Part shown: piece by piece, positions 1 to 64,000 of the stretch
Numbering within the stretch: the first letter of the stretch is position 1
How the letters are laid out: the number at the start of each line of letters is the position of its first letter
Origin: Bizionia paragorgiae
Lineage (GTDB): Bacteria; Bacteroidota; Bacteroidia; Flavobacteriales; Flavobacteriaceae
DNA: 64,000 nt
Direction of reading: 5' to 3'
Assembly (NCBI RefSeq): GCF_900107625.1
Contig: NZ_FNQK01000003.1
Coordinates: 124,001-188,000 of the forward strand
Position numbers and translations under genes: made by a program
The notes under the pieces: model-generated
Told to the model about the DNA's origin: nothing
The model's input: only the letters and a program-made list of their open reading frames with translations
Database searches by the model: none

Positions 1-572
1 ATGATAAGCAAATCAACACCGATTTAAGATTTAGATTAACAGGGTCGTTATACAACACAGGTTACGCACCAAGTGTATACTTATATAATGCGGATAGAGC
101 AGGGTCAAGATATTATGATATCATGCAAAATGCTACTGCTGCTAACGACGACTTTAGATCAGGACGTTTTAATCCCGATTTCACTAATAAAATTACAGCA
201 GTTATGATAAATCCATTTGTTAAGTATGGCGGATTGGAATTCTTCGGAACTGTAGAAATGACTTCAGGAAGAAGTATGGCGGAATCAGAAAGAAGAAAAA
301 CACAACAGTATGCTGGAGAACTTGTTTATAGATTTGGGAAATCTGAAAACTTATATGTTGGAGGACGATATAATACTGTAGATGCAGAATTGATGGGTGG
401 TGATGAAGTTACCATTAACAGACTTCAAGCTGGTGCAGGTTGGTTTATGACCAAAAATATATTAATGAAAGCAGAGTATGTAAATCAGACTTATAATGAT
501 TACGCTGTAGGAAGTATTCTTGATGAAGGTGCTTTTAAAGGGGTGATGGTAGAAGCCGTAATTAGTTTCTAA
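1..572 (+). CDS. Outer-membrane porin-like beta-barrel protein, C-terminal part
   Basis: The reading frame is open from the left edge (codons begin at base 3) to the stop at 570-572, so the visible 189 residues are the C-terminal part of a larger protein whose start lies outside the window. The chain alternates short polar and aromatic stretches such as KITAVMINPFVKYGGLEFFG and ends in VEAVISF; a final phenylalanine is typical of outer-membrane barrels recognised by the BAM complex. The composition and the final strands resemble porin-like proteins of Flavobacteriaceae. Substrate is unknown. An internal ATG at 123 is unlikely to be the start because the homologous-looking barrel continues upstream of it. 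Confidence 0.7.
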   Translation, partial: DKQINTDLRFRLTGSLYNTGYAPSVYLYNADRAGSRYYDIMQNATAANDDFRSGRFNPDFTNKITAVMINPFVKYGGLEFFGTVEMTSGRSMAESERRKTQQYAGELVYRFGKSENLYVGGRYNTVDAELMGGDEVTINRLQAGAGWFMTKNILMKAEYVNQTYNDYAVGSILDEGAFKGVMVEAVISF

Positions 573-593
573 CCGGAACATAAATAATTAAAG

Positions 594-655
594 CAAGTCT
601 CAAGGGGGTGAAGTTCTTTTTAGGAAAAACTTGACGTACTTAGAGACTTGTTTTA
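594..655 (+). terminator. Stem-loop terminator after the porin-like gene
   Basis: CAAGTCTCAAG at 594-604 pairs with CTTAGAGACTTG at 639-650 (one bulge), with an inner stem AAGTT/AAAACTT, followed by TTTT. It lies 20 nt after the stop codon of the porin-like gene and is the likely transcription end. The long interior could also be a structured leader for the next gene. Confidence 0.55.
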
Positions 656-685
656 TATTGTATAATACCAAAGACTTTATATTTT

Positions 686-1273
686 ATGTTTTTCAATAAA
701 TTCATCATTAGCCTTATACTAATCTTGTCTACTGTTCTTACTTTCAAAGGGTCTGTATCAGAGAGCGCTTCCGTTGTTATTACCGAGAAAAGTACATTGC
801 TAATTAATGGTAAGAGTAATGTTAATAGTTTTTCTTGTGTTTATGATATTGAAAAAATAAAGAACCCCATTCGTGTTCATTATGCGGTTGAGGACAATAA
901 AATTAATTTCGAACAAACCACATTATTTTTAGAAACCACTTGTTTTGATTGTGGAGGGAATGGTATAAATAGAGACTTTAGAAAGACCTTAAATACCGAT
1001 GATTATCCAGAAATAGCCTTAAGCCTAAAAGCAGTAGAAATTAAGCATCAAGGGGCTAGTTTAAATGCTTATATAGACATTAAAATTGCCGGGATATCTC
1101 GCCTCTATACTATTCCAATTAAGCTTAAAAAGAAAGGTAATATTATGATTAGTGGAGATTTAAAACTCAAGCTGTCAGACTTTGATTTAAAAGCGCCTAA
1201 CAAGCTGTTTGGAATTATATCGGTAGAGGATACTATTGAAATAGTTTTCAATTTAGAATTAGAAAAACAATAA
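686..1273 (+). CDS. YceI-like secreted protein
   Basis: A 195-residue protein with an N-terminal hydrophobic signal segment (about 5-22). The rest fits the YceI lipocalin-like fold, which binds polyisoprenoid or other lipids in the periplasm: an opening strand with GKSNVNSFSC, a central region with RDFRKTLNTDDYPEIAL (the YceI family usually has MN.KM...L....P.I.F here), and a final SGDLKLKLSDFDLKAP segment. Two cysteines at CFDC near residue 92-95 are an extra feature. The gene stands alone between a terminator on each side. Family assignment is from the pattern of conserved segments; the ligand is unknown. Confidence 0.65.
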   Translation: MFFNKFIISLILILSTVLTFKGSVSESASVVITEKSTLLINGKSNVNSFSCVYDIEKIKNPIRVHYAVEDNKINFEQTTLFLETTCFDCGGNGINRDFRKTLNTDDYPEIALSLKAVEIKHQGASLNAYIDIKIAGISRLYTIPIKLKKKGNIMISGDLKLKLSDFDLKAPNKLFGIISVEDTIEIVFNLELEKQ

Positions 1274-1459
1274 GCTATACCCTATTTTTTAGGATGCTTT
1301 GTAGTGCATGACTAGACTGTTTTAAAAGCGTTTTAAAAAAAAAACGATGAAACATGACTCAAGTCATTGTTTATAAGTGTGTTGTGTGGTATGTTTAGTC
1401 TGTAGTTTAAGAGAGTCAATACTTTACAAAGCTCAAATAAATTGCTTGCTATTAATCAG

Positions 1460-1493
1460 AAAAAGGTCAGATATATAATCTGACCTTTTTTTG
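1460..1493 (+). terminator. Rho-independent terminator
   Basis: AAAAAGGTCAGAT at 1460-1472 is the exact reverse complement of ATCTGACCTTTTT at 1478-1490, giving a 13-bp stem with a 5-nt loop and a T-tract. It is 187 nt after the YceI-like gene, so that gene probably has a long 3' tail. Confidence 0.8.
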
Positions 1494-1969
1494 TTTTCTA
1501 TAGCTTTGCTAAAGTTGTTGTACTTTTTAAAGTGTTACTATGACCATTTAAAAAAGTAAGAACGAGATTAAGTATCGTGACAGTAAAAGAATTGTCCAAT
1601 CCAAAACATAGAGTTATAATCCTATTTAGTTAAACGCCTTTGGGTATTTTTATTGGTAATTCTAATGAGCTAAAATTTGCTTAGTGTACGCGTTACCTAT
1701 AAAATTGAAGTCGATTGTATTAAGAATGAGTCTCTTTACCAAGTGTATCTTGTTTGTTTTTATGACTACGGACTCAATAGTTATTTAAAACAGATTAATA
1801 GGCTGAGTGTTTCTGAGCCAACTGATCGCCTTGAGCTCTTAAACCGCTATTACAATCGGTGGTTTTAGGGGGTTTTCTAAAAAAAAATATTTCGGTATCA
1901 TTTGTAAGACGCCTGACTAATCGTTAAATTGGGTTTTTTGACAAAAAACCAATAAAAATCCGATATTTA
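1494..1969 (+). other. Gene-poor interval upstream of the symporter
   Basis: No convincing gene. A 63-codon open frame at 1677-1868 starts with TTG, has no clear ribosome-binding site, and matches no family I recognise; it may be a remnant or chance. An inverted repeat at about 1841-1866 (AAACC...GGTTT) followed by a run of A and T may act as a terminator for anything transcribed here. Confidence 0.4.
1929..1952 (+). promoter_or_regulatory. Leader hairpin just upstream of the symporter start
   Basis: TTGGGTTTTTT at 1929-1939 pairs with AAAAAACCAA at 1943-1952 (one bulged G), placed 17 nt before the ATG at 1970. The position suggests a leader structure that could affect translation; this is inference from sequence only. 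Confidence 0.35.
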
Positions 1970-4069
1970 ATGATAAATTCTAAGCTTTTTGCACTAATTA
2001 CATTGATTTTACTTACAATGTCATCCGCTATAGCTCAAGATCAATCCGCAAGTAATATGGTGGCCGATCTCCAATTAATAAACCCTTCTTCTGAAATTAA
2101 TAATGGGATCGCTAAAGTTAAAGTTCAAGGGGGGCAAGCACCATACAGTTACAAGTGGAGTAATGTTAATACCCCTTTAAGTGAGTCGGAATCCGATGGA
2201 CTAATAGAGGGTATGCAGCATTCCGTGGATATAAGTGATGCAAACGGGAATACAATTAATAAGACGTTTACCATACCCGCAAAATCGATAACGGAGCTAT
2301 TTAATAGTAAAGTACAACCGGCGGTAGATGTTATGGGAGCTGTTTTATTTTGGGATGCCTTTGCAACTTTAGGTATTTATGATCCAGTAGTCTATGCATC
2401 TCATATAAATATTAGTCTCTCAAAAGATAAAACCATAGGGAATGAAGTCTATAACATAAAAAAATGGGTCGTTCCTTATGGAGGACAAGTGAAAAAGGGG
2501 GAGCCTATTGCCGTGTTAAAAAGCACTAAGAACAAAGAAGTGTATGTAAAGGCCTCCCATAGTGGGACTTTAGAGCATGTGGCACAAGAAGGGGGACAAA
2601 TCTCGAAGTTACCAGAAACGGGATCCTTTAAAACTCCGCTATTAGGAATCATTAATTTTCAAACCCCACAACCTTTATTACACCCTAATGGAGATGTTAA
2701 AACCAATACGATTCCATTTATTGTTATTTGGCTTATTCTAGGAAGTATTTTCTTTACCCTACGATTAAAGTTTATCAATATTCGTGGATTTCGACACTCG
2801 TTAGATTTGGCTAGAGGAAAATATGATGATCCGAAAGCGCCTGGAACAATCACTCACTTTCAGGCTATGGCTACAGCTGTGTCCGCTACTGTAGGTTTGG
2901 GGAATATTGCAGGGGTTGCAGTAGCTATTTCACTAGGAGGTGCTGGGGCGACTTTTTGGATGTTTCTTGCAGGATTTTTTGGTATGTCTTTAAAATTTGC
3001 CGAATGTACCTTGGGAGTGAAATATAGATTTATTGATGATGAAGGGCGTATTTTTGGCGGACCCATGAACTATTTACGCTATGGTTTAGAAAAACGAAAT
3101 CTTAAAAGATTAGGTAAGTTTTTGGCCGTTTTATTTGCTGTTTTAGGTGTAGGCGCTTCTTTTGGAGGTGGAAACATGCTGCAATCTAATCAAGCGTTTA
3201 AAATTGTATCAGAGCAAATCCCAGCACTTCAAGGACAGGGCTTTTGGTTTGGTGTAGGCTTTGCCTTGTTGGTCGGGGCAGTAATTATTGGAGGTATCAA
3301 GAGCATTGCCAAGGTAACGGCTAAAGTAGTTCCAATTATGGCAATTTTATATGTCTTAGGCTGCTTGGTGGTAATAGGCTATCATATTGAATATATTGGT
3401 GGTGCCTTTATAGCTATATTAGACGGTGCGTTCTCGGCCGAAGCTTTAAAAGGAGGGTTTATTGGAGTGCTTATTATTGGTTTACAACGTGCTGCATTCT
3501 CTAGTGAAGCAGGGGTTGGTTCGGCAGCCATTGCCCACAGTGCTTCTAAAACCAATCATCCTATTGCCGATGGGTTTACCTCATTGGTCGAACCATTTAT
3601 CGACACCATGCTAGTCTACACGATGACAGCTTTAGTTTTAATTTTTACTGGAAAACACGAAAGTAGTACGGGGTTAGGGGGTGTAGAACTTACTGCCGAT
3701 GCCTTTGGTAGCGTTGTGTCTTGGTTCCCTACAGTATTGGCTGTTGCGGTATTCTTATTCGCTTTTTCAACTATGGTTTCTTGGTCGTATTATGGTATGC
3801 GTTCTTGGAGTTACCTCTTTGGAAGAAGTAAAAAACTGGAACTCGTTTATAAGGTGATGTATTTGGGCTTTGTAGTTCTTGGGGCTTCTGTAAGTTTAGG
3901 TGCCGTATTAAGTTTTGCCGATATGATGATTCTAGCTATGTCGTTTCCAAATATTATAGGTCTTTATATTATGGCGCCAGAAATTAATGCGGATATGAAA
4001 GTGTATTGGAATAAATTAAAAGCCGGTGCCTTATACGTGAACCCGAAATTCCTTAAGGCTGAAAAATGA
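1970..4069 (+). CDS. Alanine/sodium symporter (AGCS family) with extra periplasmic N-terminal domains
   Basis: A 699-residue protein; AGCS transporters are usually 450-550. Residues 1-22 are a signal peptide. Residues about 30-105 look like a SprB/PKD-type extracellular repeat (GGQAPYSYKWSN, SDANGN). Residues about 160-215 look like a biotinyl/lipoyl-type hammerhead (VPYGGQVKKGEPIAVLKS, then VKASHSGTLEHV) but have no lysine in the usual swinging-arm position. The transporter core starts near residue 244 with a membrane helix and carries AGCS segments such as TVGLGNIAGVAVAISLGG, GPMNYLRYGLEKR and RAAFSSEAGVGSAAIAHS. It should import alanine or glycine with sodium. The N-terminal half would lie outside the inner membrane. 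No operon partner is evident. Confidence 0.9.
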   Translation: MINSKLFALITLILLTMSSAIAQDQSASNMVADLQLINPSSEINNGIAKVKVQGGQAPYSYKWSNVNTPLSESESDGLIEGMQHSVDISDANGNTINKTFTIPAKSITELFNSKVQPAVDVMGAVLFWDAFATLGIYDPVVYASHINISLSKDKTIGNEVYNIKKWVVPYGGQVKKGEPIAVLKSTKNKEVYVKASHSGTLEHVAQEGGQISKLPETGSFKTPLLGIINFQTPQPLLHPNGDVKTNTIPFIVIWLILGSIFFTLRLKFINIRGFRHSLDLARGKYDDPKAPGTITHFQAMATAVSATVGLGNIAGVAVAISLGGAGATFWMFLAGFFGMSLKFAECTLGVKYRFIDDEGRIFGGPMNYLRYGLEKRNLKRLGKFLAVLFAVLGVGASFGGGNMLQSNQAFKIVSEQIPALQGQGFWFGVGFALLVGAVIIGGIKSIAKVTAKVVPIMAILYVLGCLVVIGYHIEYIGGAFIAILDGAFSAEALKGGFIGVLIIGLQRAAFSSEAGVGSAAIAHSASKTNHPIADGFTSLVEPFIDTMLVYTMTALVLIFTGKHESSTGLGGVELTADAFGSVVSWFPTVLAVAVFLFAFSTMVSWSYYGMRSWSYLFGRSKKLELVYKVMYLGFVVLGASVSLGAVLSFADMMILAMSFPNIIGLYIMAPEINADMKVYWNKLKAGALYVNPKFLKAEK

Positions 4070-4118
4070 GGACTCAAAAACATTAATAGAAGCTAAAAAG
4101 TAATAAGAAATGACCTTG

Positions 4119-4137
4119 TGGTATGAAGGGCATACCA
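4119..4137 (+). terminator. Short hairpin after the symporter
   Basis: TGGTATG at 4119-4125 pairs exactly with CATACCA at 4131-4137, followed by TAGTTTTA. It is 50 nt after the symporter stop; a weak terminator candidate because the T-tract is interrupted. Confidence 0.4.
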
Positions 4138-4243
4138 TAGTTTTATGATTCCTTTAGAGTGAAAATTAACTTTAATAAGACCATTCCATTACTAATTTTG
4201 GAGTTGTATGTTGTCTATTGTCGCGTTAAAAAAAGTTAATTGT

Positions 4244-4274
4244 TTTGCGTTATCTAAACACTTGCTTAGTTTTG
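4244..4274 (+). promoter_or_regulatory. Bacteroidota-type promoter for the TetR-led redox cluster
   Basis: TTTG at 4244-4247 and TAGTTTTG at 4267-4274, spaced by 19 nt, match the -33/-7 consensus of Bacteroidota housekeeping promoters. Transcription would start near 4281, which rules out the in-frame TTG at 4245 as a translation start and supports the ATG at 4293. Confidence 0.7.
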
Positions 4275-4292
4275 TGGTGTACTAAAGAGATA

Positions 4293-4859
4293 ATGGCGAG
4301 AAAAAAAGAATATATTGAAGAGGAGGTTATCGAAAAAGCAATGCATTTGTTTTGGAGAAATGGTTATTCGGATACCTCCGTTCGTATGTTGGAGAAAGAA
4401 ATGGGAATCAATCAGTTTTCTATCTATTCTAGCTTTGGTAGTAAGCAAGGGCTTTTTTTAGAATGCTTAAAGTGTTATAAAGCAAAAGCTAGCCAGATGT
4501 TTATTAAATTAAAAAACGCCACCAACGGCGTGGAAGCTATTAAGGACTTTTTTTACGATTCATTACGTATATCAGAAGAGTTAGGGAATCATAATGGCTG
4601 CTTTGTAACGAATACCTACAATGAATTTGCCGAAAAGGAAGATGAAATAATCAAGGGGCAGATGCTTGCTTTTATGGACCAAATAAAGGCTCTTTTTATT
4701 GAGAAATTAAAAATGAATGCATCTCATAAAGATGAGGAAACCATTGTAAAACAAGCTAACTATCTGTTATTAGCAAAACACGGCTTGGCAGCAGCTTCAC
4801 GAGTAAATACAGAAAAAGAAATTAACGACTTCATAGAAATGACCTTTAAAGGGCTATAG
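4293..4859 (+). CDS. TetR/AcrR family transcriptional regulator
   Basis: A 188-residue repressor-type protein. The N-terminal helix-turn-helix is clear: a helix with AMHLFWRNGYSDTSVRMLEKEMG followed by the recognition segment INQFSIYSSFGSKQGLF, which is the standard TetR pattern (residues about 10-55). The C-terminal half is the variable ligand-binding domain. I chose the ATG at 4293 because the longer frame starts inside the promoter. It leads a run of redox genes (AhpD-like, FrnE-like, PPOX-like) and a palindrome-like site lies just downstream, so it probably controls that cluster. The inducer is unknown. Confidence 0.85.
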   Translation: MARKKEYIEEEVIEKAMHLFWRNGYSDTSVRMLEKEMGINQFSIYSSFGSKQGLFLECLKCYKAKASQMFIKLKNATNGVEAIKDFFYDSLRISEELGNHNGCFVTNTYNEFAEKEDEIIKGQMLAFMDQIKALFIEKLKMNASHKDEETIVKQANYLLLAKHGLAAASRVNTEKEINDFIEMTFKGL

Positions 4860-4877
4860 ATTTTTTTTGATTCATAA

Positions 4878-4893
4878 CTAAGCGGTCGTTTAG
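4878..4893 (+). promoter_or_regulatory. Possible TetR operator
   Basis: The 16-nt sequence CTAAGCGGTCGTTTAG is an imperfect palindrome (6 of 8 positions symmetric) between the TetR gene and the AhpD-like gene. TetR-family operators commonly have CGGTCG-type centres. Binding is inferred. Confidence 0.4.
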
Positions 4894-4920
4894 AAATTAA
4901 TAATAAATAAAATAATACTT

Positions 4921-5478
4921 ATGACAACATTAAGAATTCACAACATAGATTCAGCTCCCAAAGAGAGCAAAGCCTTACTTGAGCAATCTTTAAAGTCAAA
5001 CGGAATGATCCCAGGATTGCACGGCGTATTAGCTAATGCTCCAGGTGTTTTAGAGGGTTATCAAACGTTACATAAACTGTTTTTAGAGTCTTCATTTAAC
5101 AAAGAGGAATTAACGGTGGTATGGCAAGCTATAAACGTTGAGCACGCTTGTAACTACTGTGTGCCAGGTCATACAGCCATAGCGAAAATGATGAAAGTTG
5201 ATGATGCTATTACAGACGCTTTACGAAATGAAAATCCATTAGAAAATCCGAAATTGGAGGCTTTGCGAACTTTTACCTTAAACGTTACCCGTAATCGCGG
5301 ACACGTATCACCAGAACATTTACAAGCGTTTTATGATGCGGGATACGGCGAGCGACAAGTTTTAGAAGTTATTTTGGGTTTATCTCAAAAGGTGATAAGC
5401 AATTACACGAATCATATAGCAAATACTCCTGTAGATACTCCATTTCAAAAATTTGCTTGGGAGAAACAAAAACAATAA
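4921..5478 (+). CDS. AhpD-like carboxymuconolactone decarboxylase family protein
   Basis: A 185-residue protein of the AhpD/CMD superfamily. The family's redox motif is visible as EHACNYCVPGH around residues 75-85, giving a CxxC pair with the preceding Glu and following His that act as proton relay in AhpD-type peroxidases. The surrounding helices (VWQAINVEHACNYC, LRTFTLNVTRNRGHVS) fit the family. It probably reduces peroxides or acts in thiol redox chemistry in the cytoplasm. It sits between a TetR regulator and a DsbA-like oxidoreductase, supporting a thiol-stress or xenobiotic response role. The exact substrate cannot be told. Confidence 0.8.
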   Translation: MTTLRIHNIDSAPKESKALLEQSLKSNGMIPGLHGVLANAPGVLEGYQTLHKLFLESSFNKEELTVVWQAINVEHACNYCVPGHTAIAKMMKVDDAITDALRNENPLENPKLEALRTFTLNVTRNRGHVSPEHLQAFYDAGYGERQVLEVILGLSQKVISNYTNHIANTPVDTPFQKFAWEKQKQ

Positions 5479-5559
5479 AGGATTTTAATTATAAAGGGGT
5501 AACTTTAAGCCGAAAACCTATAAGGAGAATGGTTTTTAGAAATAAATAAACAGATAGAA

Positions 5560-6207
5560 ATGACAGAGAAATTAAAAATAGATATTGTATCCGATGTGGT
5601 ATGTCCATGGTGTACTATAGGTTATAAACGCCTTGAGAAAGCGATTATGGATTTAGGAATGCAAGACCAAATTGATATTGAATGGCAGCCGTTTGAGTTG
5701 AATCCTAATATGCAAACGGAAGGTCAAAATTTACAAGAACATCTTAGAGAAAAGTATGGGATGACTGTAGGTCAACAAAAGCAGTCCCAACAACAAATGG
5801 AACAAGCCGGTGCAGAATTGGGTTTTACCTTTGATTACTATGACGACATGCAAATGGCAAACACTTTTGAAGCTCATGTGTTATTAGAATATGCTAAAGC
5901 ATTTAATAAACAAACGGCATTAAAAATGCAATTAACTAAAGCCTTTTTTAGTGAAAGAAAAGATGTTTCTAAAAGAGCGATCTTAAAAGAAGCTTTGTTG
6001 GAAGTAGGATTAAATGCTGATGAGGCGCTAGCCCAATTAGATAATGATGACGCTAAAAAAGAGGTGAGAACTAAACAAGAGTATTGGAAAAGTTTAGGCG
6101 TTAATTCTGTACCGACTATTGTTTTTAATAGAAAAAGTGCGGTCACAGGAGCGCAACCCGTAGATACATTTAAACAAATTCTTACCGAATTATTAGAAAC
6201 AAAATAA
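5560..6207 (+). CDS. DsbA family oxidoreductase, FrnE-like
   Basis: A 215-residue cytoplasmic thioredoxin-fold protein of the FrnE branch of the DsbA family. The active site CPWC is at residues 15-18 in SDVVCPWCTIGYKRLEKA. The helical insertion follows (residues about 60-150) and the cis-proline loop appears as GVNSVPTIVFNRK near residue 185. There is no signal peptide, as usual for FrnE. FrnE-type proteins act as disulfide oxidoreductases and in several bacteria help resist oxidative stress. It is 81 nt downstream of the AhpD-like gene, likely in one transcript. Confidence 0.85.
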   Translation: MTEKLKIDIVSDVVCPWCTIGYKRLEKAIMDLGMQDQIDIEWQPFELNPNMQTEGQNLQEHLREKYGMTVGQQKQSQQQMEQAGAELGFTFDYYDDMQMANTFEAHVLLEYAKAFNKQTALKMQLTKAFFSERKDVSKRAILKEALLEVGLNADEALAQLDNDDAKKEVRTKQEYWKSLGVNSVPTIVFNRKSAVTGAQPVDTFKQILTELLETK

Positions 6208-6320
6208 GATATGAAAAATAGGCGCTCAACTTAAAAGAAGAAAAGCGCTATCTATTGTATTTCTACAGATATAGACCGAGAGTATTTTATTTATATAAGA
6301 AAAGAGCGTCTACACCCAAA

Positions 6321-6361
6321 GGACTGATGAATATCATTTTAAAAGCTATTTATCAGTCCTA
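6321..6361 (+). repeat. Inverted repeat between the FrnE-like and PPOX-like genes
   Basis: AGGACTGAT at 6321-6329 is repeated in inverted form as ATCAGTCCT at 6353-6361. No T-tract follows, so it may be a transcript-stabilising hairpin or processing site rather than a terminator. Confidence 0.5.
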
Positions 6362-6393
6362 TCTTGTTGCATAATAATTAATTATTTTAAGTT

Positions 6394-6843
6394 ATGCTAG
6401 GTGAATTAAACAATAGACAAATTGAATTTATTTTAGGAAGTGTGATAGTCGGTAGGATTGGCTGTCATGCCAAAGGTAAAACTTATGTGGTTCCCGTAAC
6501 TTATGCTTATGATGGTAAATATATCTATGGTCACACCTCCGAAGGGCTAAAGATCGATATGATGAGAGAGAACCCTGAGGTGTGTTTCCAAGTGGATGTT
6601 ATAGATAATATGAGTAATTGGAGAAGTGTCATTTCTTGGGGGACGTTCGAAGAATTAAAAGGTGTTGAAGAGCGCAAAGAAGCGGTTAAAATTTTGAGAG
6701 ATACAGTCATGCCTGTAATGACAGGGAACACAACCATTAAACACGCAATGAGAGATTCTCATCATCAAGCCAATGAAGCGCTGTCTGGCGTGGTCTATAG
6801 AATTGAATTAACAACTAAAACTGGACGCTACGAAAAAGTATAA
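6394..6843 (+). CDS. Pyridoxamine 5'-phosphate oxidase family, flavin-binding protein
   Basis: A 149-residue split-barrel protein. The start ELNNRQIEFILGSVIVGRIGCH and the strand GKTYVVPVTYAYDGKYIYGHTS are characteristic of small PPOX-like FMN/F420-binding proteins; the segment ENPEVCFQVDVIDNMSNWRSV is the conserved strand pair that follows. Such proteins bind flavin and their substrates are mostly unknown; several are linked to nitroimidazole or redox stress. It closes the redox gene run and lies 186 nt after the FrnE-like gene. Metabolic PdxH is unlikely because the protein is shorter and lacks its C-terminal region. Confidence 0.8.
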   Translation: MLGELNNRQIEFILGSVIVGRIGCHAKGKTYVVPVTYAYDGKYIYGHTSEGLKIDMMRENPEVCFQVDVIDNMSNWRSVISWGTFEELKGVEERKEAVKILRDTVMPVMTGNTTIKHAMRDSHHQANEALSGVVYRIELTTKTGRYEKV

Positions 6844-6900
6844 GGGCTTAGTATTATGAGTTTACATGGGCATGTTTATTCTTCTTAGAATTTATAGCTG

Positions 6901-8124
6901 TTAATCCTGAGTTGCTTTTAGTGTGATACAAGTAATCTCTGGACGCATTCCAATGCGTGCAGGAAAACCAAGCCAACCCAAACCGCGATTTACATATAGG
7001 AATTGTGTGTTGTGCTTATACAAGCCGGCCCAATGTTTAAACTTATATTTTATAGGGCTCCATTGCTTGTTTTTATAACTAAAACCGGCTTGCATACCGT
7101 GGGTGTGACCAGCAAGAGTTAAGATAATATCGGTTTTATCAATTACTTCTTCTGTCCAATGTGTGGGATCATGAGATAATAATATTTTAAATGGAATACC
7201 TTCAGTTCCTATCATGGCTTTTTCTAAATCACCATACTGTTTAAAAGGTGGTTTGCCCCAGTTTTCGACACCTATTAGTGCAATACGATCCTCTCCTTTT
7301 GTAAGTATTCTGGAGTCGTTTAGCAATAATTTAAAATCTATAGTTTTAAAAAACTGTTGGATCGCTTTAAAATTCTCTTGTTTTAACTCTTTAGTGTCCC
7401 ACTGACTATAATCGCCGTAATCATGATTGCCTAGAATAGCGAATTTCCCTTCTTTAGCCTGTAATTTATTAAAAACACTATCCCATCCCCGAAGCTCCCA
7501 AGCATAATTATTTACTAAATCACCGGTGATGACGATGTAGTCAGGTTCTAAATCATTAATTTTTTCAATGGCGTGTTCTAGCTTATTGTAAGCATAGTTA
7601 AAGCTTCCCAAGTGCAAATCGGAAATCTGAACGATTTTTATACCGTTAAAAGCTTTTGGTAACTTACTAGATTTGATAGGGTGATGGTACACTTTAAATT
7701 TATAAATCGCCTTAAAAATTCCGTAGAGAATAACAATAAAAGGAAGCAACCCAGAAAGGACTCCCACGATTGGAATTAGTATTAATGACTTGTTTTCGGA
7801 AAATAAAAAATTAGTAAAATGGAGGATGGAAATCACAACAATAAAAACAAACTTGGGTATAAAAGATAAGATTCCAAGACCATAAAACCGAGAAATAAGA
7901 AGCTGTTTTCTTAGCGGGTTTATATTGTCTAAAGTAATTTTTAATATTAAGATGGAAGTGATTAAGCCCACAGTAAATACCCAAAATAGCGCGTGAATCA
8001 TTGTTTTGAAAATCGCAGAATCTATAAATTGGGTTATAGATTGTAACCAATAAAAAGCGGTGACATCCACTAGAAGTATAGCTAGACATAATAAGATGAT
8101 TGTAAAAAGAGAAAATGATTTCAT
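6901..8124 (-). CDS. Membrane-anchored metallophosphoesterase
   Basis: A 407-residue protein with about four N-terminal membrane segments (residues 5-150) followed by a calcineurin-like phosphoesterase domain. The metal-binding motifs appear in order: SDLHLGS near residue 167, GDLVNN near 200, GNHDYGD near 231, LSHDP near 318 and GHTHG near 338. This is the YkuE/YaeI type of metallophosphatase, whose known members act on lipid A precursors or phosphate monoesters at the membrane; the substrate here is not determinable. It converges on the PPOX-like gene and is transcribed alone. Confidence 0.88.
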   Translation of the reverse strand: MKSFSLFTIILLCLAILLVDVTAFYWLQSITQFIDSAIFKTMIHALFWVFTVGLITSILILKITLDNINPLRKQLLISRFYGLGILSFIPKFVFIVVISILHFTNFLFSENKSLILIPIVGVLSGLLPFIVILYGIFKAIYKFKVYHHPIKSSKLPKAFNGIKIVQISDLHLGSFNYAYNKLEHAIEKINDLEPDYIVITGDLVNNYAWELRGWDSVFNKLQAKEGKFAILGNHDYGDYSQWDTKELKQENFKAIQQFFKTIDFKLLLNDSRILTKGEDRIALIGVENWGKPPFKQYGDLEKAMIGTEGIPFKILLSHDPTHWTEEVIDKTDIILTLAGHTHGMQAGFSYKNKQWSPIKYKFKHWAGLYKHNTQFLYVNRGLGWLGFPARIGMRPEITCITLKATQD

Positions 8125-8292
8125 TGGTGTTTTTTAATGATCCTTTTAGAGCTAGCTCTAATATAGAGTCTTAGCACGATACATGCAATTCGAAAGCTAT
8201 ATAGTTTTAGTTGTTTGTTCTGTCGTTTTACTAAACTTAGAAAATAGGGGTTACTCTGTCTGTATTTGTTACAACGCTGTTAAACCCAAAGT

Positions 8293-8709
8293 CTAGCTTT
8301 CCTTTTTTAAATCAATACTAAGTTTGGCAAGTAAAATCAACTCTGATTTATTTGTAGAAGCAAAACTGACAGCAATTTTACTTGCTGTTTTTAAAAGTAG
8401 TGCGCGTACGGAATTGGTAAATAAAGTGACATGTTGTTCTTTATAATTTATAAAACGCGTATAACAATCGTCACTATTCCAAACTTTAGAGGTTTGGAGT
8501 TTTTTAAAAGTATCTAATATATAAACGGATTCCTTAGAATTCGATTCATGGATTTCAGCTTCAAAGGGAAGCCAATATTTTTCTACTAAGTTTTTAACAG
8601 CTGTAAGCTCTTCAGTGCGCACCGTATTATCCGACGAAGCTATAGCGTAGTATAATATTCCTATGTGCTCATAGAATTCAAGTCTTTTGTTTTGGTGTGA
8701 AGCTAGCAT
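8293..8709 (-). CDS. TerB-like helical protein
   Basis: A 138-residue, all-helical protein without signal peptide. The first half, with LYYAIASSDNTVRTEELTAVKNLV, resembles the TerB-type fold in which an acidic D..V...E motif binds calcium; the final KIAVSFASTNKSELILLAKLSIDLK helix pair matches the end of that fold. TerB domains occur in stress and envelope systems, but no other ter genes are visible nearby. It is divergently placed to the sensor kinase at 8860, so a link to that system is possible. Assignment is by pattern only. Confidence 0.55.
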   Translation of the reverse strand: MLASHQNKRLEFYEHIGILYYAIASSDNTVRTEELTAVKNLVEKYWLPFEAEIHESNSKESVYILDTFKKLQTSKVWNSDDCYTRFINYKEQHVTLFTNSVRALLLKTASKIAVSFASTNKSELILLAKLSIDLKKES

Positions 8710-8859
8710 CTTAAGGTATTTATAATGTAAAATATCAAAACTACTTTTAAATCGCTATGATATTAATCAGTTAAAACTATTACTATTTAAAGTTAGCGAA
8801 TAGTATTAGGTCATCCCTAACTAAATAATTAAATTTAAAACCTATTAAACCCGGAAGGC

Positions 8860-10740
8860 ATGCTTCATCAGAATAAAAAAATATTTAACATCTTACTTGA
8901 AACGGTTTCCGAAGGGGTAATCATTGTCGATAGTCATCAGAAAATTGTAGAAGTCAATGGCGCCGCCGAAATTATATTTGGGTATCAAAAAAATGAATTA
9001 TTACATAAAGAATTACAGACCATAATCCCTCCCGAATATCATAAAAAACATCAAAACCATTTTAAGGGCTTCATAAAAAGTGAAGTGCGCAGAAGCATGA
9101 AGGAGTCATCAGATATTTATGGCTTAAAGAAAAATGGAAATAAAATTGCTATTGAGGTAGAGCTAAATCCTTTTACTATTGAAGGTAATAACTTTGTCAT
9201 GGCTTTAATAGATGATGTGAGTGAACGTAAAGAAATAGAAAAAAACCTGATGTTAAAAAGTAGTGCTTTGCAATCTGCTAGTAATGGTATTGTTATTACC
9301 GATGCACTACAAGACGATAATCCTATTATTTATTTTAATTCGGCATTCCGAGATTTAACAGGCTATTCCAATGAGGAGATTATTAATAGGAATTGTAGGT
9401 TTTTACAAGGGGAAGATCGCGAGCAAGCGGGAGTGCAAACTTTAAGAAATGCCATTAAAAAAGGAAAGAGCTGCCAAGTGCGATTACGCAATTATAAAAA
9501 GGATGGCACCCTTTTTTGGAATGATATTTATATCATGCCTATTGTTAATGATGAAGGCGTGGTAACGAATTATATAAGTATTCAAAGTGATGTGACCGAA
9601 GAGATAAAATCTGAAGGCCAGCGCCATCATTTGGAACATATTATTAAACAGTCACTCAATGAGATTTATGTTTTTGATGGGATAACCTTAAAGTTTTTAA
9701 ATGTTAATTACGGGGCACAAAAAAACTTAGGGTATACGCTAAAAGAGTTGCAAAATATGACGCCGTTGGATCTTAAAGTATATGATAATGAGCAGGGCTT
9801 TAGGAAGAGAATAGCGTCGTTATTAAATGATGACAGTGAAAAAATAGAATTTGAAACTTTGCACCTTAGAAAAGATGGATCTGTTTATCCTGTCGAGGTG
9901 CACTTGCAGTTATCAAAATTAGGAGGAGAACAGGTTTTTGTGGCTATAGTTTTAGATATTACTGAGCGTAAAAATTATACTGAAAAATTAGAAAAAACGG
10001 TCGAGGAGCGTACCAAGCAATTGGAAGCGGCACTTTCTAAAGAAAAAGAGCTAAACGAACTTAAAACAAAATTTTTGTCCTTAGTCTCACACGAGTTTAA
10101 AACCCCGCTAAGTGGTATTTTAACCTCGTCTATGTTGTTAGGGAAATATAAGCGTACAGAAGATCAAGAAAAGCGTGATAAGCATGTTAAAATTATTGGG
10201 GATAAGGTGCAATACTTAACGACGATTTTAAATGATTTTCTATCTTTAGAACGCTTAGAAACTGGAAGGCTAAATTATCAGTTTTCGCATTTTAAATTAA
10301 GTAAAGTGATAGATGCGGTTATTTACAACGCCAATATGCTATTAAAAGATGGTCAGTTTATAAAGTACCCCGATAATATAGACCATTTATCGTTGTATCA
10401 AGATGAAAAAATACTAGCTGTAGTCTTATCCAACTTAATCAATAACTCCATTTTATATTCAGAACCCCATACGGTAATTAGTATTACCGTACATCAAGAC
10501 GATCAAATAACAACGATAGCGGTTGAAGATCAAAGTATCGGTATTCCATTAGAAGATCAGAAAAATATATTTGAACGCTATTTTAGAGCGCGCAATGTGA
10601 GTACCATTCAAGGTACCGGAATAGGGTTAAATATTGTTAAAAATCATTTGGAAAACCTTGGCGGTACAGTGCGTTTTACTAGCGAAGAAAATGTGGGGAC
10701 AACATTCACTATAACCATTCCAAACAAAGCATCAGAATGA
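8860..10740 (+). CDS. PAS-LOV-PAS sensor histidine kinase, probable blue-light receptor
   Basis: A 626-residue soluble hybrid-less kinase. Domain order: PAS 1 (about 10-125), LOV-type PAS 2 (about 130-250), PAS 3 (about 260-375), a coiled linker, HisKA with phospho-acceptor His411 in SLVSHEFKTP, and a HATPase domain with NLINNS and GTGIGLNIV. PAS 2 carries NRNCRFLQG (176-184) with adduct-forming Cys179, and the flavin-contacting residues of LOV domains: Asn in RNYKKDG, Asn in LFWND, and Gln in SIQSDVTE. This predicts FMN binding and blue-light sensing. The ATP-lid G1 motif reads DQSIGI instead of the usual DxGxGI. It overlaps its response regulator by 4 nt. A GGAAG ribosome site precedes the ATG. 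Confidence 0.92.
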   Translation: MLHQNKKIFNILLETVSEGVIIVDSHQKIVEVNGAAEIIFGYQKNELLHKELQTIIPPEYHKKHQNHFKGFIKSEVRRSMKESSDIYGLKKNGNKIAIEVELNPFTIEGNNFVMALIDDVSERKEIEKNLMLKSSALQSASNGIVITDALQDDNPIIYFNSAFRDLTGYSNEEIINRNCRFLQGEDREQAGVQTLRNAIKKGKSCQVRLRNYKKDGTLFWNDIYIMPIVNDEGVVTNYISIQSDVTEEIKSEGQRHHLEHIIKQSLNEIYVFDGITLKFLNVNYGAQKNLGYTLKELQNMTPLDLKVYDNEQGFRKRIASLLNDDSEKIEFETLHLRKDGSVYPVEVHLQLSKLGGEQVFVAIVLDITERKNYTEKLEKTVEERTKQLEAALSKEKELNELKTKFLSLVSHEFKTPLSGILTSSMLLGKYKRTEDQEKRDKHVKIIGDKVQYLTTILNDFLSLERLETGRLNYQFSHFKLSKVIDAVIYNANMLLKDGQFIKYPDNIDHLSLYQDEKILAVVLSNLINNSILYSEPHTVISITVHQDDQITTIAVEDQSIGIPLEDQKNIFERYFRARNVSTIQGTGIGLNIVKNHLENLGGTVRFTSEENVGTTFTITIPNKASE

Positions 10741-11780
10741 CACGAGTTTTACTTATAGAAGACGATAAAGTGCTGAGAGAAAATACAGCCGAGATTTTAG
10801 AACTAGCCAATTACGAGGTGTCTATGGCGCCCAATGGAGTTGTAGGTTTAGACTATGCAAAAAAGCATTTACCAGATATTATAATCTGTGATATTATGAT
10901 GCCTGAGCTCGATGGTTACGATACGCTTAAAGCGCTTTCTGAAAATGAAAAAACGAAGTACATTCCCTTTATTTTTCTTTCGGCAAAAACAGAAAGAGAA
11001 GATGTTAGAGTAGGTATGAATTTGGGGGCCGACGATTATATTACTAAACCTTTTTCGGAACCCGATCTTATTAACGCTATAGAAAGTCGTATAGCGAAAA
11101 CGTCTATTTTAAGAGAATTAAAACTAGCCGATAAAGAGGAGGATTCAGAACCTATAAAATCGATAAATGATTTAAAAAATATATGTGACGAGGAGGGGGC
11201 TCTTTTTTCATTTAAAAAGGATGAGGTGATATATCGTGAAGGCGAACACTCAAATCATATTTACCTTATTAATAAAGGTGTCGTAAAATGTTACCAGAGC
11301 GACGCGCAAGGTAAAGAGTTAATTACAGCGCTGTATAAAGAAGATGATTTTTTTGGATATAATTCGTTTACAAATAGTGTAGCTCACAAAACGACAGCAG
11401 TGGCTATTGAAGATGTGGAGTTAAGTGGCGTACCTACAAAATATTTTAATCGGTTATTAAGTGAGAACTCTAAACTAGCATTAGAGTTTATTCAGCATAT
11501 GTCCGACAATCTCCTGCTGGCTAATAAACAATTATTAGAGATGGCCTATGGTTCTGTAAATAGAAAAACGGCAAAAACGATTTTAAAATTTGCTGAAAAA
11601 ATAAATAGAAAACCTGAAGACCCTATTAATATCTCGCGTAGCGACTTAGCCAGTGTGGCCGGAATTGCTACCGAAACCTTAATCCGAACCTTGACACGCT
11701 TTAAAAAAGAAGGAGCTATCGCTATCGAAGGTCGGAATATTAGAGTTTTAGATCTCGAAATGTTAAAACGTATGTTTTAA
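10737..11780 (+). CDS. Response regulator fused to a CRP/FNR-type DNA-binding module
   Basis: A 347-residue protein. Receiver domain at 1-125 with acidic pocket EDD (8-10), phospho-acceptor Asp52 in CDIMMPELDG and Lys104 in ITKPF. A cNMP-binding-like barrel follows (about 145-265, with FKKDEVIYREGEHSNHIYLINKG) and then a CRP-type winged helix (about 275-347, recognition helix SRSDLASVAGIATETLIRTL). No cysteine cluster for an FNR iron-sulfur site is present, so control is likely by phosphorylation from the LOV kinase, with which it overlaps by an ATGA. It is placed immediately upstream of six universal stress protein genes, the obvious candidate targets. Confidence 0.92.
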   Translation: MTRVLLIEDDKVLRENTAEILELANYEVSMAPNGVVGLDYAKKHLPDIIICDIMMPELDGYDTLKALSENEKTKYIPFIFLSAKTEREDVRVGMNLGADDYITKPFSEPDLINAIESRIAKTSILRELKLADKEEDSEPIKSINDLKNICDEEGALFSFKKDEVIYREGEHSNHIYLINKGVVKCYQSDAQGKELITALYKEDDFFGYNSFTNSVAHKTTAVAIEDVELSGVPTKYFNRLLSENSKLALEFIQHMSDNLLLANKQLLEMAYGSVNRKTAKTILKFAEKINRKPEDPINISRSDLASVAGIATETLIRTLTRFKKEGAIAIEGRNIRVLDLEMLKRMF

Positions 11781-11866
11781 AACCTGTCGTTCTGTATGGG
11801 GGTGATCAATATCATTTCAAGAGGTTTTATTTACTTGTAAATTAGCCTTTATAAAGATAATGAGCT

Positions 11867-12727
11867 ATGAAAAATATTCTATTACCCACAGATTTTTCCA
11901 AGAATTCATGGAATGCCATAAATTATGCTATTCAGTTTTTTCAAAACCAAAAATGCAACTTTTATATTACGCATATAAATAACGAGAGTGCTGCCATGAC
12001 TAGTGGAATGCCCCCTAATTTAGATAATAAGGATAGGGATGCTATACAACTTAAACATTCAGAGCTTAAAATGCGTGAACTTATAGAGCGCATTGAAAAC
12101 CTGCCTTTAAATCGTAAAAGACATAATTTTTATACCCTGTTAGAAAAAAGTCCGTTTATTGATGGTATACGTAAAATTATAGACCAGAAGGAGATTGATT
12201 TTATTGTTATGGGTACCAAAGGGGCTTCTAGTTTAGAGAAAATTATATTAGGGAGTAATACCGCCGATGTACTTACTAAAGTAAAATGTAACACTCTAGT
12301 TATACCAGAAAATGCGACGTATATAAGACCTAAGGAAATTGCCTTGCCTACCGATTTTACCTTGTCTCATAATTTACATATTCTAGACCCTCTATCTGAG
12401 ATTTTAGAAGAATTTAATTCCGCGTTACGCATCTTACATATAAGTAAGTACAAAGAAGACCTCAATAAAGATCAAATTCAAAATAGAGAATTGCTTGATG
12501 AGTATTTTCATCAACAACAACATAGTTTTCACTATTCTACAGAGAGTAAGGTAGAAATAGGGATTCAAAATTTTGTAGAAAATAGGTCTATAAACATGAT
12601 ATGTATGGTGGCGAAAAATATTAATTACTTCCAGAAAATATTGTTTCATTCCAAGGTTGGTAGTATTAGTTATCATACCGATATTCCGTTTTTGGTTATT
12701 CATGAAAAGAAAGAAAGCCACGAGTAA
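11867..12727 (+). CDS. Universal stress protein, tandem UspA domains (paralog 1 of 6)
   Basis: A 286-residue protein made of two Usp domains. The first begins KNILLPTDFSKNSWNAINYA and has the complete nucleotide-binding motif G-2x-G-9x-G-S as GTKGASSLEKIILGS near residue 117. The second begins KEIALPTDFT near residue 160 but lacks the glycine motif, so it probably serves dimerisation. Usp proteins bind ATP and support survival under stress or growth arrest. First of six tandem paralogs, 86 nt after the response regulator. A strong terminator follows it, so copies 2-6 are probably transcribed mainly from another promoter. Confidence 0.92.
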   Translation: MKNILLPTDFSKNSWNAINYAIQFFQNQKCNFYITHINNESAAMTSGMPPNLDNKDRDAIQLKHSELKMRELIERIENLPLNRKRHNFYTLLEKSPFIDGIRKIIDQKEIDFIVMGTKGASSLEKIILGSNTADVLTKVKCNTLVIPENATYIRPKEIALPTDFTLSHNLHILDPLSEILEEFNSALRILHISKYKEDLNKDQIQNRELLDEYFHQQQHSFHYSTESKVEIGIQNFVENRSINMICMVAKNINYFQKILFHSKVGSISYHTDIPFLVIHEKKESHE

Positions 12728-12733
12728 TAATCA

Positions 12734-12748
12734 TGTGGCTTTGCCACA
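12734..12748 (+). repeat. Small hairpin after the first usp gene
   Basis: TGTGGC at 12734-12739 pairs with GCCACA at 12743-12748 around a 3-nt loop, just after the stop codon and ahead of a stronger terminator; probably a 3'-end stabilising structure. Confidence 0.4.
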
Positions 12749-12767
12749 ACTAAATTATTCGGTTTTA

Positions 12768-12813
12768 ATAAAAAACGTTTGCTTCAAAATCTTTTGAAAC
12801 AAACGTTTTTTAT
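12768..12813 (+). terminator. Strong Rho-independent terminator between usp 1 and usp 2
   Basis: A near-perfect hairpin of about 21 bp: ATAAAAAACGTTTG at 12768-12781 pairs with CAAACGTTTTTTAT at 12800-12813, with TTCAAAA/TTTTGAA inside. The T-run is part of the stem, so it can work in both directions. It separates usp 1 from the other five copies. Confidence 0.8.
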
Positions 12814-12893
12814 TTCCTTGTTGAGGATGACATATATCATAGGTTTTAAATTTCGATGTCCGTATTTTTATATATCATAAAAAACACATTACT

Positions 12894-13742
12894 ATGTTAT
12901 CGATACTTTTGCCAACCGATTTTTCTGCGAACGCAATGAATGCCATTAAGTACGCTTTGGATTTCTTTAAAAATCAAGAGGTACAATTCTATTTTTTAAA
13001 CACATATAGAAATGAGTTTTACGATCATAAAGATTTAGTTACTCGTAAGGATTTTGATGCGGTTTTAAACACCGTAAAATCTCAATCTCAGAACAATCTG
13101 GAGTGTTTGTTAAAAGAGATTAATGAAAACGAATCAAACCCTAAACATAGGTACCATATTATCTCGGCTTTTAACACACTTCTTGAGGAAGCTAATGAAA
13201 TAGTAGATAGTAAAAATATAGATTTAATTGTGATGGGAACTCAAGGCAAGTCTAACGAGCGGCATATTGTATTTGGTAGCCAGGCTTTTCAGGTTTTAAA
13301 ATATGTGCAATGCCCTGTGTTAATTATTCCTTCGGCATATACTAATACAGCACCAAAACGCATTTTATTTCCAACCAACTATTTAATACCTTATAAACAA
13401 CGAGAGTTAGAATTAGTATCAACCCTAGCGAGGAGGAATAGAAGTGAAATAGACGTGGTCTATATTTCTACTGTAAAAAAACTGTCGCTAAGACAAGAGG
13501 ATAATCAGGAGGTTATTAAGGAGGCTTTAGTACATAATACGGTCGATTTTAGCATAAAAAATGGCAAAAACATCACGGAAAGTATCGCTAGTCATATACA
13601 GGAGAATAACATAGATCTTTTGGTGATGGTGAATACCCAATATTCGTTTTTAGAAGATATTCTATTTCCTTCTAAATTAGATGAAATAAGTTTAGGGTTA
13701 GAAATACCGCTTTTAGCGTTACAAAATACTTCAAGGAAATAA
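12894..13742 (+). CDS. Universal stress protein, tandem UspA domains (paralog 2 of 6)
   Basis: A 282-residue double-Usp protein starting LSILLPTDFSANAMNAIKYA. The ATP motif in the first half is GTQGKSNERHIVFGS (near residue 118). The second half starts KRILFPTNYL and has no glycine motif; the catalytic-type Asp of PTDF is Asn here (PTNY), a further sign of decay in that half. It is the first gene after the terminator at 12768-12813 and begins a run of five closely spaced copies (gaps of 19-64 nt), which looks like one transcript. Confidence 0.9.
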   Translation: MLSILLPTDFSANAMNAIKYALDFFKNQEVQFYFLNTYRNEFYDHKDLVTRKDFDAVLNTVKSQSQNNLECLLKEINENESNPKHRYHIISAFNTLLEEANEIVDSKNIDLIVMGTQGKSNERHIVFGSQAFQVLKYVQCPVLIIPSAYTNTAPKRILFPTNYLIPYKQRELELVSTLARRNRSEIDVVYISTVKKLSLRQEDNQEVIKEALVHNTVDFSIKNGKNITESIASHIQENNIDLLVMVNTQYSFLEDILFPSKLDEISLGLEIPLLALQNTSRK

Positions 13743-13761
13743 TTAATAAACAGATAAGGTT

Positions 13762-14607
13762 ATGAAACATATACTTTTACCAACCGATTTTTCAGATAAT
13801 TCGTGGAATGCTATTACATATGCTATCTCACTTTTTAAAGAAGAGGTCTGTACATTTTATTTCCTTAACACGTATACACCTGTAGTTTATAGAGTAGATT
13901 CTATAATGGGGTCAACGTCTCAATTAGGATTAGCAGATGCTTTAAGGCAAACCTCTTTAAATGGACTGAACCAAATTAATGATAAACTATCAGAAACCTT
14001 TGGGGCTAACCCTAAGCATGCATATAAAATGCTGTCTAGATTTAATTATCTCGTTTCTGGAATTAAAGAATTTCTAAGTAAAAACGAAACCGATCTTGTT
14101 GTTATGGGAACTCAAGGAGCAACTGGGGCAAAGGAGGTTTTATTTGGATCTAATACAGTGCAAGTATTTAATGATATTAAATGTCCAGTAATGGCTATTC
14201 CTGAAGGTTGTGAATATGAAAAACCATTAGAGATTCTTTTTCCTACAGATCTACAAGTCGATTTTAACAGTTTTCAATTGGATATTTTAAAACATATAGC
14301 GTCGACAAACCAATCTAAAGTTCACGGTCTTCACGTTTCTATGGGGGCTGAATTGACAAGGCAACAAAAGGAGAATAAAGCAGAACTAGAAACTCAGTTT
14401 AGCGATACGACCTTTGTATTTCATCATTATAAAAGTATGCTGGTAACTGCGGCTATAGATAAGTTTCAAACGAGTGCCAAATTAAATGTATTGGCTATGA
14501 TAAATAATAAAAGATCCTTTTTTGAAAATATTTTTTTCAAATCAACAATAAATCAATTAGGGTTTCATATCCATTTACCTTTTTTAGTTATACCTGCTAA
14601 AGGCTAA
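13762..14607 (+). CDS. Universal stress protein, tandem UspA domains (paralog 3 of 6)
   Basis: A 281-residue double-Usp protein starting KHILLPTDFSDNSWNAITYA. The nucleotide motif GTQGATGAKEVLFGS is intact in the first half. The second half starts LEILFPTDLQ and ends with ENIFFKSTINQLGFHIHLPFLVIP, the conserved C-terminal strand of this subfamily, without a glycine motif. Only 19 nt separate it from paralog 2. Likely cytoplasmic. Confidence 0.9.
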   Translation: MKHILLPTDFSDNSWNAITYAISLFKEEVCTFYFLNTYTPVVYRVDSIMGSTSQLGLADALRQTSLNGLNQINDKLSETFGANPKHAYKMLSRFNYLVSGIKEFLSKNETDLVVMGTQGATGAKEVLFGSNTVQVFNDIKCPVMAIPEGCEYEKPLEILFPTDLQVDFNSFQLDILKHIASTNQSKVHGLHVSMGAELTRQQKENKAELETQFSDTTFVFHHYKSMLVTAAIDKFQTSAKLNVLAMINNKRSFFENIFFKSTINQLGFHIHLPFLVIPAKG

Positions 14608-14662
14608 TTCTGGTTTAAATTAGATTGTATAACACATCAGATATCAATAAAAAACAAATCAA

Positions 14663-15499
14663 ATGAGAAAAAATATATTACTACCAACAGATTTTTCTGA
14701 TAACGCTTGGAGTGCAGCGCAATATGCTTTTAAATTGTATGAGCATGTAGATTGTACATTTTACTTTTTACACTCTTCAAACCTTCCTGTTGTAGCGATG
14801 CAAAACGTGTCTAATAAATTAGGACGTATCGTGGGCGAGAATACTAAGAAAGAGCTTATGGCATTGAGCAGACTGGCCAAGGAAACGAATGCGAATCCTA
14901 AACATGAATTTAAAACAATCCTTAGTATCGACGATTTACATGAGGCCCTAGAAACTTATATCTCTAGAATGAATGTAGATTTAATTATTATGGGGACTAA
15001 AGGGGCGACGAATGCTCAAGAACGCTTTTTTGGAAGCAATACAGTGAATATTATTCAAAAAATTAAAAGCTGTCCGGTGTTAGCTATTCCAGATAATTAC
15101 AAGTTTGCCGTTCCTAAAGAAATTGCTTTTCCAACCGATTTTAATCGTGTTTATGGCGATGAGTTACAGCCATTAAAAGAGCTGGCTAGTTTGTATGATT
15201 CTAATATTGAAATTGTTCACCTTAACAAAACGGATGATATTACAGAACTCCAAGACCAGAATTTAGACGGACTTAAAGAGGCGCTTAAAGACTTTGTTTG
15301 CAGTTTACACTGGGTGCCAGAATACAACACTAAAAACCAAGGGATAAAAGATTTTTTGGAGCATAACAAGACTGATATTTTGGTAATGATTAATTATAAG
15401 CAAGGGATTATTGAAAGACTTATTAAAGAACCCGTGATTAAAAACATTGGAATTCATCCTATCATTCCATTTTTAGTGATACCGAGTCAAGGCAAATAA
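14663..15499 (+). CDS. Universal stress protein, tandem UspA domains (paralog 4 of 6)
   Basis: A 278-residue double-Usp protein starting KNILLPTDFSDNAWSAAQYA, with GTKGATNAQERFFGS in the first half. The second half starts KEIAFPTDFNRVYGDELQPL and is closely similar to the matching part of paralog 5 (PTDFNRMYGEEIEPI), including a shared ending IIPFLVIP. Paralogs 4 and 5 therefore look like the most recent duplicates of the array. It lies 55 nt after paralog 3. Confidence 0.9.
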   Translation: MRKNILLPTDFSDNAWSAAQYAFKLYEHVDCTFYFLHSSNLPVVAMQNVSNKLGRIVGENTKKELMALSRLAKETNANPKHEFKTILSIDDLHEALETYISRMNVDLIIMGTKGATNAQERFFGSNTVNIIQKIKSCPVLAIPDNYKFAVPKEIAFPTDFNRVYGDELQPLKELASLYDSNIEIVHLNKTDDITELQDQNLDGLKEALKDFVCSLHWVPEYNTKNQGIKDFLEHNKTDILVMINYKQGIIERLIKEPVIKNIGIHPIIPFLVIPSQGK

Positions 15500-15557
15500 G
15501 AATTGAAGCGGAGTAACCTCCTCTTAAATTAAAATTTTTAGATTTAAATAGAACAGA

Positions 15558-16394
15558 ATGAGACATCATATTTTACTACCTACAGATTTTTCAGATAATG
15601 CGATGAGCGCTGCGCTTTACGCAATTAATTTATACAAAAACGAATCGTGTACCTTTTACTTTTTACACGCATGGTCGTTTTCAAACTCTAGTACAAGAAC
15701 TTATATTAGCTCGACTTATATCGATAAATTAGAGACTGCCGCGAAACAACAGTTGGTAGAGCTGCAAGAGCAATACCAGAAAGATAGTGGTAATGCAGAT
15801 CATAATTTTGAGATTATTTTTAGTACTGAACCGCTTGTTAAAACCATTGAAGAGGCGGTTAAAGCATACCCTGTTAATTTTATTGTAATGGGTACTAATG
15901 GGGCGTCAGGGGCTAGTAAGTTTTTATTTGGAAGTAATGCTGTTGGTGTTATTAATAAAATTAAAAGCTGTCCTATTTTGGTTATTCCATCCGATTATAA
16001 GTTTGTTAAGACCGATCGGATTGCTTTTCCTACCGATTTTAATAGAATGTATGGTGAAGAAATAGAGCCAATAAAACAGTTTGCAAAACTGCATAACGCT
16101 AAAATTAGTGTGTTCCATATTAGTAAAGGCGATGACCTATCGGAGAAACAAGATAACAATTTAGCACTGCTAAAATCGAGTCTAGAAAATTTTGAACACA
16201 GTTTTCATTGGATGTCAGATTCAGGAAGTAAAGAGAGTGCGATAAAAGATTTTATACTGGACTACGATATTAATCTTCTGGTAATGATAAATTATGAACA
16301 CAGCTTTGTAGAGCGCATAACTAGAGAGCCTATTGTGAAAAATATAGGATTTCATCCTATAATACCGTTCTTAGTAGTGCCGTGTATTAACTAA
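15558..16394 (+). CDS. Universal stress protein, tandem UspA domains (paralog 5 of 6)
   Basis: A 278-residue double-Usp protein starting HHILLPTDFSDNAMSAALYA, with the ATP motif GTNGASGASKFLFGS. Its second half (DRIAFPTDFNRMYGEEIEPI, final REPIVKNIGFHPIIPFLVVP) is nearly the same as in paralog 4, which marks a recent duplication. The spacing to paralog 4 is 58 nt. Expected to bind ATP through the N-terminal half only. Confidence 0.9.
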   Translation: MRHHILLPTDFSDNAMSAALYAINLYKNESCTFYFLHAWSFSNSSTRTYISSTYIDKLETAAKQQLVELQEQYQKDSGNADHNFEIIFSTEPLVKTIEEAVKAYPVNFIVMGTNGASGASKFLFGSNAVGVINKIKSCPILVIPSDYKFVKTDRIAFPTDFNRMYGEEIEPIKQFAKLHNAKISVFHISKGDDLSEKQDNNLALLKSSLENFEHSFHWMSDSGSKESAIKDFILDYDINLLVMINYEHSFVERITREPIVKNIGFHPIIPFLVVPCIN

Positions 16395-16458
16395 GTAATA
16401 CAGGTTATAGCCTATTTAGAAGCTATCACAGTAACCATACACTTAAAAAAACAGACCG

Positions 16459-17313
16459 ATGAGACATAAAATTTTATTGCCTACAGACTTTTCTAAAAAC
16501 TCTATTCAGGCTATTAATTACGCTAGAGAGTTATATAAAAATGACCACTGTGATTTTTATGTTCTTAATGCATTTTCGCCTCCTTTAGGTGTGTTTTCTA
16601 GTTTAATGCAATCAAAACCGGGAGATGAATTGTATGAGGCTGCTAAATTAGATTCTGAAAATGGTTTGGCTAAAGTTTTTGATGTTATAACTCTGAATGA
16701 TAATTTTAATTCAAAACACAGCTTTGAAGTCGTTTCGAGTTATAACACAGTGGTAGATGCTATCAATACTGTTGTGGCCGAAAAGGATATTGAAATGGTT
16801 GTGATGGGAACAAAAGGCGAAACAAATGCAGTGTATGAGCCGTTTGGAAGTGCCGCTGTTAACGTGATGGAAAAAGTGCGGCATTGTCCTGTAATCGTGG
16901 TTCCAAATAGTGCAAAATTAGAAATGCCAAAAGAAATTGTTTTTCCTACCAGTTATAAATCCCACTACAAAAGAAGAGAGCTTGTTTATTTAACTAGAAT
17001 AGCTCTAGCTTGTAACTCTACTATTGCCGTGTTGCACGTTTTAAAGCAAGAGGGTTTAGATAAAGGGCAGGAAGATAATAAGGAGTTGCTTCAGGAGATT
17101 TTAAAAGGTACGGACTACAGATTTCATAATATAGTGAATGATTCCGTAATGAGTACAGTAAGTGTTTTTGTTCAAAGCAGGTCTAGTGGAATGGTGGCGT
17201 TTATAAATAAAAAGCATACCTTTTTTAGTAGCATGCTTACAAACCCTATGGTGAAACAAATATCATTTCATTTAGATGTTCCTATTTTGGCATTGCATGA
17301 TTTAAGAAATTAA
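16459..17313 (+). CDS. Universal stress protein, tandem UspA domains (paralog 6 of 6)
   Basis: A 284-residue double-Usp protein starting HKILLPTDFSKNSIQAINYA, with ATP motif GTKGETNAVYEPFGS. In its second half the PTDF signature is changed to PTSY (KEIVFPTSYKSHYKRRELVY), resembling paralog 2 (PTNYLIPYKQRELEL); the two share this branch-specific RREL element. It ends the array; a hairpin with a T-run at 17362-17395 follows. Confidence 0.9.
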   Translation: MRHKILLPTDFSKNSIQAINYARELYKNDHCDFYVLNAFSPPLGVFSSLMQSKPGDELYEAAKLDSENGLAKVFDVITLNDNFNSKHSFEVVSSYNTVVDAINTVVAEKDIEMVVMGTKGETNAVYEPFGSAAVNVMEKVRHCPVIVVPNSAKLEMPKEIVFPTSYKSHYKRRELVYLTRIALACNSTIAVLHVLKQEGLDKGQEDNKELLQEILKGTDYRFHNIVNDSVMSTVSVFVQSRSSGMVAFINKKHTFFSSMLTNPMVKQISFHLDVPILALHDLRN

Positions 17314-17345
17314 GTCTGTAAATCACAATAAGTAGGTGATAGTTG

Positions 17346-17353
17346 TATCTTTG
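17346..17353 (+). promoter_or_regulatory. Probable -7 promoter element for the DUF481 gene
   Basis: TATCTTTG matches the Bacteroidota -7 consensus TAnnTTTG. No clear TTTG is found 17-19 nt upstream, so the -33 part is weak. Transcription would begin near 17360, almost exactly at the hairpin that starts at 17362. Confidence 0.45.
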
Positions 17354-17361
17354 CAAAGTAT

Positions 17362-17395
17362 AAAGAGTAGTCAGAAATGATTTACTCTTTTTTTT
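17362..17395 (+). terminator. Hairpin with T-tract, terminator of the usp run or leader attenuator
   Basis: AAAGAGTA at 17362-17369 pairs with TACTCTTT at 17383-17390, followed by TTTTT. It lies after the last usp gene but also just downstream of the TATCTTTG element, so it would be at the very 5' end of the DUF481 transcript. Confidence 0.6.
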
Positions 17396-17415
17396 AGTGA
17401 TAAAAAGAGATTATA

Positions 17416-18429
17416 ATGAAATTAAAATACCTAATACTTTGTATCTGCTTACTTTTTGGGGCGTCTTTATTTTCGCAAAATGATACCATAACCTTAACCA
17501 ATGGTGATCGTATAGTAGGGGAGGTGAAAAAAATGGATCGTGGTGTGCTAATAATTAAAACACCTTATAGCAGTAGCGATTTAAAAGTTAAATGGAAGAA
17601 GGTAAATACGATTAAGAGTACAGAACATTTTTTAATCATAAGCTCTAATGGGGAGCGCCTTAAATTAAAGGGTTTACAAACTCATAAGGCCGCTAATATT
17701 AATGTTGTATCCGGGGGTGATAAGGCAATTCATTTAACAGATATTGTCTTTATAAAGCCTGTTAAAGATGGTTTTGTATCCCGATTAAATGCGTCTGTAT
17801 CTTTTGGTTATAATTTTACTAAGGCTAGTAATTTAAGTCAGTTGTCGGTAGCTAGTACCTTGGGGTATACGTCAAGTTTTTATAGTATAGGTATAACATT
17901 TAACTCGGTGCGTAGTAATCAAGATAGCGTAGAGGAAATACAGCGTACCTACGGAGAGCTTGCTTTTAATTATTTTCTAGAACGTGATAACTTTCTTATT
18001 TATCAATCAGAATTTTTGTCTAACAGTGAACAAAAATTAAAACTTAGGGTAACTAATAAGCTTGGTTTTGGTAAGTATTTTATACATAACAACCAGATGT
18101 TTCTTGCAGGTGTCTTGGGTGTCGCATGGAATAATGAAGAGTACGAAGCCTCTTTAATTCAAAGCAGAAATAGTGGTGAAGCCTATGCTTCTTTGGCTGT
18201 AAATATGTTTGATTATAACGACTTAAGCCTGGTTTCTAATTTAACCGCTTACCCGAGTTTAACAGAGAAAGGGCGAGTTAGAACCGATTTTAAAATGGAT
18301 TTAAAATACGATTTACCTTTAGATTTATTTGTAAAGTTGGGGTTTAATTACAACTATGATAATAAACCTGTTGAAGGAAGCTCGTACTCAGATTATGTTA
18401 TTCGTACGACTCTAGGTTGGGAATTGTAA
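17416..18429 (+). CDS. DUF481 outer-membrane-type protein
   Basis: A 337-residue exported protein. Residues 1-20 are a signal peptide ending LFSQ. A small beta domain follows (TLTNGDRIVGEVKKMDRGVLIIKT, about 25-110), of the kind that precedes DUF481 in Bacteroidota. Residues about 120-337 alternate beta strands and end YVIRTTLGWEL, consistent with the DUF481 barrel predicted in the outer membrane. The function of DUF481 proteins is unknown. It is alone between a possible leader hairpin and a shared terminator. Confidence 0.8.
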   Translation: MKLKYLILCICLLFGASLFSQNDTITLTNGDRIVGEVKKMDRGVLIIKTPYSSSDLKVKWKKVNTIKSTEHFLIISSNGERLKLKGLQTHKAANINVVSGGDKAIHLTDIVFIKPVKDGFVSRLNASVSFGYNFTKASNLSQLSVASTLGYTSSFYSIGITFNSVRSNQDSVEEIQRTYGELAFNYFLERDNFLIYQSEFLSNSEQKLKLRVTNKLGFGKYFIHNNQMFLAGVLGVAWNNEEYEASLIQSRNSGEAYASLAVNMFDYNDLSLVSNLTAYPSLTEKGRVRTDFKMDLKYDLPLDLFVKLGFNYNYDNKPVEGSSYSDYVIRTTLGWEL

Positions 18430-18432
18430 TAA

Positions 18433-18466
18433 AAAAAATGCTTCATGATAAAATGAAGCATTTTTT
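18433..18466. terminator. Bidirectional terminator
   Basis: AAAAAATGCTTCAT at 18433-18446 is the exact reverse complement of ATGAAGCATTTTTT at 18453-18466, a 14-bp stem with A and T flanks. It lies between convergent genes and can end transcription from both. Confidence 0.85.
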
Positions 18467-18484
18467 ATAATTATAGGGCTGCTA

Positions 18485-19036
18485 TTAATGCGTATTTAAT
18501 GTTAATGATTGCTGTTGCATCATCTTTTTATCCTTGTCATAATACTCTATAATAAAGTCATTATTTTGGTTAAAGTATCCTACTCCAGAATAGTGTTTTG
18601 TAGTAATAACGTATATATCCTTGTTTTGAGTACGTCTAGCCGTACCGTAAGGCATATTTTTGTTGTTTACTTTCCTGCTTAACTCATACCCCGTGTTTGT
18701 CGTTTGAAGTCCATAAACATGGTCGTTAAACGTGTAATACGTAATTTTAGAAAGCGCTTTAAAACGACCATTGTTATTAGTGTTTACACTAATGGTTTTG
18801 GTGACTTTTGTCGGTGTTTCAATCATAGGTGCATCAATCTGCCCCGATTTTGATGGATCGGTTTTTACTTCCTGCTTCTTTTCTGTAACGACCTTGACTT
18901 GTTTTGTTACCAGCTTTCCGTCTTCTTCGACGGTTTGGGTTTTAATTTGGGTTGTTTTCATTTCGTCTACAGGCTTGGTTTGCGCAAAACTGTATGTTCC
19001 AAAAAGTAATATCGATATATAAAATAGTGTTTTCAT
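18485..19036 (-). CDS. Exported protein of unknown function
   Basis: A 183-residue protein with an N-terminal signal peptide (KTLFYISILLFGTYSFAQ). The middle is a Lys/Thr/Val-rich charged stretch (about 22-75), and the C-terminal 100 residues are predicted beta-rich with many Asn and Tyr (FKALSKITYYTFNDHVYGL, YDKDKKMMQQQ). I do not recognise a family. It is 50 nt from the small acidic lipoprotein gene upstream on the same strand and may share its transcript. Confidence 0.65.
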   Translation of the reverse strand: MKTLFYISILLFGTYSFAQTKPVDEMKTTQIKTQTVEEDGKLVTKQVKVVTEKKQEVKTDPSKSGQIDAPMIETPTKVTKTISVNTNNNGRFKALSKITYYTFNDHVYGLQTTNTGYELSRKVNNKNMPYGTARRTQNKDIYVITTKHYSGVGYFNQNNDFIIEYYDKDKKMMQQQSLTLNTH

Positions 19037-19085
19037 TGTTGGTGATTTAAATTAATATTAACTGAATTGAATCTGCCATATTAAA

Positions 19086-19295
19086 TTAATCTTCCTTCAT
19101 ATCTTCGGCAGCATCTTCGATTTCATCGTTTACATCCTCGACAGCATCCTGTACATCATCTGATGCATTTTCTAAATCCTCGCCAATATCATTTATTGCA
19201 GCTTCTACTTTTTCGTCTGCAGTTTTTTCTTCTCGGCATGAGGTGAAAACGGTTAAACTAAATAATAATGCTAAGGTTAAAAATGTTGTTTTCAT
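19086..19295 (-). CDS. Small acidic lipoprotein
   Basis: A 69-residue protein: a lipoprotein signal peptide with lipobox FTSC (Cys19), then a highly acidic helix rich in Glu, Asp and Ala with a regular heptad-like pattern (ENASDDVQDAVEDVNDEIED). The first residues after the signal, CREEKT, are the same as in the lipoprotein at 60987-61226. It should be an envelope-anchored, soluble acidic coil; role unknown. The DUF1328 gene lies upstream on the same strand, so a small stress-type operon is possible. Confidence 0.7.
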   Translation of the reverse strand: MKTTFLTLALLFSLTVFTSCREEKTADEKVEAAINDIGEDLENASDDVQDAVEDVNDEIEDAAEDMKED

Positions 19296-19347
19296 GAGTT
19301 GTTGTTTTTAAATTAATGGGTTTTTACTTTGGTTGATTCTTTTTAGT

Positions 19348-19506
19348 TTATTTGGCTGCCCCTTTTATTAATGAAAGAATAAAAAGTACAATAAAAATAA
19401 AGAATAGAACTTTAGCAATTCCAGCAGATGCTCCTGCGATTCCACCGAAGCCTAACACTCCAGCAATTATGGCTATAATAATAAATGTGATTGTCCAACG
19501 TAACAT
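19348..19506 (-). CDS. Small DUF1328 (YtjA-like) membrane protein
   Basis: A 52-residue frame read on the minus strand: it starts [20 protein letters not shown] and continues with [20 protein letters not shown] to the end LIKGAAK. This is the DUF1328/YtjA family: two membrane helices separated by a Gly/Ala-rich turn ([14 protein letters not shown]). Members are found widely next to stress genes, but the function is not known. It is 52 nt upstream of the acidic lipoprotein gene on the same strand. Confidence 0.88.
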
Positions 19507-19853
19507 AATGATTTGATTTTAAGGTTAATAAATCAAGTGTTGATTTATACTTTACTGAAATTTCAGAAAAGATTGATTGTTGTTTTATACAAATCTATAA
19601 GCAATGCGTGTGTTCCTTTTGCTCATTTAATGCGTTAATTAACTCATTTCAGAAATTCGTATTTTTTTCACTGTATTTTAACAATATTGTGAATTATGTT
19701 ATGATAATTTAACAGAATTCTGAATTAAATAAGGGGTGTGTGAATTATTAATACTTAGTGATGCAGCTAAATTTTGTTCTATTTGAACAAAGTAATTTCC
19801 TTATAAGGAAGTATTTTTACGGTATAGATTGAATTATTATATGACAACAGACT
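19507..19853. other. Intergenic region with two palindromes
   Basis: No gene seen in these 347 bases. It separates divergent genes and so should contain two promoters. Two symmetric sites lie close to the right-hand gene: TTTGTTC-N5-GAACAAA at 19773-19791 and the perfect 14-mer TTCCTTATAAGGAA at 19797-19810. Confidence 0.6.
19773..19810 (+). promoter_or_regulatory. Two adjacent palindromes upstream of the SRAP-like gene, possible operators
   Basis: TTTGTTC (19773-19779) and GAACAAA (19785-19791) form a 7-bp inverted repeat; six bases later TTCCTTATAAGGAA is a perfect 14-bp palindrome. Both are 44-80 nt before the start at 19854. The binding protein is unknown; a damage-response regulator would be a natural guess but I know of no matching motif. 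Confidence 0.4.
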
Positions 19854-20480
19854 ATGAATTATAAATTATCGATTAATACTTCCCTGAAAATTATAGAGCA
19901 GACTTTCAATCGGAAATTTCGATTTCCAAATGTGTTTAAATCTTATAAAGTAATAGATGGCACCAAAGAAACAACGGTGCCTATAATAACTTCAGAAAAT
20001 GATGACCTTATTAGTCAAGGTATTTGGGGCCTATTGCCTCACGAATACGAACATGAATGGAAAACATTTCAGAAAGCATTGAACACTTTAAATGTACAAG
20101 TTAAAGATATAGCGGCTCGAGACCTTTTTAGTGAACCGTATGAAAGCCGACGCTGTCTAATTCTTGTTACCGGTATTTACATATCGTATTTAGAAGCAGG
20201 GGATTTACAAACCGCTTTTATTCAAAAAGAAAATCAAGAACCCTTTACTTTAGCAGGAATTTATAACCTAACAAGCGATGGGTTTATCACCTGCTCCATT
20301 ATAAATACAAAGGAGAAAGAAAATGTTATTCAAGATAAATCTCTGTTTTTAAAAATGCCAGTAATTATAAGGGAAGAAGACAGAACGCCGTGGTTAGATA
20401 GCAGTGCGGATATGCAAACTATAAAAAATATAACAGTGCGAGCCAATGAAATGACTGGTTTTACTACAGAAGCTTGTTAG
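19854..20480 (+). CDS. SRAP (YedK/HMCES) family protein lacking catalytic residues
   Basis: A 208-residue protein with the overall pattern of SOS-response-associated (SRAP) proteins, which crosslink to abasic sites in single-stranded DNA: an IWGLLP segment (usually WGLIP), SRRCLILVTGIYISY (usually RRCLIPADGFYEW), FTLAGIY (usually FAGLW), GFITCSIINT and KMPVIIREEDRTPWLD. The functional residues are all changed. The DNA-linking Cys2 is Asn (protein starts MNYK), the Asn of NAR is Ala, the Glu of GFYEW is lost, and the His before RMP is Phe. It should therefore not form the usual DNA-protein link. It may be a DNA-binding paralog with a different role. It is alone, with palindromes upstream. Confidence 0.75.
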   Translation: MNYKLSINTSLKIIEQTFNRKFRFPNVFKSYKVIDGTKETTVPIITSENDDLISQGIWGLLPHEYEHEWKTFQKALNTLNVQVKDIAARDLFSEPYESRRCLILVTGIYISYLEAGDLQTAFIQKENQEPFTLAGIYNLTSDGFITCSIINTKEKENVIQDKSLFLKMPVIIREEDRTPWLDSSADMQTIKNITVRANEMTGFTTEAC

Positions 20481-20505
20481 AAGTCAATTGTTAAGCTGAG
20501 GTAAA

Positions 20506-21522
20506 CTATCCGCGTTTATTTTTTTGAAATTCACTCGGACTCATTTTGTATTTCTTTTTAAAAATTTTAGAAAAATAACTTCGACTACTAAATCCTATAC
20601 TGTACACAATTTCTGAAATATTGAGATCACTAGTATTAATTAGGTCCCGTGCTTTTTCAAGTCTAACGTGTCTTATGTACTCGGTGACTGTTCTAGCATA
20701 GAGAAGTTTAAAACCTTCTTGGAGCTTTGCTTGCGATAAACCAGATTCTAAGGCGAGCTGCTCTAAAGAGTAATCAAAAGACACATTGGATGTTATAGTA
20801 TTGCCAAATTCTCGAATTGTTTTTAATTCGCTTTTGGTTAAAGACCTAGAAACGGGTTTGTTGTTAACGGCTTTATTGTGTTGTTGCATATGCAATGACA
20901 ATACTTGGTAAACTTGTCCTTCGATAAGTAATAGTCGTAACATGCCCTTTTGCTTAATCTTCTTAAACTTTCCAATATGATCAGCAAGCTTTAAATTGTA
21001 AGTTCCGAAATAAGAGAATACATTTTCATGATCGGTATCATAGAAAACATCGTAAAGTTTTTTATTAAGTTGAGAGGCATCGTTTAATCGCTTATTAATA
21101 AATTTAATCCTTCTAATTTGGATGCTGTTAACTTCTAGTTTTACATCTTTACTAAAATACTCCCTACTATAACCTCCTTTTTTACTTGTTAAAATTACCG
21201 ACTGAAACTGTTCTAGAGTATTGTAGTCTTCTCGATGCTCAAATCGGTGTTGGAAATAGCCATTTAAGCAATATATAAAGGAAATAGGGTTGTAAAGTGA
21301 CGTGTCTTTTAGTAAAACAATATCGTCATAGAAGATTATATCATAATACAAAAAACTTCCACCCCATTCAAAAACAATATACCGGATGCTACCTTTTGCT
21401 AAGTCGTTATCTATGGTTAAGGTGTGTTCACCCCAACGACTTTCAATAGTGCCACCGAGTGCTTTTTGAATTTGGGAAATAGTCCCTTCAGTGTCTTTTG
21501 CAGTAATGTGTATTTCTTTCAT
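20506..21522 (-). CDS. AraC family transcriptional regulator
   Basis: A 338-residue regulator. The C-terminal 100 residues carry the two AraC helix-turn-helix motifs: LEQLALESGLSQAKLQEGFK and ISEIVYSIGFSSRSYFSKIFK, ending in the usual KKYKMSPSEFQKN. The N-terminal 230 residues are a sensor region with no recognised domain. It is divergent from the SSS transporter at 21657 with 134 nt between them, so the transporter is a likely target. Confidence 0.88.
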   Translation of the reverse strand: MKEIHITAKDTEGTISQIQKALGGTIESRWGEHTLTIDNDLAKGSIRYIVFEWGGSFLYYDIIFYDDIVLLKDTSLYNPISFIYCLNGYFQHRFEHREDYNTLEQFQSVILTSKKGGYSREYFSKDVKLEVNSIQIRRIKFINKRLNDASQLNKKLYDVFYDTDHENVFSYFGTYNLKLADHIGKFKKIKQKGMLRLLLIEGQVYQVLSLHMQQHNKAVNNKPVSRSLTKSELKTIREFGNTITSNVSFDYSLEQLALESGLSQAKLQEGFKLLYARTVTEYIRHVRLEKARDLINTSDLNISEIVYSIGFSSRSYFSKIFKKKYKMSPSEFQKNKRG

Positions 21523-21656
21523 TGTAAATATTGCCTTGTAAATATAAATTATAAAACTTAAAAAGTAGTTATATTGCTCCCGTAAAAAAGAAATCTATAG
21601 TTTTAGATTTCTATGGTAATCTAGTTTATAAAACACCCAACAAAAACTATTTTTAT

Positions 21657-23498
21657 ATGATTTCATTAAATGGCTATGACTACGCCTTTATTATTGGATT
21701 TTTCTTAGTAACACTAACCATAGGATTTGTAGTTTCAAAAAAATCAGGTAAAAGTACTAGTGAGTATTTTTTGTCTGGCCGAACGATGCCATGGTGGTTG
21801 TTAGGAGTGTCTATGGTAGCGACAACATTTTCTACCGACACCCCAAATCTAGTGACCGATATTGTGCGAGATAAAGGTGTCAGTGGTAACTGGGTGTGGT
21901 GGGCTTTTCTTATCACAGGCTTACTAACCGTTTTTGTTTATGCAAAATTATGGCGAAAATCTGGTGTGAATACCGATATTGAATTTTATGAATTGCGTTA
22001 TGGCGGTAAACCGGCACGATTTTTAAGAGCGTTTAGAGCGGTTTATTTAGGGGTTGTTTTTAATGTTTTAGCTATGGCTGCTGTAACCTTGGCAGCAATT
22101 AAAATTGGGCAAGTTATGTTGGGGTTAACGCCATTACAAACCATTTTTATTGGTGGAATAGTTACGGTTGTTTTTAGTACTGTTGGAGGGTTCAAAGGTG
22201 TCGTGTATACCGATTTTATATTGTTTTTTGTCGCTATGTTTGGTGGTATCGCAGCGGCTTATTATTGTGTGAATTTACCGGAAGTTGGTGGATTAACAGC
22301 ATTAATGGAAAATGAAAATGTGGTTAATAAATTAGACATTCTGCCGTCGTTTACAGATACCGAAGCCTTAATTACACTTTTAATAATTCCTTTGGCTGTA
22401 CAGTGGTGGAGCGCTTGGTACCCTGGTGCCGAACCCGGTGGAGGTGGGTATATTGCTCAACGTATGTTGGCGGCAAAAAATGAAAACCATGCTATAGGAG
22501 CTACTTTTTTCTTTAATATTTTACACTATGCCCTTCGTCCGTGGCCATGGATTTTAGTAGCCTTGGCATCTTTAGTTGTGTATCCAGATATCGCAAGTAT
22601 ACAGGCAGCTTTTCCTAATATTGCCGAAGATAAATTGGGTCACGATTTAGCCTATTCTGCCATGTTAACTAAATTGCCTAACGGTCTTTTAGGTATTGTG
22701 TTAACCTCGCTAGTGGCAGCTTATATGTCCACCATATCGACACACTTAAATTGGGGGTCGTCTTATATTGTTAATGATTTTTATAAACAACACATAAAAA
22801 CAGATGCTTCCGAAAAAGAGCTTGTTAACGTAGGGCGCTTATCCACCATTTTATTAATGGTTGTTTCTGCCGCTTTAGCGCTAGTACTAACTAATGCTCT
22901 ACAACTGTTTAATATTATTCTAATGTTTGGAGCAGGTACAGGGCTTATCTTTATCTTACGTTGGTTTTGGTGGCGTATAAATGCGTGGAGTGAGATTTCA
23001 GCAATGATCGTATCCGGAGTTATTTCCATTTTAATTAGTTTTACTTCGTTTGGCGACTGGTTGTTTGGTGGAACACATTTGGTAACCGGTGTTGAGGTTG
23101 AAGGGCTAATGCCAAGTTGGATGACTTATCCATTTATTGTATTAGTAACTACAATATCATGGTTGTTAGTAACGTTATTTACACCTGCTGAATCTAGTGC
23201 TACCCTTATAAATTTTTGTAAAAAGATACAACCTGGCGGACCGGGATGGACTAAAGTGATAGAAAAAAGTAAATTGGAAAACCACGATGCTTCCGAGCTT
23301 ACTAGCGGCAGTTGGAATGTGCCTTCTGGTATTTTGGCAACCCTTGTTGGTTGTGGAGCTGTGTATAGCGCATTATTTGCAACGGGATATTGGATATATG
23401 GTCGTTATACAAAAGCCATTTTGTTAACACTATCAACACTTATCTTTGCGTTGGTTTTAAAACAATTGTGGAAAAAAATTAAAACAGTCACCTTTTAA
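21657..23498 (+). CDS. Sodium:solute symporter (SSS family)
   Basis: A 613-residue membrane protein with about 14 hydrophobic segments. The opening YDYAFIIGFFLVTLTIGFVVSKKSGKSTSEYFLSGR region and the GRTMPWWLLGVSMVATTFST motif are typical of SSS transporters. The middle has WWSAWYPGAEPGGGGYIAQRM, a branch-specific segment near residue 250. It should import an organic solute (a sugar, an acid or a similar compound) with sodium across the inner membrane. The solute is not predictable from sequence. Control by the divergent AraC regulator is plausible. Confidence 0.88.
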   Translation: MISLNGYDYAFIIGFFLVTLTIGFVVSKKSGKSTSEYFLSGRTMPWWLLGVSMVATTFSTDTPNLVTDIVRDKGVSGNWVWWAFLITGLLTVFVYAKLWRKSGVNTDIEFYELRYGGKPARFLRAFRAVYLGVVFNVLAMAAVTLAAIKIGQVMLGLTPLQTIFIGGIVTVVFSTVGGFKGVVYTDFILFFVAMFGGIAAAYYCVNLPEVGGLTALMENENVVNKLDILPSFTDTEALITLLIIPLAVQWWSAWYPGAEPGGGGYIAQRMLAAKNENHAIGATFFFNILHYALRPWPWILVALASLVVYPDIASIQAAFPNIAEDKLGHDLAYSAMLTKLPNGLLGIVLTSLVAAYMSTISTHLNWGSSYIVNDFYKQHIKTDASEKELVNVGRLSTILLMVVSAALALVLTNALQLFNIILMFGAGTGLIFILRWFWWRINAWSEISAMIVSGVISILISFTSFGDWLFGGTHLVTGVEVEGLMPSWMTYPFIVLVTTISWLLVTLFTPAESSATLINFCKKIQPGGPGWTKVIEKSKLENHDASELTSGSWNVPSGILATLVGCGAVYSALFATGYWIYGRYTKAILLTLSTLIFALVLKQLWKKIKTVTF

Positions 23499-23542
23499 AA
23501 ATAGCATGTATTTTTTTCTTTTCGTACCTTGTGTAATAACAG

Positions 23543-23550
23543 TATCTTTG
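23543..23550 (+). promoter_or_regulatory. Probable -7 promoter element for era
   Basis: TATCTTTG matches TAnnTTTG, 16 nt before the era start. The -33 region is only T-rich. Given the short distance to the ATG, the transcript would have a very short leader. Confidence 0.5.
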
Positions 23551-23566
23551 TAAAAAAATAAAGAGT

Positions 23567-24445
23567 ATGCATAAAGCTGGTTTTGTAAATATTATTGGAA
23601 ATCCTAACGTTGGGAAATCGACCTTAATGAATGCCTTTGTAGGCGAAAAATTATCTATTATTACCTCTAAGGCGCAAACTACACGTCATAGAATTTTAGG
23701 TATTGTTAATGGTGATGATTTTCAGGTTATTTTAAGTGATACACCAGGGATTATAAAACCTGCATACCAATTGCAAGCCTCGATGATGGATTTTGTAAAA
23801 TCGGCTTTCGAAGATGCCGATTTGCTAATCTACATGGTAGAAATCGGAGAGAAAGAACTGAAGGATGAAGCGTTTTTTAATAAAATAGTAAATGCTAAAA
23901 TACCAGTATTATTACTTTTAAATAAGATCGATAAATCTAATCAAGAGCAATTAGAAGAGCAAGTGCAGCTGTGGGCAGAAAAAGTGCCTAATGCCGAAAT
24001 TATTGCTATCTCTGCTTTAGAAGGGTTTAACGTCAAAGAAGTGTTCGATAAAATTATCGAATTGCTACCCGAATCGCCACCATTTTACCCAAAAGATCAA
24101 TTAACAGACAAACCAGAACGTTTCTTTATTAATGAAACTATTCGTGAGAAAATATTAATGCACTACAAAAAGGAAATTCCTTATGCTGTAGAAATTGATA
24201 CCGAAGAGTTTTTTGAAGAGGATGAAATAATTCGTGTGCGATCGGTTATTATGGTAGAGCGCGAAACGCAAAAGGGAATTATTATAGGTCATAAAGGGAG
24301 TGCTTTAAAACGTGTTGGAGTAGAAGCACGAAAAGATTTAGAAAAATTCTTTGGAAAACAAATTCACTTGGAGCTGTATGTAAAAGTCAATAAAAATTGG
24401 CGAAGCAACCAACGTCAATTAAAGCGTTTTGGCTATAATCAGTAA
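23567..24445 (+). CDS. era: GTPase Era
   Basis: A 292-residue protein. The GTPase motifs are clear: G1 GNPNVGKST (residues about 10-18), G3 DTPG, G4 NKID, and G5 SALEG. The C-terminal KH domain begins after residue 200 and contains the RNA-binding GHKGSALKRVG segment. Era binds the 3' end of 16S rRNA and helps assemble the 30S subunit. Length is usual. Its neighbour in the same direction is der, separated by a small membrane protein gene on the other strand. Confidence 0.97.
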   Translation: MHKAGFVNIIGNPNVGKSTLMNAFVGEKLSIITSKAQTTRHRILGIVNGDDFQVILSDTPGIIKPAYQLQASMMDFVKSAFEDADLLIYMVEIGEKELKDEAFFNKIVNAKIPVLLLLNKIDKSNQEQLEEQVQLWAEKVPNAEIIAISALEGFNVKEVFDKIIELLPESPPFYPKDQLTDKPERFFINETIREKILMHYKKEIPYAVEIDTEEFFEEDEIIRVRSVIMVERETQKGIIIGHKGSALKRVGVEARKDLEKFFGKQIHLELYVKVNKNWRSNQRQLKRFGYNQ

Positions 24446-24967
24446 TTAGTGGTTTTCGGTGCTAATACCATTACTTCGCAAGGTGTTACGCATAAACCCA
24501 TGTAATTCATGCATCTGTCCTGAACCGGTTTTCTTACCTATGCTTCCACCAAAGTAAAGTGCTAACCAAATCAGAACCATAAAAAGGGCTACAAATAATT
24601 GTAGAGAGTAATTGGTGTCTAAAGTCCAATTACTATACGCCCATACACCAAAGCCAAAAAATAAACAAGCCACTATAAAGTGGAAAAACATAAACATAGT
24701 CCAAACTGTAGGGCTAGGACCAAACAAACCGCGAATCGTGCAAGTTCCTTTGGTGTCGTTTTCGCTAATTTCTAAATGTAATTGCGGAGACCAAAAGTGT
24801 TGTTTCGCTTTGGGGATTTTAATAAAAACATGATCGTCAATTCTAGAGACTACAAAATCACGTTGTGTGTTTTTAGTGTCTTCAAAGACTTTTAAAAGTG
24901 TTTCGTTGTCCTGGTTTACGTCAAATTTAAAACGCGGTCTCAGTACAATTTCGTTGGTTAATGACAT
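24446..24967 (-). CDS. Membrane protein of unknown function between era and der
   Basis: A 173-residue protein with a soluble N-terminal beta-rich domain (about 1-85, with TKGTCTIRGLFGPSPTVWTM), then two membrane helices (about 88-112 and 122-142) and a short charged tail. No signal peptide. I do not recognise a named family. It ends immediately after the era stop codon on the opposite strand, so the two transcripts converge. Confidence 0.65.
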   Translation of the reverse strand: MSLTNEIVLRPRFKFDVNQDNETLLKVFEDTKNTQRDFVVSRIDDHVFIKIPKAKQHFWSPQLHLEISENDTKGTCTIRGLFGPSPTVWTMFMFFHFIVACLFFGFGVWAYSNWTLDTNYSLQLFVALFMVLIWLALYFGGSIGKKTGSGQMHELHGFMRNTLRSNGISTENH

Positions 24968-25053
24968 TTTTTTTAACTTTAGAAGCTTCTAATGTAAAGA
25001 TTTTTAATAAGCTCTTTTGTATTTATTTTCAGCGAATTAAAAATAAATTAAAA

Positions 25054-25080
25054 TTGTTAAATAAGTAAACACTACCTTTG
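25054..25080 (+). promoter_or_regulatory. Promoter of der
   Basis: TTG at 25054-25056 and TACCTTTG at 25073-25080, 16 nt apart, fit the Bacteroidota pattern. The predicted start point near 25087 lies downstream of the TTG codon at 25078, so translation cannot begin there and the ATG at 25123 is the real start. Confidence 0.6.
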
Positions 25081-25122
25081 CAGGCGCTTACAGGATATGT
25101 AATGCAGATTAAAACAAAAAAT

Positions 25123-26436
25123 ATGAGTAATATAGTAGCTATTGTCGGAAGACCAAATGTAGGAAAATCCACATTTTTTAATCGTTTAATTCAACGAAGA
25201 GAAGCCATTGTCGATGCGGTAAGTGGTGTAACAAGAGATCGTCATTACGGAAAAAGTGATTGGAATGGAAAAGAGTTTTCTTTAATAGATACCGGTGGTT
25301 ATGTTAAAGGAAGTGATGATGTCTTCGAGGAGGAAATCGATAAGCAAGTTGTTTTAGCTATCGAAGAAGCCGATGCTATTATTTTTATGGTAGACGTAGA
25401 GTCTGGCGTAACAGGAATGGATGAAGAGGTTGCCGATTTATTACGTAAAGTTAAAAAGCCAGTGTTTTTGGTTGTTAACAAAGTCGATAATAATAAACGC
25501 GCCGAAGACGCTGTAGAATTTTACTCTCTAGGTTTAGGAGAATATTATACTATTGCTAGTATAAACGGTAGCGGTACAGGTGATTTATTAGACGATTTAG
25601 TAAAAGCTCTCCCAGAAAAAGTAGAACAAGTAGAAGAGGAAGGTGAGGCATTGCCACGCTTTGCTGTAGTAGGACGTCCTAACGCCGGAAAATCTTCGTT
25701 TATAAATGCTCTTATTGGAAAGGACCGCTATATTGTAACAGATATTGCAGGTACAACTAGAGATTCTATCGATACGAAATACAATCGTTTTGGCTTTGAT
25801 TTTAATCTAGTCGATACGGCAGGTATTCGTAAGAAGTCTAAAGTTAAAGAAGATTTAGAATTTTACTCTGTAATGCGTAGCGTTAGAGCTATCGAGCATA
25901 GTGATGTGTGTCTTATTGTATTAGATGCAACACGTGGTTTTGATGGCCAAGTACAAAATATCTTTTGGTTAGCCGAAAGAAATAGAAAAGGAGTGGTGAT
26001 TTTGGTTAATAAATGGGACTTGGTAGAAAAAGACCATAAAACGACTAAAGAATTCGAAAAGGTAATCCGTAAGCAAATGGAACCTTTTACCGATGTGCCT
26101 ATCGTTTTTATGTCTGTGTTAACAAAACAACGTATTTATAAAGCGATTGAAACCGCTGTTGAGGTTTATAAAAACCGTAGTAAGAAAATTAAAACAAGTG
26201 TCCTTAATGATACCTTACTACCAATTATTGAGAACTACCCGCCACCAGCATACAAAGGGAAATTCGTTAAAATTAAATACATTATGCAGCTGCCAACACC
26301 GCAACCGCAATTTGCATTCTTCTGTAACTTACCACAATATGTAAGAGATCCATACAAACGTTTTTTAGAAAATAAACTAAGAGAGATTTTTGACTTTCAA
26401 GGGGTGCCAATTAGTGTGTACCTAAGGAAGAAATAA
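25123..26436 (+). CDS. der: Ribosome-associated GTPase Der (EngA)
   Basis: A 437-residue protein with two GTPase domains in tandem: GRPNVGKST near residue 8 and GRPNAGKSS near 183, with DTGG/DTAG G3 motifs and NKVD/NKWD G4 motifs. A C-terminal KH-like domain ends [10 protein letters not shown]. Der is essential for 50S subunit assembly. A longer frame upstream is open, but it begins inside the promoter, and the conserved Der N-terminus is [12 protein letters not shown]. Confidence 0.97.
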
Positions 26437-26525
26437 GTTAAACTTCAAACTTTATATTTTTATTAAGAACTTTCATGCTATTAGTAGGTTATTTTCGTTG
26501 TCTAAACTAACTTAAACTATTAATA

Positions 26526-29312
26526 ATGCGAAAGTTCTTACTGCTTTTAGCACTTTTAAGTGTCGGAAGTGTATTCTCACAATCAAAATCATTTAAAGTC
26601 TCCGGTACCCTTATAGGGGCAGACGATCAAGCTCCTCTTGAAGCTGCAACCGTTTATGTGCAACGCGTAAAAGATAGCTCTTTGGTGTCTTATACTATTT
26701 CCGATAGGGATGGGGCTTTTGTTTTAGAGGATAAAACTTACGATGATAAATTACATTTATTAATCTCTTATGTGGGGTATAATACACATTCCCAAATTAT
26801 TAAAATCCCACAGGATAAAACCGAACTAAAACTTGATGTCCTGCCACTAGAACTAAGTTCTAACTCGCTGTCGGAAGTCGTTATTCAATCTACTGCACCC
26901 GTTACGATTAAAAAGGACACCTTAGAATTTAATGTAAGCTCTTTTAAAACAAAAAAGGACGCTAATGTCGAAGATCTATTAAAACAGTTACCAGGTGTTG
27001 AGATTGATGATGATGGTAAAATAAAAATAAACGGTAAGGATGTTAATAAGATATTGGTAAACGGTAAGCCCTTTTTTGGAGACGATCCGAGTATTACAAC
27101 TAAAAACCTGACTAAGGATATTATTGAAAAAATTCAGATTGTCGATACAAAAACCAAATCTGAAGCCTTTACAGGAGAAAAAGGGGATAAAGACAATAAA
27201 ACCATCAACTTAACAATCAAAGAAGAAAATAACAAAGGTGTTTTCGGACGGGTGTCTGCCGGTGCAGGTACCGATAAACGTTATGAACTTGCTGGAATGG
27301 TTAATGTTTTTGATAATGACCAACGTATAAGTGTTCTTGCGGGTGGTAATAATACCAATTCTCCAGGCTTTAGTTTTGGTGAGATTTCTAAAATGTTTGG
27401 CCGTAGCGGAAGTACCTCTTGGAATAGTAATGGCTCATTTTCTATAGGAGGCCGCTCTTTTGGTGGGGGAGAAGGGATTACTAAATCTCAGAATGTTGGT
27501 GCGAATTATGCCGATAAAATAGGGGAGTTTGCAGATGTGTCTGGAGATTATTTTTATTCCGGAAGTAACTCTGAAAATGAATCGTCTTCACAAAGAGAAA
27601 CCATTTTATCCGATTCTCGGTTTTTTTCTAACTCCGTGTCACGATCCGTTAATGATACCGATAGTCATACAGCAAATTTAGATTTTGAAATAAAAGTAGA
27701 TTCTACTTTTTTAATCAATATTAAACCGTCTTTTGGTTATACAACCACACAAACAAATTACTACAGTAGTGATAATACGCTTAATGAAAATCAAGAGCTT
27801 ATTAACCAATCTATGCTGAATTCGAACGTAGAAAGTTTAGGTAAGCGCTTTAGTAATAATTTAAGCCTGACTAAAAAGTATGGGAGTGATGGCGCGTTTT
27901 TTAGACTGCAGTTAAATAATAGTATTAATAATAACGAAAGCGACGACTACTTAAGCTCAGATACAGAAGTTTTTGGAAGTAATCCGGAGTCTATTAATAG
28001 AAACCAATATACCAGTGGCTTAAATAAAAGTAGAGGCTTAGGTGTAGATTTCACATATCGCCTGCCGGTAATCTCTAAGAAACTTTTTTTAAATTTTGAA
28101 TACGAATACGATAGAGATAGCGATGAAAATACCAAAAGTACTTTCGATCATAATTCAATATCTAATGGTTTTGATGATTTTAATGAGGAATTAAGTACAG
28201 ATTTTGATTATCTAGACACAAAGCATTCTCCGGGATTAAAAGTGTCTTATGAAACAGAGAAATGGTTTACTAGCTTAAAGGGAAGTTATGTGTTTAGAAC
28301 ACTTGAAAATAACGATTTACTCCGAGAGCATTTTAATGTAAAAAAAGACTTTGAAGCTTTCGAGATCGATTATTACTTTAATTATCGATTTAGTAAAAAA
28401 GCCTCTGTGTATTCTGGATACGACTATAAAACAGCGCCTCCAGCTCTAAGGCAATTACAAGCCTATTCTGATGTGTCTAATCCGTTAAACATTGTTATTG
28501 GAAATCCGAATCTAAGCCCTTCTAATAAGCACAGCTTTTATTTAGGATATAACTCTTTCGATTGGCAAAAAAGAACAGGGTTTTATATTTATACTAATTT
28601 TGATTTTAATAATAACGAGGTGGTTTCTAAAACAGAAGTCGACCCTGAGACTTTAAAGCGTATTACAACCTATGCCAATGTCGATGGGAATTATCGAGGA
28701 AACGCAAGTGTTAGTTACAGTAAAAATTTCAAATTAGATTCGTTGCGTCAGGTTAAAGTCCGTTTGAGTGCTTGGGGTAACTTGTCTAAAAACATAAACT
28801 TTAATAATGGTGTGCAGTACGCTAGTAAAGTAGCTTCGATAACTCCGAACTTATCTTTAGAGTTCGATTGGAAGAAGGTTATGGAGTTTAAACCCTATTA
28901 CCGAATTACATTTTCTAAAAATAAATATGATATTGAAGCCTTTGAAGATCGTACGTTTTCGAGACATAACTTAGGATTGAGAACAGCGACGTTCTTGCCT
29001 AAGAATTTTGAATGGAGAAATGATATTAGCTTTAATTATAACCCCGATATTGCTGAAGGCTTTCAAAAAGATGCATGGTTTTGGAACTCAACTTTGGCCT
29101 ATTCTGTTCTGAAAGACCAAGGTGCTGTTACCTTAAAAGTGTATGATTTATTAAATCAAAATACCAATGCTAGACGAACGGCAACACGAGATTATATTGA
29201 AGATTCTCAAAGTACGGTCTTAACACAATACTTTATGTTGAGCTTTAGTTGGAAGTTTAATAGCTTGGGGTCAAAAGGAGAAACTAGAAGTGGTGGCATG
29301 CATTTCTTTTAA
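26526..29312 (+). CDS. Outer-membrane beta-barrel protein with carboxypeptidase-like domain
   Basis: A 928-residue protein. Signal peptide at 1-19, then a carboxypeptidase-regulatory-like beta domain (about 22-110, VSGTLIGADDQAPLEAATVYV), a plug-like domain (about 130-220, EDLLKQLPGVEIDDDGKIKINGK), and a large beta barrel to the end. This is the outer-membrane beta-barrel family related to TonB-dependent receptors. The plug motif LLKQLPGVE and the phrase VNGKPFFGDDPS are typical of it. It may export or import a ligand but no partner gene such as a SusD is next to it. Confidence 0.85.
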   Translation: MRKFLLLLALLSVGSVFSQSKSFKVSGTLIGADDQAPLEAATVYVQRVKDSSLVSYTISDRDGAFVLEDKTYDDKLHLLISYVGYNTHSQIIKIPQDKTELKLDVLPLELSSNSLSEVVIQSTAPVTIKKDTLEFNVSSFKTKKDANVEDLLKQLPGVEIDDDGKIKINGKDVNKILVNGKPFFGDDPSITTKNLTKDIIEKIQIVDTKTKSEAFTGEKGDKDNKTINLTIKEENNKGVFGRVSAGAGTDKRYELAGMVNVFDNDQRISVLAGGNNTNSPGFSFGEISKMFGRSGSTSWNSNGSFSIGGRSFGGGEGITKSQNVGANYADKIGEFADVSGDYFYSGSNSENESSSQRETILSDSRFFSNSVSRSVNDTDSHTANLDFEIKVDSTFLINIKPSFGYTTTQTNYYSSDNTLNENQELINQSMLNSNVESLGKRFSNNLSLTKKYGSDGAFFRLQLNNSINNNESDDYLSSDTEVFGSNPESINRNQYTSGLNKSRGLGVDFTYRLPVISKKLFLNFEYEYDRDSDENTKSTFDHNSISNGFDDFNEELSTDFDYLDTKHSPGLKVSYETEKWFTSLKGSYVFRTLENNDLLREHFNVKKDFEAFEIDYYFNYRFSKKASVYSGYDYKTAPPALRQLQAYSDVSNPLNIVIGNPNLSPSNKHSFYLGYNSFDWQKRTGFYIYTNFDFNNNEVVSKTEVDPETLKRITTYANVDGNYRGNASVSYSKNFKLDSLRQVKVRLSAWGNLSKNINFNNGVQYASKVASITPNLSLEFDWKKVMEFKPYYRITFSKNKYDIEAFEDRTFSRHNLGLRTATFLPKNFEWRNDISFNYNPDIAEGFQKDAWFWNSTLAYSVLKDQGAVTLKVYDLLNQNTNARRTATRDYIEDSQSTVLTQYFMLSFSWKFNSLGSKGETRSGGMHFF

Positions 29313-29332
29313 AGAAAGCTAAACTCACAATC

Positions 29333-29370
29333 AAAAAAAAAATCAGCAACTAAGTTGCTGATTTTTTTTT
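29333..29370 (+). terminator. Rho-independent terminator
   Basis: A run of A then ATCAGCAAC (to 29350) pairs with GTTGCTGAT from 29354 followed by nine T; loop TAA. About 18 bp including the A/T flanks. Ends the outer-membrane protein transcript. Confidence 0.85.
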
Positions 29371-29633
29371 GTTAATACTCTAGGAGATGTGTTCTGATTT
29401 AAAGTGTTTACCAATGTTTAATAATACAGTCTAATGTTTTACTAACCCCATCTGATAGTCGTTTACTTTACAGAGTCTACCAAAGAGGGTTTATAATAGC
29501 ATGTGTTAAAGAGTTAGCTATACTGAGATTAGAGCTTATTAAATTTGCTTAGGGTATTTTGAAATTAGAAAACTAAGCGACTATAGTGCTTATTAGAACC
29601 TATACAAGACGTTCATCTAGTGAGTTTTGATTG

Positions 29634-29810
29634 CTAGATTGCGTTTTTAATATTAGGAATAGAATCTATAGTATAAACACAACCCGCGTTTGGTGTTGCT
29701 AGTGCTGTTTTATAAGGTAATAAATGCTCTTCTTTATCAGGGAAATTGGCCCTTCTATTTTGAACGACCAATTTGCTAAAGTAATCTTGTATTAGTGTGG
29801 TATGGAGTGC
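29634..29810 (-). pseudogene. Possible remnant of a coding sequence
   Basis: On the minus strand 58 codons are open between two stops without a start codon. The translation contains YFSKLVVQNRRANFPDKEE and LLPYKTALATPNAGCVYTID, which reads like real protein rather than noise. I do not recognise the family. The remaining bases of 29371-29851 hold nothing else that I can identify. This may be the 3' part of a decayed gene. Confidence 0.25.
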
Positions 29811-29851
29811 TTAATAATTAGAAAATTGAGCAGGTAAAAAGTTGATTATTG

Positions 29852-30697
29852 TTACCAGCCTCCTGAGGCACCACCGCCACCAAAGCTACCGCCGCCGAAT
29901 CCACCGCCAAATCCGCCGCCGCCGAAACCTCCTCCGGAGCTACCGCCACCAAAACCACCGCCAAAACCACCTCGGCCAGCGCTGCTTAAAATGATCGCAT
30001 CTAAAATACTCGTTGTACGGTGTCCGCCATTATTACCACCGCCACCGCCTCTTTGGTTTTTAGATATTGAAGCTAAGATGATTATAAAAACTATAAATAG
30101 GAAAAACATAAGTCCTACTGGGAAACCTTCGTTAGGAGCTTTTTGACGAGTGCCTGTGTATTCGCCTTGCATTACTTCGAATATGGCGTCTGCACCGCGA
30201 TTTAATCCGCCATAATAATCGTTGCGCTTAAAAAAAGGAATGATGTCCATTTCTATAATACGTCTAGACATAGCATCGGTCATTAAATGCTCGGTACCTT
30301 TTCCTGTGCTGATCCCAATTTTTCGATCGTCTCGGGCAAGAAGAATAAAAATTCCATTGTCTTTTTCGGCATCTCCAATACCCCATTTTTCAGCCCAATT
30401 CGCACCTAGGTAATTTATATATTCCCCTTTGGTCGATGGAATAATCGCCACAACAATTTGTGTTGAAGTGGTGTCAGAATATTTTACAAGCTTATTCTCT
30501 AAAGTGCTTTTTTCTGTTGCCGATAGTAAATTATAGTAATCGTAAACACTCGTTTGTCCGCCATCCTTTAAAGGTGGTTTTTTAGGGATATCAAATTGCC
30601 CAAAGGACAGTGTTAGTGAACAAAAAGCAAAGACTAAAAATAGGATGCTTTTTTTTAACGATGAATAGGCTGTACTATAAGATGGAGAATCGTGCAT
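29852..30697 (-). CDS. TPM-domain protein with glycine-rich tail
   Basis: A 281-residue protein. A hydrophobic signal segment lies at about 17-33 after a short polar start, and a TPM (Psb32/MOLO-1-like) domain at about 45-180 (VYDYYNLLSATEKSTLENKL, GIFILLARDDRKIGISTGKG). A membrane helix follows at about 193-210. The C-terminal 60 residues are almost only Gly, Ser and Phe in GGGFGGG repeats. Proteins of this type are usually next to LemA and a second TPM protein, as here. The start is 8 nt after the stop of the upstream TPM gene. Role in the envelope unknown. Confidence 0.88.
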   Translation of the reverse strand: MHDSPSYSTAYSSLKKSILFLVFAFCSLTLSFGQFDIPKKPPLKDGGQTSVYDYYNLLSATEKSTLENKLVKYSDTTSTQIVVAIIPSTKGEYINYLGANWAEKWGIGDAEKDNGIFILLARDDRKIGISTGKGTEHLMTDAMSRRIIEMDIIPFFKRNDYYGGLNRGADAIFEVMQGEYTGTRQKAPNEGFPVGLMFFLFIVFIIILASISKNQRGGGGGNNGGHRTTSILDAIILSSAGRGGFGGGFGGGSSGGGFGGGGFGGGFGGGSFGGGGASGGW

Positions 30698-30705
30698 GGT
30701 ATTTT

Positions 30706-31146
30706 TTAACCTTTAGAAATAGAGTCTGAGAGTTCGTTTTTATCGGTATCATCCCAAGGGAAATACGCTTTTAATTGCTCGCCCGCTTTTAAAATGCCGT
30801 CTATTAAGCCTTGTTTAAAATGTCCTTTTTTAAATTGAGCTTGTATACTGTGAATCGTATCATCCCAAAAGGTGTCTTTAACAACGTCGTTAATACCTTG
30901 ATCGCCATAAATAGCGAAATTTCTATCGTCTACAGCAACGTAAATAAGCACGCCGTTGCGTTGATCTGTATTGTACATCTTAAGTGAAGAAAACACTTCT
31001 AAAGCACGCGCTTCAATGTCGCCCTTAGAAGTGTTTTCAATATGTACTCGGATTTCTCCTGAGGTTTGCTTTTCTGCCACACGAATAGCTGCAACAATCT
31101 CTTGTTCTTCACTAGGTGTTAAAAAAGCTTCAACTGTATTTGGCAT
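30706..31146 (-). CDS. TPM-domain protein
   Basis: A 146-residue soluble protein consisting of one TPM domain, with the conserved start FLTPSEEQEIVAAIRVAEKQ and the segment GVLIYVAVDDRNFAIYGDQG. No signal peptide is seen. It sits between lemA and the larger TPM protein, 3 nt from the former and 8 nt from the latter, so the three are one transcript. The function is not established. Confidence 0.88.
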   Translation of the reverse strand: MPNTVEAFLTPSEEQEIVAAIRVAEKQTSGEIRVHIENTSKGDIEARALEVFSSLKMYNTDQRNGVLIYVAVDDRNFAIYGDQGINDVVKDTFWDDTIHSIQAQFKKGHFKQGLIDGILKAGEQLKAYFPWDDTDKNELSDSISKG

Positions 31147-31149
31147 ATC

Positions 31150-31749
31150 TTATTTAAAATCAAAGTCTACATCAGGAGCAACTTCGCTTCCTGCTTCGGC
31201 TTGGTAGTAATCCATTGGGTCAAAATTAAACAGTCCCGCTAAAAGTGAGTTAGGGAAACGTTTAACGTGTTTGTTGTACGGCTCTATGGCTTCGTTATAT
31301 CGGTCTCTAGCAACATTAATTCTGTTTTCAGTACCTTCTAATTGCGATTGTAACTCTAAAAAGTTTTGATTCGCTTTAATGTCTGGATAACGCTCTACAG
31401 AAACAAGTAATCGCGAAAGCGCACTACTTAATCCGCTTTGTGCCTGATTAAATTGTTCTAATTGCTGTGGTGTAATATTTGAAGGGTCTATAGTAATAGA
31501 TGTTGCTTTAGATCGCGCATTAATAACCGCTTCTAAGGTGCTTTTTTCAAAATCTGCTGCACCTTGTACAGTTTTAACTAAATTACCAATTAGGTCGTTT
31601 CTACGTTGGTAGCTACTCTCTACATTACCCCAAGTTTTGGTTGCTGTTTCTTGTAAGTCGACAGCAGTATTGTTAAAGTTTTTCCCCCAAGAGTACAGAC
31701 TGAAAGCAAGTACGCCTAATATAATTACCGGGATTAGCCATTTTTTCAT
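31150..31749 (-). CDS. lemA: LemA family protein
   Basis: A 199-residue protein with an N-terminal membrane anchor (about 3-20) and a helical bundle. Family motifs are visible: WGNVESSYQRRNDLIGNLV, the segment FEKSTLEAVINARSKA and the ending RFPNSLLAGLFNFDP. LemA proteins occur in many bacteria, usually with TPM proteins, as here; the molecular function is unknown. First of a three-gene group lemA-TPM-TPM. Confidence 0.92.
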   Translation of the reverse strand: MKKWLIPVIILGVLAFSLYSWGKNFNNTAVDLQETATKTWGNVESSYQRRNDLIGNLVKTVQGAADFEKSTLEAVINARSKATSITIDPSNITPQQLEQFNQAQSGLSSALSRLLVSVERYPDIKANQNFLELQSQLEGTENRINVARDRYNEAIEPYNKHVKRFPNSLLAGLFNFDPMDYYQAEAGSEVAPDVDFDFK

Positions 31750-31800
31750 AATAGTTAGTTTTAAGTGTTTATTTTATTAGTAGTAAATGTAACGCGGATG

Positions 31801-32130
31801 TTACAGTTGATTTTTTATTTTGATGAGTTCATTTTTTACACCTTCTAATTTACTAATAATTTCAAAAGTTGAAAGTGTTTGACGGCGTTCTTCTTTTAAG
31901 TGAATTTTCGCGCCCTCAAGAGTAAATCCTCTTTCTTTTACAAGATGATAAATAAATTTTAAATGCTCTATGTCTTCAGGCGTAAATTTACGATTCCCTT
32001 TAGCGTTTTTTTTTGGTTTAAGCACATCAAATTCTTTCTCCCAAAAGCGAATTAATGAGGTGTTTACCTTGAAAGCCTTGGCAACTTCGCCAATCGCATA
32101 ATAGCGTTTTTCTGGAAGATCTATATGCAT
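31801..32130 (-). CDS. MerR family transcriptional regulator
   Basis: A 109-residue protein. MerR-type winged helix at residues about 8-78 with YAIGEVAKAFKVNTSLIRFW, then NRKFTPEDIEHLKFIYHLV, and a short coiled tail that would serve as dimerisation helix. No metal-binding cysteines. The start codon shares one base with the stop of the M23 peptidase gene upstream, so the two are translationally linked. Confidence 0.88.
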   Translation of the reverse strand: MHIDLPEKRYYAIGEVAKAFKVNTSLIRFWEKEFDVLKPKKNAKGNRKFTPEDIEHLKFIYHLVKERGFTLEGAKIHLKEERRQTLSTFEIISKLEGVKNELIKIKNQL

Positions 32131-33101
32131 TAATCTAAAGATTGGTTTTCTAAAGAAGCGTGCTCAACAAGTTTATCAAACTCTTCGGCAGTTAAACTTC
32201 CGTAGTAAAAGTTTATCGGATTGATGCGTTCTTCATCTTTAAAAATTTCATAGTGCAAGTGTGGCGCTTCCGAACGACCGGTGCTACCAACAAAACCTAT
32301 AATATCTCCACGCTGTACTTTTTGATTCTTCTTTACATTAAACTTGTACAAGTGAGCATATAACGACACATAGCCGTAACCGTGATCTATTCTTATATGA
32401 TTTCCGTAACCTGTAGAATTATTGTCAGCCCTAACAACTACACCATCTCCAGCGGCATAAATTGGGGTGCCTCGCGGTGCCGTGAAATCCATACCATAAT
32501 GAAACTTTCTAGCTTTAGTAAAAGGATCTGTACGGTAACCATATCCTGAAGCTACACGCTTTAAATCCTCGTTTTTAACAGGTTGAATGGCTGGGATAGA
32601 GGCAAGGAGTTTTTCTTTCTCTTCGGCTAAAACAGCAATTTCGTCTAAAGATTTAGATTGTACAACAATTTGTTTTTGTAAGATGTCTAAGCGCTTGCTT
32701 GTTTCTATAATAATTTTAGAATTGTCATAACCTTGTAATTTTGAGTATCGGTTAACACCACCAAAACCTGCTCTGCGTTGTTCTTCAGGAATCGGATTGG
32801 CTTCAAAATATAAGCGGTAAATAGTATTGTCACGATCTTCAACGTTAGCAAGAACAGCTTCAGCTTCGTCCATTTTTTTATTCAGTAAATTAAACTGAAT
32901 CTGCATATTACTTAACTCGCGTTGTAAGGCCTTTTCTTTTGGCGATTCTAAATACTGACTAGCTATAAAAACAAATACAAAACCAAATAAAGCAGCAGCA
33001 AATAAAAAGAATAAAGCATACTTTATAGTACGCCTTTTTTTACGTTCTATCTTGCGATACGATAATGTATCTGAATCATAATAATATTTTACCTTACTCA
33101 T
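32130..33101 (-). CDS. M23 family cell-wall peptidase
   Basis: A 323-residue protein. A cytoplasmic basic start, one membrane helix (about 28-48), a coiled coil (about 58-110) and an LytM domain at about 190-305. The zinc ligands are in HYGMDFTAPRGTP (H and D) and HLHYE near the end. It would cut peptide cross-links in peptidoglycan from the membrane. It overlaps the MerR gene by one base. Divergent from alaS. Confidence 0.92.
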   Translation of the reverse strand: MSKVKYYYDSDTLSYRKIERKKRRTIKYALFFLFAAALFGFVFVFIASQYLESPKEKALQRELSNMQIQFNLLNKKMDEAEAVLANVEDRDNTIYRLYFEANPIPEEQRRAGFGGVNRYSKLQGYDNSKIIIETSKRLDILQKQIVVQSKSLDEIAVLAEEKEKLLASIPAIQPVKNEDLKRVASGYGYRTDPFTKARKFHYGMDFTAPRGTPIYAAGDGVVVRADNNSTGYGNHIRIDHGYGYVSLYAHLYKFNVKKNQKVQRGDIIGFVGSTGRSEAPHLHYEIFKDEERINPINFYYGSLTAEEFDKLVEHASLENQSLD

Positions 33102-33322
33102 TATCTAATTTATACTATTTTTGCACTGTTAAACAATTAAAAAAAAGAGTTTAATTGGTTAGCAAACGAACAAACCTACAAAAATATTATCATATTATTT
33201 TTGATAAGAGTATAATTGTAGGTTCAATCTCTTAAAATCAATAGCATAAAATTAAGGGAGATAAATTAAAAACAATTTACTATTAATAGTAATTTAACAG
33301 AAGTAAGACTAATAGATACATT

Positions 33323-35938
33323 ATGAAATCTCAAGACGTACGCTCTACATATTTAAATTTTTTCGAAGGCAAGAAACACAGTATTGTTCCATCTGCACCC
33401 ATGGTTTTAAAAGACGACCCTACCCTGATGTTTGTAAATTCGGGAATGGCGCCTTTTAAAGAATTTTTTCTTGGTAATGGAACGCCTAAAAACACGCGTA
33501 TTACCGATTCACAAAAATGTTTACGTGTGTCCGGAAAACACAATGACTTAGAGGAAGTAGGATACGATACCTACCACCATACTTTATTCGAAATGTTGGG
33601 GAACTGGAGTTTTGGTGATTACTTTAAGAAAGAGGCAATCGCTTGGGCTTGGGAATTATTAGTAGATGTTTATAAAATAGATCCAGACATATTATACGTT
33701 ACCGTTTTTGAAGGAAGTAAAGACGGAGACAATTTAGAAATGGATCAAGAGGCTTACGATTTTTGGAAAGCTATTATTCCTGAAGATCGTATTCTTATGG
33801 GGAATAAAAAAGATAACTTCTGGGAAATGGGAGAGCAAGGACCTTGCGGACCATGTAGTGAAATTCATGTTGATATTCGTACACCAGAAGAAAAAGCATT
33901 AGTCTCAGGTAAAGATTTAGTAAACCAGGATCACCCACAGGTTGTCGAAATATGGAATTTGGTTTTTATGCAATACAACCGTAAGGCCGATGGTTCTTTA
34001 GAAAGTTTACCTAACAAACATATCGATACAGGTATGGGTTTTGAGCGCTTGTGTATGGTATTACAAGATGTAAAATCAAATTACGATACCGATGTGTTTA
34101 CGCCTATTATTCGTGAAATTGAAACCATAACAGATACGGAGTATGGTAAAGAAGAAAAAGTTGATATTGCGATTCGTGTTATTTCAGATCACGTACGTGC
34201 TGTAGCCTTTTCTATTGCCGATGGGCAGCTGCCAAGTAATACGGGAGCAGGTTATGTAATTCGTAGAATTCTTCGTCGCGCTGTGCGTTACGGCTTTACC
34301 TTCTTAGATAAAAAGGAGCCATTTATTTACAGACTGGTAAATGTGTTAAGTAAAAAAATGGGGGAAGCTTTCCCGGAAATTAAAAGTCAGAAGCAACTTA
34401 TTGAAAACGTAATCAAAGAGGAGGAAACCTCTTTCTTAAGAACATTAGATCAAGGTTTAGTGTTGTTAGATCGTATTATTGAAACGACAAAAGGAAAGGA
34501 AGTTTCTGGAGATAAAGCTTTCGAATTATATGATACCTATGGTTTTCCTATAGATTTAACAGCCTTAATTTTATCTGAAAAAGGATTAGACTTAGACGAA
34601 AAAGGCTTTAACGACGAGCTGCAAAAACAAAAACAACGCTCGCGTGCCGCTAGTGAAATGACTACCGATGATTGGACCATTTTAGTGGATGATGCTGTAG
34701 AAGAGTTTGTAGGATACGATCATTTAGAAGCACAAGTTAAATTAACACGATATAGAAAAGTAACCTCTAAAAAAGAGGGGGAGATGTATCAATTGGTTTT
34801 TAATCTTACACCTTTTTATGCTGAGGGTGGAGGACAAGTAGGAGATAAAGGTTACCTTGAAGATGCTAAAGGAGATGTTGTATATATCGTAGACACTAAA
34901 AAGGAAAATAATGTTATCATTCATTTTTCAAAAACCTTACCATCAGATCTCAATGCGACATTTAAAGCGGTTGTAGATGCCAAACAACGTTACCGTACCG
35001 AATGTAATCATACGGCAACCCATTTATTACACCAAGCATTAAGAGAGGTTTTGGGTGATCATGTCGAGCAAAAGGGTAGTGCTGTACATTCAAAATACTT
35101 GCGCTTCGATTTTTCACATTTCTCAAAAGTAACACCAGAACAATTACGCGATGTTGAAGATTTTGTCAACGCGAGAATAGAAGGCAAATTAGCTTTAGAA
35201 GAACAGCGCTCAGTACCTATGGAAAAAGCTTTAGAGCAGGGGGCTGTAGCTTTATTTGGTGAAAAATACGGAGATACCGTGCGTACTATTCGTTTCGGAC
35301 AGTCTATGGAGCTTTGTGGGGGGACTCATGTTAAAAACACCGGTGATATTTGGCATTTTAAAATTGTTTCTGAAGGTGCTGTAGCATCAGGAATTAGACG
35401 TATAGAAGCGATTACCAACGATGCAGTTAAAGATTTTTACTCTGAAAATAACCGCGCGTTTTTTGAAATGAAAGATTTGCTTAATAATGCTAAAGAGCCA
35501 GTTAAAGCTTTGGAATCTTTAAAAGAGGAAAATGTAGCTTTAAAAAAGCAAATCGAAAGTTTGTTGAAAGAGAAAGCGAAAAACTTAAAAGGGGAATTAG
35601 CCAATGAGTTAAGTGAAATTAACGGCATTCAATTTTTAGCTAAGAAAGTTGATTTAGACGCTTCTGGAATTAAAGATGTTGCTTTTGAATTAGGGAATAA
35701 ACATAAAAACCTATTTTTATTATTTGCATCTGCCGATGCAAATAAAGCGATGCTAACGTGTTATATTTCTAAAGAATTAGTTCAAGAACGCAACCTTAAT
35801 GCGGGACTTGTCGTTAGAGAATTAGGAAAGCTTATTCAAGGTGGCGGTGGTGGCCAGCCGTTCTTTGCAACTGCTGGAGGTAAAAACCCTGCGGGAATAG
35901 AGCAAGCGCTTAAAGAGGCTAAAAACTACGTACAGTAG
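33323..35938 (+). CDS. alaS: Alanyl-tRNA synthetase
   Basis: An 871-residue enzyme of usual length. The catalytic class II core starts [13 protein letters not shown]. The editing domain has the zinc motif [11 protein letters not shown] and CGGTH. The C-terminal C-Ala domain ends [14 protein letters not shown]. It attaches alanine to tRNA-Ala. It is divergent from the M23 peptidase gene with 221 nt between them. Confidence 0.98.
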
Positions 35939-35957
35939 GATATATAATTAAATACAG

Positions 35958-36911
35958 GTGAAACTTCAAACCCAAATACCAATACAGAAAGTCGGTAGTC
36001 CTATCGATTATAAGTCAAATGTATTGCTATTTGGGTCTTGTTTTGCCGAACATATTTCAAAGAAATTTGAATACTATAAATTTCAAAACACCTCCAACCC
36101 ATTTGGGATCTTATTTCATCCTAAAGCGATTGAGAAACTCCTTCTAAAAGCGCTTCATAAACAGGTGTATACTAGCGATGATGTGTTTTATTACAATGAG
36201 CGTTGGCAGTGTTATGACGCCCATTCTAAATTAAGTCAAGTCTCTAAAGAGGCTTTATTAGAAGCTTTAAATTCTAATGTTTCTTTAACGTACCAAAGTG
36301 TAATAAAAGCGTCTCATATAATTATTACTCTCGGATCAGCATGGGTGTATGTTTTAAAAGACACACAGGCTACTGTGGCTAATTGCCATAAAGTACCTCA
36401 AAACATGTTCGAAAAACGCTTGTTGTCTATTCACGAAATAAGTGCAAGTTTAAAATCGGTGATAAGAGAAGTAAAATCGGTGAATCCTAATGTTCAATTT
36501 ACTTTTACCGTGTCTCCAGTACGTCATATAAAAGATGGCTTTGTTGAAAATACCCTGAGTAAGTCCCACCTTATAGCTGCTATTCATCAGGTGATTGCCG
36601 ATGAGCGTTCTATATCTAATTCACCAATGTATTTTCCGTCTTTTGAAATTATGATGGACGAACTTCGCGATTATCGTTTTTATGCCGAAGACCTAGTGCA
36701 TCCTAATTCTACTGCAGTAAATTATATTTGGGAGTTGTTTCAAAATGCTTGGATAGCACCAAACGTATACCCTTTAATGAAAGAAGTTGATGCCGTGCAA
36801 AAAGGTCTTACCCATAAACCTTTTAACCCGTATTCTCAAGCGCATTTAAAATTTATTGAAGGATTAAATAATAAGATTTCAAAATTGAAAACCTTGGGAG
36901 TCCCGTTTTAA
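35958..36911 (+). CDS. GSCFA-domain protein
   Basis: A 317-residue protein named for its motif GSCFAEHISKKFEYYKF (here near residue 27). GSCFA domains resemble SGNH hydrolases; later blocks TVSPVRHIKDGFVENTLSKS and DDLVHPN-like EDLVHPNSTAVNYIWE hold the probable catalytic His and Asp. It starts with GTG, 19 nt after alaS, and is probably co-transcribed with it. Substrate unknown. Confidence 0.9.
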   Translation: MKLQTQIPIQKVGSPIDYKSNVLLFGSCFAEHISKKFEYYKFQNTSNPFGILFHPKAIEKLLLKALHKQVYTSDDVFYYNERWQCYDAHSKLSQVSKEALLEALNSNVSLTYQSVIKASHIIITLGSAWVYVLKDTQATVANCHKVPQNMFEKRLLSIHEISASLKSVIREVKSVNPNVQFTFTVSPVRHIKDGFVENTLSKSHLIAAIHQVIADERSISNSPMYFPSFEIMMDELRDYRFYAEDLVHPNSTAVNYIWELFQNAWIAPNVYPLMKEVDAVQKGLTHKPFNPYSQAHLKFIEGLNNKISKLKTLGVPF

Positions 36912-37294
36912 TTGAACTCCACTTTTAATGTGTTTAACAATTTAATTCGCAGTTTAACGAGTATTTATTGTGGGTTCGAATTTATGACGTATATTCAATA
37001 TGCTATTAATCAGTTAGAAACATCAGTATTGGGAGTGATAAGCACTTTGATATTGATGTTTTTTCAGGTTACTACTTTTCTATATCAATTTATAGCATAT
37101 AATCCTTTCAACAATTATTTTGTGAGTTCGTCGATTTTTTAACTACTGATAATTAATAAGTTGTAAGTTTATAGTGCTATTAATCATCATTTATTTAAGA
37201 CATCAGTAACTTGGAAGTTTTAATCAACTTCAGTGTTTACTGATGTTTTTTATGATTATAATAAAGACTCTGAAAGTTTTCCTATATTAGGTCC
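36912..37294 (+). other. Intergenic region without a supported gene
   Basis: A 76-codon open frame starts with TTG directly after the GSCFA stop, but it has no ribosome site and no recognisable domain. A terminator lies at its right end. Nothing else is visible. Confidence 0.5.
37200..37250 (+). terminator. Rho-independent terminator
   Basis: ACATCAGTAA at 37200-37209 pairs with TTACTGATGT at 37237-37246, with an inner GAAGTT/AACTTC stem, then TTTTT. Likely end of the alaS-GSCFA transcript. Confidence 0.8.
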
Positions 37295-37921
37295 ATGCGA
37301 AACTTATTATTTGGCGTTGTTATCACGCTGCTTATCTTAATGACTTTTAAATATTGTGGGGATCAAAAAGAAGATAAAATCATTCTCAAAGAACACTCTG
37401 CACTTATTCAAGAACAACTTAAAAATGTTGGTAAATTAGTAGTGACTGAAGGTCATTATAGTCAGGTTTTTAATTATAACAAGTCAGAAGCCTTATTCGG
37501 CAACCTTATTAATGTAGAAAAAAAAGCATTGGTTATTGTTAATGCAGAGGTGTCTGTGGCCTATGATCTTAGTAAAATTGAATATAAAATAGATTCGGAA
37601 AATAAAATCTTACACATTTTAAGCATCCCAAAAGAAGAAATTAAAATCAGTCCAGATTTTGAATACTATGATGTGCAAGCCGATTTTTTAAGTCCGTTTG
37701 TAGCCAAAGACTATAATGCTATAAAAGACAATGTAAACCGTGCGTTGCTCAAAAAGTTTGAAAATTCCGATCTAAAATCGAATGCTAAAAACAGATTGAT
37801 TAGTGAGTTGTCTAAGTTTTATATTCTAACGCATTCACTAGGTTGGACCTTGCAATACAATGAGACTATTATTGAATCTCCAGATACATTTGAAGCGACT
37901 CTAAATACTATGAAATTATAA
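37295..37921 (+). CDS. DUF4230 membrane-anchored protein
   Basis: A 208-residue protein: an N-terminal membrane helix (residues 3-19) followed by a periplasmic domain of the DUF4230 type, with LKNVGKLVVTEGHYSQVFNY and the VSVAYDLSKIEYKID strand. Function unknown. It converges on the rhodanese gene, and the two overlap by 6 nt at their 3' ends. Confidence 0.8.
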   Translation: MRNLLFGVVITLLILMTFKYCGDQKEDKIILKEHSALIQEQLKNVGKLVVTEGHYSQVFNYNKSEALFGNLINVEKKALVIVNAEVSVAYDLSKIEYKIDSENKILHILSIPKEEIKISPDFEYYDVQADFLSPFVAKDYNAIKDNVNRALLKKFENSDLKSNAKNRLISELSKFYILTHSLGWTLQYNETIIESPDTFEATLNTMKL

Positions 37922-38221
37922 TTTATTTTGTAGGCTAACCCAACCGCCGCCATTAGTAGCATTAATATTATTCAAGTTTAAAAATTTCGCAGCCTTAGCA
38001 GAACGCACACCACTGGCGCAACAGGTAATTACAGGTTTTTTAAGTGATTTGATTTCGTGAACTCGCGTGTTTAACTCGTCTAAAGGAATATGAATCGCCT
38101 CTTCTATATGGCCGTTGTCCCATTCGCGTTGCGTGCGTACATCTAATATAATCGCATTATGGTTTATAAACGACTGCACTTCTCTTTTTTTTGCTCCAAA
38201 AATAAAATCCAAAAACCCCAT
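37916..38221 (-). CDS. Single-domain rhodanese-like protein
   Basis: A 101-residue cytoplasmic protein. The catalytic loop CCASGVRSAK is present, with cysteine in the expected active position and the following Arg (CxxGxR pattern); the helix NHNAIILDVRTQREWDNGHIE is the family start. It should transfer sulfane sulfur or act as a thiol carrier. The 3' end overlaps the DUF4230 gene by 6 nt. Confidence 0.9.
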   Translation of the reverse strand: MGFLDFIFGAKKREVQSFINHNAIILDVRTQREWDNGHIEEAIHIPLDELNTRVHEIKSLKKPVITCCASGVRSAKAAKFLNLNNINATNGGGWVSLQNKL

Positions 38222-38608
38222 ATCAGTTGTGTAAATTAAGCCTTAAAATAAGGCTTATAATTTTAAGGGCATAAATTTATACGGGATTTTTTAACGCGCA
38301 TAGCTTTAGTTTTTGCTTTGTTTCATGTTGATTTTTAGATATTTCCTAATTTTTATAGCGCTTTGTATTTCATTAAATTAAGATCTTGAAGTAGCAGTAA
38401 GTTGATCACCTAACAGTGTTTTAATGAGAGATATCGCTTTAAGTTTGAGGAAACTTATCATTTTGTAGATTTGTTTTTATCTTGCTCCAAAAAATAGGTG
38501 CCGTCGTTTTTTTAACTAATGACTAAATACTGTTGTTATACCTCAATGAGATATGGAATAAGAGTACATTAGTAAAAATCCGGTAAATATAGAGACATAC
38601 TTCTTATC
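38222..38608. other. Intergenic region with promoter of the paa regulator
   Basis: No gene is seen. It separates divergent genes. The only clear element is the promoter at 38444-38473. Confidence 0.6.
38444..38473 (+). promoter_or_regulatory. Promoter for the paa TetR regulator
   Basis: TTTG at 38444-38447 and TAGATTTG at 38466-38473, spaced by 18 nt, match the Bacteroidota consensus. The leader to the ATG at 38609 would be about 130 nt. Confidence 0.55.
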
Positions 38609-39178
38609 ATGAAACAACAAAACCGAAAAGAGGAAATTGTAGAAGCTGCAGCTAAACTGTTTAAGAAAAAAGGATATAGTGCAGTTACTATGAGGGATTT
38701 GGCTACCGAGCTGGGTATGAAAGCCGCTAGCTTATATAACCATATTAATTCTAAGCAAGAACTTCTTAATAGTATTATTCTCTCCATAGCCGAGCAGTTT
38801 ACCGAAGAGATGAGTAATATTAAAAATTCTAATTCCCCAACTGCTCAAAAACTAACCGATATTGTCGAGCTTCATATTAAATTAGCAAGCGAAAATACCT
38901 ATGGCATGGCGTCTCTAAATAATGATTGGATGCACCTGGGTGACCAATTGCAACACTATCTAACCTTAAGAAATGGTTACGAAGACGACTTTAGAGATAT
39001 TATAAAAAAAGGCATTGAAAACAAGGAGATCGTTAATGAAAACCCTGAAATTATTCTCTTCTCCATGCTAACTACCTTGCGGTCATTGTATCTGTGGATT
39101 CCTAAAAAAGAGAATCTAGATATAAATAGTTTGTCTAGAAGTTTAAGTCGAATTTTAATTCAAGGTATTGACGCTTAA
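38609..39178 (+). CDS. TetR family regulator of the phenylacetate operon
   Basis: A 189-residue TetR-type protein. The helix-turn-helix is at residues about 10-55 (AAKLFKKKGYSAVTMRDLATE, then MKAASLYNHINSKQELL). It is 145 nt upstream of paaE and takes the place that PaaX or PaaR occupies in other bacteria; several phenylacetate regulators outside enterobacteria are TetR proteins that respond to phenylacetyl-CoA. A perfect 18-bp palindrome at 39223-39240 is a good operator candidate. The ligand is inferred, not shown. Confidence 0.85.
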   Translation: MKQQNRKEEIVEAAAKLFKKKGYSAVTMRDLATELGMKAASLYNHINSKQELLNSIILSIAEQFTEEMSNIKNSNSPTAQKLTDIVELHIKLASENTYGMASLNNDWMHLGDQLQHYLTLRNGYEDDFRDIIKKGIENKEIVNENPEIILFSMLTTLRSLYLWIPKKENLDINSLSRSLSRILIQGIDA

Positions 39179-39208
39179 ATTTTAACAAATCACTATGGAT
39201 AATTTTTG

Positions 39209-39216
39209 TAGATTTG
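39209..39216 (+). promoter_or_regulatory. Probable -7 element of the paa promoter
   Basis: TAGATTTG matches TAnnTTTG. The -33 element is not obvious. The start point would be near 39223, inside the palindrome. Confidence 0.5.
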
Positions 39217-39222
39217 TTGCTA

Positions 39223-39240
39223 AACTAACAAGTGTTAGTT
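39223..39240 (+). promoter_or_regulatory. Perfect palindrome, probable TetR operator of the paa operon
   Basis: AACTAACAAGTGTTAGTT is a perfect 8-2-8 inverted repeat located right after the -7 element TAGATTTG, so a bound TetR dimer would block the transcription start. No second copy of this sequence was found at the regulator's own promoter. Binding is inferred from position and symmetry. Confidence 0.7.
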
Positions 39241-39323
39241 AAAGATTTAAGTTTAACATAACAGTTTCTTTTTCTTTTACAGGCCGAATATGGCTAAATT
39301 TAGAAAAACGAATTAAAGATAGA

Positions 39324-40397
39324 ATGGCAGAATTTTACAAACTAAAAGTTGCAGACATTTATAAAGAAACCGATGACACTTCGGTAATCACTTTCGATAT
39401 CCCTTCAGATCTGCAAAATATATTTAAGTTTAGACAAGGTCAACACTTAACCTTAAAAGCAGATATTAACGGAGAAGACGTTCGTCGTTCTTATTCCTTA
39501 TGTTCTAGTCCAATAGATAACCAATGGAGGGTAGCTGTAAAGTTAATTCCTGGCGGTAAGTTTTCAAGCTTTGTAAATAATGAACTTCAGGCAAATGATA
39601 CGCTTGAAGTCATGAAACCTAGCGGAACTTTCGGTGTGGAGGTTAACGTAGAAAAACCTAAAAACTATTTGTTTTTTGCTGCAGGATCTGGTATTACACC
39701 AGTTTTGTCAATGATAAAAACGCATTTACAAGGCGAGCCAAATTCTACTTGTAAACTGTTTTATGTGAATAAGACAGCAAAATCCATTATCTTTAAGGAA
39801 GAATTAGAGCAACTTAGAAATACCTATTTCGGAAGATTAGAAATTTATTATTTCTTAACCAAAGAGCGTCGCGATATCGAATTGTTTAACGGACGTTTTG
39901 ATGATGAAAAAATGCAAGTCCTCACCAAAACATTCATCGATATTCCAGATACCAGCGAAGTATTTCTATGTGGTCCAGAAAAGATGGTACATTATGTAAG
40001 CGATTATTTAATCAACGCCGGTCTGCCTAAAGAATTGGTGCATTTCGAGCTGTTTGTTACCGGACTTTCAGAAGAAGATATCAAGCGTGCTGAGCGTCTA
40101 GCCAAACAAAATGTAGAAGGCGTAGAAGTCACTATCGTCGATGGCGGTAAAGAATTCGCATTCACCATGACCAAGGAATACGACAATATTTTAGATGCTG
40201 CCTTAGGTGCTGGTGCCGATTTACCTTTTGCCTGTAAAGGTGGGGTGTGTAGCACCTGTAAATGTAAAGTCGTGGATGGCGCGGTAGAGATGAAAATCAA
40301 TTACGCTTTAGACGATAAAGAGGTGTCTCAAAACTTGGTGCTTAGCTGTCAGGCGGTACCAACTACAGAAAAAGTTGTTGTCGATTTCGACGTTTAA
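39324..40397 (+). CDS. paaE: Phenylacetyl-CoA epoxidase reductase PaaE
   Basis: A 357-residue flavoprotein reductase. FAD-binding barrel at about 1-105 with RRSYSLCSSP, NAD(P)-binding domain at about 110-230 with FFAAGSGITPVLSMIK, and a C-terminal plant-type [2Fe-2S] ferredoxin domain with the cysteine pattern CKGGVCSTCKCKV and a distal LSCQA. It passes electrons from NADPH to the PaaABC(D) monooxygenase. It is the first structural gene of this operon rather than the last of an ABCDE block. A dispersed repeat separates it from paaA. Confidence 0.95.
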   Translation: MAEFYKLKVADIYKETDDTSVITFDIPSDLQNIFKFRQGQHLTLKADINGEDVRRSYSLCSSPIDNQWRVAVKLIPGGKFSSFVNNELQANDTLEVMKPSGTFGVEVNVEKPKNYLFFAAGSGITPVLSMIKTHLQGEPNSTCKLFYVNKTAKSIIFKEELEQLRNTYFGRLEIYYFLTKERRDIELFNGRFDDEKMQVLTKTFIDIPDTSEVFLCGPEKMVHYVSDYLINAGLPKELVHFELFVTGLSEEDIKRAERLAKQNVEGVEVTIVDGGKEFAFTMTKEYDNILDAALGAGADLPFACKGGVCSTCKCKVVDGAVEMKINYALDDKEVSQNLVLSCQAVPTTEKVVVDFDV

Positions 40398-40405
40398 TAT
40401 AAACA

Positions 40406-40485
40406 TTTGGGCGTTACCCTAAAGGGTCGGGCTTTCGGCAGTCGCTCTCTACGAGGAGCTCCAACAAAGCCTCAATCCCTAACGC
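40406..40485 (+). repeat. Dispersed intergenic repeat, copy 1
   Basis: Begins TTTGGGCGTTACC, contains GGGTCGGGCTTTCGGCAGTCGCT and ends CAACAAAGCCTCAATCCCTAACGC; the same pattern recurs at 49269-49355 and 58499-58586. It lies between paaE and paaA. No protein is encoded. Confidence 0.85.
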
Positions 40486-40608
40486 ACTAATCAGCCTACA
40501 AAAGGCATAATCAGAAATCAGTGATTGTTTACAAGTCCGGTTTCTAATTAAAATAAAAATAAGTTCAATAAGCGAAAGGCGATGAGCCCAGAGCGAAAAG
40601 CTACTATT

Positions 40609-41565
40609 ATGAGTGAAGAACAAATAAATAATCTAGAAAAACAATTCGAAGAACGTATCGCAAGAGACGAGAAAATCGAACCTAAAGACTGGATGCCAGA
40701 AAAATACCGTAAAACACATATTCGTCAAATGTCGCAACACGCACATTCCGAAATTGTAGGGATGCTTCCAGAAGGTAACTGGATTACCAGAGCGCCATCT
40801 TTAAGACGTAAAGTAGCGCTTCTTGCTAAAGTACAAGATGAGGCTGGTCACGGACTCTACTTGTATTCGGCAACAGAAACTCTTGGGATTTCACGAGACG
40901 AAATGTACGAGCAACTCCATACCGGAAAAGCAAAATACTCTTCCATTTTTAACTACCCAACAATTACTTGGGCAGATATGGGAGCCATTGGTTGGTTGGT
41001 AGATGGCGCAGCCATTATTAACCAAGTGCCACTTTGTAATACCTCTTACGGACCGTATGCAAGAGCGATGATTCGTGTGTGTAAAGAAGAAAGTTTCCAC
41101 CAAAGACAAGGTTTCGAAATCATGCTAAAACTTAGTAATGGTACGCCAGAACAAAAGGAAATGGCGCAAGATGCCCTAAACCGTTGGTGGTGGCCAGCAT
41201 TAATGATGCTTGGACCAACAGATGCAGAGTCTGTTCACACAGAACAATCTATGAAATGGAAACTAAAAAGAAAATCTAATGACGATCTGCGTCAGCAGTT
41301 TATAGATCAAACAGTGCCGCAAGCCGATATTCTAGGTTTAACCATTCCAGATCCAGATTTAAAATGGAACGAAGAACGCGGAAGCTACGATTTCGGTGAA
41401 ATTAATTGGGACGAGTTTTGGCAAGTGGTTAAAGGTCACGGACCATGTAACAAAGAACGTATGAAAGCTAGAGTAGGAGCATGGGAACGCGGAGAATGGG
41501 TTCGTGATGCAGCTATGGCTTATGCAGAAAAATCACAGGAAAGAAAGAAAAAACAAGTCGTTTAA
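40609..41565 (+). CDS. paaA: Phenylacetyl-CoA epoxidase catalytic subunit PaaA
   Basis: A 318-residue ferritin-like di-iron protein. Iron ligands are visible in [16 protein letters not shown] (E..H) and [12 protein letters not shown] (E..H), the paired helix motifs of the PaaA active site. With PaaB, PaaC and PaaE it inserts one oxygen atom into phenylacetyl-CoA to give the 1,2-epoxide. The ATG at 40609 fits the PaaA start better than the one at 40582, whose extra nine codons come from repeat-like DNA. Confidence 0.96.
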
Positions 41566-41566
41566 G

Positions 41567-42042
41567 AATTCAAAATTGAACTCGAAACTGAAAGATGAGC
41601 GACAGAAAATTTGACCTTTCGGAAAGACTTGAAGATTTCGCAGCTGAAGTTATTTTGCTTTACGACAAACAACCTTTGTCTTATGCCGGAGATTATTTAG
41701 CCAAACAGCTTATTCGTTCGTCCTGTTCTTCAGCTTTAAATTATGGTGAAGTTTTAGGCGCAGGAACAGATAAAGATAAAATAAACAAGTTAAGGATTTG
41801 TCTAAAGGAATTAAGAGAGTCTTTAAGAAATCTGAATATTCAGATTAAAGCTAAATTATTTTCTGAAGCTGATTTAGCTAAATTGAAAAATGAAAATGAT
41901 CAGCTTATTAGAATTATTGTCACAAGAATTAAAAATATAAATTAAAAGATATTAAATTCAGTTATAATTTCAAAAAATAATAAAGTAATAAATATTTGAT
42001 GTCGGAGCTTCAACTTCGATTTCAAATTCAAATTCAAATTCA
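41567..42042 (+). mobile_element. IVP element 1: four-helix-bundle gene between 6-nt repeat arms
   Basis: Left arm 41567-41594 is built of TGAANN-type units (TGAACT, CGAAAC, TGAAAG). Right arm 42008-42042 is the same on the opposite strand (TTCAAA units, TTCGAT). The arms can pair around the gene at 41595-41945. The right arm ends one base before the paaB start codon. Architecture resembles 23S rRNA intervening sequences. Confidence 0.55.
41595..41945 (+). CDS. Four-helix-bundle protein of the 23S rRNA intervening-sequence family (copy 1)
   Basis: A 116-residue all-helical protein of the S23/IVP family, related in fold to Avd of diversity-generating retroelements; studied members form pentamers and bind nucleic acid. 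Helices: FDLSERLEDFAAEVILLYDK, LAKQLIRSSCSSALNYGEVL, KLRICLKELRESLRNLNIQI and a final Lys-rich helix. 112 of 116 residues match copy 2 on the other side of paaB, and the DNA is about 95% identical, with most changes in the first 15 codons. It is inserted between paaA and paaB and has no known part in phenylacetate breakdown. Confidence 0.85.
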   Translation: MSDRKFDLSERLEDFAAEVILLYDKQPLSYAGDYLAKQLIRSSCSSALNYGEVLGAGTDKDKINKLRICLKELRESLRNLNIQIKAKLFSEADLAKLKNENDQLIRIIVTRIKNIN

Positions 42043-42043
42043 C

Positions 42044-42325
42044 ATGAAAAAATGGCCTCTTTGGGAAGTCTTCGTAAGAAGTAAAAACGGATTAGAACAC
42101 AGACATTTTGGTAGTCTTCACGCTGCAGATGCAGATATGGCTCTAGAAAATGCACGTGATGTATATACAAGAAGAAATGAAGGCGTAAGTATTTGGGTTG
42201 TAGAATCAAAAAATATTACAGCATCAAACCCAGAGCATAATGGCGAAATGTTTGAGCCTGCTCAAGATAAAGTATACCGTCACCCAACGTTTTACGATTT
42301 ACCAGACGAAGTGAAGCACATGTAA
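42044..42325 (+). CDS. paaB: Phenylacetyl-CoA epoxidase subunit PaaB
   Basis: A 93-residue protein of standard PaaB length with the family start KKWPLWEVFVRSKNGLEHRH and the segment HAADADMALENARDVYTRR. It is a structural subunit of the epoxidase complex. A longer open frame begins at 41996, but the added 16 residues (LQLRFQIQIQIH) are encoded by the 6-nt repeat arm; the ATG at 42044 is the real start. It is enclosed by two IVP elements. Confidence 0.96.
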   Translation: MKKWPLWEVFVRSKNGLEHRHFGSLHAADADMALENARDVYTRRNEGVSIWVVESKNITASNPEHNGEMFEPAQDKVYRHPTFYDLPDEVKHM

Positions 42326-42327
42326 AG

Positions 42328-42758
42328 GTGAAACTGAACTTGAAGCTGAAAAAGAAATTGAAAAGATGAGTAATTATAAATTTGACCTAACGGAAAGATT
42401 GGAAGATTTCGCAGCTGAAGTTATTTTGCTTTACGACAAAAAACCTTTGTCTTATGCCGGAGATTATTTAGCGAAACAGCTTATTCGTTCATCATGTTCT
42501 TCAGCTTTAAATTATGGTGAAGTTTTAGGAGCAGGAACAGATAAAGATAAAATAAACAAGTTAAGGATTTGTCTAAAGGAATTAAGAGAGTCTTTAAGAA
42601 ATCTGAACATTCAGATTAAAGCTAAATTATTTTCTGAAGCTGATTTAGCTAAATTGAAAAATGAAAATGATCAGCTTATTAGAATTATTGTCACAAGAAT
42701 TAAAAATATAAATTGAAGGGATTTCGAATTCGATTTCAATTTCAATTTCAATTTCAAC
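42328..42758 (+). mobile_element. IVP element 2: four-helix-bundle gene between 6-nt repeat arms
   Basis: Left arm 42328-42365 reads as TGAAAC TGAACT TGAAGC and further units. Right arm 42722-42758 is the inverse, mainly TTTCAA units with a TTCGAA start. About three quarters of positions can pair. The left arm begins 2 nt after the paaB stop and the right arm ends just before the paaC ATG. Confidence 0.6.
42366..42716 (+). CDS. Four-helix-bundle protein of the 23S rRNA intervening-sequence family (copy 2)
   Basis: A 116-residue near duplicate of the protein at 41595-41945. The differences are four residues, three of them in the first nine positions (SNYKFDLT versus SDRKFDLS) and one at residue 26 (Lys for Gln). 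The 3' two thirds of the gene differ by only a few silent bases. The start region differs most, as expected if the body was homogenised by gene conversion or copied recently. It lies between paaB and paaC inside inverted repeat arms. Confidence 0.85.
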   Translation: MSNYKFDLTERLEDFAAEVILLYDKKPLSYAGDYLAKQLIRSSCSSALNYGEVLGAGTDKDKINKLRICLKELRESLRNLNIQIKAKLFSEADLAKLKNENDQLIRIIVTRIKNIN

Positions 42759-43511
42759 ATGAAACAAAACTTATATAATTACATACTTGGAATAGCAGAT
42801 AACAGCTTAATCCTTGCTCAGCGCATGGGAGAACTATGTGGCCATGGTCCAAGTTTAGAAACCGATATCGCGTGTACGAATATCTCATTAGATTTATTCG
42901 GTCAGGTGCGTAGCTATTTTCAATATGCATCAAAATTAGCAGGTGATGGTAGAACAGAAGATGATATTGCCATGCTTCGTCAAGAGCGTGAATATGTAAA
43001 TGTCTTATTGGTAGAACAACCAAATACAGACTTTGCTTATACCATAGCACGTCACTTTCTTTTTGATGTATACCACTTATTATTCCTTACAGAATTAGAG
43101 AAAAGTAAAGACTTAACACTTTCTGCAATTGCAAAAAAATGTATTAAAGAAGTGCGTTACCATGAGCGATTTACTTCAGATTGGATAAAGCGTTTAGGTG
43201 ATGGTACAGCAGAAAGTAAAGCCAAAATACAAGAAGCTATAAACGATTTATGGACCTATACCGATGAACTATTCCATCAAACGGGTGCTGATAAAGCTAT
43301 GGTTGCAGAAGGAATTGGTGTAGATGTTACCAAGTTAAAAGAGGCCTATTACGAAAAAGTAAACGAAGTTTTAACCGAAGCGACATTAGAAACACCAGAA
43401 TCTAAATACTTCCAAAAAGGAGGTAAAAAAGGTATTCATACAGAACATATGGGCTATTTGTTGGCAGAACTGCAATACATGCAACGTGCTTACCCAAATA
43501 TGGAATGGTAA
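42759..43511 (+). CDS. paaC: Phenylacetyl-CoA epoxidase subunit PaaC
   Basis: A 250-residue ferritin-like protein, partner of PaaA. The opening YNYILGIADNSLILAQRMGE and IRHFLFDVYHLLFLTELEKS-type region (here TIARHFLFDVYHLLFLTELE) and KEVRYHERFTSDWIKRLGDG are family features. PaaC lacks a working di-iron site and holds PaaA in the active complex. Its ATG directly follows the right arm of IVP element 2. Confidence 0.95.
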   Translation: MKQNLYNYILGIADNSLILAQRMGELCGHGPSLETDIACTNISLDLFGQVRSYFQYASKLAGDGRTEDDIAMLRQEREYVNVLLVEQPNTDFAYTIARHFLFDVYHLLFLTELEKSKDLTLSAIAKKCIKEVRYHERFTSDWIKRLGDGTAESKAKIQEAINDLWTYTDELFHQTGADKAMVAEGIGVDVTKLKEAYYEKVNEVLTEATLETPESKYFQKGGKKGIHTEHMGYLLAELQYMQRAYPNMEW

Positions 43512-43518
43512 AACAGAA

Positions 43519-43552
43519 ATGTCATTCAGAGCGAAAGCGAAGAATCTCATGA
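43519..43552 (+). repeat. Dispersed GTCATTC...GAATCTC-type repeat
   Basis: GTCATTCAGAGCGAAAGCGAAGAATCTC has an inner AGCGAAAGCGA segment; related short repeats are common between flavobacterial genes. It lies just after paaC. Confidence 0.4.
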
Positions 43553-43570
43553 TACAAAGAAAATAGAATA

Positions 43571-43639
43571 ACGAAATCGAACACGAAGTTGAATCGCCAG
43601 ATGTGAAATTTTAACTTCGAATTCAATTTCAATTTCAAC
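43571..43639 (+). repeat. Inverted 6-nt repeat arms without a gene (empty IVP-like site 1)
   Basis: Left arm 43571-43595 (CGAAAT CGAACA CGAAGT TGAATC) and right arm 43611-43639 (TTCGAA TTCAAT TTCAAT TTCAAC) face each other across only 15 nt. They are of the same type as the arms of IVP elements 1 and 2 and lie between paaC and paaD. Confidence 0.6.
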
Positions 43640-43644
43640 AACAA

Positions 43645-44145
43645 ATGACAACAACAGAACAAAATATAGACGACATCTTAGTTCCAATCTTGGAGCAAGT
43701 TTCAGATCCTGAAATTCCGGTCCTATCTATTATGGATATGGGTGTGGTGCGTTCTGCAGTTATCGAAAATAATAAAGTTAAAGTGCAAATCACACCAACC
43801 TACAGCGGCTGTCCGGCAATGGACGTTATTGGTGATGATATTAAAGCGGCTTTAAAACACGCAGGTTACGATTCTGATGTAGAATTAATTCTGCACCCAG
43901 CTTGGACCACCGATTGGATTACGCCACGAGGTAGAAAAGCATTAGAAGATTACGGAATTGCAGCACCTCTTGGGCCGGAAGCCGATAAAGATGTATTGCT
44001 GCACGGAAAACGTATTGTTAAGTGTACCAATTGTGGTTCGCAAAACACACGATTAGTCAGTCAGTTTGGTTCAACAGCGTGTAAAGCACAATTTCAGTGT
44101 GATGACTGCCAAGAGCCGTTCGACTATTTTAAATGTTTAAAATAA
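43645..44145 (+). CDS. paaD: Phenylacetyl-CoA epoxidase maturation protein PaaD
   Basis: A 166-residue protein. The N-terminal MIP18/DUF59 domain has VSDPEIPVLSIMDMGVVRSA and the loop YSGCPAMDVI; the C-terminal zinc ribbon has CTNCGSQNTRL and CDDCQEPFDYFKC. PaaD is thought to help mature the iron centres of the epoxidase. A terminator-like hairpin follows it. Confidence 0.95.
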   Translation: MTTTEQNIDDILVPILEQVSDPEIPVLSIMDMGVVRSAVIENNKVKVQITPTYSGCPAMDVIGDDIKAALKHAGYDSDVELILHPAWTTDWITPRGRKALEDYGIAAPLGPEADKDVLLHGKRIVKCTNCGSQNTRLVSQFGSTACKAQFQCDDCQEPFDYFKCLK

Positions 44146-44160
44146 AAGTTATTTAAAACG

Positions 44161-44197
44161 AAGGGAAAATCTTCTTTAAGACCATCCCTTTTTTTTA
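44161..44197 (+). terminator. Terminator-like hairpin inside the paa operon
   Basis: AAGGGA at 44161-44166 pairs with TCCCTT at 44185-44190, with an inner TCTT/AAGA pair and eight T after it. It lies between paaD and paaG and could lower expression of the downstream genes. Confidence 0.55.
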
Positions 44198-44217
44198 TGA
44201 CAAACAAAATATAAGGT

Positions 44218-45003
44218 ATGAGCAATAATTCAATCGAATTAAAAATCGAAAACAAAATCGCCTTCATTACACTAAACAGGCCAGAAGTTTTCAATAGTTT
44301 TAATCGCGAAATGGCTTTGCGTTTGCAAAGTGTTTTAGACGACTGTGAAAACAATCCGGAAGTTAGAGCCATGGTTTTAACCGGGAACGGAAAAGCATTT
44401 TGTGCAGGTCAAGATTTAAAAGAAGTAACCAGTCCGGAGTTAAATCCGGGATTCAAAAAAATCCTCGAAGAACATTACAATCCTATAATTACCAGAATCC
44501 GAAATATTAAAAAACCAATTATAGGCGCTATAAACGGTGTGGCAGCTGGTGCAGGAGCAAATATTGCATTAGCCTGTGATATTGTAGTGGCTCATGAAAA
44601 AGTGAGCTTCATTCAAGCTTTTAGCTTAATAGGTTTAGTTCCTGATAGTGCAGGAACCTTCTTCTTACCGCGATTAATCGGTTTTCAAAAAGCGCAAGCC
44701 TTAGCCATGTTAGGAGATAAGATTTCAGCTGAAGAAGCAGAGAAAATGGGAATGATTTATAAAATGATTCCTTTAGAAAGCTTCGATGAAGAAGTAAATA
44801 AACTAGCATTGAAACTCGCTAATATGCCAACAAAAGCTTTAGGCTTAATCAAAGAGTTATTCAATAGCTCGATGACAAATACCTTAGAGCAACAATTAGC
44901 TCTAGAATCTAAATTACAGATTGAAGCGGCACAAACAGAAGATTATGCTGAAGGAGTTTCTGCTTTTATTGAAAAAAGAAAACCTGAGTTTAAAGGGAAA
45001 TAA
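44218..45003 (+). CDS. paaG: 1,2-epoxyphenylacetyl-CoA isomerase PaaG
   Basis: A 261-residue crotonase-fold enzyme. The oxyanion-hole segments are RPEVFNSFNREM and FCAGQDLKEV. Both hydratase glutamates are absent (GAGANIALACD and FIQAFSLIGLVPDSAGT), and the isomerase aspartate in VPDSAGT is present, which is the PaaG signature. It converts the ring epoxide to the oxepin-CoA. Gene order after paaABCD supports this. Confidence 0.92.
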   Translation: MSNNSIELKIENKIAFITLNRPEVFNSFNREMALRLQSVLDDCENNPEVRAMVLTGNGKAFCAGQDLKEVTSPELNPGFKKILEEHYNPIITRIRNIKKPIIGAINGVAAGAGANIALACDIVVAHEKVSFIQAFSLIGLVPDSAGTFFLPRLIGFQKAQALAMLGDKISAEEAEKMGMIYKMIPLESFDEEVNKLALKLANMPTKALGLIKELFNSSMTNTLEQQLALESKLQIEAAQTEDYAEGVSAFIEKRKPEFKGK

Positions 45004-45070
45004 GAAAGTTCGAATAAGGTTGCTTCCCGCAACTTAAATTCGATAATATAATTAAATAAACAGATTTGTT

Positions 45071-45090
45071 ATTCCTACGCAGATAGGAAT
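45071..45090 (+). repeat. Short dispersed hairpin (ATTCCTA/TAGGAAT)
   Basis: ATTCCTA at 45071-45077 pairs exactly with TAGGAAT at 45084-45090, followed by CCACAATAAA. Similar hairpins at 47975-47995 and 52036-52055 form a small family in this operon. Confidence 0.6.
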
Positions 45091-45110
45091 CCACAATAAA
45101 AATATAAAAC

Positions 45111-46268
45111 ATGAACGTAGGAATTATAGGTTCAGGAACCATGGGAAGTGGCATAGCGCAAGTTGCTGCTACTGCTGGTTGCAAAGTGAAATTATACGAT
45201 ACCAATCAAGTGGCTTTAGATAAAGCTAAGGCGTCTCTTGAGAAAATATTATCTCGTTTAATCGAGAAAGGTAGAATAGACGATGCAGAAAAAAACAGAA
45301 TTCAATCGAATATTTCTTATGTCGTTGAATTGAAAAGTTTAGCAGATTCAAACCTAACCATCGAAGCCATTATTGAAAACCTTGACATTAAGAAAAAGGT
45401 GTTTTCAGAATTAGAGTCTTATGTTGCCGACGATTGTATTATCGCTTCAAACACCTCTAGTTTGTCTATCGCTTCCATTGCCTCATCACTTCAAAAGCCT
45501 GAACGTTGTGTTGGGATTCACTTTTTTAATCCAGCACCATTAATGAAGCTGGTAGAGGTTATTCCTGCAATTCAAACCGCAAAAGAAGTTCTTGAAAAGT
45601 CCATACAAACCATTAGGGATTGGAAAAAAACAGTCGCTGTTGCTAAAGACACTCCTGGGTTTATCGTGAATAGAGTAGCGCGTCCATTTTATGGTGAAGC
45701 ATTACGAATTTACGAGGAAGGTATAGCTGACTTTGCAACGATTGATGCTGCAATGAAACAGGTTGGTGGTTTTAGAATGGGACCATTCGAACTCATGGAT
45801 TTCATTGGAAATGATGTGAATTATACCGTTACCGAAACCGTATTTACGGCCTTCTATTTCGATCCGAGATATAAGCCGTCTTTTACACAAAAACGATTTT
45901 CAGAAGCTGGCTATTTAGGAAGAAAATCAGGAAAAGGATATTATGATTATTCTGAAGGTGCTGTAAAACCAGAACCAAAACAAGATAAAGAATTAGCAAA
46001 TCAAATATTCGATAGAGTATTGGTGATGCTAATCAACGAAGCGGCAGATGCCTTGTTTTTAAACATCGCTTCAGCCGAAGATATTGACAATGCCATGACT
46101 AAAGGGGTTAACTATCCAAAAGGGCTATTGGCTTGGGCAGATGAGAAAGGTATCGATTGGTGCGTGTCAAAATTAGACGATTTATATAACGAATACCACG
46201 AAGACAGATACCGTTGTAGTCCGTTGTTAAGACGAATGAAGAAAAAAGGTAATAGGTTTGGGGTATGA
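45111..46268 (+). CDS. paaH: 3-hydroxyacyl-CoA dehydrogenase PaaH
   Basis: A 385-residue enzyme. NAD-binding motif GSGTMGSGIAQVAATAG at residues about 6-22, active-site region HFFNPAPLMKLVEVI near 140, and a C-terminal dimerisation domain with a partial second copy (TKGVNYPKGLLAWADEKG). It oxidises 3-hydroxyadipyl-CoA to 3-oxoadipyl-CoA. Its stop codon overlaps the start of IVP gene 3 (ATGA), and the last codons (KGNRFGV) are part of the left 7-nt repeat arm. Confidence 0.93.
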   Translation: MNVGIIGSGTMGSGIAQVAATAGCKVKLYDTNQVALDKAKASLEKILSRLIEKGRIDDAEKNRIQSNISYVVELKSLADSNLTIEAIIENLDIKKKVFSELESYVADDCIIASNTSSLSIASIASSLQKPERCVGIHFFNPAPLMKLVEVIPAIQTAKEVLEKSIQTIRDWKKTVAVAKDTPGFIVNRVARPFYGEALRIYEEGIADFATIDAAMKQVGGFRMGPFELMDFIGNDVNYTVTETVFTAFYFDPRYKPSFTQKRFSEAGYLGRKSGKGYYDYSEGAVKPEPKQDKELANQIFDRVLVMLINEAADALFLNIASAEDIDNAMTKGVNYPKGLLAWADEKGIDWCVSKLDDLYNEYHEDRYRCSPLLRRMKKKGNRFGV

Positions 46269-46690
46269 GAAGGTCCAAGTATCATTTCAAATTTGAGGAA
46301 TTAACGATTTATACAACCGCAATGGAATTTGGAGAAGTTGTTAATGTACAAACAAAGAAATTTCCTAAAGATGAACGATTTGAGTTGACATCACAATTTA
46401 AAAGAGCGGCAGATTCTATAGCATTGAATATAGCAGAGGGGGCAAGCGGTTCTGATAAACAGTTTCATAATTATTTAGGTAACGCTTGGTATAGTGCACA
46501 TGAATGTATTGCTTGTAGTTCTAAAGCTTGGTTAAGAAACTATATTACGACTGAAGAAGATGAGGAAAATAGAAGATTAATCACCGAATTATCAAAAATG
46601 ATAACAACTTTACGTGCAATAATTTTCAAAAGAATTAATATATAATTTTAAATAACGAATGAAACCTATTACCTCACACCTCATACCTAA
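46247..46690 (+). mobile_element. IVP element 3: four-helix-bundle gene between 7-nt repeat arms
   Basis: Left arm from 46247 reads AGGTAAT AGGTTTG GGGTATG AGAAGGT. The right arm at 46661-46690, read on the opposite strand, is AGGTATG AGGTGTG AGGTAAT AGGTTTC. GGTAATAGGTTT (46248-46259) and AAACCTATTACC (46662-46673) are perfect inverse copies. The arms overlap the paaH 3' end and the paaI 5' end. Confidence 0.6.
46265..46645 (+). CDS. Four-helix-bundle protein of the 23S rRNA intervening-sequence family (copy 3)
   Basis: A 126-residue S23/IVP family protein of a different subtype from copies 1 and 2. The family core is well preserved: LTSQFKRAADSIALNIAEGA, YLGNAWYSAHECIACSSKAW and a final RLITELSKMITTLRAIIFKR helix. 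It resembles copy 4. Its ATG overlaps the paaH stop, so it would be translated with paaH. No catalytic residues; probably a nucleic-acid-binding helical oligomer. Confidence 0.87.
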   Translation: MRRSKYHFKFEELTIYTTAMEFGEVVNVQTKKFPKDERFELTSQFKRAADSIALNIAEGASGSDKQFHNYLGNAWYSAHECIACSSKAWLRNYITTEEDEENRRLITELSKMITTLRAIIFKRINI

Positions 46691-47072
46691 AAAGATGCTC
46701 AGCCAAGACGCCTATAGTCAATGGCTAGGAATTGAAATTCTAGAATGTGAATTAGGACGTTGCAAAGTAGGGATGACCGTTAGAAAGGAAATGCTTAATA
46801 GTATGGGAAAAGCCCATGGAGGAATCAGTTATTCATTAGCAGATACCGCCTTCGGTTTTGCAGCGAATACCCATGGTAAATATGCCGTTTCTATCGATAC
46901 GAGTATCAATCATATCGAAGCCTTAAACGAAGGGGATTATTTAGTGGCCGAATCCGTAATTGAAAATGTAAAAAACAGATTGGGCTTTAATATTATTGAA
47001 GTAAAACGTGGAGACGAATTAGTAGCTCTTTTTAAAGGGGTTGCTTATAGAACGCAAAAAGACTGGGAATAA
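46659..47072 (+). CDS. paaI: Phenylacetate pathway thioesterase PaaI
   Basis: A 137-residue hotdog-fold thioesterase. The catalytic region GKAHGGISYSLADTAFGFAANTHG holds the HGG turn and catalytic Asp of PaaI. It hydrolyses dead-end ring-hydroxylated or epoxide-derived CoA esters and frees CoA. The first 12 codons (KPITSHLIPKK) are encoded by the right arm of IVP element 3. A second ATG at 46695 (LSQDAYSQWLGIE) would avoid this. The longer form gives the usual family length, so I keep it with doubt. Confidence 0.88.
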   Translation: MKPITSHLIPKKMLSQDAYSQWLGIEILECELGRCKVGMTVRKEMLNSMGKAHGGISYSLADTAFGFAANTHGKYAVSIDTSINHIEALNEGDYLVAESVIENVKNRLGFNIIEVKRGDELVALFKGVAYRTQKDWE

Positions 47073-47091
47073 ACCATAAAACTATTAATAT

Positions 47092-47952
47092 ATGAAATGG
47101 CAAGGTAGAAGAAAAAGTGGAAACTTAGAAGACCGTCGTGGTATGGGGTCTAAAGGTAAAATTGCAGCAGGTGGTGGTTTGGTCGCCGTTGTTGTGATTC
47201 TCTTACAGCTTTTTGGTGGTGAAACAGGAAAGCAAATAGCTCCAATTATAGAACAAGTAGGTAATAGTCAAACGGTTCAGCAGGTAGAGCAAAGAGAATT
47301 AACCCAAGAAGAACAACTTATGGGTGATTTTATGGCTACCGTATTGGCAGATACAGAAGATATATGGACTCAACTTTTTAGAGAACATAATTTAGGGGAA
47401 TACAAAGAACCTAAAATGGTATTGTTCAGTGATGCTGTGAATACGGCTTGTGGAAGCGCAAGTTCCGCTTCAGGACCATTTTATTGCCCAGGAGATCAAA
47501 AAGTGTATATGGATTTAGTCTTTTTCAACGAACTCAAATCGCGTTTCGGTGCTAAGGGAGGCGACTTTGCTATCGCTTATGTTACAGCACATGAGATTGG
47601 TCACCATATTCAAACCATATTAGGAACGTCCAACAAAGTACGTCAATTGCAATCGCAATCTAATAAAGCGAAGGCCAACAGACTTTCTGTAGCTCAGGAA
47701 TTGCAGGCCGATTTCTATGCAGGTGTTTGGGCGCATCACAATAGAAAATATTTACAAGAAGGAGATATCGAAGAAGCTCTAAGTGCAGCCAATGCAGTTG
47801 GAGATGATGCTATTCAAAAGCGTACAAGAGGAACGGTTTCTCCAGATAGCTTTACTCATGGGACTTCAGAGCAACGTATGGAGTGGTTTATGAAAGGCTT
47901 TAAAACAGGGGATATGAGACAAGGTGATACCTTTTCTGCTATTCTGAATTAA
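47092..47952 (+). CDS. YpfJ-type neutral zinc metallopeptidase
   Basis: A 286-residue protein of the YpfJ (putative neutral zinc metallopeptidase) family. The conserved start MKWQGRRKSGNLEDRRG is followed by one membrane helix (about 24-42), an outward-facing domain with the CPGDQKVYMDL strand, and the zinc motif HEIGHHIQ near residue 161 with a downstream QELQADFYAGVW that provides the third ligand. It sits between paaI and paaJ, with no known role in phenylacetate breakdown. The substrate is unknown. Confidence 0.9.
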   Translation: MKWQGRRKSGNLEDRRGMGSKGKIAAGGGLVAVVVILLQLFGGETGKQIAPIIEQVGNSQTVQQVEQRELTQEEQLMGDFMATVLADTEDIWTQLFREHNLGEYKEPKMVLFSDAVNTACGSASSASGPFYCPGDQKVYMDLVFFNELKSRFGAKGGDFAIAYVTAHEIGHHIQTILGTSNKVRQLQSQSNKAKANRLSVAQELQADFYAGVWAHHNRKYLQEGDIEEALSAANAVGDDAIQKRTRGTVSPDSFTHGTSEQRMEWFMKGFKTGDMRQGDTFSAILN

Positions 47953-47974
47953 ATTTTAGATGTATACCATTGGT

Positions 47975-47995
47975 ATTTCGTACGGGCTACGGAAT
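47975..47995 (+). repeat. Short dispersed hairpin (ATTTCGTA/TACGGAAT)
   Basis: ATTTCGTA at 47975-47982 pairs with TACGGAAT at 47988-47995 (one G-T pair), followed by CCAAAATAAA as at 45091. Same family as the hairpins at 45071 and 52036. Confidence 0.5.
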
Positions 47996-48051
47996 CCAAA
48001 ATAAAAAATTATAATATTAAAATGCTCAGCTGCTGAGAAGAATAAAAGATT

Positions 48052-49266
48052 ATGAAAGAAGCTTATATAATAGACGGAATCAGAACACCAATTGGAAATT
48101 ACAAAGGTACTTTATCTGCTGTACGAACAGACGATTTAGGAGCTATTGTAATCAAAGAAATTGTAAAACGTAATCCAAACATACCAAGTGATGCTTACGA
48201 CGATGTGATTATGGGTTGTGCTAACCAAGCAGGAGAAGATAATCGTAACGTAGCGAGAATGTCAGCGCTTTTAGCAGGCCTTCCTTTTACGGTTCCAGGA
48301 GAAACGGTGAACCGATTATGTAGTTCAGGGTTATCAGCAATCATTCACGCTAATAGAGCAATCAAAGCTGGAGATGGCGACTTGTTTATTTCTGGTGGTG
48401 TAGAAAATATGACCCGCGGGCCATACGTTATCGCTAAACCTTCTAGTGCTTTTGGAAACGATTCTAAAATGTACGACTCTAGTTTCGGATGGCGTTTTGT
48501 AAACCCGAAAATGAACGAGATGTACGGGACAGACGGTATGGGAAATACTGCCGAAAACCTAGTAGAGAAATATAATATCTCAAGAGAAGACCAAGATAAG
48601 TTCGCACTTTGGAGTCAGCAAAAAGCAACCAAAGCTCAAGAAAACGGAAGATTGGCAAAGGAGATTGTTACCGTAGAAATTCCACAGCGTAAAAAAGACC
48701 CGATTCAATTTTCAAAAGATGAATTCGTAAAACCAACGAGTTCTTTAGAGGTGCTGGCAAAATTACGTCCAGCGTTTAAAAAAGAAGGCGGAAGTGTAAC
48801 AGCAGGAAACTCTTCAGGATTGAATGATGGGGCAGCAGCAACAATCATTGCTTCTGGAGATGCCGTAAAAAAATATAACCTTAAACCGCTAGCAAGAATC
48901 GTAAGTTCTGCTGTGGTTGGTGTCGAGCCAAGAATTATGGGTATCGGTCCTGTTGAAGCGTCTAATAAAGCCTTAGAAAAAGCGGGTTTAACAATGGACG
49001 ATATGGATGTTATCGAACTTAACGAGGCTTTTGCTGCTCAAGCTTTAGCGTGTACGCGTGCGTGGAGATTAAAAGACAACGACCCGAGGTTAAATCCTAA
49101 TGGAGGTGCTATCGCCATTGGTCACCCACTAGGTGTTACCGGTGCGAGAACCACTTATTCTGCAGCTCTAGAATTGAACGAGCAGAAAAAACGTTATGCT
49201 TTAGTAACCATGTGTATTGGCGTTGGTCAAGGTTATGCAGCGGTTATCGAAAACGTAAATCTGTAG
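48052..49266 (+). CDS. paaJ: 3-oxoadipyl-CoA thiolase PaaJ
   Basis: A 404-residue thiolase. Active-site Cys in NRLCSSGLSAI (residue about 91), the LNEAFAAQAL motif, the GHPLG histidine loop and the second Cys in CIGVGQG are present. It splits 3-oxoadipyl-CoA (and the 2,3-didehydro form) into acetyl-CoA and succinyl-CoA, the last reaction of the pathway. It could also serve in protocatechuate breakdown (PcaF), but its place in this operon favours PaaJ. Confidence 0.93.
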   Translation: MKEAYIIDGIRTPIGNYKGTLSAVRTDDLGAIVIKEIVKRNPNIPSDAYDDVIMGCANQAGEDNRNVARMSALLAGLPFTVPGETVNRLCSSGLSAIIHANRAIKAGDGDLFISGGVENMTRGPYVIAKPSSAFGNDSKMYDSSFGWRFVNPKMNEMYGTDGMGNTAENLVEKYNISREDQDKFALWSQQKATKAQENGRLAKEIVTVEIPQRKKDPIQFSKDEFVKPTSSLEVLAKLRPAFKKEGGSVTAGNSSGLNDGAAATIIASGDAVKKYNLKPLARIVSSAVVGVEPRIMGIGPVEASNKALEKAGLTMDDMDVIELNEAFAAQALACTRAWRLKDNDPRLNPNGGAIAIGHPLGVTGARTTYSAALELNEQKKRYALVTMCIGVGQGYAAVIENVNL

Positions 49267-49268
49267 TA

Positions 49269-49355
49269 TTTGGGCGTTACCACAAGGGTCGCACTTTCCG
49301 CTATATCTTTTTTGCTTTTAATGGCAAAAAAGGATGCCGCTTCAATTGCTAACGC
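49269..49355 (+). repeat. Dispersed intergenic repeat, copy 2
   Basis: Begins TTTGGGCGTTACCACAAGG and ends TTGCTAACGC; the middle differs from copies 1 and 3 (TATATCTTTTTTGCTTTTAA), which suggests a conserved frame with a changeable core. Located right after paaJ. Confidence 0.8.
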
Positions 49356-49377
49356 AAACGCACTCGGACGGAATAAA

Positions 49378-49406
49378 ACCTAACAGGTTTTTAAAACCTG
49401 TTAGGT
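49378..49406 (+). repeat. Perfect palindromic hairpin
   Basis: ACCTAACAGGTTT at 49378-49390 is the exact inverse of AAACCTGTTAGGT at 49394-49406. A repeat of this type is common in Bacteroidota genomes. No T-run follows. It lies between paaJ and paaZ. Confidence 0.75.
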
Positions 49407-49435
49407 CTCAAAAATAGATGAAGAATAAAAAAGTA

Positions 49436-49498
49436 AAATGAAAATGAAATTGAACTCGGAGCACATTCAGCTTCAATTTTAGATTCAATTTCAAATTT
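49436..49498 (+). repeat. Inverted 6-nt repeat arms without a gene (empty IVP-like site 2)
   Basis: Left arm (TGAAAA TGAAAT TGAACT) at 49436-49459 and right arm (TTCAGC TTCAAT TTTAGA TTCAAT TTCAAA) at 49466-49498. Same design as the site between paaC and paaD, with a 6-nt loop. It ends 29 nt before paaZ. Confidence 0.55.
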
Positions 49499-49527
49499 AA
49501 AAAACACCCACTGTCGTGGGCAATATT

Positions 49528-52029
49528 ATGAAAAAAATACAAAATTACGTCAACGGAAAATGGACAGAAGGTACAGGTGAAGGTGTTCCAATGTTCGACG
49601 CTATTACAGGAGAAGTAGTTGCCTTATCGGATACGCAAGGTCTAGATTTTGGCGAAATTCTTCACTACGGAAGAACAAAAGGTGGTGAAAAACTACGTAA
49701 AATGACGTTTCAAGAACGTGGAAATATGCTAAAAAGTCTGGCGCTTTATCTTATGAAAAAGAAAGCCGCTTTTTACGAATTAAGTTATAGAACAGGGGCA
49801 ACAAAAGTAGATAGCTGGATAGATATTGAAGGTGGTTTCGGAAACCTATTTGCCAATGCATCGCTACGTAAATTATTTCCAAATCAGTCGTATCACGTAG
49901 AAGGTGATGCTATCGATTTGTCTCGTGGTGGTCGCTTTATGGCGCATCATATTATGGTGCCTAAAAAAGGAGTTGCTGTTCATATTAATGCTTTTAACTT
50001 CCCGGTTTGGGGAATGTTAGAAAAATGTGCTACGAACTGGATGGCCGGTGTGCCTGCTGTAGTAAAACCAGCAACAAACACCTCGTTTCTAACCGAAGCT
50101 GTTGTTCGTGAAATTATAGCTTCTGGAATTTTACCAGAAGGCGCACTGCAACTTATTACCGGTTCGGCAAGAACGATTTTAGATACCGTAGAATCTCAAG
50201 ATGTCGTGACCTTCACCGGTTCGGCAACAACGGGACGTTTATTAAAATCTCATAAGCGTATTATTGACGAGTCTGTGCCATTTAATATGGAAGCCGATTC
50301 ATTAAACGCATCTGTTTTAGGTGAAGATGCTATTCCTGGAACGCCAGAATTCGACCTGTTTATTAAAGAGGTTAGAAATGAAATGACTGTGAAATGTGGA
50401 CAAAAATGTACGGCTATCCGTAGAATAATTGTACCGCAAAATTTGGTTGAAGATGTTCAAATTGCCCTAGGTAAAGCCTTGTCTAAAGTAACTATTGGTG
50501 ACCCAAGATTAAAAGAGGTTCGCATGGGAGCTTTGGTGAGTAAAGACCAAGTAACCGAAGTGAGAGAGCGTGTTCAAGAATTATCTAAAACAGCAAGTAT
50601 TGTTTATGGTGATTTAGATAAGATTGAGACGATTGGTGCCGATGCTAAAAAAGGCGCATTCTTAAGTCCGATTTTACTTCGTGAAGATCATCCGTTTACA
50701 AATTTAGCAGTACACGAAACCGAAGCTTTCGGACCAGTAAGTACTATAATGCCATATAAAAACTTGGATGAAGCCATTACATTAGCGCAAATGGGTAAAG
50801 GATCGTTAGTATCTTCTATCGCCACTTACGATAATAAAGTAGCTAAGGACTATGTGGTTAATGCGGCAAGTCACCACGGACGAATTTTAGTGATAAACCG
50901 TGATATGGCTAAAGAAAGTACAGGCCATGGTTCACCATTACCAAACTTAGTTCACGGTGGTCCAGGACGTGCTGGTGGAGGAGAGGAAATGGGTGGAATG
51001 CGTGGTATAAAACACTATTTACAACGTACAGCCATACAAGGTTCACCAACGACATTAACAGAAATTACAGGTATTTATCAGCAAAATGCAGAGTATAAGG
51101 AAGCAGAACAGCATCCATTTAAATACCACTGGGAAGATATCAAAGCGGGTATGTCGCTTAAAACGCATAACCGTACATTAACAGATTCTGATATTATCAA
51201 CTTCGCGAATCTTACTTGGGATCATTTCTATGCACATACCGATACCACCTCTTTAGACGGTAGTATTTTTGAAAAAAGAACAGCACACGGCTATTTCATT
51301 ATAGCAGCAGCAGCCGGTTTATTTGTTTATCCTAATAAAGGGCCTGTAGCAGCAAACTACGGATTGGAAGAATGTAGATTCCTTCGTCCGCTATACCACA
51401 ACGACACGATCTATGTGCGTTTAACTTGTAAGCAAAAAATTGATCGTGATGTGGCTTCAGCAGAACACCCAAGCGGAATCGTAAAATGGTACGTTGAGGT
51501 TTTTGATGCCTTAACCGACGAAATGGTAGCCTTTGCAACGATCTTAACGATGGTTGAGAAAAAGCAAGAGGTTTTTGTTGAAATGACCGAAGATAAAATC
51601 AAAGAATGCCTTTCAAAATTAAAAGAAGATTCTAAACCGAAATGGGGAATTCTAACGCCTCAGCATCTTTTAGAACACCTTGAAGAAGGTTACAGATTAG
51701 CTTCAGGAGAAATTAAAGTAACCGAATGTGTCACTCCGGAAAAAATCGTTGAGAAAGTTCATAATTCATTATACAACTACGAGAAATTCCCAAAAGGAAC
51801 GAGTTTTCCAACGTATAAAAAAGAAGAGTTAGAAGATTTAAAACATCCAGATTTCGAAACAGCAAAGGCAAAATTCTTTGAAGCAAGAGAGGCTTATGTT
51901 GCCTTCTATAAAGAAAATCCAGATGCCGTTTTAACAAATATGGTTTTTGGAGATTTAAATAGATACGAGTGGTATTTATTAGAGCGTAAACATTTAAACC
52001 ACCATTTCGAGCAATTCGGATTAATTTAG
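49528..52029 (+). CDS. paaZ: Bifunctional oxepin-CoA hydrolase/aldehyde dehydrogenase PaaZ with an extra C-terminal domain
   Basis: An 833-residue protein; the known PaaZ is about 680. The aldehyde dehydrogenase part (about 1-520) has the active-site Cys in VKCGQKCTAIRR and Glu in FNMEADSLN. The MaoC-like hydratase part (about 530-675) has the D....H pair in TWDHFYAHTD. Residues about 680-833 are an added DUF1569/DinB-like helical domain (WGILTPQHLLEHL, LNRYEWYLLERKHLNHHF). The protein opens the oxepin ring and oxidises the aldehyde. The ATG at 49528 gives the normal start KKIQNYVNGKW. Confidence 0.94.
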   Translation: MKKIQNYVNGKWTEGTGEGVPMFDAITGEVVALSDTQGLDFGEILHYGRTKGGEKLRKMTFQERGNMLKSLALYLMKKKAAFYELSYRTGATKVDSWIDIEGGFGNLFANASLRKLFPNQSYHVEGDAIDLSRGGRFMAHHIMVPKKGVAVHINAFNFPVWGMLEKCATNWMAGVPAVVKPATNTSFLTEAVVREIIASGILPEGALQLITGSARTILDTVESQDVVTFTGSATTGRLLKSHKRIIDESVPFNMEADSLNASVLGEDAIPGTPEFDLFIKEVRNEMTVKCGQKCTAIRRIIVPQNLVEDVQIALGKALSKVTIGDPRLKEVRMGALVSKDQVTEVRERVQELSKTASIVYGDLDKIETIGADAKKGAFLSPILLREDHPFTNLAVHETEAFGPVSTIMPYKNLDEAITLAQMGKGSLVSSIATYDNKVAKDYVVNAASHHGRILVINRDMAKESTGHGSPLPNLVHGGPGRAGGGEEMGGMRGIKHYLQRTAIQGSPTTLTEITGIYQQNAEYKEAEQHPFKYHWEDIKAGMSLKTHNRTLTDSDIINFANLTWDHFYAHTDTTSLDGSIFEKRTAHGYFIIAAAAGLFVYPNKGPVAANYGLEECRFLRPLYHNDTIYVRLTCKQKIDRDVASAEHPSGIVKWYVEVFDALTDEMVAFATILTMVEKKQEVFVEMTEDKIKECLSKLKEDSKPKWGILTPQHLLEHLEEGYRLASGEIKVTECVTPEKIVEKVHNSLYNYEKFPKGTSFPTYKKEELEDLKHPDFETAKAKFFEAREAYVAFYKENPDAVLTNMVFGDLNRYEWYLLERKHLNHHFEQFGLI

Positions 52030-52035
52030 TCTGTC

Positions 52036-52055
52036 ATTCCTGCGTGTGCAGGAAT
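52036..52055 (+). repeat. Short dispersed hairpin (ATTCCTGC/GCAGGAAT)
   Basis: ATTCCTGC at 52036-52043 pairs exactly with GCAGGAAT at 52048-52055, following TCTGTC. Similar to repeats often seen between genes in Bacteroidota. Confidence 0.65.
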
Positions 52056-52088
52056 CTTTAAAGAAAAAGTAATAATCATAAAATGGAC

Positions 52089-52104
52089 TCCTGCTTTCGC
52101 AGGA
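52089..52104 (+). repeat. Second short hairpin (TCCTGC/GCAGGA)
   Basis: TCCTGC at 52089-52094 pairs with GCAGGA at 52099-52104 around TTTC. It overlaps the extended reading frame upstream of the next gene, which argues for the later start. Confidence 0.6.
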
Positions 52105-52124
52105 AAGACAAAAAATATATTAAG

Positions 52125-52877
52125 ATGAGTCAACCTTATGTTAAACTAGACATACAAAACGAAGTAGGATATATAGAATTTTTTCATCCTGCACACAACT
52201 CTCTACCGGGAGATATTTTAGCAAAATTAGCACAAACAATTACCGACGCGGGAACTAACGATGACATCAAAGTGATTGTTCTTAAGAGTGGAGGCGATAG
52301 AACCTTCTGTGCCGGAGCAAGTTTTAATGAATTAATCAACATCAACGATGCAGCAACAGGAAAGGTTTTCTTTTCAGGGTTTGCAAATGTTATTAATGCC
52401 ATGCGCAAATGTCCGAAATTTATTATCGGTCGAGTGCAAGGTAAAACCGTAGGAGGTGGTGTTGGTTTAGCAGCATCAACCGATTATTGTATGGCATCGA
52501 AATTTGCTGCCATAAAATTAAGTGAATTAAATATTGGTATCGGACCATTCGTAGTCGGACCAGCTATAGAGCGTAAAATGGGATTAAGCGCCATGTCGCA
52601 AATCGCAATTGATGCCAACTCATTTTACCCTGCAGACTGGGCACAACAAAAAGGACTTTATACACAAGTTTACGATTCTACAGAAGCTTTAGACGAGGCT
52701 GTAAAAGCAACAGCGGAGCACTTATGTACCTACAATCCAGAAGCGATTAAAGAAATGAAAGCGATTTTCTGGAAAGGAACGGAAGATTGGGATACGCTGT
52801 TAGCAGAACGTGCTGCAACTAGTGGAACTTTAGTGCTTTCAGAATTCACAAAAGAAAAATTAAAGACCTATAAATAG
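52125..52877 (+). CDS. Enoyl-CoA hydratase/isomerase family protein, PaaF-like
   Basis: A 250-residue crotonase. Segments FFHPAHNSLPGDIL and FCAGASFNEL form the oxyanion hole. Of the two hydratase glutamates the first is missing (GGGVGLAASTDYC) and the second is kept (LSELNIGIGPF). PaaF is the 2,3-dehydroadipyl-CoA hydratase of the pathway and is otherwise not seen in this operon, so this is the candidate, though the missing residue leaves room for an isomerase role. The ATG at 52125 was chosen since the region before it is a repeat hairpin. Confidence 0.8.
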   Translation: MSQPYVKLDIQNEVGYIEFFHPAHNSLPGDILAKLAQTITDAGTNDDIKVIVLKSGGDRTFCAGASFNELININDAATGKVFFSGFANVINAMRKCPKFIIGRVQGKTVGGGVGLAASTDYCMASKFAAIKLSELNIGIGPFVVGPAIERKMGLSAMSQIAIDANSFYPADWAQQKGLYTQVYDSTEALDEAVKATAEHLCTYNPEAIKEMKAIFWKGTEDWDTLLAERAATSGTLVLSEFTKEKLKTYK

Positions 52878-53351
52878 CCTTGAGTCTTGAGCCTTTAGCT
52901 ATGAGTTGGATTTTGAGAACTATACTTAATATGATTTAGCATTATGAAATTTGAAAGTAACTATCATTTTAGTTTTGAGAATTTAATTGTATATCAGAAA
53001 GCAATCGCTTTTGGTGAGATTATTAATGAATTGGTTGAAACCTTTCCACATAAAGAAACCTTTAGATTAACCTCTCAGTTTTCTAGAGCCGCAGACTCAA
53101 TAGCTGCTAATATTTCTGAAGGTTCTGCTAGTACGGATGCCAATTTTAATAGATATCTTAAAATGGCTTGGGATAGCAGTCATGAATGTGTGACTTGGAA
53201 TACAAAAGCATATTTGAGAAAGTATATTTCTAAAGAGCAATATGAATCAAATCGTGCATTATTGACTGAAATAGGAAAAATGATATCTTCGTTAAGAAGA
53301 AAACTAAATATTAAAAATTAATCAAGCTCATAGCTCATAGCTCACAGCTTA
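52878..53351 (+). mobile_element. IVP element 4: four-helix-bundle gene between 7-nt repeat arms
   Basis: Left arm 52878-52918 reads CTTGAGT CTTGAGC CTTTAGC TATGAGT. The right arm 53322-53351, read on the other strand, contains TGAGCTA TGAGCTA TGAGCTT. The 9-mer AGCTATGAG in the left arm has exact inverse copies in the right arm. The element fills the paaF-paaY junction. Confidence 0.6.
52944..53321 (+). CDS. Four-helix-bundle protein of the 23S rRNA intervening-sequence family (copy 4)
   Basis: A 125-residue S23/IVP family protein of the same subtype as copy 3: FENLIVYQKAIAFGEIINEL, LTSQFSRAADSIAANISEGS, YLKMAWDSSHECVTWNTKAY and a final helix. It is at a distance of 66 nt from the PaaF-like gene and 40 nt from the next, both gaps filled by 7-nt repeat arms. 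There is no sign of a role in phenylacetate metabolism. Confidence 0.87.
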   Translation: MKFESNYHFSFENLIVYQKAIAFGEIINELVETFPHKETFRLTSQFSRAADSIAANISEGSASTDANFNRYLKMAWDSSHECVTWNTKAYLRKYISKEQYESNRALLTEIGKMISSLRRKLNIKN

Positions 53352-53361
53352 TCACTTAAAC

Positions 53362-53961
53362 ATGATTTACAAATTCAAAGGCTACACACCTGTTGTACAT
53401 GAAAGTAGTTTTGTACATCCCTTAGCCGCAGTTACTGGCAATGTCATTATTGGAAAGAACTGTTACATCGGACCAGGCGCTGCCATTCGTGGTGATTGGG
53501 GACAAATTATCTTGGAAGACGGAGTGAATGTACAAGAAAACTGTACAGTCCATATGTTTCCAGGGAAATCTATTGTCTTAAAAGAAAGTGCTCATGTGGG
53601 GCATGGTGCTATAATTCATGGGGCTAACTTAGGTAGAAATTGCCTTATCGGAATGAATTCTGTTATTATGGATGATGCCGAAATAGGAGATGAATGCATT
53701 GTAGGAGCTATGGCCTTTGTAAAAGCAGAAACAAAAATTCCAAGGCGTAGTTTAGTAGTCGGCAATCCAGCGAAAGTAGTAAAAGAAGTGAGTGATGATA
53801 TGATCTCTTGGAAAACTGCAGGCACCAAGTTATATCAGCAATTACCTGCCGACTGTCACGAGACCCTAGAGGCTGTAGAACCTTTAAGAGAAGTTCCAAA
53901 AGACTTACCCAAGCAAGAGGATTTTTATAAAACGCTACAAGATTTTAGAAAGAATAATTAA
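53362..53961 (+). CDS. paaY: PaaY-like hexapeptide-repeat thioesterase
   Basis: A 199-residue left-handed beta-helix protein. The hexapeptide turns are seen in VHPLAAVTGNVIIGKNCYIG, and metal-binding histidines in ESAHVGHGAIIHGANLGRNC. PaaY is a gamma-carbonic-anhydrase-like thioesterase that acts with PaaI to remove stalled ring-oxidised CoA esters. It lies directly before paaK. Confidence 0.9.
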   Translation: MIYKFKGYTPVVHESSFVHPLAAVTGNVIIGKNCYIGPGAAIRGDWGQIILEDGVNVQENCTVHMFPGKSIVLKESAHVGHGAIIHGANLGRNCLIGMNSVIMDDAEIGDECIVGAMAFVKAETKIPRRSLVVGNPAKVVKEVSDDMISWKTAGTKLYQQLPADCHETLEAVEPLREVPKDLPKQEDFYKTLQDFRKNN

Positions 53962-53972
53962 GACATCTCATC

Positions 53973-55313
53973 ATGTATAATAAAGAAATAGAAACGCTTC
54001 CTCTTGTAAAACTTAGGAAGCTGCAAAGCGAACTCTTGGTAAACCTTGTAAATCGCGTATATAAAACAGTGCCATTTTATAAAGATCTATTTGATAAATC
54101 TGGTATCGATGTGTCATCGATAAAATCAATTGATGATATTCATAAATTACCATTTACCAAAAAAACAGATTTAAGAGATCAATATCCCTTTGGGTTTTTA
54201 ACAGTGCCCGAAACTCAGCTAGCGCGAATTCATTGCTCTAGTGGTACTACAGGGAAACCTACCGTAGTAGCATATACCAAGAAAGATTTAAATATTTTTT
54301 CTGAAGTGGCGGCGCGGTCATTGGCTGCAGGAGGTGCCAAACCAGGAATGAAAATGCACAACAGTTATGGTTACGGATTATTTACCGGAGGTATAGGAAT
54401 TCATTATGGAGCAGAACAATTAGGGATGTCTGTGGTTCCTGTTTCTGTGGGGATGACCGATAGGCAAATTACCCTATTACAAGATTTTAAACCGGAAGTT
54501 ATTTGTTGTACACCGTCTTATGCGCAAACCATTGCAAGTGAATTGGAAAAGCGAAACTTGAGTAAATCAGATATCAACTTAAAATATGCTATTCTTGGTG
54601 CCGAACCATGGACCGAAGCGATAAGAACAGATATAGAATCGTCGTTAGGTGTAAAAGCAACTAATATTTACGGTCTAAGTGAAATAATCGGACCTGGAGT
54701 TTCGCAAGAAGCTTGGGATGAACAAGGAACAGGAAGTTATGTTTGGGAAGATCATTTCTTTCCAGAAATTGTAGATAAAGATACGGGAGCACCTCTTCCT
54801 TACGGAGAGGAAGGCGTGCTTGTGTTTACGACACTTTCTAAAGAAGCGATGCCTTTTCTTAGATATTGGACAAACGATATTTGTAGTCTGTCGTACGATC
54901 ATAGCACCTCTAGAACCCACATAAAAATGGGTAAATTAAAAGGTCGTGCCGATGATATGTTAATCATTCGAGGTGTGAATTTATTCCATACCCAAATTGA
55001 AGAAATCTTTACAGAATATACCGAACTAGCACCAAATTATCAGTTGGTGGTAACAAAACAAGGGCTTACAGATCAAGTAGAAGTAAAGGTGGAAACAAGT
55101 ACTGATTTCCAAGTAAAAATAGGTTTAGGTAACGGATTTGTTAAAGATGACATTGTGAAGAATTCAGCGTTATTGGCAATGACAAATCAATTAAAAAAGA
55201 ATATTAGAGATAAAGTTGGTTTAAGTATGCAGGTGACTTTATGTTGTTGTGATTCCATTCCTAAAAGTGAAGGCGGAAAACTAAACCGAATAGTCGATTT
55301 ACGCAGGTCTTAA
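53973..55313 (+). CDS. paaK: Phenylacetate-CoA ligase PaaK
   Basis: A 446-residue adenylating enzyme of standard length. P-loop HCSSGTTGKPTVVAYTKKD near residue 90; the adenylate-binding YGLSEIIGPGVSQE; the hinge GRADDMLIIRGVNLF. It activates phenylacetate to phenylacetyl-CoA with ATP and is the first step of the pathway, although it is the last gene of the operon. It is 11 nt after paaY. Confidence 0.96.
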   Translation: MYNKEIETLPLVKLRKLQSELLVNLVNRVYKTVPFYKDLFDKSGIDVSSIKSIDDIHKLPFTKKTDLRDQYPFGFLTVPETQLARIHCSSGTTGKPTVVAYTKKDLNIFSEVAARSLAAGGAKPGMKMHNSYGYGLFTGGIGIHYGAEQLGMSVVPVSVGMTDRQITLLQDFKPEVICCTPSYAQTIASELEKRNLSKSDINLKYAILGAEPWTEAIRTDIESSLGVKATNIYGLSEIIGPGVSQEAWDEQGTGSYVWEDHFFPEIVDKDTGAPLPYGEEGVLVFTTLSKEAMPFLRYWTNDICSLSYDHSTSRTHIKMGKLKGRADDMLIIRGVNLFHTQIEEIFTEYTELAPNYQLVVTKQGLTDQVEVKVETSTDFQVKIGLGNGFVKDDIVKNSALLAMTNQLKKNIRDKVGLSMQVTLCCCDSIPKSEGGKLNRIVDLRRS

Positions 55314-55347
55314 ATACCATCTATCTAACCTTCGAGATTAATACTAC

Positions 55348-55390
55348 TTAGCCTAAGTATGGAACACATGCCATTACTTAGGCTAATTTT
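55348..55390. terminator. Bidirectional terminator at the end of the paa operon
   Basis: TTAGCCTAAGTA at 55348-55359 is the exact inverse of TACTTAGGCTAA at 55375-55386, with a TGG/CCA inner stem and TTTTATTTT after it. It lies between paaK and the convergent Lrp gene. Confidence 0.85.
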
Positions 55391-55426
55391 ATTTTGTTCT
55401 ATTTGTAAAGCTTTTATACGGGGTAA

Positions 55427-55903
55427 TTATAGTAGACTACTAAGGTCTATTTCATTGGTTTCTTTATTGGTAGATAACGCAATTAAACTCTGCACATTAC
55501 CTAAGTAAGGGAGTAGCGTGAGCTTAGAAATAATAAACGTTTCGTAGGCCTCAATATCTTCAACGACTAACTTTAATAAATAATCAAAATTACCACTAAC
55601 ACGATGGCATTCAATAACTTCTGGGAAGCTGTTGATTTGTGTGACAAATTTTTCTAAAAAACTTCGGGTGTGCCCTTGTAATGTGATGCCTATAAATACC
55701 GTCTGTTTTAACCCTATTTTTTTATTGTTTAAAACAGCAACATATTTATTAATGTAACCCTCTTTTTCTAATTTTTTAATCCGCTCAAAGATTGGGGTTG
55801 TGGTCATACCCAGCTCATTAGCAATGCTTTTTGTTGTTCTGTTGCTGTTTTGTTGTAATAAAGCTAGAATCTGGGTGTCGATTTTATCTAAGCTGTTCGG
55901 CAT
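55427..55903 (-). CDS. Lrp/AsnC family transcriptional regulator
   Basis: A 158-residue regulator. N-terminal helix-turn-helix (about 5-60, TTKSIANELGMTTTPIFERI) and C-terminal RAM ligand-binding domain (about 75-150, VIECHRVSGNFDYLLKLV). It is divergent from the branched-chain 2-oxo acid dehydrogenase E2 gene with 170 nt between them. Bkd operons are often controlled by an Lrp-type regulator that senses branched-chain amino acids; this is the likely role. Confidence 0.92.
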   Translation of the reverse strand: MPNSLDKIDTQILALLQQNSNRTTKSIANELGMTTTPIFERIKKLEKEGYINKYVAVLNNKKIGLKQTVFIGITLQGHTRSFLEKFVTQINSFPEVIECHRVSGNFDYLLKLVVEDIEAYETFIISKLTLLPYLGNVQSLIALSTNKETNEIDLSSLL

Positions 55904-56017
55904 AGGAAAATTATTTTTTTATCTCTTTAAATAAGCAATAGAAAAGAAATTTACGCTAAAATACTGCTAATTTTTAGATTTATATTCTTTATTAGGTAAA
56001 GATGATGGGTTTTAACA

Positions 56018-56046
56018 TTTGTCAGGCTTAAATTTTATTACTTTTA
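56018..56046 (+). promoter_or_regulatory. Possible promoter of the E2 gene
   Basis: TTTG at 56018-56021 and TACTTTTA at 56039-56046, 17 nt apart; the last G of the -7 consensus is A here. Located 28 nt before the E2 start. Confidence 0.35.
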
Positions 56047-56073
56047 TTTCTTTAACTAAATACCTTTTTAAGC

Positions 56074-57378
56074 TTGAAAAATTTTGAATTAAAAATGCCT
56101 AAAATGGGCGAAAGTATTTCCGAAGGAACAATCATTAATTGGTTAGTAGAAGAAGGCGATAGTTTTAATGAGGGTGATATTATTCTTGAAGTGGCAACGG
56201 ATAAGGTGGATAACGAAGTTCCAGCTCCTGCGTCAGGAAAATTAATTAAAACCCTTTTTCAAGCCAAAGATGTTGTGCCTGTAGGTACCGTTATCGCAAC
56301 TTTAGAGCTTTCTGAAGCTGGATCAGTATCAAGCGACACACCAAAAGCAGTAGCTTCCGATAGCAAATCATCTAAACCCAAAAAACAAACCAAAAAACCT
56401 AAGGCAGCACCACAACCACAGGTGTCCACAGGTAGTTTTTCAACGTCTAATACCAATACATTCTTTTCGCCCTTAGTGATTAAAATAGCGAAAGAACACC
56501 ATGTCAGTTTTGAAGAATTAGCTCGTATTCCGGCAACAGGAAAAGACGACAGATTACGTAAAAGTGATATTTTTAATTATATCGAAGAAGGCCGTCCGTA
56601 CAAATTTGCGCAGCCTATTACACAAGACCCTACAGCATATCGCATTCCGCAATTAAATTTTGATAAAGGTAAGGGTAAAGTCATCGAAATGGATAGAATG
56701 CGTCAAATGATCGCCGATCATATGGTGTATTCTAAACATACGTCACCTCATGTTACCGCTTATGTGGAAGCCGACTTAACGAATATGGTAAATTGGAGAA
56801 ATGCTAATAAAGTAGCCTTCCAAGAAAAATATGGTGAGCGTTTAACGTTTACGCCTTTATTTGTAGAAGCTGTAGCGAAAGCAGTAAAAGATTTTCCGAA
56901 TATTAATGCGTCTGTAGATGGTAATAATATCATTGTTAAAGAAGATATTAATATCGGTATGGCAACAGCACTTCCTAGTGGGAATTTAATTGTTCCGGTA
57001 GTGAAAAACGCGGATACTAAAGATTTAAAAACTATAGCGGCAAACGTTAACGAACTTGCAGGAAAAGCAAGAGAAAATAAGTTGGCAGGCGATGATATAA
57101 AAGGGAGCACGTTTACCATTTCTAATGTAGGAACCTTTGGTTCGGTTATGGGAACACCAATCATAAACCAACCGGAAGTAGCCATCCTGGCTTTGGGAAT
57201 TATTAAAAAACGCCCGGAAGTAATCGAAACTGAAAATGGTGACGAAATAGCTATTCGCAGTATGATGTACCTATCACTGTCATTCGACCACCGTGTTGTC
57301 GATGGCTTTTTAGGAGGTAGCTTCGTACGTCGCGTTGCCGATTATTTCGAACAATTTGATACCAATAAAAAAATATAA
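56074..57378 (+). CDS. bkdB: Branched-chain 2-oxo acid dehydrogenase E2 (lipoyl acyltransferase)
   Basis: A 434-residue E2 protein. Lipoyl domain at 1-75 with the modified Lys in EVATDKVDNEV. A Lys/Pro/Ala linker, a peripheral-subunit-binding domain at about 130-175, and the catalytic domain with active-site His and Asp in SFDHRVVDGF. It starts with TTG, matching the usual start NFELKMPKMGES; an ATG at 56095 would cut into the lipoyl domain. Pyruvate and oxoglutarate E2 are alternatives, but the neighbours (ilvE, fused E1, Lrp) favour branched-chain acids. Confidence 0.88.
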   Translation: MKNFELKMPKMGESISEGTIINWLVEEGDSFNEGDIILEVATDKVDNEVPAPASGKLIKTLFQAKDVVPVGTVIATLELSEAGSVSSDTPKAVASDSKSSKPKKQTKKPKAAPQPQVSTGSFSTSNTNTFFSPLVIKIAKEHHVSFEELARIPATGKDDRLRKSDIFNYIEEGRPYKFAQPITQDPTAYRIPQLNFDKGKGKVIEMDRMRQMIADHMVYSKHTSPHVTAYVEADLTNMVNWRNANKVAFQEKYGERLTFTPLFVEAVAKAVKDFPNINASVDGNNIIVKEDINIGMATALPSGNLIVPVVKNADTKDLKTIAANVNELAGKARENKLAGDDIKGSTFTISNVGTFGSVMGTPIINQPEVAILALGIIKKRPEVIETENGDEIAIRSMMYLSLSFDHRVVDGFLGGSFVRRVADYFEQFDTNKKI

Positions 57379-57385
57379 CACGTAA

Positions 57386-57406
57386 ATTCTAATGATCAAT
57401 TAGAAT
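57386..57406 (+). repeat. Hairpin between the E2 gene and ilvE
   Basis: ATTCTAAT at 57386-57393 is the exact inverse of ATTAGAAT at 57399-57406. No T-run; possibly an mRNA-stabilising structure. Confidence 0.5.
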
Positions 57407-57425
57407 GAAAAAAATATAACTCATA

Positions 57426-58493
57426 ATGAAACATAATATAAGCATCACAAAAGTTACAGAATCTGGCGTTAAGAATTTAGATTTTAATAACATCCCTCTA
57501 GGGACGACTTTTACAGACCATATGTTTATCTGCGATTATAATAATGGCGAATGGACAAACCCTAGAATAGAACCACTAAAAGCAATTCCTACACACCCTG
57601 CAGCTATGGCTTTACATTACGGTCAGGCTATTTTTGAAGGGATGAAGGCTACAAAAGATGCCGACGGCAATCCAATTATTTTCCGTGCCGATAAAAATGC
57701 AGCACGATTAAATGCAAGTGCCGATCGAATGGGAATGCCGCATTTTCCAGAAGATTTATTTGTCGAAGGTTTAAAAGCATTAGTATCTTTAGAGCGCAAT
57801 TGGATCCCGCCATCAGAAGGGAGTGCTTTGTATCTAAGACCATTTATGTATGCCGATGAAGCTTTTATTGGTATGCGTGCAGCAACTAGTTATAAGTTTA
57901 TTATTATGGCATCTCCAGCGCAATCTCTATATAGTAAGCGCATTAAATTATGGGCCGAAAAACAATACATTCGTGCCGCTCAAGGAGGTACAGGAGAGGC
58001 TAAAGCTGCCGGTAACTATGCCGCTGCAATTCGCCCAACCGAATTAGCAAAAGCAAAAGGATATGACCAAGTATTATGGCTAGACGCTGTAGAACGTAAG
58101 TATATTCAAGAGGTAGGGACCATGAATATTTTCTTTAAAATTAATGGCGAATTTATCACTCCTAAACGTGATGGATCAATTTTAGATGGTATTACAAGAC
58201 TAAGTGTAATTGCTATTTTAAGAGATAAAGGCTATGAAGTAACGGAGCGTGCTATTACAATTAACGAAATTCAAGAGGCTTCAAAAAACGGGACTTTAGA
58301 AGAAGCTTTCGGTACAGGTACCGCCGTTGGTATCGCTTATATTCAAGAAATTGGAGTTGGTGATGAGGTCGTTCATGTGTCAGACGAAAGCCCTGTAGGT
58401 TTAGAAGTCAACAATACATTAAATGCGATTAAAACGGGTCAGACCGAAGATAAATTCAACTGGCTTATTACATTAAAAAAGGAATTGGTGTAA
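57426..58493 (+). CDS. ilvE: Branched-chain amino acid aminotransferase
   Basis: A 355-residue fold-type IV PLP enzyme. The active-site Lys is in GEAKAAGNYAAAIRP (K-A-A-G-N-Y-A), and the later EEAFGTGTAVGIAYIQEI binds the phosphate. It reversibly converts leucine, isoleucine and valine to their 2-oxo acids, which feed the neighbouring dehydrogenase complex. It lies between the E2 gene and the E1 gene. Confidence 0.94.
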   Translation: MKHNISITKVTESGVKNLDFNNIPLGTTFTDHMFICDYNNGEWTNPRIEPLKAIPTHPAAMALHYGQAIFEGMKATKDADGNPIIFRADKNAARLNASADRMGMPHFPEDLFVEGLKALVSLERNWIPPSEGSALYLRPFMYADEAFIGMRAATSYKFIIMASPAQSLYSKRIKLWAEKQYIRAAQGGTGEAKAAGNYAAAIRPTELAKAKGYDQVLWLDAVERKYIQEVGTMNIFFKINGEFITPKRDGSILDGITRLSVIAILRDKGYEVTERAITINEIQEASKNGTLEEAFGTGTAVGIAYIQEIGVGDEVVHVSDESPVGLEVNNTLNAIKTGQTEDKFNWLITLKKELV

Positions 58494-58498
58494 ACGAT

Positions 58499-58586
58499 TT
58501 AGGGCGTTACCACAAGGGTCGCGCTTTCGGCAGTCGCTTCCCAATAAAAATTGGTAGAGCTCCAACAAAGCCTCAATCCCTAACGC
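58499..58586 (+). repeat. Dispersed intergenic repeat, copy 3
   Basis: Begins TTAGGGCGTTACCACAAGG, contains GCTTTCGGCAGTCGCT and ends CAAAGCCTCAATCCCTAACGC; ends are nearly the same as copy 1 while the inner part differs. Between ilvE and the E1 gene. Confidence 0.85.
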
Positions 58587-58703
58587 AAAAAATAATAACC
58601 CGTCAGTAATAGTAAGTTTTAACACCACTAGAATAACTAAGGACTTCTAAAATTAAAACTGAACTATTTACATAAATAGGCTAACCGACGAATTGATTAT
58701 AAT

Positions 58704-60755
58704 ATGAAAAAAGATATTTTAGAAAAAGGATTTTTAAACCTTTGCACAGCCAAAGCCATGGCCGAGTTGTACGAAGCAAACTTTAAACAAGTTTCAAAAT
58801 ATGTGCACGCCACATCGCGCGGTCACGAAGCGATACAAATCGCTGTGGGTATGCAATTGTTACCTCAAGATTATGCCTTTCCATATTACAGAGACGATGC
58901 TATGTTATTATCGTTTGGTTTAAAACCTTACGATTTAATGTTGCAACTATTAGCAAAAAAAGACGATCCGTTTTCTGGTGGGCGTACTTATTATGCGCAC
59001 CCGAGTTTAAAGGATGATGATAAGCCGAAAATTCCGCATCAGTCTTCCGCAACAGGAATGCAAGCTATTCCAGCTACAGGAGTAGCTATGGGGATGCAAT
59101 ATAAAGAGCTTCAGGGAATAGACGATAAAACTATAAAGGACTTGCCGTTTGTAGTGTGCTCTTTAGGGGATGCTTCAGTAACCGAAGGTGAAATCGCAGA
59201 AGCCTTTCAAATGGCAGCTTTAAAACAAATGCCAATTTTATTTTTAGTACAAGATAATGGCTGGGATATTTCTGCTAATGCAGCCGAAACCCGTGCCCAA
59301 GACGCCTTTGAATACGCGAAAGGATTTAAAGGTTTGGAAGCCATTTCTATCGATGGTGCAAACTTTACAGAAAGTTACCAGGCCGTAGAAAAGGTGATAA
59401 AAACCATCCGTACCGAACGTCGTCCGTTTTTAGTCCACGCTAAAGTACCGCTATTAAATCATCATACTTCTGGTGTACGTATGGAGTGGTATCGCGATGA
59501 TTTAGAAGAAGCAAAATCTAGAGATCCTTATCCAGTATTAAAGCAACAACTGTTAGATAATGGTTTTTCACAAAAAGATATTGATACTTTAGAAAAGACA
59601 GCAAAAGCTAATGTGCAAGCAGATTTTGAAAAGGCCTTATTAGCCGAAGATCCGAAACCTGAAGATTTATTTACAAACGATTTCGCACCGACACCAATTA
59701 CCGAGGAGCATGGTGAACGGGCTCCTAAAGGAGCAGAAAAAGTGGTGATGGTGGATTGCGCTTTATTTGCTGTAGAAGAATTAATGAAAAAGCACAAAGA
59801 GTGTTTACTATACGGTCAAGATGTTGGTGGTCGCTTGGGAGGTGTGTTTAGAGAAGCAGCTACATTAGCTCAGAAATTTGGAGACGATCGTGTGTTTAAT
59901 ACCGCTATTCAAGAAGCCTTTATCGTGGGATCTACGGTAGGTATGTCTGCAGTCGGATTAAAGCCAATCGTAGAGGTTCAGTTTGCTGATTATATTTGGC
60001 CAGGACTAAATCAGTTGTTTACAGAGGTAAGTAGAAGTTGCTATTTAAGTAACGGTAAATGGCCAGTAAGCATGATTTTAAGAGTGCCTATTGGTGCTTA
60101 TGGTAGTGGTGGACCTTACCATTCATCTTCTGTAGAAAGTGTGATTACTAATATTCGCGGTATTAAAATAGCTTATCCTAGTAATGGAGCCGATTTAAAA
60201 GGGCTTATAAAAGCAGCCTATTACGATCCAAATCCTGTTGTGATTTTAGAGCATAAAGGGTTGTACTGGTCTAAAGTGCCAGGAACTCAAGGAGCGACAT
60301 CTATAGAGCCTAGTGAAGACTATGTGTTGCCATTTGGTAAAGCATGGTTGTTGCAAGAAATATGGAAGCAAGACGATGTAGAGACTTTAACTGTAGTAAC
60401 CTACGGAATGGGGGTGCATTGGGCCATGAATGCTAGTGAAGAGCTGGGGATGAAAGATCAAATTGAAGTCATCGATCTGCGTACCCTTTTCCCATTAGAT
60501 GAAGAGACTGTTATGAAATCGGTTAAGAAAACAGGAAAGTGTTTAGTGGTTACCGAAGAGCCAAGTAATAATAGTTTTGCCAGAGCCTTGGCAGGAAAAA
60601 TTCAGGAAGAATGTTTTAAATATTTGGACGCCCCTGTGATGACGATCGGTAGTGAAAATATGCCGGCAATTCCTTTAAACTCTACTTTAGAACAAACCAT
60701 GATCCCATCAACAGAAAAGATTAAAGCTAAAATAGAAAGTCTTTTTAATTATTAA
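58704..60755 (+). CDS. bkdA: Branched-chain 2-oxo acid dehydrogenase E1, alpha and beta fused
   Basis: A 683-residue fusion. The alpha part (about 1-330) has the thiamine diphosphate motif GDASVTEGEIAEAFQ...QDN. The beta part (about 345-683) starts KVVMVDCALFAVEELMKKHK and contains QEAFIVGSTVGMSAVGLKPI and GPYHSSSVES. E1 decarboxylates the branched-chain 2-oxo acid and passes the acyl group to the E2 lipoyl arm. Fusions of this type are common in Bacteroidota. Confidence 0.93.
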   Translation: MKKDILEKGFLNLCTAKAMAELYEANFKQVSKYVHATSRGHEAIQIAVGMQLLPQDYAFPYYRDDAMLLSFGLKPYDLMLQLLAKKDDPFSGGRTYYAHPSLKDDDKPKIPHQSSATGMQAIPATGVAMGMQYKELQGIDDKTIKDLPFVVCSLGDASVTEGEIAEAFQMAALKQMPILFLVQDNGWDISANAAETRAQDAFEYAKGFKGLEAISIDGANFTESYQAVEKVIKTIRTERRPFLVHAKVPLLNHHTSGVRMEWYRDDLEEAKSRDPYPVLKQQLLDNGFSQKDIDTLEKTAKANVQADFEKALLAEDPKPEDLFTNDFAPTPITEEHGERAPKGAEKVVMVDCALFAVEELMKKHKECLLYGQDVGGRLGGVFREAATLAQKFGDDRVFNTAIQEAFIVGSTVGMSAVGLKPIVEVQFADYIWPGLNQLFTEVSRSCYLSNGKWPVSMILRVPIGAYGSGGPYHSSSVESVITNIRGIKIAYPSNGADLKGLIKAAYYDPNPVVILEHKGLYWSKVPGTQGATSIEPSEDYVLPFGKAWLLQEIWKQDDVETLTVVTYGMGVHWAMNASEELGMKDQIEVIDLRTLFPLDEETVMKSVKKTGKCLVVTEEPSNNSFARALAGKIQEECFKYLDAPVMTIGSENMPAIPLNSTLEQTMIPSTEKIKAKIESLFNY

Positions 60756-60808
60756 AGGGTGTAGAAGAGAACAGAATGCTGTTTTACTTAAAAAAAAATA
60801 CTTATTAA

Positions 60809-60838
60809 AGAGGAGCTTAACAGCTTCTCTTTTTTTTA
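60809..60838 (+). terminator. Terminator after the bkd genes
   Basis: AGAGGAGCT at 60809-60817 pairs with AGCTTCTCT at 60822-60830 (one G-U pair), followed by eight T. Confidence 0.75.
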
Positions 60839-60986
60839 TGCAAACTCAGGGATTACAGATTTTTAATTCCGAACTTAACAATACAATGAGAATAGAACTA
60901 GGTTTTTAAGTGATTTGTTTTTTTTGTGATGTTATTAGTTTACAATTAATTAGTATATTTAGAATAATTAATTAAAAATTATACAA

Positions 60987-61226
60987 ATGAAAAAAATAAT
61001 TCACACAGTATTAGCATTATGTTTTATGACAGTCGCTTTTACATCATGTAGGGAAGAGAAAACTCAAAAAGAAGAGTTAATCGAAGAAATGCAAAATGAA
61101 GGAGCCGAGATAGATGTTAAAACAGATGGTGATGAAACCAAGATAAAAATGGAAACCGAAGATAAAAAGGTGAAAATTAAAGAAGACGGAGAGGAAACTA
61201 AAATAAAAGTAAAGACGGATGATTAA
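60987..61226 (+). CDS. Small lipoprotein with charged repeats
   Basis: A 79-residue protein: signal peptide with lipobox FTSC (about residue 22) then a Lys/Glu/Asp-rich tail in which KIKMETED, KVKIKEDG and KIKVKTDD are imperfect repeats of an alternating beta-like pattern. The sequence right after the lipid-modified Cys (CREEKT) is the same as in the lipoprotein at 19086-19295. Function unknown. Confidence 0.65.
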   Translation: MKKIIHTVLALCFMTVAFTSCREEKTQKEELIEEMQNEGAEIDVKTDGDETKIKMETEDKKVKIKEDGEETKIKVKTDD

Positions 61227-61245
61227 TCCCCTTTAGACTAGTAAT

Positions 61246-61284
61246 AAAAAAGCGATTCAATTTAAAAATTGAATCGCTTTTTTT
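61246..61284. terminator. Bidirectional terminator
   Basis: AAAAAAGCGATTCAA at 61246-61260 pairs with TTGAATCGCTTTTTT (from about 61269), with a short loop. It lies between convergent genes. Confidence 0.85.
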
Positions 61285-61293
61285 AATTGTTTA

Positions 61294-61830
61294 TTATTTT
61301 AATTCCGGTGGATATTTAGCTAGAATTTCAGCGACGAATTCGTTAATTCGGGCTTCCTTTTGCTCAACATTACTGCCGTTGCTTAAATAACCAGAACCTT
61401 TTCCTTGCCAAATAAGCTCTTTTTTATTGGCATCGATGAGGTCTATATATAAACTCCCCTGTGTTGAAGAGCTCACGGTGTTATGATGGTAATAAGGACT
61501 CCAGCCCCAACCGTAACCATACATTCCATAACCTCCGTTGTTGTACACGTTAACCTCTTGACGCGATTTTGTGAATATGCTAACAAGTAAATCGGGGGTT
61601 TCCGATTTTGTAAATCCCTTGGCTAGTAATTCAGATTCTATAGCTCTTAAAATTCTGCGTTTATCTAAGTCGCTAATTTCTGCTTTGTCAATACCTGGTT
61701 TAAAAAATGCAAACGACTTATAGGAATTAAAATCGGCATTTTTATCGTAATCTGACTGCACTCGCACCGAGCTACAAGAAGTAACTACTAAAGCAAGTAG
61801 TATTAAGGGTAGTGTTTTAATTAATTTCAT
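61294..61830 (-). CDS. DUF4136 lipoprotein
   Basis: A 178-residue lipoprotein with lipobox VTSC (Cys about 19). The DUF4136 pattern is visible: VQSDYDKNADFNSYKSFAFF, AIESELLAKGFTKSETPDLLV, and GSLYIDLIDANKKELIWQG. A Gly/Tyr-rich loop lies near the middle. The family's function is unknown. The ATG at 61830, with a GAAAGAG-type site before it, was preferred to a TTG nine bases upstream. It is 24 nt downstream of hutU on the same strand. Confidence 0.85.
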   Translation of the reverse strand: MKLIKTLPLILLALVVTSCSSVRVQSDYDKNADFNSYKSFAFFKPGIDKAEISDLDKRRILRAIESELLAKGFTKSETPDLLVSIFTKSRQEVNVYNNGGYGMYGYGWGWSPYYHHNTVSSSTQGSLYIDLIDANKKELIWQGKGSGYLSNGSNVEQKEARINEFVAEILAKYPPELK

Positions 61831-61854
61831 CTCTTTCAATTTTTTAGTTAGTAA

Positions 61855-63840
61855 TTATAACGAGTCTATAATCTCATCATCTACTAAATTGGGTAAGGTT
61901 ACTTTTAAATTAGGTTCGATTTCCATAGCGCGTTTTATTGCAAAAACAGCACCTTCATTTCTCGCCCAACTACGTCTTGAAATCCCGTTGTTAACATCCC
62001 AAAATAGCATTGATTTTAAGCGCTTTGACGCCTCTTTACTACCATCAAGAACCATACCAAATCCGCCATTAATAACTTCTCCCCAGCCAACGCCACCACC
62101 ATTGTGAATACTTACCCACGTAGCACCGCGGAAGCTGTCTCCAATGACATTGTGAATGGCCATATCTGCTGTAAAGCGAGAACCGTCGTATATATTTGAG
62201 GTCTCACGATACGGAGAATCTGTCCCTGATACATCATGGTGATCACGTCCTAATATTACTGTCCCAATATCTCCCTTTGCAATGGCTTGGTTAAACGCTT
62301 CAGCTATTTTAGCGCGTCCTTCTGCATCGGCATATAAAATCCTAGCCTGAGATCCTACGACTAGTTTATTGGCTTGAGCGCCTTTAATCCACTGGATATT
62401 GTCACTCATTTGCTGTTGGATTTCTTTTGGAGAATGGCGTTTTATTTCTTCTAAAACCTCACAAGCAATGGCGTCAGTTTTTTCTAAATCTTCAGGTTTC
62501 CCAGAAGCACATACCCATCGGAAAGGTCCGAAACCATAATCGAAACACATTGGTCCCATAATATCTTGAACATAACTAGGGTATTTAAAATCAATGCCGT
62601 TGCTTGCCATAATATCAGCACCAGCTCGTGAAGCTTCCAATAAGAACGCATTTCCGTAATCGAAGAAGTAAGTACCTTTCGCGGTATGTTTGTTAATGGC
62701 ATCGGCATGAAGGCGTAAAGAGTCTTGAACCTTCTCTTTAAACAGTTCAGGGTTATTTGCCATCATATCGTTAGCTTCTTCAAAAGTTAGGCCTACCGGA
62801 TAATATCCGCCCGCCCATGGATTGTGAAGTGAGGTCTGATCACTACCTAGGTCTATATGAATATTTTCTTCATCAAATTTTTTCCAAACGTCAACTACAT
62901 TTCCTAAATAGGCTATAGATATGGTTTCTTTTTCTGATTTAGCTTTGGTAACACGTGCAACTAACGTGTCTAAATCAGAGATTTTCTCATCAATCCAACC
63001 CTGATCTAAACGGACTTGTGTTATTTTAGGGTTTACTTCGGCACAAACCGTAATACAACCAGCAATGTTTCCGGCTTTTGGCTGAGCGCCAGACATACCA
63101 CCTAGACCAGAGGTTACAAATAAGTTTCCTTTAGGCGTTTTATTAATTTTTCTAAATCCGTTTAAAACGGTTATAGTCGTTCCATGAACAATACCTTGAG
63201 GGCCAATATACATATAGCTTCCAGCCGTCATTTGTCCGTACTGAGTAACCCCTAAAGCGTTAAATTTCTCCCAATCATCAGGTTGAGAATAGTTAGGAAT
63301 CATCATACCATTTGTAACCACAACTCTCGGAGCCTCTTTATGGGATGGGAACAAGCCCATAGGATGACCTGAGTACATCACTAGAGTTTGCTCGTCATTC
63401 ATTTCTGCCAAATATTTCATGGTTAAACGGTATTGTGCCCAATTTGAAAACACACCACCATTACCACCATAAGTAATTAATTCGTGAGGGTGTTGTGCTA
63501 CCGCATAGTCCAAGTTGTTCTGGATCATTAACATGATTGCTGCTGCTTGCTTGGATTGTGCAGGATACTCGTCTATAGGACGCGCGTACATTTTATAATC
63601 AGGACGCAAGCGGTACATATAAATACGACCGTAAGTATCCAATTCGTGTTTGAATTCCTTAATTAAAGTATTGTGGTGTTTCTTGTCGAAATAACGCAAT
63701 GCATTTCGCAAGGCTAATTTTTCTTCCTCAGGAGATAGAATGGCTTTGCGTTTTGGAGCATGGTTGATGTCAATTTCGTAAGGTTTCTCTGCAGGTAAAT
63801 GGTCTGGTATTCCTTCAAGAATCTGTTCTTTAAAAGTCAT
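61855..63840 (-). CDS. hutU: Urocanate hydratase
   Basis: A 661-residue enzyme of the length seen in Bacteroidota. Conserved blocks: YGGNGGVFSNWAQYRLTMKY near residue 120, TSGLGGMSGAQPKAG (NAD-binding), and DIMGPMCFDYGFGPFRWVC with the active-site cysteine. It converts urocanate to imidazolone propionate in histidine breakdown. No other hut gene is in the window. A small cysteine-rich gene lies 16 nt upstream on the same strand. Confidence 0.96.
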   Translation of the reverse strand: MTFKEQILEGIPDHLPAEKPYEIDINHAPKRKAILSPEEEKLALRNALRYFDKKHHNTLIKEFKHELDTYGRIYMYRLRPDYKMYARPIDEYPAQSKQAAAIMLMIQNNLDYAVAQHPHELITYGGNGGVFSNWAQYRLTMKYLAEMNDEQTLVMYSGHPMGLFPSHKEAPRVVVTNGMMIPNYSQPDDWEKFNALGVTQYGQMTAGSYMYIGPQGIVHGTTITVLNGFRKINKTPKGNLFVTSGLGGMSGAQPKAGNIAGCITVCAEVNPKITQVRLDQGWIDEKISDLDTLVARVTKAKSEKETISIAYLGNVVDVWKKFDEENIHIDLGSDQTSLHNPWAGGYYPVGLTFEEANDMMANNPELFKEKVQDSLRLHADAINKHTAKGTYFFDYGNAFLLEASRAGADIMASNGIDFKYPSYVQDIMGPMCFDYGFGPFRWVCASGKPEDLEKTDAIACEVLEEIKRHSPKEIQQQMSDNIQWIKGAQANKLVVGSQARILYADAEGRAKIAEAFNQAIAKGDIGTVILGRDHHDVSGTDSPYRETSNIYDGSRFTADMAIHNVIGDSFRGATWVSIHNGGGVGWGEVINGGFGMVLDGSKEASKRLKSMLFWDVNNGISRRSWARNEGAVFAIKRAMEIEPNLKVTLPNLVDDEIIDSL

Positions 63841-63856
63841 TTTATGTTGTGTTTTA

Positions 63857-64000
63857 TCAGTAGTTGTAAACGCTAGAGTTAATGTGTAAAGCGTTCATGA
63901 AAAGTAGGGTTTTACATTCGTCACTACTTTATAATTATAATGTTTTTCTATTCGTTTTTTTATTAAAGCCATAAGGGCAGTGTCTACAGCCGCTTTCGCA
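63857..64000 (-). CDS. DUF5522-like cysteine-rich protein, C-terminal part
   Basis: On the minus strand the frame is open from the right edge to a stop at 63857-63859, so 47 residues of the C-terminus are visible. It begins CESGCRHCPYGFNKKR, which matches the C..GCRHCPYGF signature of the DUF5522 family, small proteins that probably bind a metal through the cysteines and histidine. The tail (KPYFFMNALHINSSVYNY) is longer than usual. It ends 16 nt before hutU and is probably co-transcribed with it. The start lies outside the window. Confidence 0.65.

Follow-up and report, generated by a model that had tools for sequence, protein, structure and literature searches.

The block of eight co-directional genes at positions 8860–17313 of the window (the whole 64,000-nucleotide stretch analysed) is probably a FixL-FixK-like hypoxia/dormancy module of flavobacteria, in a local light-capable version carrying an inserted LOV domain. 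It encodes a histidine kinase, a fused receiver-CRP regulator (REC-CRP) and six universal stress proteins (Usp). Sequence evidence makes a blue-light (LOV) domain in the kinase almost certain, and gives good support to the combination of a canonical LOV with a two-component system and neighbouring Usp genes. The earlier note had proposed that light controls the Usp output. The juxtaposition of LOV and Usp stands; light as the controlling input is not well supported, because 67 of 88 related kinases lack LOV, the PAS domain that they share is of the FixL/DosP type, and the promoter box and its co-targets are of a low-oxygen type. A better reading makes light an extra input to a module for hypoxia/redox stress; the LOV kinase sits in an apparently older low-oxygen Usp circuit, so that oxygen or redox state may act on the same switch as light in this probably marine flavobacterium. 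The features are as follows.

6325–6843, +: possible further target, a Pyridox_ox_2 gene (6394–6843) with a box at 6325–6366 (one mismatch)
8293–8709, −: divergent gene for a 138-aa protein (no match in Pfam and NCBIfam)
8758–8769, no strand assigned: FNR-type palindrome TGATATTAATCA in the intergenic region of the divergent and kinase genes
8860–10740, +: histidine kinase PAS1-LOV-PAS3-HisKA-HATPase, 626 aa
8860–9240, +: PAS1, FixL/DosP-type, with the heme-proximal His64 but with Ser in place of the O2-binding Arg at position 84
9241–9624, +: LOV domain; Cys179 codon at 9394–9396; N211, N221, Q242
9625–10014, +: PAS3
10060–10740, +: HisKA (His411) and HATPase_c
10737–11780, +: REC-CRP regulator; receiver (Asp52, Lys104), cNMP-type domain, Crp HTH (Glu313, Arg317)
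11803–11844, +: usp1 promoter box TGATCAATATCA with TAAATTA at +35; one mismatch to the pattern
11867–12727, +: usp1, Usp (Pfam)
12767–12814, +: likely terminator hairpin in the usp1–usp2 gap (−19.4 kcal/mol, z −6.7)
12828–12869, +: usp2 promoter box TGACATATATCA with TATTTTT at +35; perfect match to the pattern
12894–13742, +: usp2, Usp (Pfam)
13762–14607, +: usp3, Usp (Pfam)
14663–15499, +: usp4, Usp (Pfam)
15558–16394, +: usp5, Usp (Pfam)
16459–17313, +: usp6, Usp (Pfam)

The kinase gene, the regulator gene overlapping it (by 4 bases) and the six usp genes all lie on the forward strand where the earlier note had placed them. Pfam finds PAS families (up to three stretches), HisKA and HATPase_c in the kinase, and Response_reg, cNMP_binding and HTH_Crp_2 in the regulator. 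All six Usp proteins combine PF00582 with the family's ATP motif (G-2x-G-9x-G-S/T), which occurs in each once, in the first domain, as G-2x-G-9x-G-S. Recognisable boxes precede usp1 and usp2 only, the upstreams of usp3 to usp6 containing none at up to two mismatches; given this and the hairpin between usp1 and usp2 (absent from the output of a simple terminator scan), the block is probably transcribed as three or more units (kinase-regulator, usp1, usp2–6). Reading the block for sigma-70 promoters was uninformative and was rejected (50 matches vs 43.9 in shuffles). The kinase gene shares its intergenic FNR-type box with the divergent gene: the box at 8728–8769 has one mismatch to the full pattern when read on the reverse strand, toward the divergent gene, and the kinase's own box has no −7 element on the forward strand. 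Homologues of the divergent gene occur in 49/92 REC-CRP loci and a hemN-like ORF in 10/92; these and other locus-content counts take in any BLAST hit at 1e-4, wherever in the stretch it lies.

The LOV identification made in the earlier note is borne out. The motif NRNCRFLQG is present with the adduct cysteine as residue 179, and the Asn, Asn and Gln named as flavin contacts are N211, N221 and Q242, which we take to be the flavin-contact positions of LOV domains. The best solved match of the domain is itself a LOV domain (PDB 7r5n, 4e-33), with 164 distinct sequences at E up to 0.001 (the best 60 of the 164 are listed). These signature residues and the PDB match argue against a chance LOV-like motif, a reading that was rejected. 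The domain is the sole LOV match in its own genome. A structural model of the full kinase has a low pTM (0.36); in Foldseek its second match is Brucella 6ph4, and YF1 and SB2F1 (4gcz, 8a52) are among the ten best.

The same locus recurs in flavobacteria. From 90 kinases taken, 88 (>300 aa) were classified and 86 aligned for PAS1 (E < 1e-15; L032 and L042 dropped); PAS1 is common to 86/88, and the 21 LOV kinases occupy five places on the tree. At least one same-strand downstream Usp gene (gap < 2.5 kb) accompanies REC-CRP in 84/92 loci. Close kin are over-represented in the locus set, as its 80 loci are the best of 553; three pairs of REC-CRP proteins are identical (L039/L109, L087/L106, L089/L092), L032 and L041 are deep paralogues, and L042 lacks a full-length REC-CRP and has a very long branch. 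Asp-to-His linkers measure 45, 73 or 80, each 3 modulo 7, in 77/87 cases; outside these, three PAS1-PAS3 kinases gave 167 (= 122 + 45) because the pattern missed the PAS3 Asp. The polarity of the kinase response is not derivable from linker lengths alone.

Residues N178, F181, L182, Q183, N221 and Q242 are invariant across 19 aligned kinases, and the adduct Cys is kept in 19/21 LOV kinases, which suggests selection. Two natural versions at the locus are Cys-less: L079 has Leu in its place but retains the remaining flavin contacts, and L049 has Ile, with N211 replaced by Ser as well. They lend some support to an aside of the earlier note on flavin redox state, and Cys-less LOV proteins are described as able to signal via flavin reduction (PMC4682037). 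The LOV domain might thus be chiefly a flavin redox sensor with incidental Cys photochemistry, a reading compatible with a hypoxia module and in keeping with the regulon described below; nevertheless, the apparent selection for the Cys makes it unlikely.

By sequence, the solved domains nearest to PAS1 belong to DosP and FixL, both heme oxygen sensors, and PAS1 would accordingly be a putative heme-binding domain. Its profile matched DosP at 2.8e-22 and FixL at 1.6e-20, both ungapped (single-sequence DosP 1.2e-10); other matches were the PAS of an uncharacterised histidine kinase (10jx, 4e-16) and, as the best LOV chain, one at 2.5e-11. His64 aligns with the heme His, and column 84 with the FixL Arg and with DosP Arg97, the sole position at which DosP chains 9bgv (R97A) and 9cdr differ in the aligned stretch shown. 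The heme-proximal His, present in the locus kinase, is kept in 76/86 aligned kinases, while the O2-stabilising Arg is found in 49/66 non-LOV kinases (48/66 with both His and Arg) vs 2/20 LOV kinases. The locus kinase has Ser84, for which reason we call its PAS1 FixL-like and do not file it as a FixL O2 sensor. Given this substitution and the loss of the heme His in 5/20 LOV kinases, PAS1 here may no longer be an oxygen sensor. We do not regard LOV gain and Arg loss as proven to be linked: Fisher's test gives 3.3e-7, but its rows are kin, and over six independent pairs a mean of 0.0 went the same way, 3.3 the opposite way and 2.6 were equal, which is not significant.

Among 94 REC-CRP proteins, D52 and K104 are conserved in 100%, E313 in 98% and R317 in 100%, the last two residues sitting in the recognition helix. 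The candidate box, the FNR-type pattern TGAYN4RTCA, occurs in 158/301 usp upstreams and 60/94 upstreams of kinase-like ORFs vs 108/787 control upstreams, where the usp and kinase groups include every matching ORF on either strand and the controls are mechanical ORFs. A −7 element, TANNTTT, lies exactly at +35 in 99/125 sites, with 12 matches over 26 other offsets; boxes of kinase genes are less regular (element at +35 or +36 in 10/38). The own genome contains 10 strict sites and no reversed ones, although the reversed control is not silent elsewhere (7 vs 6 real in G004, 6 vs 20 real in G021). Behind eight of the ten stand nirK, fhs, pta, cbb3 ccoS-ccoN, a cytochrome c lipoprotein, a CBS protein and two usp genes (fhs, pta, ccoS, ccoN and cytochrome c named by eye); the other two precede an unknown 136-aa protein and no clear gene. 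In the relatives G013 and G020 the box precedes genes for Usp, PfkB, HPF, thioredoxin, DnaJ, P-type ATPase, Pyridox_ox_2 and M50-CBS proteins. HPF, M50-CBS and P-type ATPase genes presumably resemble DosR targets. On this gene content the box targets may form a low-oxygen regulon resembling those of lxa and DosR; of such targets, the own genome has only Usp and CBS genes behind the box, plus the one-mismatch box before the Pyridox_ox_2 gene.

This regulon bears on whether the locus is a dedicated blue-light stress switch, in which light sensed by LOV is the main input and the Usp guard against photo-oxidative stress. The intact LOV signature, the retained Cys and the absence of the O2-binding Arg from 18/20 LOV kinases would all suit such a switch. 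It is nonetheless improbable: most locus kinases have no LOV, including those of the Winogradskyella-clade members L046 and L047, the boxes and co-targets match a low-oxygen regulon, and the eight named genes include, by eye, no photolyase, carotenoid or oxidative-stress gene. Searching the own genome for rhodopsins gave no match, but the control was equally silent, hence absence is not established.

A separate FNR-like protein of the same genome (L133:4749-5444) has the same recognition residues as REC-CRP and may read the same box. A box read by REC-CRP only was rejected in view of the many boxes in genomes without a full-length REC-CRP (e.g. G019 and G005), four of which (G005, G007, G019, G021) hold 20 to 25. 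Because of these two observations, the Usp genes could answer mainly to FNR, leaving to the kinase-regulator pair other targets or only itself. Against this, Usp genes follow REC-CRP in most loci, and boxes crowd around it: 19/37 sites lie <30 kb from REC-CRP in G013, 10/24 in G020 and 11/27 in G009, though less so in G001 (4/14) and the own genome (2/10), and G020 has a CRP/FNR-type gene 37 kb from REC-CRP. Crowding was counted by hand for three of nine genomes with full-length REC-CRP, and in G013 two sites on a different contig have the same letters as two of those counted. Furthermore, Usp make up 1/39 box-led genes in G019 and G005 vs 11/26 in REC-CRP neighbourhoods, which is not a like-for-like comparison, as it sets whole genomes against Usp-rich neighbourhoods (own genome 2/10). 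For the former figure, 20/25 listed G019 sites and 20/24 G005 sites were chosen by eye, mostly boxes with T as the next base; one G005 site was counted twice and 3/42 matches lacked an ORF. Overall, control of the Usp genes by the separate FNR seems a doubtful account.

For the FixL-FixK-like module with an inserted LOV we hypothesize the following mechanism. An ancestral kinase with a FixL/DosP-type PAS would phosphorylate the receiver-CRP/FNR-type fusion, a FixJ-FixK relay apparently compressed into a single protein, which would bind TGAYN4RTCA boxes centred near −41.5 and switch on Usp genes and, in relatives, further survival genes. In a Winogradskyella-like lineage, a canonical LOV domain may have been inserted downstream of the first PAS, ahead of the kinase core, with the coiled-coil register kept, and the first PAS would mostly have lost its O2-stabilising Arg. 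Blue light, through a predicted Cys179-flavin adduct, and possibly flavin redox state could then feed the same output. In FixL, O2 inactivates the kinase; by analogy, light and O2 would be expected to turn the output off, and darkness and hypoxia to turn it on. A more tentative and rather less probable extension is a sensor swap in several flavobacterial lineages, whereby the inserted LOV replaces the FixL-like O2 input and darkness, forecasting O2 loss in algal mats or sediments, triggers DosR-like dormancy, the Cys-less L079 and L049 having gone back to flavin redox sensing.

If true, the module would provide a concrete, testable output for LOV kinases of marine Bacteroidetes and a natural analogue of YF1, the engineered LOV-FixL kinase. 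With non-LOV, LOV and Cys-less LOV kinases on one output, light, oxygen and flavin redox inputs would be directly comparable, and the box, 23 bases and TANNTTT would form a sharp promoter signature for a flavobacterial low-oxygen regulon. A literature search of papers available without subscription found no LOV kinase with REC-CRP and Usp described in Bacteroidetes.

The rhizobial FixL-FixJ-FixK cascade likewise links a heme-type PAS kinase, through a two-component relay, to a CRP/FNR-type activator (PMC4999443, PMC6515984). Targets of FixK include cco and hemN (PMC4999443), and the microoxic response of Bradyrhizobium includes Usp, cbb3, DnaJ, phosphofructokinase and CBS proteins (PMC6515984). 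Unlike that cascade, the locus here has the receiver and CRP fused, a LOV and a third PAS added, a Bacteroidetes −7 element and no O2-binding Arg in its kinase. Burkholderia cenocepacia lxa and Mycobacterium DosR share Usp genes with it, and phosphofructokinase with the box targets of the relatives G013 and G020: six Usp genes in lxa and ten in DosR are raised, with phosphofructokinase, in low oxygen, and FixLJ/FixK is implicated in the Burkholderia response (PMC6127331). Their regulators differ from those here, and the excerpt of PMC6127331 mentions no photoreceptor domain. In YF1 and SB2F1, as here, LOV drives a FixL-type kinase; these are man-made, whereas the natural protein retains a FixL-like PAS and places a further PAS between its LOV and kinase domains. 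Like the present protein, LOV-HK of Brucella and LovK of Caulobacter are natural LOV histidine kinases, with partners and outputs other than REC-CRP and Usp. LovK has been linked to light and redox (PMC4844311). The Brucella construct 6ph4, LOV-PAS-HK by its title, lacks the N-terminal heme-type PAS of the kinase here. Halobacterial Bat and Rhodobacter AppA are not known to be histidine kinases, and their domains and targets differ from those of this locus. Both nevertheless combine light sensing with that of oxygen or redox state (PMC4682037, PMC4844311).

The earlier note had described a kinase with NRNCRFLQG, Cys179 and flavin-contact residues in its second PAS domain, followed by a receiver-CRP regulator (REC-CRP) and six co-directional universal stress protein (Usp) genes. 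This sequence observation is right, being borne out by gene positions and Pfam. The genes of the block and its divergent neighbor are:

8293-8709, minus strand: divergent gene for a 138-aa protein, sharing one promoter box with the kinase gene
8860-10740, plus strand: kinase, 626 aa (PAS families over up to three stretches, HisKA, HATPase_c)
10737-11780, plus strand: receiver-CRP protein, 347 aa (Response_reg, cNMP_binding, HTH_Crp_2)
ending at 17313, plus strand: six Usp genes (Pfam Usp in 6/6)

Between usp1 and usp2 the sequence can fold into a hairpin (-19.4 kcal/mol, z -6.7). The divergent 138-aa protein has zero matches in Pfam or NCBIfam and homologues in 49 of 92 REC-CRP loci; it is likely a component of the module.

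The second PAS domain carries NRNCRFLQG with Cys179, as well as N211, N221 and Q242, and its best match among solved structures is a LOV domain (4e-33). Searching with it yielded 164 distinct sequences at E ≤ 0.001 (the best 60 of 164 are shown), and in the 3.14-Mb genome of origin it matches solely itself. The same genome encodes one BLUF domain, a blue-light domain (L140, G000:C36:20216-20479; open frame of 142 aa), and one photolyase-family domain. An AlphaFold2 model built from 19 aligned kinases is reliable for the domains and unreliable for their arrangement, since mean pLDDT is 80 but pTM 0.36; residues 141-250 reach pLDDT 85 to 92 per ten-residue block. Foldseek placed a WalK model first, ahead of Brucella LOV-HK, the LOV-FixL chimeras SB2F1 and YF1, NifL and DosP. 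Whole-chain TM-scores were low (0.20 to 0.34 by query), which is no surprise for a multidomain model. The LOV assignment is as good as sequence permits.

Of 40 genomes searched, 9 encode a full-length REC-CRP homologue, the Bizionia genome being one of the 9. From a GTDB scan the best 80 of 553 relatives were retained; those assigned to a genus belong to flavobacteria such as Winogradskyella, Psychroserpens, Algibacter, Maribacter, Aequorivita and Lutibacter. With 12 stretches from further relatives this gives 92 loci, a sample biased to close kin, and 84 of them have at least one same-strand Usp gene within 2.5 kb downstream (maximum eight). Homologues of an ATP-cone/Mrr-like protein and of a beta-CASP RNA-processing metallo-hydrolase each occur in 35/92 loci (L055:14816-17041 among others), often 3′ of the Usp block, and possibly serve RNA turnover during dormancy; in the window neither gene adjoins that block.

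Among 88 classified kinases adjoining REC-CRP, 58 possess the N-terminal PAS1 without PAS3 or LOV, nine have the PAS1-PAS3 form and 21 contain LOV, its Cys being kept in 19. LOV presence requires six changes on the REC-CRP tree, a count that does not separate gain from loss, and is found in five places: a Winogradskyella-type group (n = 17; support 88, not starred), Aureibaculum, Gillisia, L079 and the deep paralogues L032/L041. Within the first group L046 and L047 lack LOV and L049 lacks the LOV Cys. The two natural Cys-less versions are L079:8496-8879 (Leu; all other contacts kept) and L049:8505-8888 (Ile; N211 changed too).

The sensor common to the locus kinases is PAS1, by its sequence a predicted FixL/DosP-like heme PAS. 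Searched alone, the window PAS1 matches DosP at 1.2e-10 and FixL at 5.2e-7; a 42-row profile strengthens these to 2.8e-22 and 1.6e-20, ahead of an uncharacterised histidine kinase PAS (10jx, 4e-16) and the best LOV chain (2.5e-11). The heme pocket aligns ungapped, with His64 matching the heme His of FixL and DosP and column 84 their O2-binding Arg; column 84 is also the sole difference between DosP R97A and the 9cdr chain in the printed stretch. A PAS survey puts FixL and DosP in one cluster and takes this His, kept by 60% of the cluster's sequences, as a heme-binding marker (PMC10468136), and Arg is described as stabilising O2 in both proteins (PMC4263535).

His64 is present in 76/86 aligned kinases, and His and Arg together in 40/57 PAS1-only, 8/9 PAS1-PAS3 and 2/20 LOV kinases. 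The window kinase has His64 and Ser84; the heme His is absent from 5/20 LOV kinases. The Arg occurs in 2/20 LOV versus 49/66 other kinases (Fisher 3.3e-7, kinship ignored); over six independent pairs, LOV and Arg varied the same way in a mean of 0.0 and oppositely in 3.3, with 2.6 equal, and the sign test was not significant. In 77/87 kinases the phospho-His lies 45, 73 or 80 positions after the last PAS Asp, values equal modulo 7, and such linker lengths are consistent with one signaling register under whichever sensor sits on top.

The FNR-type palindrome TGAYN4RTCA precedes 158/301 usp genes and 60/94 kinase-like ORFs, versus 108/787 control upstreams. At 99 of the 125 usp sites having room, TANNTTT stands at an offset of exactly 35 bases, counted from where the box begins; the 26 other offsets tried together gave 12 matches. 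TANNTTTG is the Bacteroidetes -7 element; with this element at its usual place, the box center would fall at about -41.5, a class II position. At least one usp promoter with box and -7 element occurs in 65/84 loci (14/18 with LOV, 49/62 without). Spacing is looser at kinase-gene boxes (-7 element at +35 or +36 in 10/38). In the window the sites are:

8758: kinase/divergent-gene box, -7 element confined to the side of the divergent gene
11803: usp1 box, full pattern with one mismatch
12828: usp2 box, perfect copy of the full pattern

The 12-base box alone has 7 matches in the window against 3.2 expected, which is weak evidence by itself. Another perfect box with -7 element (1355-1396) lies about 570 bases 5′ of gene 1970-4069 (sodium:alanine symporter family, with a biotin/lipoyl-like stretch); a gene at the normal spacing is not evident. 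A one-mismatch box accompanies a Pyridox_ox_2 protein gene (6394-6843), whose product matches NimABCDEF 5-nitroimidazole reductases weakly (34 of 260 bits, far under cut-off).

REC-CRP keeps the recognition residues Glu313 (98%) and Arg317 (100% of 94 proteins). Both residues recur, within a similar helix, in a separate FNR-like protein, and several genomes without full-length REC-CRP hold 20 to 25 boxes each. The likeliest reading is that two regulators share one box, REC-CRP presumably being the one tied to Usp blocks. Similarly, FixK is proposed to have taken over FnrN sites in Caulobacterales (PMC4999443).

Most likely, the kinase would phosphorylate REC-CRP at Asp52, and phosphorylated REC-CRP would activate the usp1 and usp2 promoters. 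For FixL, oxygen is described as an off switch (PMC4999443); provided that the register is conserved, light would be expected to have the same effect as oxygen here, and most Usp would be expected in darkness combined with hypoxia. Sensing of flavin redox state by LOV is a live alternative, because the L079 and L049 domains are Cys-less and Cys-less LOV proteins, a YF1 variant among them, are reported to signal via flavin reduction (PMC4682037). As to the claim that light controls Usp output, the LOV signature behind it is sound; by origin, the locus is probably a hypoxia-type stress module to which light was added, rather than a light switch, and its responses to light and even to oxygen are predicted ones.

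The genes behind the box recall low-oxygen survival regulons. In the Bizionia genome the full pattern has 10 matches and its reverse 0; the reversed control is not silent in some relatives (7 versus 6 real in G004). Apart from the one at window 1355, these sites precede genes for copper nitrite reductase (TIGR02376, 1.8e-109, over cut-off), a CBS protein, a 136-aa protein and two Usp proteins (window usp2 and one other), as well as, identified by eye, formate-THF ligase, phosphate acetyltransferase, a cytochrome c lipoprotein and ccoS-ccoN of a cbb3 cluster, which adjoins an FNR-like gene. A hemN-like ORF occurs in 10/92 REC-CRP loci, the query protein being hemN over cut-off. Sites within 30 kb of REC-CRP number 19/37, 10/24 and 11/27 in three genomes and are less crowded in G001 (4/14) and Bizionia (2/10). 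In five REC-CRP neighborhoods 11/26 sites lie 5′ of a Usp gene, and others precede PfkB, S30AE (a ribosome-hibernation family), thioredoxin, DnaJ, cation P-type ATPase, Pyridox_ox_2 and M50-CBS genes. In two genomes without full-length REC-CRP, Usp accounts for 1/39 box-led genes, a comparison not like for like because whole genomes are set against REC-CRP-chosen neighborhoods.

According to PMC6127331, the DosR regulon holds ten Usp genes and Burkholderia dolosa has FixLJ above FixK; the Burkholderia lxa locus described there, with six Usp genes and a phosphofructokinase, resembles the box-led Usp and PfkB genes of REC-CRP neighborhoods. Likewise, the Bradyrhizobium microoxic response (PMC6515984) includes Usp, cbb3, DnaJ, phosphofructokinase and CBS proteins, a set similar to the box-led Usp, cbb3, DnaJ, PfkB and CBS genes of Bizionia and the other genomes taken together.
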